From positions 1 to 40,403 of the IMG/VR virus record IMGVR_UViG_3300042922_000501: a stretch of 40,403 bases of DNA. The stretch is one strand, 5' to 3'. Of the stretch, positions 1 to 40,403 are shown in pieces. A program made the translations under genes and the position numbers. The first letter of the stretch is position 1; every line of letters begins with the position of its first letter. Under the pieces are notes generated by a model, which worked only from the letters and a program-made list of their open reading frames with translations, ran no database searches and was not told the DNA's origin. The DNA comes from a virus.

Positions 1-1
1 A

Positions 2-202
2 GACAAGAGCGGATGCCTTGTATGGATAATAATTTTTATATTAAATATTACAGTTGGTGCATGGTCAGTAATTGAGATTTTATCTTGGTTTGGTAAATCG
101 ATACCTCTGATAGGGAGTATTGTAATTGGATTATTTGCAGGAGAAATTAGTATTCCAGTTGCAATTGTTGGATACATATTAAGAATTTCTGGAGTATTTT
201 AA
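2..202 (+). CDS. C-terminal end of a small membrane protein (5' truncated)
   Basis: The frame is open from the left edge and stops at 200-202, giving about 66 residues. Two long hydrophobic stretches, roughly residues 7-27 and 35-62, are separated by a short polar turn, so this is the end of a protein with at least two membrane helices. No catalytic motif is visible and the family is not recognised. The start lies outside the window. Confidence 0.6.
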   Translation, partial: DKSGCLVWIIIFILNITVGAWSVIEILSWFGKSIPLIGSIVIGLFAGEISIPVAIVGYILRISGVF

Positions 203-216
203 ATAGGGAGGACACA

Positions 217-252
217 ATGTGTAGAATAAACAGCCCACCATTATACAAATAA
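217..252 (+). CDS. possible 11-codon leader peptide or minigene
   Basis: A strong ribosome binding site (GGGAGGACACA) stands just before ATG, which opens an 11-codon frame (MCRINSPPLYK) ending at TAA 250-252. The stop codon lies inside the recurring ACAAATAATATGAAAC element at 245-260. It is too short to call from coding statistics; only the ribosome binding site argues for it. It could be a leader peptide or chance. Confidence 0.22.
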   Translation: MCRINSPPLYK

Positions 253-291
253 TATGAAACAATTATATAAAATGATAAGGAGGAAGTTGAA

Positions 292-606
292 ATGAAAAAT
301 ATAACTATTACAGCTAGTGACGGAACAAAATTTGAGGGAACTGATTACTTTGCATTAGACAAAGAGGTCAATGCTTATGAGGCTGATTTGAAGTTGAAGA
401 AAGATAAGGAAGAAGCAGCTAAAAGCAAATCAGAAGAAGCATTTAAAGAGATCACAGATATTGTTGAACAGTTGAATACAGCAGTTTATGAATATGAATT
501 GACGACAGGAGAAAAGACTTACTTTGCAAGTCTTAATGGAAAATTAGTAATTAGGAAATATAATCCATTTAAGAATGGTTTTATTAAAGAGTATTTTGGA
601 CTGTAA
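292..606 (+). CDS. hypothetical phage protein, 104 aa
   Basis: ATG start behind AAGGAGG. The N-terminal third is beta-rich, residues 30-60 are a highly charged Lys/Glu helix that may form a coiled coil, and the C-terminus is mixed. No family is recognised. It is the first gene of the recombination and replication block, just ahead of the annealing protein, so an accessory role in early DNA metabolism is possible but is inferred from position only. Confidence 0.6.
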   Translation: MKNITITASDGTKFEGTDYFALDKEVNAYEADLKLKKDKEEAAKSKSEEAFKEITDIVEQLNTAVYEYELTTGEKTYFASLNGKLVIRKYNPFKNGFIKEYFGL

Positions 607-699
607 GTAAAATCGGGGTTTCATTCGGATTTAAAAATTAATAAAAATAATATTAAACAAGGTAACTATTAAAATTTATAATACATATAAGGAGATTTA

Positions 700-1410
700 A
701 TGGAAAAAGCTTATAACTATTTCGAGGAACTTTACAATGTTAATGTTAGTGATAGAACCTACAAAAAGAAGGATCTAACGTATTTAAGTTGGGCAAGTGC
801 CTATAGTGAATTAATGAAAAAACATCCAGATGCTACATACGATTGGGAAGAATTTGAAGATGTCAGAGAAACAGTTATTAAGGAATATGACGACAAGGGA
901 AATGTAATAAAAGAGTCAAAATCTACTATTACACAGAAAGTTCCATACATCCAAACAGAAGCCGGATTAATGGTTTATGCGTGGGTAAAAGTAGGAGATA
1001 TAACACACAGAATGCCTCTCCCAGTGATGGATGGTGCAAACAAAGCGATGAAACTTGAAGCATATAAATATGTAACAAAATATGGAGACAAAGAAGTTGA
1101 AGCTGCATCTATGTTTGACGTGAATAAAACTCTCATGAGGGCATTGACAAAGTGTATTGCTATGCACGGTGTCGCTTTGTATATTTATGAAAAAGATGAT
1201 CAGCCACAGGTTATTGTTGAAATACAGAAACTTCAAGGGGAATGTATGGAACTCATTAAAACCAGGTCAACATTATCAGATGCTGCAAAAACGAAAGTAG
1301 CAGAGGTTTGCAAGTCAGCTGACGAAAATGCTAATGGTGATCCAAGATTAATTGAGGATACAAGCGTTTTAGAAAAATTAAAGAAACAGTTATTAGCTAT
1401 TCGAAAATAG
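700..1410 (+). CDS. DUF1071-type single-strand annealing protein
   Basis: 236 residues, ATG behind AAGGAGATTTA. The segments LTYLSWASAYSELMKKHPDA, LPVMDGANKAM and DVNKTLMRALTKCIAMHGV are the conserved blocks of the DUF1071 family. This family is found in phages beside SSB and is thought to act as an Erf/RecT-like recombinase that anneals complementary single strands. The C-terminal 60 residues form a charged helical tail. SSB follows 45 bases downstream, the usual phage pairing of annealing protein and SSB. The domain call is strong; the biochemical role comes from the family. Confidence 0.75.
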   Translation: MEKAYNYFEELYNVNVSDRTYKKKDLTYLSWASAYSELMKKHPDATYDWEEFEDVRETVIKEYDDKGNVIKESKSTITQKVPYIQTEAGLMVYAWVKVGDITHRMPLPVMDGANKAMKLEAYKYVTKYGDKEVEAASMFDVNKTLMRALTKCIAMHGVALYIYEKDDQPQVIVEIQKLQGECMELIKTRSTLSDAAKTKVAEVCKSADENANGDPRLIEDTSVLEKLKKQLLAIRK

Positions 1411-1455
1411 CAAAAAGAGCACTTGAAAATAACAACATTTAAAGGAGATTATATT

Positions 1456-1845
1456 ATGGGATTTGGTAAAGGGAATTTTGGTACAGTATGGAAGACAGAA
1501 AATAAAGGAAAATACACAGTAGCAGAAATGTCAACATCTAAAAAAAACAAGGAAACAGATAAATATGAAACGGATTGGAGCAATAAATTTGTTAGGCTTG
1601 TAGGTACGGCTCATGAGCAAGCCAAAAGATTCGGTGAAAGAGAAAATGTAAAAATCGGTTCTTGCGAAGTAACTAATAAATATGACAAAGAAAAAAATGT
1701 TACATATACAAACTATGTTATTTTTGGATTTGAAGAAAAAGACAGTGATTCAAATAAGGCAAAACCAGAACCAAGTAAGTCTAGTGGAGATGGATTTATT
1801 AATATTCCAGATGGTTTAGATTCGGAAGAACTACCATTTAATTAA
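1456..1845 (+). CDS. ssb: single-stranded DNA-binding protein
   Basis: About 129 residues, with the ATG at 1456 preferred because AAAGGAGAT lies just upstream; a TTG at 1423 lacks a site. The body has the alternating beta pattern of a small OB fold (residues 10-100). A low-complexity Ser/Pro/Glu linker follows, then an acidic tip ending EELPFN. That tip is the classic SSB peptide that recruits replication and repair partners. It coats single-stranded DNA for the helicase, polymerase and annealing protein encoded around it. It lies between the DUF1071 protein and an endonuclease remnant. Confidence 0.75.
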   Translation: MGFGKGNFGTVWKTENKGKYTVAEMSTSKKNKETDKYETDWSNKFVRLVGTAHEQAKRFGERENVKIGSCEVTNKYDKEKNVTYTNYVIFGFEEKDSDSNKAKPEPSKSSGDGFINIPDGLDSEELPFN

Positions 1846-1849
1846 ATCT

Positions 1850-2297
1850 ATGAACTATAAACATGGACTTGCACATACAAGAATCAATAATATCTATAAG
1901 TCTATGAAGTCAAGATGTTATAAAGAGAATAATAATCGGTATTCATGTTATGGGGCAAACTTCAATTCCTTTTGCCCCGAATGGTTAGGTAGAGATGGAT
2001 TAATAAATTTTTACAACTGGGGCAACCAATAATGGATATCAAGAAAATTTAACAATTGACAGAATTGATACATGTAAAAATTATGAACCAAGTAATTGCA
2101 GGTGGTCAACATATAAGACACAAGAAAATAACAAGACTACAAATAGATTTATTGAGTGCAACGGAGAAATACATACGATAGGTGAATGGGCCGATATCAC
2201 AGGAATAAATTTATCTACTTTATGGGCTAGACTTGATAGGGGATGGAGTGACGAGGATACAATTTTAACTCCTAGAAAAGTGAATCAATACTGTTGA
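1850..2297 (+). pseudogene. frameshifted HNH-type homing endonuclease
   Basis: The first frame (ATG 1850) encodes HGLAHTRINNIYKSMKSRCY and ends FYNWGNQ at a stop at 2030-2032. The sequence continues directly in the next frame from 2022 with NNGYQENLTIDRIDTCKNYE and SNCRW, stopping at 2295-2297. Together they match the familiar phage endonuclease pattern HGL(S/A)HTR...FYNWA..NGY...LTIDRID..NYEP.NCRW. The break is at a GGGG run (2019-2022), where one G too many explains the shift. It lies between SSB and an unknown gene without its own clear ribosome binding site, as expected of a decaying invader. A sequencing error in the G run is the main alternative. Confidence 0.65.
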
Positions 2298-2313
2298 AGG
2301 AAAGGAAAAAACT

Positions 2314-2799
2314 GTGGGTCAAGTAAAAACATACAAGTGTGCTTTTAAACATTGTAAGCATGAAAATGAGGATATTCCGCAAAACGAAGCCGTCAAAGTA
2401 GGCAACCGGTACATGCATGATGATTGTTCTAAAATCAGTGAAAACATTACACAAATAAGAGATATTTATTATGAAAAAGTTAGCAATACAGTTGTGGTAA
2501 AACAGCTTGTTAGTGCTATTAATACTTTAGTTTTTACAAAGAAGATTGATTCCGAATATTTGCTGTTTGCTCTGAACTATGCGATTACCAATAGAACTCC
2601 TATTAAAAGTCCTTATGGATTACACTATCTAGTTGATAATAACAGAATTAAAGATGCATGGAAGAAAAAACAATCATCTGTTATTAAAAAACAGATTGAA
2701 AACGAAGAGATTACATATGAAGAACCTAATCAAACATCGTTTAATTTCACTGTTGAGAGAAATACTGGATTCGGAGGGATTTTTAAAGGAGGGAATTAA
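2314..2799 (+). CDS. unknown phage protein with N-terminal Cys/His cluster, 161 aa
   Basis: GTG start behind AAGGAAAGG. The N-terminus has C and H residues spaced as in a small zinc-binding knuckle (CAFKHCKH, then HDDC), followed by a helical body and a basic segment KKKQSSVIKKQ. The stop overlaps the start of the helicase gene by one base, so translation is probably coupled. A helicase-associated role, such as a loader, would fit the position, but no known loader motif is visible. Confidence 0.6.
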   Translation: MGQVKTYKCAFKHCKHENEDIPQNEAVKVGNRYMHDDCSKISENITQIRDIYYEKVSNTVVVKQLVSAINTLVFTKKIDSEYLLFALNYAITNRTPIKSPYGLHYLVDNNRIKDAWKKKQSSVIKKQIENEEITYEEPNQTSFNFTVERNTGFGGIFKGGN

Positions 2800-4145
2800 T
2801 GGAATTATGCGATATTACAGACAATAAATCAGAAGCAGGAGTCATTTCCACGTTAGTTTATCATCCTGAATTTATCTTACATAGTAACTATTTACACGAA
2901 AAATATTTCTATAATACCGATAATGCTTGTATATATTGGGCAATTAAAGAGCTGTATAATAAAAAGATTACCAATATTACAGCCTTAAATATAGAACAGA
3001 TGTTGGATTCCAATAAGGCGGTTAAAAAGAAAATTCAAGAATACAATATGCCTAGCATCCAAGAATATATAGATTTATGTTATAACTCAAAACGTGATAC
3101 CGTAGAAGAATATCTATTACTAGTGAATAGGGTTGTTGAATTGGCTTTTAAAAGAGATTTCTATAAACAGACACTTAAGTGGCAGAAAACATGTTTTGAT
3201 CAAGAGATAGGCTTGGATGACATGAGTAATGGGGTATATAAAGAAATCAATGAATTAACTACGAGATATGTGACTGATGGAGAAATAACCACATTTGGAT
3301 CAAAGGTAAAAGATATTTGGACTAGAATTAAGGGGAAAAAATGCCGTGGAGAATCATATGGGTTGCCCTCATTCTTTACAACAATAAACGGATTTTTTAC
3401 ATATGAAGAAACGGAATTGGTTGTCATAGAGGCCAGAATGAAAAAAGGTAAGAGCTGGCTGGCTATGATAGAAGCGTTACATAAAGCAATGAATGGTGTG
3501 CCTACTTTCGTCCAGGATAGTGAAATGAGTGACGAGAATTGGTACATTAGAGCACTATCATATATTAGTGGCATTCCTGTAAATAAGATAAAGAATGATC
3601 CATTATCGGAAGAAGAAGAAAAAAAAATCGCAGAAACAAATGATTACATTGAAACGCTGCCATTGTATCATAATTATGATCCATACATAACTAAGGAAAG
3701 ATTCTATTCAATCTGTGCCCAAAAGAAAATAGAAATGGGTTTGAAGTTTGTAATTTGGGATTACATAAAATGTGATGATTCAATATTAAATTCAGCTGAA
3801 AGAAGTGCTTATATGGCTGGTATAGCAAACTGGTTAAAAAATATTATTGCCGGTGATTTGAAAATGTCAGTATTAGCATTTGCACAGTTAAATAGGAATA
3901 ATGAAGTAGCTGAATCAGATGGTATAGAAAAATATTGTTCTGTGGCTGTGAAATGGGAAGAAAAAACAGATGAAGAAATAGTCAATGATGGTAGAGAGTG
4001 TGGAACGCATAAGCTAAAAGTAAAGTTGAATCGTATTGGTAAGCAGCATATGGGAGAAAATGAATATATTGATATGATGTTTACAAATAAAAAAGTCGGA
4101 ATCATTGAGGCAAAACAACATCAAATATTAGCACCTTATGACTAG
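2799..4145 (+). CDS. DnaB-like replicative DNA helicase
   Basis: 448 residues. The N-terminal 110 residues resemble the helical DnaB N-terminal domain (SEAGVISTLVYHPEF, HEKYFY, IYWAIKELY). The RecA-like core follows: GLPSFFTTINGFFTYEETELVVI, then the ATP-binding loop ARMKKGKSW, a divergent form of [AG]xxxxGK[ST]. FVIWDYIK is Walker B-like, and LAFAQLNR corresponds to the DnaB sensor/H4 segment. Family members unwind the fork as hexamers. The next gene is the primase, the standard helicase-primase pair. Confidence 0.8.
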   Translation: MELCDITDNKSEAGVISTLVYHPEFILHSNYLHEKYFYNTDNACIYWAIKELYNKKITNITALNIEQMLDSNKAVKKKIQEYNMPSIQEYIDLCYNSKRDTVEEYLLLVNRVVELAFKRDFYKQTLKWQKTCFDQEIGLDDMSNGVYKEINELTTRYVTDGEITTFGSKVKDIWTRIKGKKCRGESYGLPSFFTTINGFFTYEETELVVIEARMKKGKSWLAMIEALHKAMNGVPTFVQDSEMSDENWYIRALSYISGIPVNKIKNDPLSEEEEKKIAETNDYIETLPLYHNYDPYITKERFYSICAQKKIEMGLKFVIWDYIKCDDSILNSAERSAYMAGIANWLKNIIAGDLKMSVLAFAQLNRNNEVAESDGIEKYCSVAVKWEEKTDEEIVNDGRECGTHKLKVKLNRIGKQHMGENEYIDMMFTNKKVGIIEAKQHQILAPYD

Positions 4146-4164
4146 AAAAGGGAGGAGAGAATGA

Positions 4165-5172
4165 TTGGTTAGGTATGATGAAGATATGATACAAGAGATT
4201 AGTGATGGAGTAGATTTATTAGAATATATAAGCCAGTCAATAGAATTAAAGCAAAAGAGTAAAGATTATTTTGGCACATGTCCCCTACATCCTGATTTAA
4301 CTCCATCATTCTCTGTTACTCCAAAAAAAAATAGTTTTTTTTGTTTTAGTTGTGGACGAGGTGGGGGAATAATTCAATATCTACACGAATATGAATCTCT
4401 CACTTATGATGATGCAATTGAGAAGGCTTCAAAATTGGCAAACATAGATCTAAAAACTATGTGTCAGTCGCAAACAGTACTAATAAATAAAAAGATTAAG
4501 AAAGAAAAGCAAATTAATATAAGCAATATTAAACATGATATTCTGAAAAAAGATGAATTTAACAAATATAGAAAAGGAATTATTAAAGAATGGCTGGAGG
4601 AAGGAATTAGACAAGAAGAAATAGATTTATATGAAATAAGAATTGATGACAGAAGTAATAGAATTATATATCCGGTATATGACACTGATAATAATTTCAT
4701 CAATATAAAAGGAAGAACTCTGTTCTCTGACTATAAAAAGATGGGGATATGTAAATACATAAATTATTTCTCTGTTGGTGTAATGGATTATTTTCAGGGG
4801 TTAAACATTACCCTACCATATATAAAAGAAACAAAAGAAGTAAAGATTTTTGAAAGTATAAAGAGTGTGATGAAGTTGTTTGGGAATGGAATTAAAGACT
4901 CGGCTTCGGCAGAAAAACACACTCTAACTAATGAACAGATTATATATTTAATTAAATTAAGAGTAGACGTTGTGTTATGTTATGATTCTGACGTTTCATA
5001 TAAAGAAAAAGAAGTTGTAAGAAACATAAATATGTTAAAGCGATTTACTAATGTTTACATAATTGAAGATAAAAATGGGTTACTGGGGGGAGTTGAAGCA
5101 AAGAACTCTCCTATAGATAAAGGTATAAACGTCTGGAATGAATTGTATTCCAACAAGAAAAAAATATTATAA
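4165..5172 (+). CDS. DnaG-like primase with CHC2 zinc finger
   Basis: 335 residues. TTG 4165 is chosen because GGGAGGAGAG sits at the right distance; the ATG at 4161 is out of frame and closes at once. Residues 40-75 carry the primase zinc finger (CPLHPDLTPSFSVTP, then FFCFSCGRGGG). The later part has a Toprim-like region (KIFESIKSVMKL, LCYDSDVSYKE) with acidic residues suited to metal binding. It would make RNA primers at the phage fork. It is shorter than cellular DnaG (about 600 residues) and lacks an obvious helicase-binding C-domain, as is common in phages. Confidence 0.75.
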   Translation: MVRYDEDMIQEISDGVDLLEYISQSIELKQKSKDYFGTCPLHPDLTPSFSVTPKKNSFFCFSCGRGGGIIQYLHEYESLTYDDAIEKASKLANIDLKTMCQSQTVLINKKIKKEKQINISNIKHDILKKDEFNKYRKGIIKEWLEEGIRQEEIDLYEIRIDDRSNRIIYPVYDTDNNFINIKGRTLFSDYKKMGICKYINYFSVGVMDYFQGLNITLPYIKETKEVKIFESIKSVMKLFGNGIKDSASAEKHTLTNEQIIYLIKLRVDVVLCYDSDVSYKEKEVVRNINMLKRFTNVYIIEDKNGLLGGVEAKNSPIDKGINVWNELYSNKKKIL

Positions 5173-5184
5173 AGGAATGATTAC

Positions 5185-5997
5185 TTGGGAGAATATACAG
5201 CAGAAATAAATAAAATGGTTTGGAGTTTTAGTAGATGTCACTCATTTGAAAACTGCAAATATGAATGGTATTTGAATTATTTGCTTAGAGATGAATATGG
5301 AAAAAGAATTTACGAAAATGAACAGAACTTTTACGCAGCATTTGGACATTTTTGCCATGAGATTTTAGAAATGATTTTAAAGGGTGATTTACTAATAGAA
5401 AAGGCAGCGAAATATTATACAGATAATTTTGATGAAAAAGTTTTTTCTTCTGATGTACCAGATACAACCAAAGACAAGTATTTTTACTTAGGGTTAGATT
5501 ATTTTGAACAAGTAAATTTCGATTGGCTAAGTGACTATGAAATTCTAGGAATTGAAAAGGAATGCAGATTTAACATTAGTGGAATTGAATTTATAGGATA
5601 CATAGATTTGTTAGTTAAACATAAAGAAACAGGAAATATTATTGTAATCGACCATAAATCAAGTGAATATCCAATAGGTAAAAAAGGTGGAGTATTAAAA
5701 AAGAAGATTGCTGATTATGAAAGTTACAAGAAGCAATTATATCTTTATTGTGAGCAAATTATAAAAGAATATGGTGTGTTTCCAAGTGAATTGCAATGGA
5801 ATTATTTTAGGGATCAAAAGTGGCTTAAACTTGCATTTATTAAAGAAGAATATGATGCAAGCAAAAAGTGGGCAGTGGATGTTGTTGCTGAAGTACATAA
5901 AGAAGAAAATTTTGTACCACATATTGATTATTTCTATTGTAATAATCTGTGCGGATTCAGAAACAGTTGTGATTATAAACTGATGGGAAGTGATTAA
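5185..5997 (+). CDS. RecB/Cas4-like PD-(D/E)XK nuclease with Fe-S cysteines
   Basis: 270 residues from a TTG behind AAAGGA. Motifs: SFSRCHSFENCKYEWY at the N-terminus, FGHFCHEILE, GIEFIGYIDLL and NIIVIDHKS (the D...D-x-K active site), QLYLYCEQI, and a C-terminal CNNLCGFRNSC cluster. The early cysteine plus the terminal triplet are arranged as in the iron-sulfur-stapled Cas4/AddB-type exonucleases. It probably resects DNA ends for the annealing protein and SSB. It ends directly at the polymerase start. Although Cas4-like, it is about 30 kb from the CRISPR locus, so adaptation is unlikely. Confidence 0.72.
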   Translation: MGEYTAEINKMVWSFSRCHSFENCKYEWYLNYLLRDEYGKRIYENEQNFYAAFGHFCHEILEMILKGDLLIEKAAKYYTDNFDEKVFSSDVPDTTKDKYFYLGLDYFEQVNFDWLSDYEILGIEKECRFNISGIEFIGYIDLLVKHKETGNIIVIDHKSSEYPIGKKGGVLKKKIADYESYKKQLYLYCEQIIKEYGVFPSELQWNYFRDQKWLKLAFIKEEYDASKKWAVDVVAEVHKEENFVPHIDYFYCNNLCGFRNSCDYKLMGSD

Positions 5998-8900
5998 TTG
6001 AATAACTTAATTGAATATGCAAATATAGCAAAAAATAGATTGAAATTTGAGTTCCCATATGATGTATCAGATTGGATTAATAACATGAATATGATGATGG
6101 AAAATTATCATAAACATACAACTTGGTCTGACTTAATTCAAATTGACTCCGCCACAGATATTATTGATTTCATGAAAAAATTGGACTCATATGAGTGTAA
6201 GTGTTTATTCTCAGGAGAACATGGATATCAAGGTGAGTGGCTATATATTTATGATGTTTGCAAAAATACATATGACGAAAATGCAAGAAAAAAAATGGGA
6301 TTAAAAAACCCATTACAATTCAGATATTCTACAGAAGCATATTGGGTAAAAGATAGAAAAGAAAAGGATAGGACTAATTGCCATATAGTAATAGTAGCTA
6401 GAACATACCAAGCAATGAGAAAATTAAATTATATCTTATCTATGGCAAGCATAGACGGGTTCTATGGAAAACCTAGAATAGATTTAGACTTATTGTTTCA
6501 ATTGACTAAAGATGAAGTATACATAACCTCTGCCTGTATTGCTGGATGGAAGTATGATGACGCAAAAGATATTTGGCTAAAAATATGGAGACATTTTGGA
6601 GATAGCTTCTTTTTAGAATATCAGACACATAACACACAGCCACAAAAAGATCTAAATCTACTTATTTATGATATGTCTCAAGAATATGGGATTCAAACCA
6701 TTATTGGGCTAGATACTCATTATATAAATGAAGAAGATAGAATTAAACGAGATAATTTACTTAAAAGAAAAGGTCAACACTATGATGACGAAAATGGGTG
6801 GTATATGGATTTCCCCAGTGGTTATGGTGCATATAAAAGAATGGAAGAACAATGTGTTTTGCCTAAAGAAGAAATTATTTATTCTATGATGAATACACAT
6901 GTTTTTTTAAATGGATGTGATGATATCACTATAAATACTGATTTTAAGATTCCTATTTTACCGCAATATCAGAAATATAATTACAATGAAAGGTCAAAAA
7001 TTTTATCAGAGATTCTAAATGATAAATTTGAAAATGAAGATGATGAGCATAAAACAGAAGATAGAAATCAAGGAATGTTATATGAATATGGAGAAGTAGA
7101 TGGTAGCAATACAGTCGATTATTTCTTAGACAATAATGCTTTGGTGGATTTAGCAGTTACGAAATACAACGGACAGCTGACAACAACATCAAGAGGAAGC
7201 GCAAGTTCTTATTATACGAGTAAATTGTTAGGTTTCACGACTATGGATAGATTTGAATCAGAAGTCCCTATTTATCCTGAACGGTTTATAACAAGAGACA
7301 GAATCTTATCTTCTCATCAAATGCCAGATATTGATTTCAATGTGTCATCACAAGAACCTTTTGTTTTAGCGGCAAAAGAATTATTTGGAGAACATGGTTG
7401 TTATCCTCTTTTGGCAGTTGGAAAACTCGGAGAGAAATCTGGGTTTAAGTTATATGCAGATATCAAAGGAATCGAGCCAAGTATTGCGAATGAGATTTCA
7501 AAATGTATTGACCAATATAATGAAGCATTAAAACAAGTTGATGATGAGGAAGATAAAAAAGATATACATATTGAAGATTATATAACAGATAAAACCCATT
7601 TACAAATATTTAACGATAGTAAACCATATCAAGGAATAATCGAGCAAGCAAAAGTTCATGCTTGTTTTTTAAAAGGACAACTGGTTCATATGTCGGATGG
7701 ATATAAAAAAATAGAGGATATCAATGTTGGAGATTTTGTATTAACACATAACAACAAATATAGCCAAGTTATAGAGACCATGAAAAATAAGACAGATGAA
7801 ATTGTTGATGTCAAAATTACTGGAGATAAAATTACATGTACTCCAAATCATCCATTTTATTCAATGGTCGATAATGAAATAAAATGGTGCGCCGCTGAAG
7901 AATTAAAGAAAGGGGATTATGTTGGATATCCGATAGACAACAATGCAATTATACCAACGTTTTATCAAGAATGTAAAACATATAAGAACAGATATATTGA
8001 TTTAAACGATAAAAATTTATGGTGGCTTATTGGTAGATATATAGGAGATGGATGGTGTGAAAGTCCAAGAAAAAATTATCATAAAATCGTGATATGTTGT
8101 AATAAAACAGATGAAGTAGAGTTGAATGAAATTATAAGTCACATCCCATCTTACTTAAAATATAAAGTTGAAGAAGCAAATACAACTTACAAAATTAATT
8201 TTTATCATAAACCATTTTTTGAATATTTACAACAATTTGGGAAATATGCTCACGGCAAAAAAATAACATCAGATATTTTTAATCTTCCAATTGATTATCT
8301 GAAAGAATTTATTGTTGGATATTTAAGTGCAGATGGGAATGAATCAATTAATAAAACACATGCTGTTGTATCTTTTAAAACTGTTAGCAAAGAGTTATGT
8401 TATGGACTACAATATTGTATTCATAAAGTATATCGTATTCCTTGTACTATATCAATGATTGACGGACATGACGAATATATAGAAAATAGATTAGTTCATT
8501 CAAAAAAGAAATATGTTGGAAGGTTTTCGGTAGGGTGTGACAAAAGAGAAAATTTTTATAAAGATGGTTTGATTTGGATAAAAGTGAAAGAAGTCACAAA
8601 AAAATCACATAAAACAGAAACATATAATCTTTCTGTTGTTGGAGATAATTCTTATACGATAAATAATGTCGCCGTACACAATTGTGGTTTTATGCTATTC
8701 AATGGAAATCCAAATGATAAAGATGTTGTCGGGTATGGAGACATTAGATATGAAATAGGACTAATCCGGTGTCATTCAGAGAGTACAGGAAAATCAACAA
8801 TTGTAGCAAATATAGAAGGTGGGTTATTAGATTCGTATGGTTATGTAAAAGACGATTTTCTTATAGTTGATGTTGTTGGGATTATTTTTAAACTTTATTC

Positions 8901-10428
8901 AAGTATTAATCGAAAAGTTCCTACCGTTTCAGAGTTAAGAAAAATGGTTCAGGGGGATGAGCTTACTTGGAGAATGTATGAGATTGGTGCAACATGTAGC
9001 CTTAATCAATGTGAAAAGCCAGCTACGACTAAACGAGTTATGAAATATAAACCAAAAGAAATTAAGGAATTAGCTGCCTTTATTGCGGGTATACGTCCAG
9101 GTTTTAAGTCATTACTTGATGGATTTTTAAATAGGGTTGAATATTCAAATGGAGAAAAAGCAATAGATGAATTATTAAAAGATTGCTTCCACTACATGTT
9201 ATACCAAGAAGCAGTAATGAAAATATTCTCTTATCTTGGTATCCCTATGAAAGAAAGTTATGACACGATAAAAAAAATAAGTAAGAAAAAATTAGTTGGA
9301 GAAAAATTAGCTCACGTAGAATCTACCTTAAAAAGTCATTGGCAAGAAAATATCGGGAACTTAGATAACTTTGAGCCAGTATATAAGGTAGTAAAAGATA
9401 GTGCTAGATATTCATTTAATGCGCCACATGCTCTAGCAATGGCTAACGACAGTTTATATGAAGCTTGGATGAAAGCACATTATACATCAAAATTCTATGA
9501 AGTGACTTTAAACCATTATCAAGATAAAGGGGATAAGAATAAGGTAGCATCATTAATTAAAGAAGCTATGAATGTATTTGGTTACTCAATGGGTTCTTAT
9601 GAATACGGCAAAGATAATTCAAAATTTACTGTAGATGATGAAACTAAAGTAATTTATCCTAATTTATCAAGTGTTAAAGGAATAGGTGAAAAGGCTGTAG
9701 AAAATATGATGGATTTTTATAATATAGGACTAGATGATTTTATTGATATTTATAGTTCTATTAAAGGAACTAATGTAAATGCTACAGTATTTAAAAATCT
9801 TGTAAAAATCGGTTACTTTAAAAAGTATGGAACGATAAAAAAACTGTTGACCATAGTGGAAATATATGACTCATGGAAAGGATCTACCGGAGAAGGAAGA
9901 AAAACTATCTCAAAATCTAATATTAGTGAACTTGGATTGGATGATATTAATATTTATAAATATGCCACAGATGTTACAAAATCAGGAAAAATAAGTGATA
10001 AGCAATTTACAAACGTTGATTGGCTAGGAATAGTAAAAGAACTAGCATTCCGAGTAGATAATGAAGAATATGGAGTCGCACAGTTAGTAAAATTCCAATA
10101 TGAAGTATTAAATTATATTGATTATATTGATAATACCATTGATTGGAGATATATAACAGTAACAGATCTAGATACACAATATTCCCCGAAATTCAAAGCC
10201 TATTTTATTTCTAATGGTCAGAGTGTAGAAATGAAAGTTCATAAAAAACTTAACTACAAGGATAAAGAAATAGTAACGAGTTTTAATGAAGTTCCATTTG
10301 AAAACGGTGATGTGCTTTATATTAAGAACTGGAAGAAACAACCCAAGAAAAGTAAAATCAATGATGAATGGGTAGTCATTCCAGATGTTGTTGAAAAGTG
10401 GATTAAAGATTATACTAAAATTTATTAA
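5998..10428 (+). CDS. dnaE: DNA polymerase III alpha subunit (DnaE-like), interrupted by an intein
   Basis: 1476 residues including a 340-residue intein, leaving a mature polymerase of about 1136 residues, close to DnaE size. TTG start abutting the previous stop. The N-terminus contains a PHP-like domain (YHKHTTWSD, IGLDTHY). The palm has TTTSRGSASSYYTSKLLG and MPDIDFNV, the latter carrying the two catalytic aspartates (D-x-D). After the intein come NAPHALAMANDSLYEAWMKAHY and SSVKGIGEKAVENMM, the latter a helix-hairpin-helix region. It replicates the phage genome. The intein lies at the conserved HA-CG joint of the palm, so activity should depend on protein splicing. Confidence 0.85.
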   Translation: MNNLIEYANIAKNRLKFEFPYDVSDWINNMNMMMENYHKHTTWSDLIQIDSATDIIDFMKKLDSYECKCLFSGEHGYQGEWLYIYDVCKNTYDENARKKMGLKNPLQFRYSTEAYWVKDRKEKDRTNCHIVIVARTYQAMRKLNYILSMASIDGFYGKPRIDLDLLFQLTKDEVYITSACIAGWKYDDAKDIWLKIWRHFGDSFFLEYQTHNTQPQKDLNLLIYDMSQEYGIQTIIGLDTHYINEEDRIKRDNLLKRKGQHYDDENGWYMDFPSGYGAYKRMEEQCVLPKEEIIYSMMNTHVFLNGCDDITINTDFKIPILPQYQKYNYNERSKILSEILNDKFENEDDEHKTEDRNQGMLYEYGEVDGSNTVDYFLDNNALVDLAVTKYNGQLTTTSRGSASSYYTSKLLGFTTMDRFESEVPIYPERFITRDRILSSHQMPDIDFNVSSQEPFVLAAKELFGEHGCYPLLAVGKLGEKSGFKLYADIKGIEPSIANEISKCIDQYNEALKQVDDEEDKKDIHIEDYITDKTHLQIFNDSKPYQGIIEQAKVHACFLKGQLVHMSDGYKKIEDINVGDFVLTHNNKYSQVIETMKNKTDEIVDVKITGDKITCTPNHPFYSMVDNEIKWCAAEELKKGDYVGYPIDNNAIIPTFYQECKTYKNRYIDLNDKNLWWLIGRYIGDGWCESPRKNYHKIVICCNKTDEVELNEIISHIPSYLKYKVEEANTTYKINFYHKPFFEYLQQFGKYAHGKKITSDIFNLPIDYLKEFIVGYLSADGNESINKTHAVVSFKTVSKELCYGLQYCIHKVYRIPCTISMIDGHDEYIENRLVHSKKKYVGRFSVGCDKRENFYKDGLIWIKVKEVTKKSHKTETYNLSVVGDNSYTINNVAVHNCGFMLFNGNPNDKDVVGYGDIRYEIGLIRCHSESTGKSTIVANIEGGLLDSYGYVKDDFLIVDVVGIIFKLYSSINRKVPTVSELRKMVQGDELTWRMYEIGATCSLNQCEKPATTKRVMKYKPKEIKELAAFIAGIRPGFKSLLDGFLNRVEYSNGEKAIDELLKDCFHYMLYQEAVMKIFSYLGIPMKESYDTIKKISKKKLVGEKLAHVESTLKSHWQENIGNLDNFEPVYKVVKDSARYSFNAPHALAMANDSLYEAWMKAHYTSKFYEVTLNHYQDKGDKNKVASLIKEAMNVFGYSMGSYEYGKDNSKFTVDDETKVIYPNLSSVKGIGEKAVENMMDFYNIGLDDFIDIYSSIKGTNVNATVFKNLVKIGYFKKYGTIKKLLTIVEIYDSWKGSTGEGRKTISKSNISELGLDDINIYKYATDVTKSGKISDKQFTNVDWLGIVKELAFRVDNEEYGVAQLVKFQYEVLNYIDYIDNTIDWRYITVTDLDTQYSPKFKAYFISNGQSVEMKVHKKLNYKDKEIVTSFNEVPFENGDVLYIKNWKKQPKKSKINDEWVVIPDVVEKWIKDYTKIY
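7663..8682 (+). other. intein with LAGLIDADG homing endonuclease inside dnaE
   Basis: Residues 556-895 of the polymerase. The intein starts with Cys (CFLKGQLVHMSDG) and has splicing blocks ITCTPNHPFYSM and NSYTINNVAVHN; it ends His-Asn followed by the extein Cys+1 of CGFMLF. All residues for standard splicing are present: N-terminal Cys, block B with T..H, terminal HN, and Cys+1. In the middle are two LAGLIDADG motifs, LIGRYIGDGW and FIVGYLSADG, so it is probably still able to home. No frame disruption is visible. Confidence 0.88.
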
Positions 10429-10441
10429 GGAGGACACTACT

Positions 10442-10978
10442 ATTAAATACTATTATACTGACAAGAGATACAAAGAATTATTATCAAACATGGTAATATT
10501 ACATGACTCAAGAGAACAGACATCTGGCCACATATTAGAATATTTTGATAAAATCAATATAAAACATGAAAAGCGAGCATTAAAAACAGGGGATTACTCA
10601 TTCAAAATTAAAGCATGTTCAGAGTTGGGTTTTCCCATTGATACATATTTTACGGATGATTTGGTAATTGAAAGGAAGAACGGGGTCAAGGAATTAGCTG
10701 GAAATTTTGCTAATAACCAAAAGGATGATAGATTCATGCGAGAATTAAATCGAACCATTAATATAGATAATGTGTACATTATAGTTGAAAACGATAGACT
10801 TGATGACATTATGAACCACAAGTACGACACTGATTACAACGAATTATCATTTTTAAGAACATTATTAACATGGCAAAAAAGAAGTAACTTTTATTTAAAC
10901 TTTGTCAACAAAGAAAATATGGGTAAGTTTATTTATGAGATATGCAAGAATTGCTTAGACAACTATATTTTAAAATAA
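10442..10978 (+). CDS. ERCC4-type nuclease, probable ATT start
   Basis: The nuclease core is HDSREQ ... GDYSF ... LVIERKN, the GDx(n)ERKx3D-like motif of the ERCC4/XPF family, followed by KDDRFMREL and IIVEND. Family members cut branched or flapped DNA. The first ordinary codon after the strong AAGGAGG (10428-10434) is ATG 10490, 55 bases away and with no site of its own. ATT at 10442-10444 is 7 bases from AGGAGG and adds IKYYYTDKRYKELLSN, so it is preferred. A longer TTG start inside dnaE (10385) would place the ribosome site inside the gene. About 178 residues. Confidence 0.75.
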   Translation: MKYYYTDKRYKELLSNMVILHDSREQTSGHILEYFDKINIKHEKRALKTGDYSFKIKACSELGFPIDTYFTDDLVIERKNGVKELAGNFANNQKDDRFMRELNRTINIDNVYIIVENDRLDDIMNHKYDTDYNELSFLRTLLTWQKRSNFYLNFVNKENMGKFIYEICKNCLDNYILK

Positions 10979-10990
10979 GGAGAATGAAAA

Positions 10991-11734
10991 ATGAAGAGTG
11001 AAAATCTTAATAAGGAATTAGCTTTTATTGCAAGTGAAGATATAAAGAATTTTACAAAGGTAGCTTTGGACAATCTACCACAGTATTTCTTTGAGGTTGC
11101 CGCGTCCTCTACGGGGAAGTACCATCCAAAATACGCATTAGGAGATGGCGGTTTAGTTAGACACACCAAGGCGGCTACTAGATTTGCAAATCACCTATTA
11201 CAGTTAGAACAGAATCAGATACTATTCAACGAAAGAGAAAGAGACGTGATTTTATCAGCAATAATATTACATGATGGATGGAAACATGGTAATGCTGGCA
11301 GTTCTTTTACGACACATGAGCATCCACAGGTATGTGCTGATTGGGTAGAAACTTCTGATATTTTTAATGATGTTTTGCCTATAGAAGATAGAAAACAAAT
11401 AGCATTGGCTATTTCTTCTCATATGGGGCAGTGGAATACAACTAAGAGAAGTAGCGTAGTACTAAATAAACCAGTAAATGAAATGCAGAAATTTGTACAT
11501 ATGTGTGACTATTTGGCGTCAAGGAAAGATATTGAAGTTTTATTTGATGGTGAAGAAAATAATACACCTAGAGTTGAAGCGGATATTAATACATATAAAT
11601 TCACTTTTGGAAAGTATAAAGGAGAACTTATTACGGACGTGGCTAAAAATCATAAGGATTATTTGCAATGGATGAGTGGTAATATGAAATTAAATGCTCC
11701 ATTAGATAAATTTGTTGTAGAATTGTTGAAATAA
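10991..11734 (+). CDS. HD-domain phosphohydrolase with C-terminal DUF3820-like domain
   Basis: 247 residues, ATG behind AAGGAGAATG. The first 190 residues hold an HD domain: LVRHTKAATRF, ILHDGWKHG (the HD pair), HEHPQV, SSHMGQW and HMCDYLASR. Such proteins hydrolyse nucleotides or phosphodiesters using metal. Residues 200-245 (FTFGKYKGELITDVAKNHKDYLQWM) match the short DUF3820 module found at the end of some exonucleases and phage proteins. The fusion suggests action on nucleic acid or dNTPs, but the substrate cannot be read from the sequence. Confidence 0.72.
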   Translation: MKSENLNKELAFIASEDIKNFTKVALDNLPQYFFEVAASSTGKYHPKYALGDGGLVRHTKAATRFANHLLQLEQNQILFNERERDVILSAIILHDGWKHGNAGSSFTTHEHPQVCADWVETSDIFNDVLPIEDRKQIALAISSHMGQWNTTKRSSVVLNKPVNEMQKFVHMCDYLASRKDIEVLFDGEENNTPRVEADINTYKFTFGKYKGELITDVAKNHKDYLQWMSGNMKLNAPLDKFVVELLK

Positions 11735-11735
11735 T

Positions 11736-11966
11736 ATGGAGATAGAATGGATATATGGATTGCCATTTGTGACAGTACCGAATGAAAGGATGTGTGATAT
11801 GAGTATTGGAGAAGTAGTAGAAGGGCTTATTCAATTAAAGAAAAATAAAGATATTTATTATCCAGATTATCAGATTATTAATGCTGCTTGTAATATTCTC
11901 GAAAAGTTACCTAGAGAAATGAATGTTTATGAATGGATAAAAGAATTTAAGACAAAATACAGATAA
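11736..11966 (+). CDS. hypothetical protein, 76 aa
   Basis: The ATG starts two bases after the HD-protein stop. It is a small, mostly helical acidic protein with one Trp-rich start (IEWIYGLPFV). Its TAA stop lies inside the recurring element AGATAATATGAAAC at 11961-11974, and the gene ends immediately before the first inverted-repeat promoter cassette. No family is recognised. Confidence 0.6.
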   Translation: MEIEWIYGLPFVTVPNERMCDMSIGEVVEGLIQLKKNKDIYYPDYQIINAACNILEKLPREMNVYEWIKEFKTKYR

Positions 11967-12085
11967 TATGAAACATCATATTGACATCGTATCCAACCTG
12001 TGGTAAGATTTAATCAAGCATAAGAGATAAGGCTAGATTGATTGTATCACAGGTTGTAAATACATATATACAAATAATATGAAAC
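11961..12085 (+). promoter_or_regulatory. regulatory cassette A: promoter within an inverted repeat, upstream of DNA ligase
   Basis: In order: AGATAATATGAAAC (11961-11974); -35 TTGACA (11981-11986); 17 bases; -10 TAAGAT (12004-12009); inverted repeat CAACCTGTG (11994-12002) / CACAGGTTG (12048-12056); core AAGGCTAGA (12029-12037); then a full ACAAATAATATGAAAC (12070-12085). The left arm overlaps the promoter spacer. The core begins 19 bases after the -10. The same parts in the same order and spacing recur at 29224-29349. It is probably the promoter of the ligase/macrodomain/PARP run. Confidence 0.7.
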
Positions 12086-12104
12086 GACAATAAGGAGAGA
12101 ATGA

Positions 12105-13385
12105 ATGGAAGAAGTAATTAGAATTTTTAAACAGATTCAAGAAACAAGTGGTAAGAATGATAAGGAAAGTATTATTAGGGAGAATAAGAATAACGAATTA
12201 TTCAAAAGGTGTCTCGTGTTCTTACTTGATGGGAACATTACAACCGGAATTAGCAAAGCAAAAGTTGATAAGAAAATTAATTATGGAATGTGTAATCAGT
12301 CTTTTGAGCAGTTATTTGAAATTTTGGACTATATTGAAATGAATAATACCGGTAGAGATGTTGATATTGCAAATATTCAGAGATACATTGACAAGCACAA
12401 TCAGTCTGAACAAGATTTTATTAAGCAACTAATTACTAAAAGTTTGAAATTAGGAGTGGACTATAAGACAGTTAATAAAGCGATACCAAATTTAATTGAT
12501 ACTTGGGAAGTACAGTTGGGATCTGGTTTTGATAAGTTAAAACTTAAAAAAGATGAGTGGTTTTCACTAAGTCAGAAATTAAACGGTAATAGATGTTCAT
12601 TCTATAAAGGCAAACTTATCAGTAGACAAGGCAAAATATTTAAGGGATTTCAGCATATCATTGATGATATTATCGCATGTGGGCTTGAAAATAAGTTTAT
12701 TGATGGTGAATTAATCGGAAAAAATACAGATGGATTATCAGATGGAGAAAATTTTAGACGCAGCACAGGTATTATTAATTCAGACGATGAATCAAAAAAT
12801 GATATTAAGTTAGTTATTTTTGATATGTTTTCCGCTGAACAGATAAAGAATAAAGAGTCAGATTGTACATATAAAATTAGATATAAAAATAATATGAAAC
12901 CTTTAATTGAAGAAATCGAAAATAAAAACTTACATAATATTGAAGTTGTAAAGGTGGTTTACCAGGGGACAGACCAATCACAAATTGATAAATGGTTAGA
13001 TTATGCAGTAGCCCATGATTGGGAGGGGCTTATGATTAACAAAGATGCCACATATAAATGCAAAAGGACAACAGATTTAATTAAGGTGAAAAGATTCTAT
13101 ACTATGGATTTGAGAGTAGTCGATGTTATTGAAGGCGATGGCAGGTTAAAGGGGACTTTAGGAGCGTTGGTGGTTGAATTTAATGGCAATACAGTGAATG
13201 TTGGATCTGGTTATTCTGATGAGCAGCGTACAGATATTTGGAACAATCGTGAGGATATTGTTGGAACGATTGTGGAAGTGAAATATAAAGAGGTAACATC
13301 TGATAAGAAAACAGGATTAGAAAGTCTACAGTTCCCGATTTTTATTAGATTAAGAAGAGATAAGACAGAACCTAGTTATAACTAA
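12105..13385 (+). CDS. ATP-dependent DNA ligase
   Basis: 426 residues, ATG behind TAAGGAGAG. The nucleotidyl-transfer lysine lies in SQKLNGNR (K158, motif I KxNG, a variant of KxDG). Motif III-like LVIFDMF, motif IV EGLMIN and motif V LIKVKRF follow. A C-terminal OB fold begins at LRVVDVIEGDGRLKG. The N-terminal 140 residues are a helical DNA-binding region. It seals nicks with ATP. It opens the run that continues with the TARG1-like hydrolase and the PARP, and is preceded by cassette A. The pairing of a break-sealing enzyme with ADP-ribosylation genes recalls PARP-ligase cooperation in eukaryotic repair. Confidence 0.85.
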   Translation: MEEVIRIFKQIQETSGKNDKESIIRENKNNELFKRCLVFLLDGNITTGISKAKVDKKINYGMCNQSFEQLFEILDYIEMNNTGRDVDIANIQRYIDKHNQSEQDFIKQLITKSLKLGVDYKTVNKAIPNLIDTWEVQLGSGFDKLKLKKDEWFSLSQKLNGNRCSFYKGKLISRQGKIFKGFQHIIDDIIACGLENKFIDGELIGKNTDGLSDGENFRRSTGIINSDDESKNDIKLVIFDMFSAEQIKNKESDCTYKIRYKNNMKPLIEEIENKNLHNIEVVKVVYQGTDQSQIDKWLDYAVAHDWEGLMINKDATYKCKRTTDLIKVKRFYTMDLRVVDVIEGDGRLKGTLGALVVEFNGNTVNVGSGYSDEQRTDIWNNREDIVGTIVEVKYKEVTSDKKTGLESLQFPIFIRLRRDKTEPSYN

Positions 13386-13416
13386 TAATATGATAAAAAT
13401 AAAAGGAGAAAATATT

Positions 13417-13854
13417 ATGATAATAAAAGAAGAAAATAGAGATTTATTCACAGTTCCGCAAGGTTATTATTTAGCACATTGTATTAGTGGAGATTTTGCA
13501 TTAGGTGCTGGTATTGCAAAGCAATTTGTAGATATATATAACATGAAAGATAAATTACATGACTGGTTTGAGCTTGATGATGGAGAAAAATATGGATATG
13601 TCGGTAAGGCATTATTGATAGACAATGTGTTTAACCTCGTTACAAAGGCTAGATGTTATCATAAACCAACATACGATACTTTATCAGAAACCTTAGAAGA
13701 TATGAAAAACTACATATTATCATTGAAGATTACGAAATTAGCAATTCCTCAAATTGGATGTGGATTGGATAGACTTGATTGGGATTGCGTTAAAGAATTG
13801 ATTGAAGAAACATTTGGAGATGTAGATATAGAAATTTTAGTCTGTATTTTATAG
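13417..13854 (+). CDS. TARG1-like macrodomain ADP-ribose glycohydrolase
   Basis: 145 residues; ATG 13417 follows AAAAGGAG. The protein resembles human TARG1/OARD1 along its length: LAHCISGDFALGAGIAKQF (ADP-ribose-binding loop), FNLVTKARCYHKPTYDTL, and IPQIGCGLDRLDW. The TARG1 catalytic lysine and aspartate correspond to K77 (in VTKAR) and D118 (in CGLDRL); both are present. TARG1 removes ADP-ribose linked to acidic side chains, and its bacterial relatives in DarG remove it from DNA. The PARP gene begins 11 bases downstream, so this is the eraser of a writer/eraser pair. Confidence 0.85.
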   Translation: MIIKEENRDLFTVPQGYYLAHCISGDFALGAGIAKQFVDIYNMKDKLHDWFELDDGEKYGYVGKALLIDNVFNLVTKARCYHKPTYDTLSETLEDMKNYILSLKITKLAIPQIGCGLDRLDWDCVKELIEETFGDVDIEILVCIL

Positions 13855-13864
13855 GAGGAGTTTA

Positions 13865-15079
13865 ATGGATAATGCAAATCCCATATATTTAGTAATGGTT
13901 ACATCTGATAATCATAATAAATATTATAAAATGAATCCAAATGGAGATTATTTTAATGTTGAATTTGGACGAATAGGAAATGGTGGCTTCCAAACTGCCA
14001 CTTACCCTATATCTCAATGGAATAAAAAATATAATGAAAAAGTTAAAAAAGGATATACAGACCAAACGAGATTGGTCTTAGATTTACTTCCTAGGCAAGA
14101 TAGAAAACCAAGAAGTGAATATAAAGAAATAGAAAATAATGTAGTAGCAAGTATTGTTTCAAGATTGCAATCTATGGCAAGGCAAGCAATTAAAGATAAT
14201 TATACAATATCATCTAATAAAGTAACACAAGCTATGATTGATGAAGCGCAAGTGGTTTTGACTCAATTAATCAATGAAAACAATGTTGAAAAATTCAATA
14301 ATACATTAATTAGATTATTCGAAGTTATTCCACGTAAGATGAGTAGAGTTTCAGATTATCTTGCTAATAATGAAAGAGATTTTTCTAAAATTATTGAAAA
14401 AGAACAAGATTTGTTAGATGTAATGAAGGGGCAAGTAATACAGAATAAAGTTGATGAGGATATTGAAGATAATATTGAGCAAAATCCAAAGACAATACTC
14501 GAAGTAATGGAATTGCAATTTTCAGAATGTTCTACTGATGATATAGAAAAAATAAAAAATTGTCTAGGATCATGTAGAGATAAATTTTATCAAGCATGGA
14601 AGGTCACAAACAACAAGACACAAGATCGATTTAATAATTTTATAAAAGACCATAATGTAAATAATATTAAATTGCTATGGCATGGAAGTAGAAACGAAAA
14701 TTGGTGGTCAATTGTTAATAGTGGGCTAGTATTAAAACCAACAAATGCAGTAATAACAGGTAAAATGTTTGGATATGGGATTTATTTTGCAACTAAAGCA
14801 AGGAAATCTTTAGGCTATACTTCTTTAAATGGCTCTTATTGGGCAAGAGGTAATTCAAATACAGCCTTTATGGCATTGTATAATGTAGCTTATGGTAATC
14901 CGTATAATGTTCATTCTTTTGATAGCAAGTATTATGATTTTACATATGAGAAATTACAAAAAGAACAACCTAGAGCAAATTGTTTACATGCACATGAAGG
15001 GCAGATGCTAAGAAATGATGAAATCATTGTATATAAAGAAGAACAAACGACAATACAGTATTTAGTAGAATTAAAATAA
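13865..15079 (+). CDS. WGR-domain poly/mono(ADP-ribose) polymerase (PARP)
   Basis: 404 residues, ATG behind ATAGGAGGAG. Residues 5-75 are a WGR domain (FGRIGNGGFQTATYP, then KKYNEKVKKGYTD), which in PARPs senses DNA ends. Residues 85-215 are helical and fit the PARP regulatory domain. Residues 220-404 are the catalytic domain: LLWHGSRNENW (H273), FGYGIYFATKARKS (Y307), NVAYGNP, and LRNDEIIVYKEEQ (E386), followed by IQYLVELK. This gives the H-Y-E triad of NAD+-using PARPs that can extend chains. No zinc fingers or BRCT are present, as in PARP2/3 and bacterial PARPs. It lies directly after a TARG1-like eraser and an ATP-dependent ligase. Confidence 0.88.
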   Translation: MDNANPIYLVMVTSDNHNKYYKMNPNGDYFNVEFGRIGNGGFQTATYPISQWNKKYNEKVKKGYTDQTRLVLDLLPRQDRKPRSEYKEIENNVVASIVSRLQSMARQAIKDNYTISSNKVTQAMIDEAQVVLTQLINENNVEKFNNTLIRLFEVIPRKMSRVSDYLANNERDFSKIIEKEQDLLDVMKGQVIQNKVDEDIEDNIEQNPKTILEVMELQFSECSTDDIEKIKNCLGSCRDKFYQAWKVTNNKTQDRFNNFIKDHNVNNIKLLWHGSRNENWWSIVNSGLVLKPTNAVITGKMFGYGIYFATKARKSLGYTSLNGSYWARGNSNTAFMALYNVAYGNPYNVHSFDSKYYDFTYEKLQKEQPRANCLHAHEGQMLRNDEIIVYKEEQTTIQYLVELK

Positions 15080-15110
15080 TACATAATAAACAATTTAGGA
15101 GTGGTAAGTT

Positions 15111-15269
15111 ATGAAAGAAAACATTTGCCCGTATTTAGAAATTGATGAATTTGGTAATTCTCATTGTCATAATCCATTTGATGAAGACTCTCCTGAATGC
15201 CCCCAAGAGTACATCAATACATGTACATTTCAGGATGAAAATGATTGTCATGGAATTTGTGAACAATGA
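15111..15269 (+). CDS. small Cys/His-rich protein, 52 aa
   Basis: ATG behind TTTAGGAGTGG. Eight cysteines/histidines are spread over the short chain (ENICPYLEI, CHNPF, ECPQEY, NTCTF, DCHGICEQ), suggesting a metal-binding fold. Acidic overall. It begins a run of very small genes. No family is recognised. Confidence 0.55.
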   Translation: MKENICPYLEIDEFGNSHCHNPFDEDSPECPQEYINTCTFQDENDCHGICEQ

Positions 15270-15305
15270 AATCAATCTTTGGCAGTGAATTGGAGGTGCA
15301 GTCAA

Positions 15306-15515
15306 ATGAAAAAATACATTTTGGATAGAGTCAAAGGGATTGTTATAATAACTTGCTTTTATTCTTTATATGGATTCTTACTGGGGTGCATGATAACAAC
15401 TAATCAAGTTTTATGGTCAATTGTATTTGGCATTATTATGTTCATTTGCATAATTATTGTTGGAAAACTTTATGGAGATATACTAAATACTTTAGATACA
15501 GCACAATCAAAATAG
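15306..15515 (+). CDS. small two-helix membrane protein, 69 aa
   Basis: ATG 15306 with TTGGAGGTG just upstream. Two hydrophobic segments (residues 11-33 and 37-54) are joined by a short polar loop, with a basic N-terminus, so both ends probably face the cytoplasm. No signature motif. Small membrane proteins of this type in temperate phages sometimes act in superinfection exclusion; that is only a possibility. Confidence 0.6.
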   Translation: MKKYILDRVKGIVIITCFYSLYGFLLGCMITTNQVLWSIVFGIIMFICIIIVGKLYGDILNTLDTAQSK

Positions 15516-15550
15516 TAATGAAACCGTTGTTTCGTAGTAAAAGGAGGGTT

Positions 15551-15772
15551 ATGAAATTAAAAAGAGTTTCAATGATTAAAAATTTATCAGAAGGAGAGAT
15601 GCATAGGATTTCTGCCAGCTATGAAAAAGAAGGATATATTACTGAATCGATACCCACTTATGTGGATAACAGGGGACTTAATTATTTAAAGAATCCAAAT
15701 ATATATGAATTGCATGTATACAAGACGGTGAAGAGAAGTAAACGTTGGTATACATTTAATGAAACTCTATAA
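15551..15772 (+). CDS. hypothetical basic protein, 73 aa
   Basis: ATG 15551 directly behind AAAGGAGGG. Contains EGEMHRISASYEKEGYITESIP and a basic tail TVKRSKRWYTF. It could bind nucleic acid because of its charge, but no domain is recognised. Confidence 0.55.
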   Translation: MKLKRVSMIKNLSEGEMHRISASYEKEGYITESIPTYVDNRGLNYLKNPNIYELHVYKTVKRSKRWYTFNETL

Positions 15773-15798
15773 AAGAACGTTTTGGTGGAGGAAAACGA

Positions 15799-15945
15799 GT
15801 GGATATAAATATTGTTATGAACAAAATAAATGCCGAGCTGCTGATTGAGGCACTTGAAAATAAAGATTTAGAAGTATTGGGCGAACAGTCTACGGATGAG
15901 ATTATATTGAATTTAAGAAAGGCAATAGTAGGAGGAGCAGCATGA
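15799..15945 (+). CDS. small acidic helical protein, 48 aa
   Basis: GTG start behind GGTGGAGG; stop overlaps the next ATG by four bases (ATGA), indicating coupled translation. Predicted mainly helical (NAELLIEALENKDLEVLG). No family is recognised. Confidence 0.45.
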   Translation: MDINIVMNKINAELLIEALENKDLEVLGEQSTDEIILNLRKAIVGGAA

Positions 15946-16106
15946 ATAAACAAGATATGTCAAAGGAATGTGGATTTAAAGATGCTGATATGTATTATGC
16001 CAGAGAATCCAGTAAAATTACTGATGAAGAATTTAATCAATATTGGGATAACAACTGCGGAAAATGTCTCTATATGTGTGAAATCTGTATGTGTGGAGAA
16101 GAGTAA
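15942..16106 (+). CDS. small cysteine-rich protein, 54 aa
   Basis: ATG overlaps the previous stop; GGAGGAG lies inside the preceding gene. The C-terminus has a dense cysteine cluster (CGKCLYMCEICMCGEE), enough to bind a zinc ion or an iron-sulfur cluster. The next gene starts at the base after its stop. Unknown function. Confidence 0.5.
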   Translation: MNKQDMSKECGFKDADMYYARESSKITDEEFNQYWDNNCGKCLYMCEICMCGEE

Positions 16107-16259
16107 ATGAAGAAGTGTAAATATCTAAGAGATGAAAAGTGTGTTGATTGTGGACTATGTGAGCCGGTAATCGAATTGAATGGAGAACAAGCGGAGGCGT
16201 TAATTAATGCCATGGAAAAAGCTGAAGAGTGGTACATAAATAATAATAAACAGAAGTGA
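16107..16259 (+). CDS. small protein with N-terminal Cys knuckle, 50 aa
   Basis: The ATG begins immediately after the preceding TAA, with GTGTGGAGAAGAG as a likely binding site inside the upstream gene. Cysteines at CKYLRDEKCVDCGLC suggest a small metal-binding knuckle, followed by a helix. Third of three tightly coupled small genes. Unknown function. Confidence 0.45.
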   Translation: MKKCKYLRDEKCVDCGLCEPVIELNGEQAEALINAMEKAEEWYINNNKQK

Positions 16260-16293
16260 AGCTTTATTTAGATTTAATAGAAGGAGAGATTAA

Positions 16294-16464
16294 ATGATTG
16301 ATTATATTTTTGAGGTTCCTATAAGTGGTTATCAGATTACTCATGTATTAGCAGACAGCAGAGAAGAAGCAATAGAAAAATTATATAATGGGGAACAAGC
16401 ATTTTCAGAGTCATTCATTATAGAAAAATGGGATAAAGAAAAAGCAGAGATTATAGCAGAATAG
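16294..16464 (+). CDS. hypothetical protein, 56 aa
   Basis: ATG behind GAAGGAGAG. The sequence IDYIFEVPISGYQITHVLADSREEA looks like a small beta-beta-alpha protein. No family is recognised. It is followed by a 116-base non-coding stretch with hairpins that precedes the adenine methyltransferase gene. Confidence 0.5.
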   Translation: MIDYIFEVPISGYQITHVLADSREEAIEKLYNGEQAFSESFIIEKWDKEKAEIIAE

Positions 16465-16490
16465 TATACCAAATCTGGATTCTATTTAAA

Positions 16491-16573
16491 GATAATATTA
16501 AACGATATATAAAACACAAGCGGTTGCAAACGCTTTACATTGTTAGGAATGCGCATTCCTCTTAATAAGGAGG
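16491..16573 (+). promoter_or_regulatory. leader with 16-base perfect palindrome before the adenine methyltransferase
   Basis: Variants of the recurring element (GATAATATTAAAC and GATATATAAAAC, 16491-16515) are followed by a small hairpin AAGCG (16518-16522) / CGCTT (16531-16535). A perfect 16-base palindrome AGGAATGCGCATTCCT (16545-16560) comes next, just before the ribosome site AAGGAGG (16567-16573). It could be a translational hairpin or an operator. Its TGCGCA centre is shared with the palindrome before the cytosine methyltransferase. Confidence 0.55.
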
Positions 16574-16580
16574 AAAATTT

Positions 16581-17138
16581 TTGGCATTAAACACAGGATA
16601 TTTAACTGCAAGTACTACAGATGAATCAAATGAAAATTATACACCCTATTATGCAGTTGATCCAATAATGAAATACATAAGCAAAGATTTAAGAATATGG
16701 TGCCCATGCGATGAAGAATGGTCTGCTTACTTTAATACCTTTAATAATAATGGCTATGAAGTAGTTAGAAGCTGCATTCAAGAAGGACAAGATTTTTTTA
16801 CATATGAACCAAGAGACTATGATGTGATTGTAACAAATCCGCCATTTAATATTAAAGATAAAATTCTTAAGCGATTAGACGAGTTAGGCAAACCATTTGC
16901 AATATTATTACCTTTAAATTCATTACAGGGTGCAAAGAGATATGATTACTGCTTTAGGAATGGAATACAGTTACTTGCATTTGATCAAAGAATAGGATTT
17001 CATTCATTAAATAATATGAACGAACCTATAGAGGGTAGCCCCTTTGCAAGTGCTTACTTCTGTAGAGGGGTACTGCCGAAAGATCTGATTGTGGAAAGGA
17101 TAGAAAAATATAATAAACCATTAATAATGGAGGTATAA
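16581..17138 (+). CDS. phage-type DNA N6-adenine methyltransferase-like protein
   Basis: 185 residues, TTG start behind AAGGAGGAAAA. The hallmark is DVIVTNPPF (NPPF/DPPY motif IV of amino-methyltransferases) at about residue 92, with an upstream WCPCDEEWSAYF segment in place of a classic SAM motif. The C-terminal part (ILLPLNSLQGAKRYDYCF, RIGFHS) resembles small phage Dam-like or modification-associated proteins. It probably methylates adenine, possibly to protect phage DNA. The weak SAM-binding motif leaves room for another modification role. Confidence 0.6.
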   Translation: MALNTGYLTASTTDESNENYTPYYAVDPIMKYISKDLRIWCPCDEEWSAYFNTFNNNGYEVVRSCIQEGQDFFTYEPRDYDVIVTNPPFNIKDKILKRLDELGKPFAILLPLNSLQGAKRYDYCFRNGIQLLAFDQRIGFHSLNNMNEPIEGSPFASAYFCRGVLPKDLIVERIEKYNKPLIMEV

Positions 17139-17140
17139 AA

Positions 17141-17329
17141 ATGATTAGAAAAATTCAAATAAGAGAAACCTTAATAAGAAACATAGAGTTGGAAAGACCT
17201 GACAGTGATGAGAAAATCGACATTGAAGCTATTGATATTATCAAGGAAAAATATAAAAAAGAAGAAATAGTACTAACAGCAGATGATATATGTTTAGAAA
17301 CACAGTTTATTGATATCACAAATATATAA
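17141..17329 (+). CDS. hypothetical protein, 62 aa
   Basis: ATG two bases after the methyltransferase stop, with AATGGAGG as ribosome site. A charged helical chain (EKIDIEAIDIIKEKYKKEE) with no recognised domain. Probably co-translated with its neighbours. Confidence 0.5.
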   Translation: MIRKIQIRETLIRNIELERPDSDEKIDIEAIDIIKEKYKKEEIVLTADDICLETQFIDITNI

Positions 17330-17366
17330 AATATCAATTTCATAGAGTTATTTGGAGGTGATAAAT

Positions 17367-17633
17367 ATTACACGTAAAATTGAATGTCCGGTATGCGGCT
17401 TCGAAATTGAAGAAACTATTTATGCAAGCGAGTGGGGAACAGAGGAAGAATGTTACCATTGTAGTAATTGTGGTTATGGTTATGAATTTGCTTATGGTAA
17501 CTATTTAGAATACATAAATGGAAAAGAATTTAGTTATACATATCGGACTAAAGAAGAAGATTTGGTTGATATGAACAAAGAGTACGACGATATGAGAAAT
17601 AAATATATCACAAGGGAGGGGAATCATGAATAA
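17367..17633 (+). CDS. zinc-ribbon protein with probable ATT start
   Basis: Encodes TRKIECPVCGFEIEE followed by ECYHCSNCGYGYEF, two CxxC pairs that form a zinc ribbon, then an acidic tail; about 88 residues. The frame is open from TTG 17352, but that codon precedes the ribosome site GGAGGTG (17354-17360) and so cannot be its own start. ATT at 17367-17369 is six bases after the site and directly before the conserved part. This is one of five genes here with an apparent ATT/ATA start. Function beyond zinc binding is unknown. Confidence 0.6.
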   Translation: MTRKIECPVCGFEIEETIYASEWGTEEECYHCSNCGYGYEFAYGNYLEYINGKEFSYTYRTKEEDLVDMNKEYDDMRNKYITREGNHE

Positions 17634-17772
17634 AAAATACATAATCGAGTTTACAAATATCAACGAAGACTATCAGGAAGATGTAGAAGGTAATTTGCAA
17701 GAGTGTTTCGGTTATCCTGTTGATTTTGCAGAAGAAGTAAAAATAACAGATATCACGGAAGGTAATGAATAG
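17626..17772 (+). CDS. hypothetical protein, 48 aa
   Basis: ATG behind GGGAGGGG and overlapping the zinc-ribbon gene by eight bases. A short acidic alpha/beta chain (KKYIIEFTNINEDYQEDVE). No family is recognised. Confidence 0.5.
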   Translation: MNKKYIIEFTNINEDYQEDVEGNLQECFGYPVDFAEEVKITDITEGNE

Positions 17773-17816
17773 CATAAAAATATCATTTGGTATTGATTTT
17801 ATAAGGAGGTGCTTAA

Positions 17817-18257
17817 ATGCCAGATAAACAAAAACTCAAAATTGATGATATAAGAAAACTTAAAATTACTAAGATAAAAAATTGGGCAATTTATTTTACA
17901 TATAATAACGATAGATATATATTACATGAATCGTCTAAAGACTATGAAACATATACAACACTTTATAAAAAAGTTCCTTTAAATGAGTCAGGAAAGTTTG
18001 AATTAAAGTGGATTTGCAACGATGTAGGGAGACGTATACCTTATATTCATTACAAGTGTGAAAGACGAATTAAAGTTTATGAAAGCAGAACACATAGGCA
18101 AATTGACTTAGATAAATTCTTATGGGATATGACTTGGGATGGATTTTTTGATTCTTGTTATTCTGACGTTATAGCAAAAAGAAAGCAACAAATTAATGAT
18201 ATTCGGCAAGCAATAAGGATACTGGAAGATCAAGCGAGAGAGTTGAGAAATATATAG
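17817..18257 (+). CDS. hypothetical protein, 146 aa
   Basis: ATG behind ATAAGGAGGTG. The N-terminal half is beta-rich and aromatic (NWAIYFTYNNDRYILHES, ETYTTLYKKV). The C-terminus is a long basic helix (IAKRKQQINDIRQAIRILEDQARELRNI) that could dimerise as a coiled coil. No family is recognised. Confidence 0.6.
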   Translation: MPDKQKLKIDDIRKLKITKIKNWAIYFTYNNDRYILHESSKDYETYTTLYKKVPLNESGKFELKWICNDVGRRIPYIHYKCERRIKVYESRTHRQIDLDKFLWDMTWDGFFDSCYSDVIAKRKQQINDIRQAIRILEDQARELRNI

Positions 18258-18327
18258 AGCAAATTATAGTTTGATGCGATTTCCTTAATGCTAAAAATAT
18301 AAAACAAACAAAAAAGGAGAGATAAAT

Positions 18328-18894
18328 ATAGGAAGAAAATCAGAACCCAATAAATACATAGAACATGATGAATATTATGAATTAATAGTTGATAGTCCAA
18401 GACATGGAGTATTTAACGTTTTATTTGATAAAGATGATTATGAAAAGATAGTCAGTCATATTTGGTGTGTGCAAAAGTGTTGGAATAAAAAGACAAATAC
18501 AGAACCTAAATATTATGTAAGCACAAATATAAATGATGGTGGCAAAGGTAAAGAAAGAAAGTCGCATAGTATACATATGCACAGATATTTAACAAACGCC
18601 CCTAAAGGAATGGTTGTTGATCATATCAACAGGAATGAATGTGATAATAGAAAATCAAATCTACGAGTATGTACACAGAGCCAAAACCTAATGAACTATG
18701 TTGAGAAACCAAGTAATAATACCTCTGGACATATTGGTGTATGCTGGGATAAAAGTACTAATAAATGGATTGCTCATTTGGCGATTATGAGAAAACATAA
18801 AAGCCTCGGATATTATGACAACTTTGAAGACGCCGTTGAAGCTAGAAGACAAGGGGAACTAAAATATTATGGAAACTATAGAAGTGTAAAATAA
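18328..18894 (+). CDS. HNH endonuclease with AP2 domain, probable ATA start
   Basis: The core is MHRYLTNAPKGMVVDHINRN.CDNRKSNLRVCT, the HNH_3 homing nuclease motif. It is followed by an AP2-like DNA-binding module (GHIGVCWDKSTNKWIAHL ... SLGYYDNFEDAVEARRQ). The frame continues upstream of the first ordinary ATG (18469) and encodes a sensible N-terminus (GRKSEPNKYIEHDEYYELIV), so the true start is earlier. ATA at 18328 lies seven bases behind AAGGAGA (18315-18320), with no ATG, GTG or TTG in between. A selfish endonuclease standing alone between small genes; about 189 residues. Confidence 0.75.
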   Translation: MGRKSEPNKYIEHDEYYELIVDSPRHGVFNVLFDKDDYEKIVSHIWCVQKCWNKKTNTEPKYYVSTNINDGGKGKERKSHSIHMHRYLTNAPKGMVVDHINRNECDNRKSNLRVCTQSQNLMNYVEKPSNNTSGHIGVCWDKSTNKWIAHLAIMRKHKSLGYYDNFEDAVEARRQGELKYYGNYRSVK

Positions 18895-18943
18895 AAATTG
18901 TAATCCAAATTCCACTTTGGTGTGGTAGAAAGGATATAAATCA

Positions 18944-19125
18944 ATGAAAAATTGCTTGAACTGTAAGCTAAAAGAAGTAAGTGACTAAGTGACTGTGATT
19001 TTGGTGAAGCTGTAAACGGTTTATTAGAGTATAGACGAAGTGAAGATGGTTTAGGAACAGTAGTTGAATTACTTATTGAAAATATAGAACAATACATAGA
19101 TTGTGATTGTTATCAAAGCAAATAA
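18944..19125 (+). pseudogene. small cysteine protein broken by an 8-bp tandem duplication
   Basis: ATG 18944 behind GAAAGGAT encodes MKNCLNCKLKEVSD and then stops. The sequence shows TAAGTGAC twice in a row (18978-18985 and 18986-18993). Removing one copy restores a single frame that reads on as CDFGEAVNGLLEYRRSEDG to CDCYQSK, stopping at 19123-19125. The intact product would be about 57 residues with four or five cysteines. This looks like a recent slippage mutation. Confidence 0.6.
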
Positions 19126-19139
19126 GAAAGGGGAAATGT

Positions 19140-19301
19140 ATGTCAGATATGTTTAAAAATATGTGTGTGGGGCAAGGTTATGTTCCATCTACCTGTACAA
19201 TGGATGGTCAGTTATGCTGGTTATTAGTTAATTCACAAGGAGATCCGTGTAAAGGCTGTAATGCAGATAGGAATGAGTGTAAAGGTAGAAAAAAGGATTG
19301 A
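19140..19301 (+). CDS. small cysteine-rich protein, 53 aa
   Basis: ATG 19140 with AAAGGGGAA upstream. Cysteines occur in MCVGQGYVPSTC, QLCWLL, DPCKGCNADRNEC, an arrangement suited to one or two metal ions. Similar in size and style to the proteins at 15111 and 15942. Function unknown. Confidence 0.5.
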   Translation: MSDMFKNMCVGQGYVPSTCTMDGQLCWLLVNSQGDPCKGCNADRNECKGRKKD

Positions 19302-19337
19302 TAAAATCAGGGTTTGTCCGAGAAAGGAGTAGAAACG

Positions 19338-19580
19338 ATGATATTAAATTGTATTGGAAAGTGTACAAAAGTAAATAAAAGTTCTCAAAGTCCAGCTTTT
19401 ACGGGTTTGAAGGTAGGAAATTTTATTGAATTTTCTACTGAAATAAAGCCGGTAGGACGCAATAAGAGTACATATGCAACATATATTACTTGTTTCAATC
19501 CACAAACAGGAAATTTCAGTGAGCTATCATTTAACCAAATAGGTAGGGTACTAAATAATTTCGAGTTTAGCCAGGAATGA
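19338..19580 (+). CDS. hypothetical protein, 80 aa
   Basis: ATG 19338 behind GAAAGGAG. Predicted mainly beta (LNCIGKCTKV, GLKVGNFIEFSTEIKPV, TYATYITCF), compatible with a small barrel. The leader contains the phrase AAAATCAGGGTTTGTC seen before several other small genes. No family is recognised. Confidence 0.5.
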   Translation: MILNCIGKCTKVNKSSQSPAFTGLKVGNFIEFSTEIKPVGRNKSTYATYITCFNPQTGNFSELSFNQIGRVLNNFEFSQE

Positions 19581-19606
19581 TAAAATAACTCTTTTGGAGG
19601 TGAAAC

Positions 19607-19816
19607 ATGGATGAATATCAGCTTATTGGAATTGATTTAGCAAAAGAAGGGTGTTCAGATTATTCAGGGATTAATACGATTTGTGGAAAATGTAAAAGCG
19701 TAATTGAAACCAGAACATTTGACTGTAATAACAATAGTCCACAAGCCACTATATTTAAGAACTGCCCTGTGTGTGGAACTAGATTTAAGAGACATATTAT
19801 TACTGAAGAATATTGA
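19607..19816 (+). CDS. zinc-ribbon protein, 69 aa
   Basis: ATG behind TTTGGAGGTG. Two cysteine pairs, ICGKCKSVIETRTFD and CPVCGTRFKRH, form a typical zinc ribbon. Its stop overlaps a TTG that may begin the next gene. Zinc binding is likely; the role is not known. Confidence 0.55.
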   Translation: MDEYQLIGIDLAKEGCSDYSGINTICGKCKSVIETRTFDCNNNSPQATIFKNCPVCGTRFKRHIITEEY

Positions 19817-20229
19817 TTAAAAGAATGAGTTATTTGTGGAAAGGAAGTGATAATATAGCAACTTGTATTATGAATGAAGAAATAGAGCCTAGAAGATTAG
19901 ATTTGGCTTTCTTAGGTTATACAACAGAATTATCAAGAAAAGGATTAAAGCAGTTTGCAGAAAATAATAAAGAACAAATTTTAGAGTTTAGGAATAATCT
20001 TAGTGACTGTGAATTATATCTTGTAGATGGAACAAGAATAAAAGCGGTTGGATATGGTGAGAGGTTGCTGCATGGATATAAGTTTGATCAGCTAATCTTA
20101 TTTGATGATGATAGATGGGAAATCAAAGTTAATAAAGATGAAGTAATTAGAATGATTAAGAACTGTACTATGTATATGTCAAATGTACCTGAGGAATATC
20201 AGATATTGTATTACGAAGATATAATATAG
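19813..20229 (+). CDS. hypothetical protein, up to 138 aa, start uncertain
   Basis: The frame opens at a TTG overlapping the previous stop, with an ATG at 19825. However, the best ribosome site, AAAGGAAGTGA (19841-19850), lies inside that frame and points to ATA at 19855 (ATCIMNEEIEPRRLDLAFLG). If so this would be a sixth non-standard start. The body is alpha/beta (GLKQFAENNKEQILEFRNNL, LYLVDGTRIKAVGYGERLLHGY). No family is recognised. Confidence 0.55.
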   Translation: MIKRMSYLWKGSDNIATCIMNEEIEPRRLDLAFLGYTTELSRKGLKQFAENNKEQILEFRNNLSDCELYLVDGTRIKAVGYGERLLHGYKFDQLILFDDDRWEIKVNKDEVIRMIKNCTMYMSNVPEEYQILYYEDII

Positions 20230-20246
20230 AAGTGTTGGAGGTGAAA

Positions 20247-20429
20247 ATGAGGATAGCATTAAACAATAATTATATTGAAGAGGTAAATCATATAAGCACA
20301 AACGGTTATTTTATTTTTGTAAATGGAACCACATATATCATGAAGAATGAAAATGAGGGTTATGAGTTATATAACCAGATGTTGAGAGATGGATATATAG
20401 ATTTAAGTAATTATGAAAGAGGTGATTAA
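20247..20429 (+). CDS. hypothetical protein, 60 aa
   Basis: ATG 20247 behind TTGGAGGTG. A small beta-rich chain (RIALNNNYIEEVNHISTNGYFIFVNGTTYIM) followed by a helix. Ends at the base before the next TTG start. No family is recognised. Confidence 0.5.
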   Translation: MRIALNNNYIEEVNHISTNGYFIFVNGTTYIMKNENEGYELYNQMLRDGYIDLSNYERGD

Positions 20430-20687
20430 TTGTACAGAATAGAAATGATAACCGGTTCAGACGGTGAAGAAAGAACTGATGGAAGGTATCCACTAAGAAA
20501 AGGCTGCATTGTTAATATATCTCATTTGCAATCTGGAGAGGTAATGATACTCGAATACATAAAAGATAATAAAGGAAACCCAAAAGAAGGTTATTTGAGG
20601 ACAAGTCTAGTTGACGATTACGAAGATTATGTGTCAGTGGTTACTGTTTATACTATGGACAGCAGTTACTATTTAAAGAAACTATAA
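20430..20687 (+). CDS. hypothetical beta-rich protein, 85 aa
   Basis: TTG start with AAAGAGGTG just inside the previous gene, so translation is probably coupled. Sequence resembles a small SH3-like barrel (PLRKGCIVNISHLQSGEVMIL ... GYLRTSLV ... VVTVYT). No named family is recognised. Confidence 0.5.
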   Translation: MYRIEMITGSDGEERTDGRYPLRKGCIVNISHLQSGEVMILEYIKDNKGNPKEGYLRTSLVDDYEDYVSVVTVYTMDSSYYLKKL

Positions 20688-20717
20688 AAGTTGAGTTTGG
20701 TTGAGAAAGGAGCGTTT

Positions 20718-20915
20718 ATGATTTATATTGCCACTGATGATGGTGCGTTACCTATTGTATTAGTAAGAGCAAATAATAAAATTGAAGCTAAAAATAAAGT
20801 ATATAGTTACTACAAATCAATGATAACAGATGTGTTAAAGAAGGATATATACATACATAATCCAGACGAATATTTTGAAGAGGATGAAGATGTTGTTGAA
20901 ATACCTATGAGTTAA
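20718..20915 (+). CDS. hypothetical protein, 65 aa
   Basis: ATG 20718 behind AAAGGAGCG. Begins MIYIATDDGALPIVLVRANNKIEAKNK, an alpha/beta fold, and ends in a very acidic tail (EDEDVVE). Similar in plan to the genes at 16294 and 20961 (beta strand, then REE/KIEA helix), so these may be distant paralogues. Function unknown. Confidence 0.5.
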   Translation: MIYIATDDGALPIVLVRANNKIEAKNKVYSYYKSMITDVLKKDIYIHNPDEYFEEDEDVVEIPMS

Positions 20916-20960
20916 TAAAGATAACAATAAATCAATGTTTTAGTTTGGAAAGGAGTGAAT

Positions 20961-21125
20961 ATGAAATATAGAGTAATTATTGGGCAAGACAATGATGATT
21001 TTGTATACGCTGATAATTTAGACAAAGATATTGCTGAAGAGAAAGTAAGAATTTTAAAACCAACCCTCAAACAAGATATATATATATTTGTTGAGCCAGA
21101 TGTGAATAATATCAATCAGATGTAA
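20961..21125 (+). CDS. hypothetical protein, 54 aa
   Basis: ATG behind GGAAAGGAGTG. MKYRVIIGQDNDDFVYADNLDKDIAEEKV suggests the same beta-strand plus helix plan as the 65-residue neighbour upstream. No family is recognised. Confidence 0.5.
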   Translation: MKYRVIIGQDNDDFVYADNLDKDIAEEKVRILKPTLKQDIYIFVEPDVNNINQM

Positions 21126-21215
21126 TTATGGTTTTAACGATAGTAATAATAAACACTTAACTATAACCTATTTATTAGGTTTATATAAATATCAAAATAA
21201 AGGAGGCATGTATAA

Positions 21216-21428
21216 ATGATTAAATTTTACTCTACTGGGTGTCCGGTGTGTAATCAGATAAAAGCTCTTATGGATAGTAAGGGGATAGAATATGATTATA
21301 TTTCAGATATTGATACAATAATGGATTTTGCAGATAAACACAATATTAAATCTGCACCTTTTGCGGAAGTATATGATGAGATTATGACATCTGCACAGTT
21401 AATGAAATACATAAATACTAAACAATAA
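21216..21428 (+). CDS. glutaredoxin/NrdH-like redox protein
   Basis: 70 residues, ATG behind AAAGGAGGCATG. MIKFYSTGCPVCNQIKALMDS has the thioredoxin-fold active site CPVC, and SAPFAEVY supplies the cis-proline region. It probably reduces disulfides. In phages, such proteins often sit beside ribonucleotide reductase, which is the next gene. A class III enzyme uses formate or a thioredoxin system as reductant, so this protein may be that electron source. Confidence 0.75.
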   Translation: MIKFYSTGCPVCNQIKALMDSKGIEYDYISDIDTIMDFADKHNIKSAPFAEVYDEIMTSAQLMKYINTKQ

Positions 21429-21448
21429 TACAACATAAGGAGAGCTCA

Positions 21449-23269
21449 ATGCTAAACAATTATCAAAAATATTTAAACTTTATTGAAAAATATAAGAATG
21501 CCATAAACGCATCAACTGGAAGTGAAGTAGATTCTAATGCCAATGTTGAGTGCAAGAATGTAACTACACTTACAGGAGAGCTATATAAAAAAGAAGCTAT
21601 CGGCACGAATAGGTTAATGATGGTTAACAAAATAACCGAGTTATACGGAGAAGATTTAGCCGTTGAATATATAAAACAGCTTGATAATCACGAAATATAC
21701 AGACACGATGAAACAAATCCGCTACTTCCATACTGTGTTAGCATTACCATGTATCCGTTCTTATTTAATGGGTTGCAATCTATAGGTGGGATTTCGGCAG
21801 CACCAACAAATCTTCATTCTTTTGCTGGTTCATTTATTAATTTAGTTTTTGCAGTAGCATCTCAATTTGCAGGTGCAGTTTCAACACCAGAATTTCTTAC
21901 ATATATGGATTACTTTATTAGAACTGAATATGGAGATGATTACTTTAATCATGTTAATGAAGTAGTAGATTCGTCAAAGAAACACAGGACTATTGATATT
22001 GTTGTCACTGATGTGTTCCAGCAAGTGGTCTATTCACTTAATCAACCTGCCGCAGCCAGAAATTTTCAAAGTGTATTCTGGAATATAGCATATTTTGATG
22101 AACCATATTTTAATGGTATTTTTGATAACTTTGTTTTTCCAGATGGGACAGAACCAAGATGGGAGAGCGTGAGTTGGTTGCAGAAGAGATTTATGAATTG
22201 GCTCAACGATGAAAGATTAAAAAAAGTCATTACATTCCCAGTTGAGACACTAAATTTATTAGATAATGGAACTGAATACGTTGATAAAGAATGGGAGGAT
22301 TTCTCAGCTGAAATGTATTCAAAGGGGCATTCATTCTTTACATATAGAAGCAACAGTGTGGATAGCTTGGCTTCATGTTGTAGGCTTAGAAATGAAATAT
22401 CTGATAATACATTTTCTTTTACTCTTGGTGCAGGTGGAGTTTCTACCGGATCTAAAGGTGTTATAACAATCAACATAAACAGGCTTGTCCAGGATGCTAT
22501 TAAAAATAACGAAGATATAACTGAAAAAGTAAGAGCGCAAGTAAAGAAGATTCATAAATATTTAACTGCATACAATGAGATAGTTAAAAGTAGTTTCGAT
22601 GCAAGATTATTACCAGTATATGAGGCTGGATACATATCATTAGAAAAGCAATTTTTAACGTTGGGTATCAATGGGTTTGTTGAGGGAGCAGAGTTTTTAA
22701 ATATTGATATTTCTCCAAATGAAGATTATTTCGACTATGGAGAAATGATTTTGAAACCTATTTATGAAGAGAATAAGAATGCAAGAACGAAGGAATTAAT
22801 GTTTAACACAGAATTCGTGCCGGCTGAAAATCTTGGGGTAAAGAATGCAGCATGGGATAAAAAAGACGGATATTCTGTTCCAAGAGATTGCTATAATAGT
22901 TATTTCTATATCGTAGAGGATGATTCATCAAATTTGATAGATAAATTTATTCTACATGGAGATAGATTAACTCGTTATCTGGATGGCGGTTCTGCATTAC
23001 ATGCAAATTTAAGCGAACACCTTTCAAAAGAACAGTACATACAGCTACTTGAAGATGCAATAAAGACAGGCTGCTCATATTTTACATTTAATATACCGAA
23101 TACAATATGCAACAAATGTGGACATATAAGCAAACACAAGTTATCAAAATGTGAAAAGTGTGGAAGTGATGATATAGATTATATAACAAGAATTATTGGA
23201 TATTTAAAAAGGGTATCTAGGTTTTCAGAAGCGAGACAAGCTGAAGCAGAGAAGAGATACTATGAATAA
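21449..23269 (+). CDS. nrdD: class III (anaerobic) ribonucleoside-triphosphate reductase
   Basis: 606 residues, ATG behind AAGGAGAG, close in length to T4 NrdD and lacking an ATP-cone. Conserved stretches include SCCRLRNEISDNTFSFTLGAGGVSTGS and DGGSALHANL. A C-terminal zinc site is formed by CNKCGHISKHKLSKCEKCG. The glycyl-radical region is RIIGYLKRVSRFSEARQAE, with the likely radical glycine at about residue 584. It converts NTPs to dNTPs without oxygen, so the host must grow anaerobically. The stop overlaps nrdG by eight bases. Confidence 0.92.
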   Translation: MLNNYQKYLNFIEKYKNAINASTGSEVDSNANVECKNVTTLTGELYKKEAIGTNRLMMVNKITELYGEDLAVEYIKQLDNHEIYRHDETNPLLPYCVSITMYPFLFNGLQSIGGISAAPTNLHSFAGSFINLVFAVASQFAGAVSTPEFLTYMDYFIRTEYGDDYFNHVNEVVDSSKKHRTIDIVVTDVFQQVVYSLNQPAAARNFQSVFWNIAYFDEPYFNGIFDNFVFPDGTEPRWESVSWLQKRFMNWLNDERLKKVITFPVETLNLLDNGTEYVDKEWEDFSAEMYSKGHSFFTYRSNSVDSLASCCRLRNEISDNTFSFTLGAGGVSTGSKGVITININRLVQDAIKNNEDITEKVRAQVKKIHKYLTAYNEIVKSSFDARLLPVYEAGYISLEKQFLTLGINGFVEGAEFLNIDISPNEDYFDYGEMILKPIYEENKNARTKELMFNTEFVPAENLGVKNAAWDKKDGYSVPRDCYNSYFYIVEDDSSNLIDKFILHGDRLTRYLDGGSALHANLSEHLSKEQYIQLLEDAIKTGCSYFTFNIPNTICNKCGHISKHKLSKCEKCGSDDIDYITRIIGYLKRVSRFSEARQAEAEKRYYE

Positions 23270-23738
23270 TCTGAGATATTCGCATTATGATATTGTTTTT
23301 CAGGAAGTACCGAATGAAGTATCTTTGGTATTTAATATAAGTGGCTGCCCCTACAAATGTAAGGGCTGTCACAGTACATATTTATGGGATTATACAGGGA
23401 ATCTTTTATGTGATGACTTTGATTTTGTAATAAGCCAATATAAGGATTTAGTTACTTGTGTTTGTTTTATGGGAGGAGATCAGAACATTGAAGAACTTGA
23501 AAGATATTTAGTCCATATAAAAGAAGTATATGGACTAAAAACTTGCATCTATAGTGGAAATGATAGTATTGAAACCTTTAAAAGTGAAATGGGATACCTA
23601 GATTATCTTAAAGTTGGGAAGTATGATGAAAAACTGGGAGGATTAGATAATCCCAATACAAATCAAAGATTTTACAAGATAAATAATGAGATTATGACTG
23701 ATATAACTCATGTGTTTAGGAAGCAAAGCAAACTATGA
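23262..23738 (+). CDS. nrdG: anaerobic RNR-activating radical SAM protein
   Basis: 158 residues, ATG overlapping the end of nrdD. NISGCPYKCKGCHSTYLWD contains the CxxxCxxC motif that binds the 4Fe-4S cluster for radical S-adenosylmethionine chemistry. MGGDQN and KVGKYDEKLGG are typical of NrdG. It generates the glycyl radical on NrdD. Size matches phage T4 NrdG. Confidence 0.92.
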   Translation: MNNLRYSHYDIVFQEVPNEVSLVFNISGCPYKCKGCHSTYLWDYTGNLLCDDFDFVISQYKDLVTCVCFMGGDQNIEELERYLVHIKEVYGLKTCIYSGNDSIETFKSEMGYLDYLKVGKYDEKLGGLDNPNTNQRFYKINNEIMTDITHVFRKQSKL

Positions 23739-23755
23739 TTTGCTTATGATTTAAT

Positions 23756-23836
23756 AAAAATAATATAAAACAAAAAAATTAAGAAAGGAAAAATAATCCT
23801 AGGTAAATGTCTGCGCAGACGATAGAAAATAGGATT
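23756..23836 (+). promoter_or_regulatory. palindromic leader hairpin before the cytosine methyltransferase
   Basis: A variant of the recurring element (AAAAATAATATAAAAC, 23756-23771) precedes AAAGGA (23784-23789). A hairpin with outer stem AATCCTA (23795-23801) / TAGGATT (23830-23836) follows, containing a perfect 12-base palindrome GTCTGCGCAGAC (23809-23820). The methyltransferase start TTG 23835 touches the end of the stem, while the good ribosome site lies before it. An overlapping 13-codon frame (ATG 23807) is also possible. This suggests translational control or an operator. Confidence 0.5.
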
Positions 23837-24962
23837 GAAAAACTATAAATTAGTTAATTTCTGCGAATTTGATAAACATGCAATTCAATCATACTGTAAA
23901 ATACATGGAGTAAACGAAAGTTTAAACCTAGGGGATATAACTCAAGTAAATGAAAAAGAAATTGATGATTTTAATATGATGACTTGGGGTTTTCCATGTA
24001 CTGATATTTCTTTAGCTGGCAAACAAGTTGGTTTTATAGATGAAGATGGAAATAAAACAAGGAGTGGAATGTATTATGAAGGAATTAGAATTTTACGAGA
24101 AAAGAAACCCTCCATTTCTATTATTGAAAATGTAAAAAATTTAACCGCTAAAAAATTTGAACATGAATTTAAAACTGTATTAAAGGATTTAGATAATGCA
24201 GGATATAATACATATTGGAAAGTAATGAACGCAAAGTTTTGTGGTATTCCTCAAAACAGAGAGCGCGTAATTATGCTAAGTATCAGAAAAGACTTAGACA
24301 ATGGTAAGTTTAAGTTTCCACAAGATGTAAAACTTAAAGTACAATTAAAAGATTTACTAGAAGATGGAGTAGAAGAAAAATATTACGTTAAACAAGATAT
24401 TGGGGATAAATTAAAAATACAACTAATTAACAAAGAAATATCTAATAGTATTCGGATTGGTGGAAGAGGTAGTCTTGATCGTCATTCATGGGATTTAGTA
24501 GCTGAACGAGTAAGAATAAATCAAGCTACTAAACAAGGATATATTGAATGTAAAATAGGTGGTGTTGCAGATTTAAGCTATCCGGAGAGTAAGACAAGAA
24601 GAGGTAGAGTTCAAGAAAGTGGAGATATTTGCCCTACTATTACAGCTACACAAACAAATATTTGCAAGATTGAATCAGCTTATAGATACAGACGATTAAC
24701 ACCATTAGAATGTTTTAGAATTATGGGATTTAAAGATGAAGACTTTTATAAGGCAAAATCAATTGGGATAAGAGATGTTCAGCTTTATAAGCAAGCAGGA
24801 AATTCAATTGTTCCAGATGTTTTATATTACATATTTATTGAATTATATAATGCAATGCCTTATTTATTTGAAGATTTAAGATTAACCAGTTTCTTTTCAG
24901 GTATTGGTGCTTTTGAAAGAGCATTAGATAAATTTTATGAGCATATAACATCAAACAATTAA
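23835..24962 (+). CDS. DNA (cytosine-5) methyltransferase, circularly permuted
   Basis: 375 residues from TTG. Motif order is unusual. The chain starts with KLVNFCEFDKHAIQSYC (normally after motif I), then motif IV GFPCTDISLAGKQ (catalytic C55), motif VI SIIENVKNL, and motif VIII IPQNRERV. A recognition region follows, then RRLTPLECFRIMGF (IX) and QAGNSIV (X). SAM-binding motif I, FFSGIGAFERAL, comes last at about residue 353. All elements for activity are present. The gene is followed by a 7-bp hairpin and then the PAPS-reductase-like gene. It probably protects or marks phage DNA. The start is uncertain because no good ribosome site is adjacent. Confidence 0.85.
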   Translation: MKNYKLVNFCEFDKHAIQSYCKIHGVNESLNLGDITQVNEKEIDDFNMMTWGFPCTDISLAGKQVGFIDEDGNKTRSGMYYEGIRILREKKPSISIIENVKNLTAKKFEHEFKTVLKDLDNAGYNTYWKVMNAKFCGIPQNRERVIMLSIRKDLDNGKFKFPQDVKLKVQLKDLLEDGVEEKYYVKQDIGDKLKIQLINKEISNSIRIGGRGSLDRHSWDLVAERVRINQATKQGYIECKIGGVADLSYPESKTRRGRVQESGDICPTITATQTNICKIESAYRYRRLTPLECFRIMGFKDEDFYKAKSIGIRDVQLYKQAGNSIVPDVLYYIFIELYNAMPYLFEDLRLTSFFSGIGAFERALDKFYEHITSNN

Positions 24963-25001
24963 CAAAAAATAAAACAGCTATTTTATTAACATAAAATTAA
25001 T

Positions 25002-25048
25002 AGGAAGGAGTAAGAGGTTTGGTCGACCGATAAAATGCATTTTACTCC
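25002..25048 (+). promoter_or_regulatory. hairpin overlapping the ribosome site of the PAPS-reductase-like gene
   Basis: AGGAAGGAG (25002-25010) runs into a stem GGAGTAA (25007-25013) paired with TTACTCC (25042-25048). The loop holds two further perfect palindromes, GGTCGACC (25021-25028) and TAAAATGCATTTTA (25031-25044). The ATG lies at 25057, eight bases after the stem. The fold would either hide the ribosome site or bring it near the start codon, as known for split sites in phage T4. Confidence 0.5.
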
Positions 25049-25056
25049 ACTAATTA

Positions 25057-26115
25057 ATGACATTAAATGAAATATTAGAAATATGCCCTAAAGATAAAAT
25101 TATAGTTGATAATATTATTCGGGCATATTCAAAAATAAATAGTTCTAAATACAAAAAAATAGTTTGTACAATATCGGGAGGAGCAGATAGCGATATTGTG
25201 ATAGATATTTGTACAAAAATGGATAATGATAATAAGATTACATATGTGTGGTTTGACACGGGTTTAGAGTATGAAGCAACTAAGGAACATCTGAAATATT
25301 TAGAGATTAAATATAATATTTCAATAAAAGTTGAGAAGGCAATAAAAGCTATTCCAACAACATGTAAACAATATGGACAACCTTTCATATCCAAGAACGT
25401 CAGTGAAATGATAAGTAGATTGCAAAAGCATGAATTCAAATGGGAGGATGGTAACTTTGATGAATTACTAGAAAAGTATTGTACTGAAGTAACCGAAGAA
25501 AATGCCATTATTAACGGAAAGCTTAAAAAGGGTATAAGTAAAGTAAACGAAAGATATTGGAAGGGTTGCGTTTCCGCCTTAGAGTGGTGGTGCAATGCTA
25601 AGAAATCTGCCAAAATGGGAATTTGTCAAAATAAACTGCTTAAAGAATTTATGATTGAAAACCCACCAGAACAACCAATATCAAATAAGTGTTGTAAGTA
25701 TGCAAAGAAAGATTTAGCTCATAAGGTGATTAATAATGGACAATTTGATTTGGAAATCACTGGAATAAGAAAAGCAGAGGGAGGAGCTAGAAGTACCGCA
25801 TATAAATCATGTTTTGACGAATCATATGAAAATTGCGATAGATATAGGCCTATATTTTGGTATTTGAATGATACGAAGATTGTATATGAAGACCATTATG
25901 AAATTAAACATAGTTGTTGTTATACAGAGTATGGGTTGAAAAGAACTGGTTGTGCTGGCTGTCCTTTTGGAAGAGATTTTGAGTTTGAACTGGAAGTTAT
26001 AGAGCGGTATGAGCCAAAATTATTCAAGGCAGTAAATGAAATCTTTAAGTATAGTTATGAATACACAAGGAGTTACAGGGACTTTTGTAATAGAATGAAT
26101 CAAAAAACTCGATAA
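25057..26115 (+). CDS. phage PAPS-reductase-like / PP-loop ATP pyrophosphatase
   Basis: 352 residues, ATG 25057. CTISGGADSDIVID (residues 37-50) is the SGGxDS PP-loop that binds and splits ATP in PAPS reductases and DndC-like proteins, and VWFDTGLEYEATKEHL follows as in that family. Cysteines CCKYAKKDL, HSCCYTEYGLKRTGCAGCPFG suggest an iron-sulfur cluster. Its neighbours are DNA methyltransferases, so a thiolation or other DNA-modification role is attractive, but none of the other Dnd proteins is present. Sulfate assimilation by the host pathway is the alternative. Confidence 0.72.
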   Translation: MTLNEILEICPKDKIIVDNIIRAYSKINSSKYKKIVCTISGGADSDIVIDICTKMDNDNKITYVWFDTGLEYEATKEHLKYLEIKYNISIKVEKAIKAIPTTCKQYGQPFISKNVSEMISRLQKHEFKWEDGNFDELLEKYCTEVTEENAIINGKLKKGISKVNERYWKGCVSALEWWCNAKKSAKMGICQNKLLKEFMIENPPEQPISNKCCKYAKKDLAHKVINNGQFDLEITGIRKAEGGARSTAYKSCFDESYENCDRYRPIFWYLNDTKIVYEDHYEIKHSCCYTEYGLKRTGCAGCPFGRDFEFELEVIERYEPKLFKAVNEIFKYSYEYTRSYRDFCNRMNQKTR

Positions 26116-26133
26116 AAGTATATTTCTATATAT

Positions 26134-26158
26134 AAAAAGCGGAGCTTATTACTCCGCT
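26134..26158 (-). terminator. intrinsic terminator of the minus-strand unit
   Basis: AGCGGAG (26138-26144), seven-base loop, CTCCGCT (26152-26158). On the minus strand the stem is followed by a run of five T (plus-strand A at 26134-26138). It overlaps the last codons of the membrane protein gene and also separates it from the converging plus-strand gene; it could act weakly in both directions. Confidence 0.75.
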
Positions 26159-26613
26159 AAGAAATGTTTATTATATGCATTAAAAGCTAATACATAAACA
26201 ATGTAAATAAGAATTGAAATTAAAAATGAAACTAGAATCAAAATGATTATTGCAATATTGTTATTCGTAATTATAGAATCAAACAACGTCATTGGAATTA
26301 ACATTGCTGCTATCATACCCATAATAATGTTATTGACCGACTGTTTAGCATTATATTTAAAACAAATAATAGGAGAGATGCAAAACACTAATAATAATGG
26401 GATTACCGAATAACCATAGGGGATGTATATACTTGTTGGCATGTTAAATGTACCAGGAGTAAGAATAATTATATTCCCCACAATAATTAACAGTGTAGCA
26501 ATAGTAAATAAAGATAGTACTTTTGATTTATATTGTAATTGTACTCCAATTTCGCGTTCATCTAATTTTATATTATGAAGATTAACCATTGATTTAAATA
26601 TATTGAACTGCAT
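26149..26613 (-). CDS. membrane protein paired with XRE regulator, 154 aa
   Basis: After a cytoplasmic start (FNIFKSMVNLHNIKLDEREI) come four hydrophobic segments at about residues 33-53, 66-84, 95-115 and 120-145. No enzyme motif. The start overlaps the XRE gene stop by one base, so they form one transcript. Pairs of a small XRE regulator and a multi-helix membrane protein are common in Firmicutes; the purpose is usually unknown. As the only minus-strand unit here it looks like an independently inserted cargo pair. Confidence 0.6.
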   Translation of the reverse strand: MQFNIFKSMVNLHNIKLDEREIGVQLQYKSKVLSLFTIATLLIIVGNIIILTPGTFNMPTSIYIPYGYSVIPLLLVFCISPIICFKYNAKQSVNNIIMGMIAAMLIPMTLFDSIITNNNIAIIILILVSFLISILIYIVYVLAFNAYNKHFLAE

Positions 26614-26825
26614 TATTTATTCTCCTTCTCTTTCCAAAATATATCGTTGAGGGTTTTGTTTAAAGCCCAACAAATGCGAATGCATAAATCAAGTGTCGGA
26701 TTATACTTGCCTGTTTCAATTAGATTTATAGTTTGTCTTGAGACATCAACGATTCCTGCTAGTTGCTCTTGTGATAAGTCCATTTCTGCTCTAGCAGCTT
26801 TTAGTTTTAAATTTTTATCATTCAT
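26613..26825 (-). CDS. XRE-family transcriptional regulator
   Basis: 70 residues. LKAARAEMDLSQEQLAGIVDVSRQTINLIETGKYNPTLDLCIRI is a typical helix-turn-helix of the Cro/CI-XRE type (compare SQEQLA..V.VSRQTI..IE.G.YNP). Ribosome site GGAGGTG on the minus strand. It probably represses its own promoter, which carries repeated TTATGTACAT/TTATGTAACAT-like half sites. It could instead be the phage repressor, but it is small and lacks a dimerisation or cleavage domain. Confidence 0.85.
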   Translation of the reverse strand: MNDKNLKLKAARAEMDLSQEQLAGIVDVSRQTINLIETGKYNPTLDLCIRICWALNKTLNDIFWKEKENK

Positions 26826-26843
26826 TTTAGCACCTCCATTATT

Positions 26844-26885
26844 ATATTAGCAACTATGTTACATAATGTCAAGTATAATGTACAT
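26844..26885 (-). promoter_or_regulatory. sigma-A promoter and possible operators of the XRE unit
   Basis: Minus strand: -35 TTGACA (26872-26867), 17 bases, -10 TAATAT (26849-26844), then the ribosome site and ATG of the XRE gene. The -35 region is flanked by two similar sites, TTACATAATGT (plus strand, 26860-26870) and ATGTACATAAAG (26879-26890), likely repressor binding sites for autoregulation. Confidence 0.72.
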
Positions 26886-26978
26886 AAAGTAATATGGAAA
26901 TAATGGAATTAGAATACCATTTGGGCATGGGGAGGATAAATTTGAATAAATATTTCTATCGCGAGAAGAGGTGATAAA

Positions 26979-27308
26979 TTGTTAAATAGTTATTCAAGTG
27001 GAGGAAGTTCTTCAGTAAATAATACAATTAAAATAAATGCAGTAACAGATAATATCTTAAAGAATTATCAGAAAAGCTTTTTTAAAAGATTTAAACTTGA
27101 TGGGGATATAGCAAAAAGTTTGTTTGATGAGGATCAGCCACATTTAAGTAAATATACTACAAAGTATTATGACGATAACTATGGTCGTGATGGATACAAA
27201 TCAGAAGAGAAAAGACCAGTAGTAATAATTCAAATGATGATGTGCGGAGAATCTGAAGTACTAGCAAAAATAATGTGGCAAGATGATTTTAATAAGATGT
27301 TTGATTAA
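26979..27308 (+). CDS. hypothetical protein, 109 aa
   Basis: TTG start behind AGAAGAGGTGATAAA. Ser/Gly-rich N-terminus (NSYSSGGSSSVNN), then a charged helical and mixed body (NILKNYQKSFFKRFKLDGDIAKSLF, RPVVIIQMMMCGESEV). No family is recognised. Confidence 0.5.
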   Translation: MLNSYSSGGSSSVNNTIKINAVTDNILKNYQKSFFKRFKLDGDIAKSLFDEDQPHLSKYTTKYYDDNYGRDGYKSEEKRPVVIIQMMMCGESEVLAKIMWQDDFNKMFD

Positions 27309-27463
27309 CAGAACTAAGCAAGAAAGTAAACTTCTCACTACTATGCAACACAAGGTACCAAAATCGAACAGATTACAATTGTAGTCTATAGTAGCAGAAT
27401 CAATACCTAAAATCACTTATAAATAAAAAATTAAATACTTTTACATAAGAAGGAAGGAGAAAA
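27309..27463 (+). other. non-coding stretch with nested inverted repeats
   Basis: About 155 bases without a convincing gene. It holds CTACTAT (27338-27344) / ATAGTAG (27388-27394) enclosing a near-perfect palindrome GATTACAATTGTAGTC (27371-27386). It could be a weak terminator or a small RNA. The end carries the ribosome site AGAAGGAAGGAG of the next gene. Confidence 0.3.
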
Positions 27464-27700
27464 ATGGATTATCAAGAATGGATTAAAGACTTTGTTTTAT
27501 ATTTAGCAGAATTACAAGATAAAAATAATGACATGTTAGAAAGTGATGTGGATTTTGATTTTTCAAAAGGATACAATGGTTGCTTAAATGATATTGTACA
27601 TTACATAAATCAAAATAAACCTGTACAGGATAGTAAAATAGACAAAAGATTACCAATTGATAGATTTACAGAAAAAGAAAAGTTGGCTTATACAGAATAG
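27464..27700 (+). CDS. hypothetical protein, 78 aa
   Basis: ATG behind AAGGAAGGAG. Acidic, helical N-terminus (WIKDFVLYLAELQDKNNDML), then a short phrase DFSKGYNGCLNDIVHYINQ. No family is recognised. Confidence 0.5.
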   Translation: MDYQEWIKDFVLYLAELQDKNNDMLESDVDFDFSKGYNGCLNDIVHYINQNKPVQDSKIDKRLPIDRFTEKEKLAYTE

Positions 27701-27711
27701 GAGATGATTAT

Positions 27712-28374
27712 TTGGCAGGATATTTACAAAATAAAGAAAAGTTTCAAAAATACAGAGTCGTAGCAGATTATAACCGTGATACAAATGATTATCCCAGAAA
27801 TATCAACGGAGTATTAGATGATAGTTTTGACGATTTACATATAAGGTGCAGCAAAGGTAATCAAATATATAGTTATGGAAGAGGAATATTAGTCGCCTAT
27901 ATTCCATCAAAAGTCAGAGGAAATAACATTCTAAATAATTTAACACCTGGTATTGCATATGATATAGAAACTCTTGATAATGAAGTCCTGTTTAAATTCA
28001 AAGTTAAGGATTTGGATGAGGTTGCAACACTTCTAAAAGCGCATACAAATCAAAAAGATAAAGGTGGTAATTACAATTATATAAGTCCATATAGTGTTAA
28101 GAATCTCCCGAAAACGAAAGTAAAAATACCAGACGACAAATTGGATGAATATAAAGAAATCATATCTAAATTAGGCGATAATTCGATGTTAATCATCAAG
28201 GATATTAATCATCAATTTATTAATTTCCTGACTACAAAGTCATATTCGATTGATGACATTAAATCAGATATGAGATTAAAAGGCGCAAGAGGAAAGGATT
28301 ACTTCTATATAATAGGAAGATTTAATTCATACCTAAAGTTTTTAGCAGAGAAGGTGAACGAATATGGTAAGTAG
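27712..28374 (+). CDS. hypothetical phage protein, 220 aa
   Basis: TTG start behind ATAGGAGATGA. Mixed alpha/beta: GRGILVAYIPSKVRGNNIL, DNEVLFKFKVKDLDEVATLLKAH, and a C-terminal helix. The segment SPYSVKNLPKTKVKIPDDKLDEYKEI is Lys/Pro rich. No catalytic motif is evident. It overlaps the next gene by 11 bases, indicating coupled translation ahead of dUTPase. Confidence 0.55.
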   Translation: MAGYLQNKEKFQKYRVVADYNRDTNDYPRNINGVLDDSFDDLHIRCSKGNQIYSYGRGILVAYIPSKVRGNNILNNLTPGIAYDIETLDNEVLFKFKVKDLDEVATLLKAHTNQKDKGGNYNYISPYSVKNLPKTKVKIPDDKLDEYKEIISKLGDNSMLIIKDINHQFINFLTTKSYSIDDIKSDMRLKGARGKDYFYIIGRFNSYLKFLAEKVNEYGK

Positions 28375-28693
28375 AAAATCAGAGCCATCCAGCGAATTAC
28401 TGGAAGAAATTGAAGTTAATGGTATTACATTACAGTTAGGAATGGAAGTTTATCATGCAAGGATAATTCCACAAACAGGTATATGCTATGTACAAACTTT
28501 AAAAGTTAGAACAATATTTGATAAATCCTTTGTAGGGTTGGATACAGTATCAAAAACAGCTCAATACATAACAAATAACAACATAGGGGTTACGGTTTTT
28601 TTAAGGAGAGCAGATGCTAATAAAGTAATCTTAGATGCTCAGAAATCAGGGAAGATAAGAAAATTTAAGGAAGTTGATAAAGGTGATGACTAA
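28364..28693 (+). CDS. hypothetical protein, 109 aa
   Basis: ATG inside the end of the preceding gene with GAGAAGGTG as ribosome site. Beta-rich (VNGITLQLGMEVYHARIIP, CYVQTLKVRTIFDKSFVGLD), suggesting a small barrel. Ends at the base before dUTPase. No family is recognised. Confidence 0.5.
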   Translation: MVSRKSEPSSELLEEIEVNGITLQLGMEVYHARIIPQTGICYVQTLKVRTIFDKSFVGLDTVSKTAQYITNNNIGVTVFLRRADANKVILDAQKSGKIRKFKEVDKGDD

Positions 28694-29257
28694 ATGAAAA
28701 GAATAGCAAAATTTGAAAAAGTAAGCTATGAACAGTTTGAAAAGGATTGGGTCGATACATTCGGTGCTTATGAGTTTGAAGAAGGTAATATCTATGATAT
28801 TTATAAATCAATAGAATTACCTACTAGAGCAACAAAAGATTCTGCTGGATATGATTTCACAATGCCTGTATCATGGAAGTTGTTCCCAAACCAAACATTA
28901 AAAATACCTACTGGAATTCGAGTTGACATAGAAAAGGGTTGGGTACTTAAGTGTTATCCTAGAAGCGGTTTAGGTTTTAAGTATAAATTGCAATTAAACA
29001 ACACAGTAGGTATAATTGATGGTGATTACTATTATTCTAATAATGAAGGTCATATTTTTTCAAAATTAACAAATGATACAAATGAAGACAAAACACTGGT
29101 GTTAAGACAGGGCGATGGTTTCATGCAAGGAATATTTGTTGAATATGGGATTACGTATAATGATGAAGTGAATGAAATTAGAAATGGTGGTTTTGGAAGC
29201 ACAAGCAACAAAAATAAATTTAATACAAATAATATGATACAACCTATTGACATGTAA
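28694..29257 (+). CDS. dut: dUTPase (trimeric type), extended
   Basis: 187 residues. The motifs are LPTRATKDSAGYDFTMP (motif 1), PRSGLGFKYKLQLNNTVGIIDGDYY (motifs 2-3, with the substrate-binding PRSGLG and GVIDxDY-like core), RQGDGFMQGIFV (motif 4) and NGGFGSTSNKNKF (motif 5, GGFGSTG-like). It splits dUTP to dUMP and pyrophosphate, keeping uracil out of phage DNA and feeding thymidylate synthesis. About 40 residues longer than usual at the N-terminus. The end of the gene overlaps regulatory cassette B. Confidence 0.88.
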   Translation: MKRIAKFEKVSYEQFEKDWVDTFGAYEFEEGNIYDIYKSIELPTRATKDSAGYDFTMPVSWKLFPNQTLKIPTGIRVDIEKGWVLKCYPRSGLGFKYKLQLNNTVGIIDGDYYYSNNEGHIFSKLTNDTNEDKTLVLRQGDGFMQGIFVEYGITYNDEVNEIRNGGFGSTSNKNKFNTNNMIQPIDM

Positions 29258-29349
29258 AAACTAATGTGATATTATTAACTCAACAGCAAAGGACAAGGCT
29301 AGAGAGTAAGTAATATCACATTTTCTATTTAAAACAAATAATATGAAAC
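29224..29349 (+). promoter_or_regulatory. regulatory cassette B: promoter within a 12-bp inverted repeat
   Basis: In order: ACAAATAATATGATAC (29224-29239, inside the end of dut); -35 TTGACA (29247-29252); 17 bases; -10 TATTAT (29270-29275). Then a perfect 12-base inverted repeat AATGTGATATTA (29263-29274) / TAATATCACATT (29311-29322), the core AAGGCTAGA (29295-29303), and ACAAATAATATGAAAC (29334-29349). The core begins 19 bases after the -10, exactly as in cassette A at 11961-12085. Confidence 0.72.
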
Positions 29350-29375
29350 GGAAGTTAATGAAAGGGGATAACAAT

Positions 29376-29660
29376 ATGATTAAAGAAAAAATCTATGAAT
29401 GGTTACATAAGCAGCCATATGGCACTGAAGAAGTTATTGATATAAGTAAGATTATAATTAAAAAGTCATTTAAACTGTGTACACCAAGAGAATGGAAAAT
29501 GGACAGATGTAGAGAGGCATATAAAAAGAAGAAATTCTTAGATGAACCTATTACCATATGGATAAACAAGTATGGTAAATACATATTATCAGATGGTTAT
29601 ACAAGATATCTTTTAGCTGTGGAAAATGGTTTAGATAACGTTCCAGTAAAATACATATAA
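29376..29660 (+). CDS. ParB/Srx-like domain protein, 94 aa
   Basis: ATG 29376 follows AAAGGGG. The C-terminal half, EPITIWINKYGKYILSDGYTRYLLAVENGLDNVPVKYI, matches the core of ParB N-terminal domains (xLxDGxxRxxAxxxxGxxxVPV). These bind or hydrolyse CTP/ATP or cut nucleic acid in phage relatives. It is much shorter than ParB and has no HTH, so partition is unlikely. First gene behind cassette B. Confidence 0.6.
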   Translation: MIKEKIYEWLHKQPYGTEEVIDISKIIIKKSFKLCTPREWKMDRCREAYKKKKFLDEPITIWINKYGKYILSDGYTRYLLAVENGLDNVPVKYI

Positions 29661-29662
29661 AT

Positions 29663-29676
29663 AGATAATATGAAAC
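29663..29676 (+). repeat. recurring element AGATAATATGAAAC
   Basis: Copy of the intergenic motif lying between the ParB-like gene and the DnaJ-zinc gene. Other close copies are at 245-260, 644-658 (variant), 11961-11974, 12070-12085, 29224-29239, 29334-29349, 23756-23771 and 33713-33728. It contains TAATAT, resembling a -10 box, but good -35 boxes are not consistently upstream. Confidence 0.5.
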
Positions 29677-29727
29677 GAGAAAAACGCAAGTAAATCAAAA
29701 GTTTGATTGAGAATAGGAGAAATAGCA

Positions 29728-30099
29728 ATGATTACAATAAATAATAAATTTGAAGTTGGAGAAAAGGCTTATACGGTATATAGGGTACCAGTTAAATTCA
29801 AATGTCCTGTATGCGAAGGTAATGGAAAGTTTGAACATAATGGATATGAAGTAGAATGTAAAAGATGCAACGGAACGGGAAAACTCCATGATGCTCATAA
29901 TACACTACTTGCTCCTACAGAAGTAACGGTATCAAGTATTAAAATGTCATTCAATGGCAGGAATGTATCGGTTAGATACAAAGTAAATAGTAGTCAAAAT
30001 GTCAACAACAGGTCAGAACAAACAATGTTTAAGACACTTGAAGAAACAGAAAATTATTGTAAGTGTGTAAATACAAAAGAGATTGCATCGGAGTTTTAA
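29728..30099 (+). CDS. protein with DnaJ-type zinc repeats, 123 aa
   Basis: ATG 29728 behind ATAGGAGAAA. CPVCEGNGKFEHNGYEVECKRCNGTGKL contains two CxxCxGxG repeats, one zinc site of the DnaJ central domain. There is no J domain. The rest is beta-rich. Similar short proteins are common in phages; the partner is unknown. Confidence 0.65.
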   Translation: MITINNKFEVGEKAYTVYRVPVKFKCPVCEGNGKFEHNGYEVECKRCNGTGKLHDAHNTLLAPTEVTVSSIKMSFNGRNVSVRYKVNSSQNVNNRSEQTMFKTLEETENYCKCVNTKEIASEF

Positions 30100-30133
30100 A
30101 TTGAACGATAAATAAGAAGAAAGAGGGAACTTG

Positions 30134-30457
30134 ATGTTAGGATTTGTTTCACCAGAAGGTAAATTATATAGCTGTAATATGTATGGACATATATCTTTGG
30201 CAGATAAAATACTCAAAGAAATATATAGCATAGAATGTAATTTATCGGTTGAGAAATTATGTGCCAAAGGATGGATAATAATTCAATCTGGATTTATTGG
30301 GTTTACTGGGCACTTATGTACTTCCCTGACAATTACTAAAGAACAAGATGATTTTTTAATAGAAAATATTAAGGAATTCTCATATGGTCAACAATTAAGC
30401 CTAAGTATCACTATGGAAATTAATAATATGTATAAAGAGGATGTTGAATCACAGTAA
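30134..30457 (+). CDS. hypothetical protein, 107 aa
   Basis: ATG 30134 behind AAGAGGGAA (a TTG stands three bases earlier). The phrase GFVSPEGKLYSCNMYGHISLADKIL...LCAKGWIIIQSGFIGF suggests a compact alpha/beta fold; such phage proteins are widespread in clostridial elements but have no assigned role. Confidence 0.55.
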   Translation: MLGFVSPEGKLYSCNMYGHISLADKILKEIYSIECNLSVEKLCAKGWIIIQSGFIGFTGHLCTSLTITKEQDDFLIENIKEFSYGQQLSLSITMEINNMYKEDVESQ

Positions 30458-30493
30458 AATGAGGTTTTGGTTGTTAATTCGAAAGGAGATAAA

Positions 30494-31141
30494 TTGAACA
30501 AATATTTAAGTATTATAACTAACTTTGGATGTCATTACAGTTGTCCATATTGCATTGTAAAAGAAAACGATTTAAAAATACCAACAACAACGCTAGAAGG
30601 ACTTGATAATTTAGATGCTGCTATTAGATTTGGAAATTATGATATGGTTTCTGTTTCAGGAGGCGGAGATCCATTACACAATTTTTCTAAAACATTTAAT
30701 ACAAAGTGGTACGGGAAATTATTCAAGATTTTAAATGATAATAATATTAAATTGGAAATGCATACTAGCTATATTGATAGTATATTCCCTTATAATCATT
30801 GTAATCGGGTTGTATATCATTTAAGGCATACAAATCAATTATCACAAATTAAACGAAAAGAAAATGAAATAGTAAGAATAGTATATGTTGTTGATGAGCA
30901 TATGTCAAAGGAAGAAATAGAATGGATATCTGGATATGTTGCCAACTCAAATGACATTGACGAACTTAGTTTTAGGCAAATGGTTAACAATAAATATGAA
31001 ACTACGTATTATAATTTTGATTTTTTAAAATGGGGACATGATAAAGGATATTGGCACTACATAGAACAAAATGATTATAATGACTACTATTCAGAAGGTA
31101 AGATATACAAAAACTACAAAGATATTGGTATTAAACGATAA
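30494..31141 (+). CDS. radical SAM protein of unknown substrate
   Basis: TTG 30494 is selected because AAAGGAG lies just before it, giving 215 residues. TNFGCHYSCPYCIVKEND has the CxxxCxxC cluster motif (C13, C17, C20), and VSVSGGGDPLHN is the glycine-rich SAM-contacting strand. A short (beta/alpha) barrel follows with LEMHTSYIDS. It lacks a C-terminal SPASM cluster. It may resemble enzymes that modify nucleotides or activate glycyl radical enzymes; it is distinct from the nrdG at 23262. Confidence 0.75.
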   Translation: MNKYLSIITNFGCHYSCPYCIVKENDLKIPTTTLEGLDNLDAAIRFGNYDMVSVSGGGDPLHNFSKTFNTKWYGKLFKILNDNNIKLEMHTSYIDSIFPYNHCNRVVYHLRHTNQLSQIKRKENEIVRIVYVVDEHMSKEEIEWISGYVANSNDIDELSFRQMVNNKYETTYYNFDFLKWGHDKGYWHYIEQNDYNDYYSEGKIYKNYKDIGIKR

Positions 31142-31183
31142 CATAAAAGGTACATTTGGTGGAAATATAAGGAAGGATGAATA

Positions 31184-31411
31184 ATGGAGCTTAATTATAA
31201 GAATTGGAAGAGGATAAAAGTTAAAGGCAAGTGTCCAGTATGTGGAGGCCATGTTGAAATTGGGGTTTGGGAATATTATAAAGAACCTTGGACAGTAAAG
31301 TTTTCTCCCATTTGTATAAATGATAATTGTATTGAATCTTATGGATATGGAGGAAATATTAAAATAAGATTTATCAACCATAGAACAGCTAAAGTTGAAG
31401 GATTATTTTGA
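31184..31411 (+). CDS. zinc-ribbon protein, 75 aa
   Basis: ATG behind AAGGAAGGATGAATA. CPVCGGHVEIGVWEYY and SPICINDNC supply four cysteines for a zinc ribbon. No further domain. Function unknown. Confidence 0.5.
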   Translation: MELNYKNWKRIKVKGKCPVCGGHVEIGVWEYYKEPWTVKFSPICINDNCIESYGYGGNIKIRFINHRTAKVEGLF

Positions 31412-31467
31412 CATATAAATAAAATCGAAGATGTATTTGATTATTAATAAAAGAAAGGATTGGAAAA

Positions 31468-31809
31468 GTGGAGGGATTACATATTTTTAGTCAGACAGAA
31501 ATAGTCTCATTACCATCATGGTATTTTTGGGTTGTATTTGGTGTAGGAATATTATTTATGGTTATTGGGGGACTCATGGCAGATAAAAGTAGAAATAATA
31601 TAGTAATATGGATTGGTATTATCATGTTATCGTTAGCGCAGACTGGAATATTATTTTTTGGAGCCGGTTGGCAACTGTGGCAGCAACCAACGGGGAAATA
31701 TACATACACTGTTTCGATAGATAACACTAAAGTTAACTTACTAGAATTTAATAGTAAATACGAAATATTAAAACAAGATGGGGAATTATGGACTATAAAA
31801 GATAAGTAA
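31468..31809 (+). CDS. two-helix membrane protein, 113 aa
   Basis: GTG start behind AGAAAGGATTGG. Two membrane spans at about residues 19-36 and 46-66 are joined by a basic loop (ADKSRNN). A soluble C-terminal part (KYTYTVSIDNTKVNLLEFNSKYEILKQDG) is a small beta domain. Could be an exclusion or holin-like protein, but no family is recognised. Confidence 0.6.
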   Translation: MEGLHIFSQTEIVSLPSWYFWVVFGVGILFMVIGGLMADKSRNNIVIWIGIIMLSLAQTGILFFGAGWQLWQQPTGKYTYTVSIDNTKVNLLEFNSKYEILKQDGELWTIKDK

Positions 31810-31840
31810 ACAAAATCTAAATTCCATCTGTATGTTATGT

Positions 31841-31880
31841 AAAGTGAATAATGCTATTGTAAACACTATTCACTTTTGAG
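31841..31880 (+). terminator. hairpin terminator after the membrane protein gene
   Basis: Perfect 10-base stem AAAGTGAATA (31841-31850) / TATTCACTTT (31867-31876) with a 16-base loop, ending in a short T run. It lies 32 bases after the stop of the membrane protein gene and begins the longest non-coding stretch of this arm apart from the CRISPR locus. Confidence 0.65.
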
Positions 31881-31883
31881 ATT

Positions 31884-31977
31884 ATTTGCTTGATTTATTT
31901 TACTTCCTACTTAGTTTGCAGTTAACGATTAAGATTGCGGAGTCTATCATCAGTTTAATAAGCAAATACTGTAGGAA
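31884..31977 (+). ncRNA. structured region with pseudoknot-capable arms
   Basis: Two pairs of complementary arms interlock: ATTTGCTT (31884-31891) with AAGCAAAT (31960-31967), and TTCCTAC (31904-31910) with GTAGGAA (31971-31977). The order A-B-A'-B' defines a pseudoknot. It is the main feature of the 291-base gene-free region 31810-32100 before an HNH gene. It is not a riboswitch class I recognise. It may be a regulatory RNA, an endonuclease target or chance pairing. Confidence 0.35.
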
Positions 31978-32100
31978 AGCTATAATAATAATATTACCAA
32001 TAAAAACTTAATTATACTAATTAACAAAAGTTTTATTACTAATCAAAAAGTTGTTTCATTATGTTGCATAAATAATATAATGCGAAAGGAATGTTAAGAA

Positions 32101-33006
32101 ATTAGAAAATACAAAGAGTTAAATTCAGAAGAAAAAAATACAATTATTGAACTATATACAAAAGAAAAAATTAATGTGTTTCGAATAAGTAAAAATCTTG
32201 ATATTGTTTATAGTGCGGTACGTAAAATATTAACTGAGAACAATATCAAGACTGAAGCAAAAAGTAAAAGAATTGATAAGCGTCCATACGAAGAATACCA
32301 TAAAATTGTAGACGGAGTCCTTTATAAAAAATGTACAAGACATAAAGAATATTTTGAAAATGAAGATGAATGGCTTCCATGTACAAATGAATATTTCTAT
32401 ATAAATAAAACAAATAATATAGATGGATTACATCCAGAATGCAAAAGATGCGGTTCAAGGAAAGCAGTTGAATGGAAAAAAGAACATCGTGAACATGTTA
32501 ATGAGCAAAATAGGATTGCAAGAATAGAAAACAAATGGAATGTTCGTGAAATAATGAAACGGAATGGTAGAAGAAGGATTAAAAATGGAGCATATAGAGA
32601 ATGGTGCAACAGTGATTCTGGGAAAGAAAGTTCTCTCCGAAGTAGGTTAAAAAGACAAAATAAAGAACATAGAATTACTTCTCAAGAATGGCTGGATTGC
32701 AAATATTATTTTAATAATGCTTGTGCCTATTGCGGACTATCGGCGGATCAGCATTTTGGAACACGTAGAGGTATTACAAAAATTCATGATTTACATAAGG
32801 AACATGTTAATCATGAAGGAGAAAACGATTTAAGTAATTGTGTTCCAGCATGTCAAATCTGTAATAGCGAAAAACATACTTTTGCATTAGATGAATGGTA
32901 CAACGAAGACAATCCAAGATATGATGAAAACAGATATTACAGAATAAAGCAATGGCTAAATGAAGATTATAAAAAATACATAACAGGTGATTATACAAAA
33001 CGCTAA
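32101..33006 (+). CDS. HNH endonuclease with N-terminal HTH, probable ATT start
   Basis: The C-terminal domain has CAYCGLSADQHFGTRR, DLHKEHVNHEGENDLSNCVPACQICNSEKH, a zinc-stabilised HNH nuclease. The first common start is GTG 32176. However, the frame runs back to a stop at 32095 and encodes RKYKELNSEEKNTIIELYTKEKINVFRISKNLDI, clearly a helix-turn-helix that must be part of the protein. The only start-like codon there is ATT 32101, 10 bases after AAAGGA. About 301 residues. A free-standing selfish endonuclease in an otherwise empty region. Confidence 0.75.
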   Translation: MRKYKELNSEEKNTIIELYTKEKINVFRISKNLDIVYSAVRKILTENNIKTEAKSKRIDKRPYEEYHKIVDGVLYKKCTRHKEYFENEDEWLPCTNEYFYINKTNNIDGLHPECKRCGSRKAVEWKKEHREHVNEQNRIARIENKWNVREIMKRNGRRRIKNGAYREWCNSDSGKESSLRSRLKRQNKEHRITSQEWLDCKYYFNNACAYCGLSADQHFGTRRGITKIHDLHKEHVNHEGENDLSNCVPACQICNSEKHTFALDEWYNEDNPRYDENRYYRIKQWLNEDYKKYITGDYTKR

Positions 33007-33082
33007 TATACCATAAACATTATAAAATAAGATTTTGGTATTAATGAAAACAATATAAAACATACAATAGGAGGATTTGAAT

Positions 33083-33436
33083 ATGAGCGAACATAAATAT
33101 CCTTATTATATAGAAAACCAGATTACAGATGAATTTCTTGTGACATTTGTTAAAGAGTTAGACAAAATATTTAAATGTTATCAGAAGCCAAAGTATATTA
33201 CATATTGGAATTACTATCAATGGTTTGATAATTCTACTGGATTTAATGATGCATTTTTGACATCTTGCATATTACATAATTTAAATGAACTATATGAATA
33301 TAGAGAATCGTTTTTTAACAAGGATATGGATACATATGATGAACTTGGTTGCAGAATAACTGAAATGTTATACGAAAGAGGAATTATTGAAGAAGGAGAT
33401 TCCGACCACGCAATGCCGGTTCCATGGATGATGTAA
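33083..33436 (+). CDS. hypothetical protein, 117 aa
   Basis: ATG 33083 behind ATAGGAGGA, preceded by a copy of the recurring element (AACAATATAAAAC, 33049-33061). Trp/Tyr-rich (KYITYWNYYQWFDNSTGFNDAF), then acidic helices. No family is recognised. Confidence 0.55.
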   Translation: MSEHKYPYYIENQITDEFLVTFVKELDKIFKCYQKPKYITYWNYYQWFDNSTGFNDAFLTSCILHNLNELYEYRESFFNKDMDTYDELGCRITEMLYERGIIEEGDSDHAMPVPWMM

Positions 33437-33476
33437 TAAAAATCAGGATTCAGTTTGAAAGGAGAAAATAAATTTT

Positions 33477-33710
33477 ATGAGTGAAGAAGTATTTGTAATC
33501 CAAACCAAAATAGGACTTAAAAAATATCCAATAGACAAAAGAAACAGATTTGTTAAAGAAGGAGATAAACTTACTACGATGGATTTTTTGGAGACATGCC
33601 ACTATGTTGAAAGAGAAATTGCAGAAAGTGATCTAGTAGATTTTGGATTCAATCTAAATGAATTTGAGGTTAAGAAGTACAATGTTACATATGAAGAAAG
33701 TCATAACTAA
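33477..33710 (+). CDS. hypothetical protein, 77 aa
   Basis: ATG behind AAAGGAG; leader has the repeated phrase AAAATCAGGATTCAGTTTG (33439-33457). Mixed charge, one cysteine, no recognised domain. Confidence 0.5.
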   Translation: MSEEVFVIQTKIGLKKYPIDKRNRFVKEGDKLTTMDFLETCHYVEREIAESDLVDFGFNLNEFEVKKYNVTYEESHN

Positions 33711-33712
33711 AT

Positions 33713-33728
33713 ACAAATAATATAAAAC
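33713..33728 (+). repeat. recurring element ACAAATAATATAAAAC
   Basis: Near-exact copy of the 16-base intergenic motif (one G-to-A change), placed 45 bases before the start of the secreted hydrolase gene. Confidence 0.5.
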
Positions 33729-33772
33729 ATATATACAACATAATAAATTCAAATATAAGGAGAACTAAAAAT

Positions 33773-34471
33773 ATGAAGAAAAACATGCTAAGTACTTTGA
33801 TTCTATTGTCGAGTGCAACCCTGCTTGTTCTTTCATATCTTAGTGGGACGACTGATGCTTCCGCTGTAAATAGGTATGAACATGGGAGCAAACAGTATGA
33901 GCAAGAAGTTTACTATAATCAAGAAGAAATTAATACAGAAACCACTGTAAATGAAACAGTTTATATGTTTCATGGGTCAGATACTCCTCTAGCTGGAATA
34001 GCTTTATATAATTTGGGGAGTTTAGGTGAAGATGACATTGGTATCACAACAGTAAAAATGAAGAAAACAAAGAAGGTTAAAGCTAAAGAAGTAAAACAAT
34101 TAGAGCTAAAAAATAGATGGAATGTTGTATTAACAAATGATGAAATTGATTTATTAGCTAAAATTGTATGGATAGAGTCCCGTGGTGAAAGTAATCGAGG
34201 CCAGCGTGGAGTAATTGAAGTTGTATTTAACAGAATGATACATAATGAATTTAAAGGTACGTTATATGAAGTGTTAAGTCAAAAAGGGCAGTTTTGCTCA
34301 TGGAGTGATAGGAATAACGCAGACCCAACAGACAAAGAATATAAGAATATACGTAAAGTATTAGAAGGTAAAACAGATATATTAGATTTTAATACTGTTT
34401 ACTTTTCAACAAGTCCAAGAAATAATGATATTTCGGCTCACATTGGAGGTCATTATTTTTGTAGATATTAG
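33773..34471 (+). CDS. secreted SleB-type cell-wall hydrolase
   Basis: 232 residues, ATG behind AAGGAGAAC. A signal peptide is clear: MKKN, hydrophobic LSTLILLSSATLLVLSYLSG, and a likely cleavage site near DASA. After a linker of about 90 residues comes the Hydrolase_2 (SleB) domain: LLAKIVWIESRGESNRGQRGVIEVVFNRM ... FSTSPRN ... IGGHYFCRY, with the catalytic glutamate in WIESRGE. The family cuts peptidoglycan. Unlike a normal endolysin it is exported by the host Sec route and lies among early genes, so it could modify the wall during infection or lysogeny. Confidence 0.8.
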   Translation: MKKNMLSTLILLSSATLLVLSYLSGTTDASAVNRYEHGSKQYEQEVYYNQEEINTETTVNETVYMFHGSDTPLAGIALYNLGSLGEDDIGITTVKMKKTKKVKAKEVKQLELKNRWNVVLTNDEIDLLAKIVWIESRGESNRGQRGVIEVVFNRMIHNEFKGTLYEVLSQKGQFCSWSDRNNADPTDKEYKNIRKVLEGKTDILDFNTVYFSTSPRNNDISAHIGGHYFCRY

Positions 34472-34501
34472 TGACAAATCACACATAAGGGAGAAAATGA
34501 A

Positions 34502-35281
34502 ATAAAAAAATCAAAAGATTTGACAGGATTAAGAATTGGACGATTACTAATATTAAACCAAGCTGAAGATATTATTAGACCTAATGGAACACATTCAAAA
34601 GGATGGAATTGTATCTGTGATTGTGGAAATAAAACCATTAAGGAACATTATAGTTTATTAAGTGGTAATACAAAATCGTGCGGTTGCTTACACAGCGAGT
34701 TAGCGAAAGAAAGAGGTAAACTTAATAAAAAGTGTAATAAATATGAATTAAGTGGTGAATATGGGGTTGGATATACTTCAAAAGGAGAAGAGTTTTACTT
34801 TGATTTAGAAGATTTCAATATAATTAATGATTACTATTGGTATAAGAAAAAAGACACTGGATATATTGCAGCTGTTATAGATGGAAAACAAATTTATCAG
34901 CACAGATTTATAATGAGATGTCCTCCATCCTATGAAGTTGATCATATCTTTCACGTTCAATATGATAATAGAAAAAGTAATTTAAGAGTGGTTACCCATG
35001 GGGACAATTTGAAAAATATTAAATCACCAATAAATAATACAAGTGGGTTCGTCGGTGTTAGCTATTGTAAATCTAAAAAGAAATGGAGAGCCTATATAAC
35101 AAATAATCTACGTCGAATACATTTAGGATATTTTCAGAATTTTGAAGATGCAGTAAATATACGTAAAGAGGCAGAAGAGAAGTATTTTGGCGAATATAGT
35201 TATAACAGAAGCATTAATAGAAATAATATCAAACAATTTAATGAAGGTGGTGATGAAAATATACGTTCCAGACAACTATGA
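34502..35281 (+). CDS. HNH/AP2 homing endonuclease, probable ATA start
   Basis: N-terminal module KDLTGLRIGRLLILNQ with WNCICDCGN and KSCGCLHS cysteines, then HNH (QHRFIMRCPPSYEVDHIFHVQYDNRKSNLRVVT) and an AP2-like C-terminal domain (GFVGVSYCKSKKKWRAYI). TTG 34520 starts inside the conserved first motif, so it is too short. ATA 34502 gives IKKSKDLTG, a normal N-terminus for this family, and sits behind GGGAG (34489-34493). The nearby ATG 34497 is out of frame and stops at once. About 259 residues. Confidence 0.75.
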   Translation: MKKSKDLTGLRIGRLLILNQAEDIIRPNGTHSKGWNCICDCGNKTIKEHYSLLSGNTKSCGCLHSELAKERGKLNKKCNKYELSGEYGVGYTSKGEEFYFDLEDFNIINDYYWYKKKDTGYIAAVIDGKQIYQHRFIMRCPPSYEVDHIFHVQYDNRKSNLRVVTHGDNLKNIKSPINNTSGFVGVSYCKSKKKWRAYITNNLRRIHLGYFQNFEDAVNIRKEAEEKYFGEYSYNRSINRNNIKQFNEGGDENIRSRQL

Positions 35282-35393
35282 TATTTTAGATTATTACGAA
35301 AAAGAAGAAGAACGGTTAAGAAAAAAATATCACAAAAATGATAAAGACGATTCTGAAGAAAGGAGCCATGAAGAATGTTGTACGCAGCCATAG
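35253..35393 (+). CDS. small charged protein, 46 aa
   Basis: ATG 35253 behind AAGGTGG, overlapping the end of the endonuclease gene. MKIYVPDNYDILDYYEKEEERLRKKYHKND is an acidic/basic helix with a C-terminal ECCTQP. Unknown function. Confidence 0.45.
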   Translation: MKIYVPDNYDILDYYEKEEERLRKKYHKNDKDDSEERSHEECCTQP

Positions 35394-35491
35394 GGTACCT
35401 ATTTGGTATTCTAACAGCAGTGATTGTTAGTTGTTGTGTGATTTCTAGTGAAGAAAGTAGAAGGGAAGAAGATGAACCCACAAATAAATGA
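35375..35491 (+). CDS. DUF3789-like small membrane protein, 38 aa
   Basis: ATG 35375 behind AAAGGAG. MLYAAIGYLFGILTAVIVSCCVI is a single membrane helix followed by an acidic tail (SSEESRREEDE), the plan of the very small DUF3789-type proteins found in phages and conjugative elements of Clostridia. Overlaps both neighbours. Function unknown. Confidence 0.5.
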   Translation: MLYAAIGYLFGILTAVIVSCCVISSEESRREEDEPTNK

Positions 35492-35642
35492 ACAATATGA
35501 AACAGATGTTTTATGTGCTGAATGCATAGAAATATCTATTGGCGAATGTGAAAACCTATACATAGAGCATGGATTTGAAAGTATTATAGAAAATGGATTG
35601 GTTACTGAGTTTGTATTAAAAGCTGAAAGAACAGATAAATAA
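35472..35642 (+). CDS. hypothetical acidic protein, 56 aa
   Basis: ATG 35472 behind AGAAGGGAAG. Contains VLCAECIEISIGECENLY with three cysteines; could bind a metal. Last small gene before the CRISPR locus. Confidence 0.45.
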   Translation: MNPQINEQYETDVLCAECIEISIGECENLYIEHGFESIIENGLVTEFVLKAERTDK

Positions 35643-35660
35643 TAATATCAAAGTGTTTCT

Positions 35661-35689
35661 TTCATATTGTAATAAAAACAACATATAAA
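35661..35689 (+). promoter_or_regulatory. candidate promoter of the tracrRNA/array/cas12f unit
   Basis: TTCATA (35661-35666), 17 bases, TATAAA (35684-35689), a weak -35 with a good -10, placed immediately before the structured tracrRNA region. The -10 part reads ACAACATATAAAAT, a variant of the recurring intergenic element. Predicted only. Confidence 0.4.
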
Positions 35690-35690
35690 A

Positions 35691-35906
35691 TAGCACCTTA
35701 TGGTGCTCAAGAGATATTATATCTCGGCTGATAGTTCCAGCCATAGATTGAGACAGTAGCCCGTAAATGCTTGGAAACACTAATAAGCTTGGGTTTTACT
35801 CTCAATAAGCCATCCAACACCTTGAGGTTGGTAAAAAGGACGCACTATAATGGGTAATACCTTGTGGCGTGCGAGATTTAACTCTTTTACATAGATATAG
35901 TAATTT
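35691..35906 (+). ncRNA. tracrRNA candidate for the Cas12f1-like nuclease
   Basis: This gene-free stretch is full of paired segments: AGCACC/GGTGCT (35692-35697/35702-35707), GAGATA/TATCTC (35711-35716/35720-35725), GGCTG/CAGCC (35726-35730/35738-35742), ATTGAG/CTCAAT (35747-35752/35801-35806), CCAAC/GTTGG near 35815-35832, and CGCAC/GTGCG (35841-35845/35869-35873). Directly after the last stem, ATTTAACTCTT (35876-35886) is the exact complement of repeat bases 14-24. ATAGTAATTT (35897-35906) is the complement of repeat bases 21-30. A multi-stem RNA ending in an anti-repeat is the architecture of Cas12f tracrRNAs. Confidence 0.8.
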
Positions 35907-35929
35907 GCTTAACTGCTGATTTTACTAGG

Positions 35930-36148
35930 GTTTAATATTAACAAGAGTTAAATTACTATTCTGGTAGTTTGTAATATATATCCATTAATTCCTGTTTAAT
36001 ATTAACAAGAGTTAAATTACTATAAAGTAATAGCAAATATTTTATTCTTGAAAGAAATAGTTTAATATTAACAAGAGTTAAATTACTATGCGTTTGTAAA
36101 GCATTTATCGTATAATGCAGTGCCGTTTAATATTAACAAGAGTTAAAT
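35930..36148 (+). CRISPR. mini CRISPR array: four 30-bp repeats, three spacers
   Basis: Repeats at 35930-35959, 35994-36023, 36060-36089 and 36125-36148 begin GTTTAATATTAACAAGAG and end TTAAATTACTAT. The first three are identical over 30 bases. The fourth matches for 24 bases and then diverges, marking the trailer end. Spacers are 34 (35960-35993), 36 (36024-36059) and 35 bases (36090-36124), unlike each other. Leader side is toward the tracrRNA. There are no cas1, cas2 or csn2 genes nearby, so acquisition must be absent or supplied by the host. Confidence 0.92.
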
Positions 36149-36196
36149 AATGTACAATGAATGTAAATAATAAACAATAAAACACTAGGAGATCTT

Positions 36197-37483
36197 ATGA
36201 TAAAAAATACAAAATTTGAAATAACAAATAAAAATAAATTAATATATAGTGAGCTGTTTAACTTAAGGAACAAGACAATGCAAGCTTGCAATGTAGCATC
36301 TTCACTTCAATTTACAGAATTGATAAATAAAAGGCAAGATATAAAACAAGATTACGGGAAATCGTTTCAGTGTTATGTTGAGGATAATATGAAGAAAATA
36401 ATGGATGGATATAATACGGGAAATATTGCTCAAACTAGAGCTTTTGTATTTGGAAAATCAAACTTTAATCCATCTGAAATATTAAAGGGGGAATCTTCAC
36501 TGACCTCATATAAAAAGAACAACCCAATTGTCATACATAATAAATCGTATAAGATTTATAAAGACGATAACGAAGATTGGTTCGTTGAAATCGGGTTATT
36601 TAACAATGCAAGAAAGAAGGAATTAGATATAAAAAGGGTTGAGTTTAAAATAAATAATTTACATAAATCTATTGTTCCAATTTTAGAAAGAGTTTCAAAC
36701 TTGGAATATAAGCAAGGTGCTGGGCAAATAACATATGATGAAAGAAAAAAGAAGTGGTTCTTTGGATTAGCATATACGTTTGAACCAGAAAAAGAAGAAT
36801 TACTAGACCCGAATAAAATACTTGGAGTGGATTTAGGAGTTGTAAATACTGCAACATTTAGTATCTATAATATAACAAATAAAACATACGAAAGAGTCAA
36901 ATATAATGAATCAATAATATCTGGAGAAGAAATAAGACATTATAGAAATACTATAGAAAAAAGAAGAAAAGAATTGTCCCGTTCAACAAAGTGGGCTTCT
37001 GAGAATAAAACCGGTCATGGAAGAAGGCAACGGATGAAAGACTCTGATAAAATTGGAGATAAATGTGCCAGATTCAGAGATACGTATAATCACAAGGTCA
37101 GTAGATATTTGGTCAATCAAGCCATTAAATATAAATGTGGAATAATTCAGATGGAGAATCTTAGTGGATTCAGCAAAGAGCAAGAAAATTCCATGCTCAA
37201 AAATTGGGCATATTATGATTTACAAAGCAAAATAAAATACAAAGCAGAGGAGGTAGGAATTGAATTCAAACTTATTAATCCAAAATACACATCCAAGAGA
37301 TGCTCCAAGTGTGGTTGCATTCATGAAGATAATAGGGATTGCAAAAACAACCAATCAAAATTCCAGTGTGTAAAATGTGGACATACAGAAAATGCGGATA
37401 TAAACGCCAGTAAAAACATTGCATTACCAGATATTGAAACTATTATTGTTAACACAATAAAGAGTAATATGAAACAAAACTAA
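36197..37483 (+). CDS. cas12f1: Cas12f1-like compact RNA-guided nuclease (type V-F)
   Basis: 428 residues, ATG behind CTAGGAGATC, 49 bases after the array. The C-terminal half aligns by eye with AsCas12f1 (422 residues): ILGVDLGVVNTA (RuvC-I, D212), KCARFRDTYNHKVSRYLV, GIIQMENLSG (RuvC-II, E320), LKNWAYYDLQSKIKYKAEE, SKRCSKCGC ... FQCVKCG (zinc ribbon, C369, C372, C391, C394) and NADINASKNIA (RuvC-III, D401). All three catalytic acids are kept. The N-terminal 200 residues are the REC/wedge part. Family members form dimers and cut double-stranded DNA with crRNA plus tracrRNA at T-rich PAMs. TnpB is the near alternative, but a repeat array and anti-repeat favour Cas12f. Confidence 0.9.
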   Translation: MIKNTKFEITNKNKLIYSELFNLRNKTMQACNVASSLQFTELINKRQDIKQDYGKSFQCYVEDNMKKIMDGYNTGNIAQTRAFVFGKSNFNPSEILKGESSLTSYKKNNPIVIHNKSYKIYKDDNEDWFVEIGLFNNARKKELDIKRVEFKINNLHKSIVPILERVSNLEYKQGAGQITYDERKKKWFFGLAYTFEPEKEELLDPNKILGVDLGVVNTATFSIYNITNKTYERVKYNESIISGEEIRHYRNTIEKRRKELSRSTKWASENKTGHGRRQRMKDSDKIGDKCARFRDTYNHKVSRYLVNQAIKYKCGIIQMENLSGFSKEQENSMLKNWAYYDLQSKIKYKAEEVGIEFKLINPKYTSKRCSKCGCIHEDNRDCKNNQSKFQCVKCGHTENADINASKNIALPDIETIIVNTIKSNMKQN

Positions 37484-37501
37484 TACATGAGGAGATTTAA
37501 A

Positions 37502-38158
37502 ATGAAATTTACAAATACAGAAGTTTTTAATTTTAGAAATGCTTTTAGGGGAATGAGGAACCCTTTAGAAAGTTGGAATAAATCTGACAGTATGTATAAC
37601 ATGATAGATTTAGGCAATGGGTACGCAAAACAAGATGAATATCTTTTAGGAGAAAAAGATATTAAATTAGCTCAAAAGTTGATTATTGCAGGTAGTGAAC
37701 ATAGAAAATTTCTTCGTCAGATATTTATTTCAGTTGATATTATCGCTCCACTTTACTGGTGGAAGGAATTTGATACATATAAAACTGGAACTACAGCAAA
37801 TAGCACATCAACAATGCATAAACTGTCTTCCAATTCCATAAAAAAAGATTGTTTTGAATTTGATTGGGGGTTGAATGAAGTTATAGATTCAATTATGTAT
37901 GCTACGATTTATGATTTAGAAGCTATCAGAAAGAAGTTTAGTGAAACAAAAGATAAAAAATATTGGAAAGCATTAATTCAATTGTTGCCAGAATCATGGT
38001 TGCAAACTCGTACAGTTACTTTGAACTATGAAAATGTATTAAATATAATCCATCAAAGGTCAGGTCATAAACTTACTGAATGGTCTATAGATTTTATTGA
38101 CTGGGCAAAGACATTGCCATATTCCGAAGAATTATTGTTTATTGGAGGTGATAAATAG
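37502..38158 (+). CDS. divergent ThyX-like protein
   Basis: About 218 residues; ATG 37502 behind GAGGAGATTT. The middle FISVDIIAPLYWWKEFDTYKTGTTANSTSTMHKL resembles the FAD/dUMP-binding ThyX signature RHRxxSxNxxSxR, with changed arginines (YKTGTTANSTST). The end TRTVTLNYENVLNIIHQRSGHKLTEW has the helix and HQRxxHK pattern of that family. ThyX makes dTMP from dUMP. The altered signature suggests a changed substrate or lost catalysis. The next two genes are also nucleotide enzymes, which supports the family guess. Confidence 0.5.
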   Translation: MKFTNTEVFNFRNAFRGMRNPLESWNKSDSMYNMIDLGNGYAKQDEYLLGEKDIKLAQKLIIAGSEHRKFLRQIFISVDIIAPLYWWKEFDTYKTGTTANSTSTMHKLSSNSIKKDCFEFDWGLNEVIDSIMYATIYDLEAIRKKFSETKDKKYWKALIQLLPESWLQTRTVTLNYENVLNIIHQRSGHKLTEWSIDFIDWAKTLPYSEELLFIGGDK

Positions 38159-38718
38159 TGTTAGTTATATCAGGAAGGTCATGTACTGGAAAGGACACAG
38201 TAGTAAGAGAATTAATAGACAAGTTTGGATATACAAGAGCAACAACATATACAACCCGTCCTATGAGAGAGGAAGAAATAGAAGGAGATACATATTTTTA
38301 CTTATCTGTAGAGGAATTTCTTAAAAAATATATTGATGGTTTCTTTCTTGAAGTCAAGTATTATACCACTAAAAATGGGATTTTGTTTTATGGATCTTCT
38401 ATTGAAAGTTATAAAAATGCTACTCAAAATACGATTTTTATATTAACCCCAGATGGAGTTAGAAAACTCAAAGATAAAAATATTAAATATAAAGGGTTTT
38501 TAATAGATGTATCTGATGAAGAAATTGTTAACCGACAGGTCATAAGGGGAGATTATTCAACCCCTTTAAAAGAAGCAGAGGCAAAAAGAAGATTTGAATA
38601 TGACAAAATAGATTTTAGAAATACAGAGCATATTTACCAATATAAGATTGATGAAAAGGATATGTCACCATATGAGATTGCAGAATTGATAAATAAGTTA
38701 GATAAGGAGAGTGATTAA
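38158..38718 (+). CDS. guanylate-kinase-like nucleoside monophosphate kinase
   Basis: 186 residues, GTG overlapping the previous stop by one base. LVISGRSCTGKDTVVREL is a P-loop (GxxxxGK[DT]), and ATTYTTRPMREEEIEGDTYFYLS is the GMP-binding TTRxxRxxExxGxDYxF pattern of guanylate kinase, with YGSSIES following. The C-terminal lid has RQVIRGDYSTPLKEAEAKRR. It phosphorylates (d)GMP or a modified nucleotide. Its place between a ThyX-like protein and a deoxyribosyltransferase suggests a dNTP-supply or base-modification module. Confidence 0.75.
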   Translation: MLVISGRSCTGKDTVVRELIDKFGYTRATTYTTRPMREEEIEGDTYFYLSVEEFLKKYIDGFFLEVKYYTTKNGILFYGSSIESYKNATQNTIFILTPDGVRKLKDKNIKYKGFLIDVSDEEIVNRQVIRGDYSTPLKEAEAKRRFEYDKIDFRNTEHIYQYKIDEKDMSPYEIAELINKLDKESD

Positions 38719-38721
38719 TAT

Positions 38722-39141
38722 ATGGAATCTTATCGTATTTATCTTGCCGGTTCAATGTCTGGTATTTCATTTGAGGAATCTGAGGTTTGGAGAGCCACAG
38801 CCAGAGAATGGCTAGAATCTAGAGAGTGTTGTTATCATGTGTCGTGTTTAAATCCTAATGATTACTATAATTTCTTAGAAAAAAGACACGAAACAGAAAA
38901 AGAAATACTTAGATTTGATTTACATAAAGTTAGGACAAGTGATTTGATACTCGTTAATCTAAATGGTAAAAGTATTGGTACTGCAATGGAGCTACAACAT
39001 GCATATGACAATGGTATCCCCATTATTGGATTTAAAGATGATGGAGAAGAATTACACCCCTGGTTAGATTATGTTTGTGATAGAGTGTTTGTTGAATTAG
39101 ATAAAGCAATTAAATACATAGATGAATATTATTTAGTGTGA
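38722..39141 (+). CDS. nucleoside 2-deoxyribosyltransferase-like protein
   Basis: 139 residues, ATG behind AAGGAGAGTG. YRIYLAGSMSGIS (phosphate/ribose loop), ...LNPNDYYNF, FDLHKVRTSDLILVNLNGKSIGTAMELQHAYDNGIPIIGF is the standard family pattern with the catalytic glutamate in GTAMEL. The family exchanges bases on deoxyribose or hydrolyses deoxynucleotide bonds. It is a common phage dNTP-metabolism gene. Confidence 0.8.
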   Translation: MESYRIYLAGSMSGISFEESEVWRATAREWLESRECCYHVSCLNPNDYYNFLEKRHETEKEILRFDLHKVRTSDLILVNLNGKSIGTAMELQHAYDNGIPIIGFKDDGEELHPWLDYVCDRVFVELDKAIKYIDEYYLV

Positions 39142-39156
39142 GGAGATAAACAGTAT

Positions 39157-39363
39157 ATGGATAATAGAAATGAAAAAAATAAAGATGAAGAATTACTTCC
39201 TTTAAATATATTATTAGAAGAATTACCATGGGGTTCAACTAAAACAAGAGCTATGATAAAAAAGGGGGAACTTCCTTTTTTAATAAAGGTTGGTAAGTCA
39301 CATTTCTTTTATAGAAGCTCTTGCATTGAATATTTTAAAAATATGGAAGGCAAAGAAATATAA
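39157..39363 (+). CDS. excisionase-like helix-turn-helix protein, 68 aa
   Basis: ATG behind GTGAGGAGATAAACAGT. LLEELPWGSTKTRAMIKKGELPFLIKVGKSHFFYRSSCIEYF is a winged HTH of the MerR/excisionase type (compare GxxKxxxxIxxGxLPxxKxGxxxxxxxxxxxxF). Being right before an integrase of the same strand, it probably directs excision. Confidence 0.72.
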   Translation: MDNRNEKNKDEELLPLNILLEELPWGSTKTRAMIKKGELPFLIKVGKSHFFYRSSCIEYFKNMEGKEI

Positions 39364-39372
39364 GCTTGCTTG

Positions 39373-39441
39373 AAAGGGATATTGACGTTAGCTTTGATAA
39401 CTGTTAAAGTAATTTTATCAGGCTAAAATATATATCCCTTT
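39373..39441 (+). promoter_or_regulatory. inverted-repeat promoter before the integrase
   Basis: Outer arms AAAGGGATAT (39373-39382) / ATATCCCTTT (39432-39441) enclose TTGACG (-35, 39382-39387), 17 bases, TAAAGT (-10, 39405-39410). Inner arms are TTAGC (39388-39392) / GCTAA (39422-39426) and TGATAA (39395-39400) / TTATCA (39415-39420). AGGCTA (39420-39425) recalls cassettes A and B, though its distance from the -10 differs. It is either the integrase promoter with operator or a terminator after the excisionase. Confidence 0.55.
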
Positions 39442-39462
39442 ATTATTTATGGAGGAGATTAT

Positions 39463-40403
39463 ATGCCATTTAAAAAGAAAAATATTTATAAAATGAATAA
39501 AATAACGACAATGCCAGACGGAAGATTAAGAATGCTTATTACGGTAAATGGAGATAGAGTTCCAATTTACGGAAAAACTCAAGAAGAGGTTGAAAACAAA
39601 GCAGTTAAAAAATATGAATCTTTTATTAAACAAGAGGTAGAACCAAGCAAAGAACGCATGGATAAAAGTATGGAGTGTTATATTAGCACCTATAAAGTGC
39701 CAATATGGAGCAAAAGCACTTATTCTCGTAATATGTTGTTGTTTAGAACGCACATTGAAAATAAAAAAATGGGCAAGTTTAAAGTTGGACAAATAAGTTC
39801 AGACGATATTCAAGAATTATTCAATAGTATATCGAACCATTATTCCTATTCAGAAGTTAGAAGAGTTAAATTTTTAATTAATCCATATTTCAATCATCTT
39901 GTAAAAACAGGAAAGATTAATAAGAATCCATGTTTAGAAACTTCTCTTCCAAAAGAAGAAAATTGTGCCGTACAGACAAAAAATATGAACAAAATCATTC
40001 TAGAAAAAGATGAGATAGAAAAATTAATAATGGTTGCCAAAAAGTATGAAAAGACAAATAACATTATTTCAGTATATTATCATGCTTTACTTATTTTAAT
40101 TAGTACCGGAATTAGAGTAGGAGAATTAATGGCTTTAAGCTGGAATGATGTGGATTTTGACAACTCTATAATTTCAATTAACCATAGTACAAACTTAGTA
40201 TCTATTCCATCTCATGAGGGAAAATCAATATCAGTAAGGATTGTCAAAGATCCCAAATCTAAAGCTGGAAAACGAATTGTAGGCTTATCAGAACAAAGTA
40301 AAATATCTTTAGAGTATATAAAAGAATATCAACTCAAGCATAAACTTAATAATATAAATAATCTTGTAGTATGTAATTCTAATGGTAATTATATTCAGAA
40401 TAG
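39463..40403 (+). CDS. int: tyrosine recombinase (integrase), 3' truncated by window end
   Basis: ATG 39463 behind ATGGAGGAG; 313 codons are visible with no stop. Layout: an N-terminal arm-binding segment (TTMPDGRLRMLITVNGDRVPIYGKTQEEVENKA), a SAM-like core-binding domain (residues 70-170), and the catalytic domain opening with LILISTGIRVGELMALSWNDVDF, where the arginine of GIRVGEL is the first active-site residue. The HxxR and tyrosine motifs lie beyond the edge. It integrates the phage into the host chromosome; attP is probably near this gene. Confidence 0.9.
   Translation, partial: MPFKKKNIYKMNKITTMPDGRLRMLITVNGDRVPIYGKTQEEVENKAVKKYESFIKQEVEPSKERMDKSMECYISTYKVPIWSKSTYSRNMLLFRTHIENKKMGKFKVGQISSDDIQELFNSISNHYSYSEVRRVKFLINPYFNHLVKTGKINKNPCLETSLPKEENCAVQTKNMNKIILEKDEIEKLIMVAKKYEKTNNIISVYYHALLILISTGIRVGELMALSWNDVDFDNSIISINHSTNLVSIPSHEGKSISVRIVKDPKSKAGKRIVGLSEQSKISLEYIKEYQLKHKLNNINNLVVCNSNGNYIQN

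What the first reader, a model, noticed from the sequence alone, without database searches (positions are those of the whole stretch)
35661..37483. Phage-borne, adaptation-free Cas12f1 mini-CRISPR with its own tracrRNA
A complete interference-only type V-F unit fits in 1.8 kb: promoter candidate, multi-stem RNA ending in an 11-base anti-repeat to the array, four-repeat array with three spacers, and a 428-residue Cas12f1-like nuclease with all RuvC acids and zinc cysteines. It is embedded between phage genes (endonucleases and nucleotide enzymes) and an integrase arm. Cas12f and virus-encoded CRISPR systems are known in general; a temperate anaerobe phage carrying one with an intact guide set suggests it fights competing phages or plasmids. 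The small size makes it noteworthy as a new natural variant.
Basis: partly seen in the sequence, partly recalled or inferred. Interest (0 to 1): 0.92.

Follow-up and report, generated by a model that had tools for sequence, protein, structure and literature searches.

The report
Phage-borne miniature Cas12f1 CRISPR locus
A fragment of an uncultured phage genome carries a complete miniature DNA-cutting CRISPR system (nuclease, guide-scaffold RNA and three stored guides); it is a good new member of a known family whose phage-borne branch looks larger than the literature found here describes, but what its guides target is unknown.

Summary
Window 35692-37483 encodes a scaffold (tracr) RNA, a four-repeat/three-spacer array and an intact 428-aa nuclease, all on the + strand between phage genes. 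The protein is a Cas12f1 (V-F1/V-U3): PADLOC E about 1e-112, best PDB relatives AsCas12f1 (E 1e-76), predicted fold closest to AsCas12f1 (Z 32). In a tree it sits in a supported clade of clostridial and viral Cas12f1, apart from the TnpB rows. The tracrRNA is real by comparison: four helices recur in six related loci with compensatory changes, followed at the same place by an anti-repeat matching each locus's own repeat. No Cas1/Cas2 was found in this 40-kb fragment or in 15 related viral contigs. The three spacers match nothing searched. Related arrays target a Geobacillus phage and a sister plasmid, so inter-element competition is the likeliest use. About 20 other distinct viral loci carry Cas12f1, so this is a new member of a known kind. 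Noteworthy extras: the tracr-array-effector order (array position switched at least 8 times in the family), a second anti-repeat, and a conserved 22-nt block abutting the array. 'Temperate' and 'unusually small' are not supported.

The parts
35661..35689 (+). promoter candidate (TTCATA, 17 nt, TATAAA)
   Evidence: read from sequence; promoter-like sites are not enriched over shuffles here: weak
35692..35929 (+). tracrRNA / guide-scaffold region, up to the first repeat (true ends unknown)
   Evidence: fold z -3.0; four helices shared with six relatives, 15 of 21 pairs with two-sided changes
35726..35742 (+). scaffold hairpin A (35726-35730 with 35738-35742)
   Evidence: found de novo in relatives without the window; covariation
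35747..35806 (+). scaffold long stem B (35747-35753 with 35800-35806)
   Evidence: covariation; in the window's own minimum-energy fold
35814..35831 (+). scaffold hairpin C (35814-35818 with 35827-35831)
   Evidence: covariation
35841..35873 (+). scaffold stem D (35841-35845 with 35869-35873)
   Evidence: found de novo in relatives; covariation
35876..35886 (+). anti-repeat a (pairs with repeat positions 14-24)
   Evidence: 11-nt perfect complement, 14/2000 shuffles; same place, 3' of stem D, in six relatives, each matching its own repeat
35897..35906 (+). anti-repeat b (complement of repeat positions 21-30), role unknown
   Evidence: 10 nt, 3/1000 shuffles; similar in L010, L052, L056
35908..35929 (+). 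22-nt block abutting the first repeat, conserved in relatives
   Evidence: mean pairwise identity 51% against 28% shuffled, 0/5000
35930..36154 (+). CRISPR array: four 30-nt repeats (last one degenerate at its 3' end), three spacers
35960..35993 (+). spacer 1 (34 nt)
   Evidence: no target
36024..36059 (+). spacer 2 (36 nt)
   Evidence: no target
36090..36124 (+). spacer 3 (35 nt)
   Evidence: no target
36197..37483 (+). cas12f1, 428 aa, RuvC and zinc residues intact

Best explanation
This is an interference-only type V-F1 (Cas12f1, V-U3 branch) CRISPR-Cas locus carried by an uncultured large phage of an anaerobe, probably a Clostridium-like host. A transcript starting near 35690 yields the tracrRNA and, directly behind it, the repeat-spacer array; with no terminator seen before cas12f1 (ATG 42 nt after the array), it probably reads on into the nuclease gene. 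The tracrRNA folds into four helices and pairs through its anti-repeat with the middle of each repeat. Because it lies immediately 5' of repeat 1, the unprocessed RNA can already fold as a natural single guide for spacer 1. A Cas12f1 dimer loaded with this guide would cut double-stranded DNA matching a spacer next to a 5' T-rich (or C-rich) PAM, most likely the DNA of competing phages or plasmids in the same cell. Shown by sequence and comparison: protein family, intact catalytic residues, array, tracrRNA structure, phage context. Inferred from the family: dimerisation, PAM, dsDNA cleavage. Inferred from relatives' spacers only: the competitor-targeting role.
For: Cas12f profiles: PADLOC Cas12u3 2e-112, Cas12f 2e-110 over the full length. 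PDB: AsCas12f1 1.6e-76. Model pLDDT 86; AsCas12f1 Z 32, rmsd 4.1, 395 residues, against TnpB Z 20. Tree: clade of 13 clostridial/viral Cas12f1 at SH-aLRT 100, sisters Clostridium MAG and Sarcina at 98. tracr covariation: 96.6% of cells paired, 43 two-sided changes against 15 in shuffles; helices A and D found de novo in relatives without the window. The anti-repeat lies at the homologous place in all seven loci. No Cas1 or Cas2. Phage genes around it: primase, helicase, polymerase, class III RNR, ligase, guanylate kinase, integrase. Relatives' spacers: L021 viral locus against a Geobacillus phage, 34/36 with 5' TTTA; L006 plasmid against a sister plasmid, 32/33, its own copy differing. V-U3 Cas12f cleave dsDNA with 5' T- or C-rich PAMs and some protect E. 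coli (PMC7229846).
Against: None of the three spacers has a credible match, so the role is not shown for this locus. There is no RNA or activity evidence. The contig is a 40-kb fragment, so adaptation genes elsewhere in the genome cannot be excluded. The hand-made structural alignment leans towards the structure tested.
Confidence: 0.75

Rival explanations
1. A transposon TnpB that happens to lie beside tandem repeats.
For: NCBIfam and PHROGs call the protein TnpB/transposase; Cas12f descends from TnpB.
Against: Cas12f profiles score more than twice as high as the TnpB profile. The tree places it inside Cas12f1, apart from the TnpB rows. Nearly every relative has its own array, and close relatives have a matching anti-repeat. 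No tnpA recognised beside it.
Confidence: 0.02
2. A functional Cas12f1 whose targets are host genes or host defence islands, so that the phage uses it for host takeover or counter-defence, as ICP1 does with its I-F system.
For: Phage CRISPRs with such targets are known (PMC11656645); the spacers here are unmatched, so host targets are not excluded.
Against: The two relatives with clear foreign targets hit another phage or plasmid.
Confidence: 0.15
3. A binding or regulatory system: guides used to repress the phage's own or a host gene rather than to cut.
For: L029, a related viral locus, has a spacer matching its own genome 34/34; L005 has a RuvC D-to-N change.
Against: All catalytic residues are intact here; no self match of the window's spacers (best 24/36).
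Confidence: 0.08
4. A decaying relic no longer used.
For: Short array, degenerate last repeat, no spacer match.
Against: Intact ORF and active site, identical internal repeats, intact anti-repeat and scaffold helices. A degenerate end repeat is usual in CRISPR arrays.
Confidence: 0.06

Closest known systems
AsCas12f1 (Acidibacillus sulfuroxidans; 7wju, 8dzj, 8j12) and other V-U3 Cas12f1
   Same: size (422 against 428 aa), fold (Z 32), catalytic residues; multi-helix tracrRNA plus repeat:anti-repeat duplex (five stem loops are described for AsCas12f, PMC13186708)
   Different: 37% identity; different repeat; array upstream of the gene; phage-borne; PAM untested
Clostridial Cas12f1 of Clostridium MAG_CA253 (L051), Sarcina ventriculi (L052), C. 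paraputrificum (L010/L053)
   Same: nearest in the tree or in repeat (41-48% identity); same tracr helices; the C. paraputrificum repeat is identical over the first 15 nt
   Different: their tracr-array block lies downstream of the effector, the window's upstream; the 3' half of the repeat differs
Alicyclobacillus phage MMB025 locus (PV686781; gene annotated as transposase, with a CRISPR annotated upstream)
   Same: phage-borne Cas12f1 with a short array just upstream, among phage DNA-metabolism genes
   Different: 37% identity, another clade, longer repeat
Virus-encoded type V systems of landfill phages (PMC12607003) and virus-borne mini-CRISPR arrays (PMC6858448)
   Same: phage-borne, without adaptation genes, small; proposed role in inter-virus conflict
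   Different: the landfill survey reports no viral effector grouping with Cas12f1 in its results; archaeal mini-arrays borrow the host's Cas proteins, this one has its own

Membership tests
Cas12f1 (type V-F1 / V-U3) | Cas12f sequence profile over the whole protein | tested here: met
   PADLOC Cas12u3 and Cas12f, E about 1e-110, residues 1-419
Cas12f1 (type V-F1 / V-U3) | phylogenetic placement with Cas12f1, apart from TnpB | tested here: met
   clade SH-aLRT 100; TnpB rows outside (the root itself is weak)
Cas12f1 (type V-F1 / V-U3) | Cas12f fold with RuvC and TNB zinc domain | tested here: met
Cas12f1 (type V-F1 / V-U3) | intact RuvC triad and zinc cysteines | tested here: met
   D212, E320, D401; C369, C372, C391, C394
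Cas12f1 (type V-F1 / V-U3) | CRISPR array adjacent to the gene | tested here: met
Cas12f1 (type V-F1 / V-U3) | tracrRNA with anti-repeat | tested here: met
   covariation and positional homology; expression not testable
Cas12f1 (type V-F1 / V-U3) | PAM-dependent dsDNA cleavage as an asymmetric dimer | not testable with these tools
   known for relatives (PMC7229846, PMC13186708)
IS200/IS605 or IS607 TnpB | passes the TnpB-specific IS200 or IS607 model cut-offs | tested here: not met
   56 of 425 bits and 50 of 350 bits; only the broad guided_TnpB and TIGR01766 models pass
Complete adaptive CRISPR-Cas system | Cas1 and Cas2 | tested here: not met
   none in this contig or 15 related viral contigs; the contigs may be fragments

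The most novel reading that the evidence does not exclude
The tracr-array block of this clade is a conserved mobile cassette that permutes around the effector. Its leader-proximal 22-nt block and second anti-repeat are functional: either a docking site for spacer acquisition by host Cas1-Cas2 in trans, or a switch in which anti-repeat b captures repeat 1 and controls whether the transcript acts as a natural single guide or reads on into cas12f1.
Probability: 0.15. Interest if true: 0.7.

Novelty: new member of a known kind. Interest (0 to 1): 0.45.

Why it matters
It adds a complete 1.8-kb, naturally compact editor candidate with a comparatively supported guide scaffold. The survey behind it suggests that Cas12f1 loci without adaptation genes are widespread on phages and plasmids, where GenBank entries call them transposases. 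Two relatives have spacers that hit another phage or a sister plasmid, which makes the idea that mobile elements use Cas12f1 against each other directly testable.

Tried and rejected
Spacer targets: GenBank phages with sensitive blastn (hits of 20-27 nt at E 0.1-5, chance level), IMG/VR exact 20-24-nt seeds, own contig (best 24/36): nothing. Exact repeat core in IMG/VR: nothing. Single-sequence IMG/VR protein scan: nothing; the profile scan worked. Rfam: no family. DNA-level relatives of the window's right 24 kb among GenBank phages: none. Association of the upstream array with phages and plasmids: Fisher p 0.003 (3e-5 with plasmids and a prophage-like locus added), but tree-independent pairs were too few to confirm, so not claimed. 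A strict own-against-foreign anti-repeat test over all 32 loci is weak because exact-run length is crude (own 8.0, foreign 6.4); within the close clade the positional agreement is the stronger evidence. MAFFT of full tracr regions with the window aligned loops poorly, so the helices were paired by hand and checked against a window-free RNAalifold run. The first automatic spacer extraction listed a false window spacer; corrected. L013, L019, L070, L095 and others were left out of the tree as fragments or duplicates.

Full report
WHAT IS THERE. The window is a 40,403-base linear IMG/VR virus record. At 35930-36154 lie four 30-nt repeats, GTTTAATATTAACAAGAGTTAAATTACTAT, spaced 64, 66 and 65 nt, the last losing its 3' six bases. 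This fits an array read left to right with its old end facing the gene. Forty-two bases after the array an intact 428-codon ORF starts (36197-37483), with AGGAG before its ATG; the next phage gene has an ATG at 37502. No terminator-like site on the + strand separates array and gene, so one transcript could serve both.

THE PROTEIN. PADLOC's Cas12u3 and Cas12f profiles match end to end (2e-112, 2e-110). NCBIfam gives only broad TnpB-superfamily models above cut-off, and PHROGs says transposase, which is why such genes are often named so. Among solved structures the nearest are AsCas12f1 (1.6e-76), OsCas12f and SpCas12f1. An AlphaFold2 model from 27 relatives (pLDDT 86) aligns to AsCas12f1 over 395 residues at Z 32, against Z 20 for the best TnpB. 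The RuvC triad D212/E320/D401 and four zinc cysteines are in place. In a 79-row tree the window falls in a 13-row clade (SH-aLRT 100) of Clostridium, Sarcina, Petrimonas and viral Cas12f1; its sisters are a Clostridium MAG and Sarcina ventriculi (98). The haloarchaeal and viral TnpB rows fall outside, though the root between the two sides is weakly supported.

THE GUIDE SCAFFOLD. The 215 nt before the array fold better than shuffles (z -3.0). The comparative evidence is stronger. In C. tagluense, C. paraputrificum, C. ihumii, C. brassicae, the Clostridium MAG and Sarcina, the stretch before the first repeat holds the same series: hairpin A, long stem B, hairpin C, stem D, anti-repeat. Counting 21 pairs over seven loci, 96.6% of cells pair, 15 pairs show two-sided changes and 43 cells do, against 15 expected from shuffles; sliding the partners by one base drops pairing to about 35%. 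That alignment was made by hand and leans towards the structure. RNAalifold on the six relatives alone, without the window, finds A and D unaided, and the window has both in the same order. Right after D comes the anti-repeat, pairing with repeat positions 14-24 in the window and about 16-25 in the others, each with its own repeat although the repeats differ. Published Cas12f guides have four (OsCas12f, RhCas12f) or five (AsCas12f) stem loops with a long stem 2 (PMC13186708), which fits.

MECHANISM. Shown: components, homology, scaffold. Inferred from the family: V-U3 Cas12f proteins cut dsDNA next to 5' T- or C-rich PAMs and some protect E. coli (PMC7229846). Inferred here: because tracr, anti-repeat and repeat 1 are contiguous on one strand, the primary transcript folds with anti-repeat a paired to repeat 1, that is, as a natural single guide for spacer 1, much like the engineered ones. 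Later repeats would be paired in trans.

TARGETS. The three spacers match nothing credible. To learn what the family does, some 60 spacers of relatives were searched in GenBank phages or plasmids and about 90 against the fetched loci. L021, a viral locus of Anoxybacillus, has a spacer matching Geobacillus phage NIIg9.7 34/36 with TTTA on the 5' side, and two sister phages 32/32 over part of it. The Lysinibacillus plasmid locus L006 has a spacer matching 32/33 of the HTH gene beside cas12f on a sister locus (L081) with ATTC 5'; the carrier's own copy differs at several positions and has ATCA instead. Both fit competition between mobile elements. One counter-example, L029, matches its own contig perfectly.

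ADAPTATION. Neither Cas1 nor Cas2 is detectable in this contig or 15 related viral contigs, while the control genomes ring. All are possibly fragments. Lack of adaptation genes is usual for phage CRISPRs (PMC12607003).

PHAGE. Replicative helicase, primase, DNA polymerase, PD-(D/E)XK exonuclease, ligase, class III ribonucleotide reductase, dUTPase, HNH endonucleases, guanylate kinase and a tyrosine integrase cut by the contig end. Class III RNR and the clostridial sisters point to an anaerobe; host and lifestyle are not established. The gene after cas12f1 (phrog_6721) also follows the effector in viral contigs L023 and L024, and C. tagluense L057 has its Cas12f1 beside homologues of the window's polymerase and its neighbour, so related phages carry this cassette near replication genes.

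NOVELTY. The profile scan found 25 IMG/VR loci of the Cas12f kind, about 20 after removing duplicates, and GenBank phage MMB025 has one with an annotated CRISPR. So this is a new member of a known kind. A landfill phage survey reported no viral effector grouping with Cas12f1 in its results, so the breadth of the phage-borne Cas12f1 group may be underappreciated; the main paper on virus-encoded CRISPR (Al-Shayeb 2022) is not held and could not be checked. The window's tracr-array-effector order differs from its nearest sisters (effector-tracr-array); on the tree the order changes at least eight times.

UNEXPLAINED. A second anti-repeat (35897-35906, complement of repeat 21-30) lies downstream of the first; the two cannot pair with one repeat at once in the usual geometry. 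Similar ones lie within 35 nt of repeat 1 in L010, L052 and L056 (1-4 of 1000 shuffles each). A 22-nt block abutting repeat 1 is conserved (51% against 28%), odd for loci without adaptation genes.

Noticed in passing
window 5998-10428: The DNA polymerase ORF carries an intein-like insert of roughly 340 aa (from Cys about aa 556, ACFLKGQLVHMSDG..., to ...NNVAVHN followed by Cys); relatives lack about aa 530-934.
   Followed up: partly
window 13390-15079: A PARP-catalytic/WGR gene sits directly after a gene 48% identical to the region of a Ruminococcus albus macrodomain gene: a possible ADP-ribosylation writer/eraser pair on a phage.
   Followed up: partly
window 23835-26115: C5-cytosine methyltransferase followed by a PAPS-reductase-like gene; possibly DNA modification.
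   Followed up: no
L029:1132-1165: A viral Cas12f1 array has a spacer identical (34/34) to a small gene of its own contig, 5' flank TTCC: self-targeting or self-regulation.
   Followed up: partly
L006 spacer 2; L081:5361-5393: Plasmid Cas12f1 spacer matches the HTH regulator beside cas12f on a sister locus; the carrier's own copy is mismatched and has another 5' flank.
   Followed up: partly
L021 spacer 4; L131:301-336: Spacer of a viral-contig Cas12f1 (Anoxybacillus) matches Geobacillus phages, with TTTA 5' in NIIg9.7.
   Followed up: yes
L005 (Ruminococcus albus plasmid pRUMAL01), 3701-5062: Cas12f1 relative with RuvC Asp changed to Asn (GVNLG) and no array found nearby: possibly a natural non-cutting form.
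   Followed up: no
L012, L018, L003, L004, L006: Several mobile Cas12f1 loci have two arrays or two repeat families around one effector.
   Followed up: no
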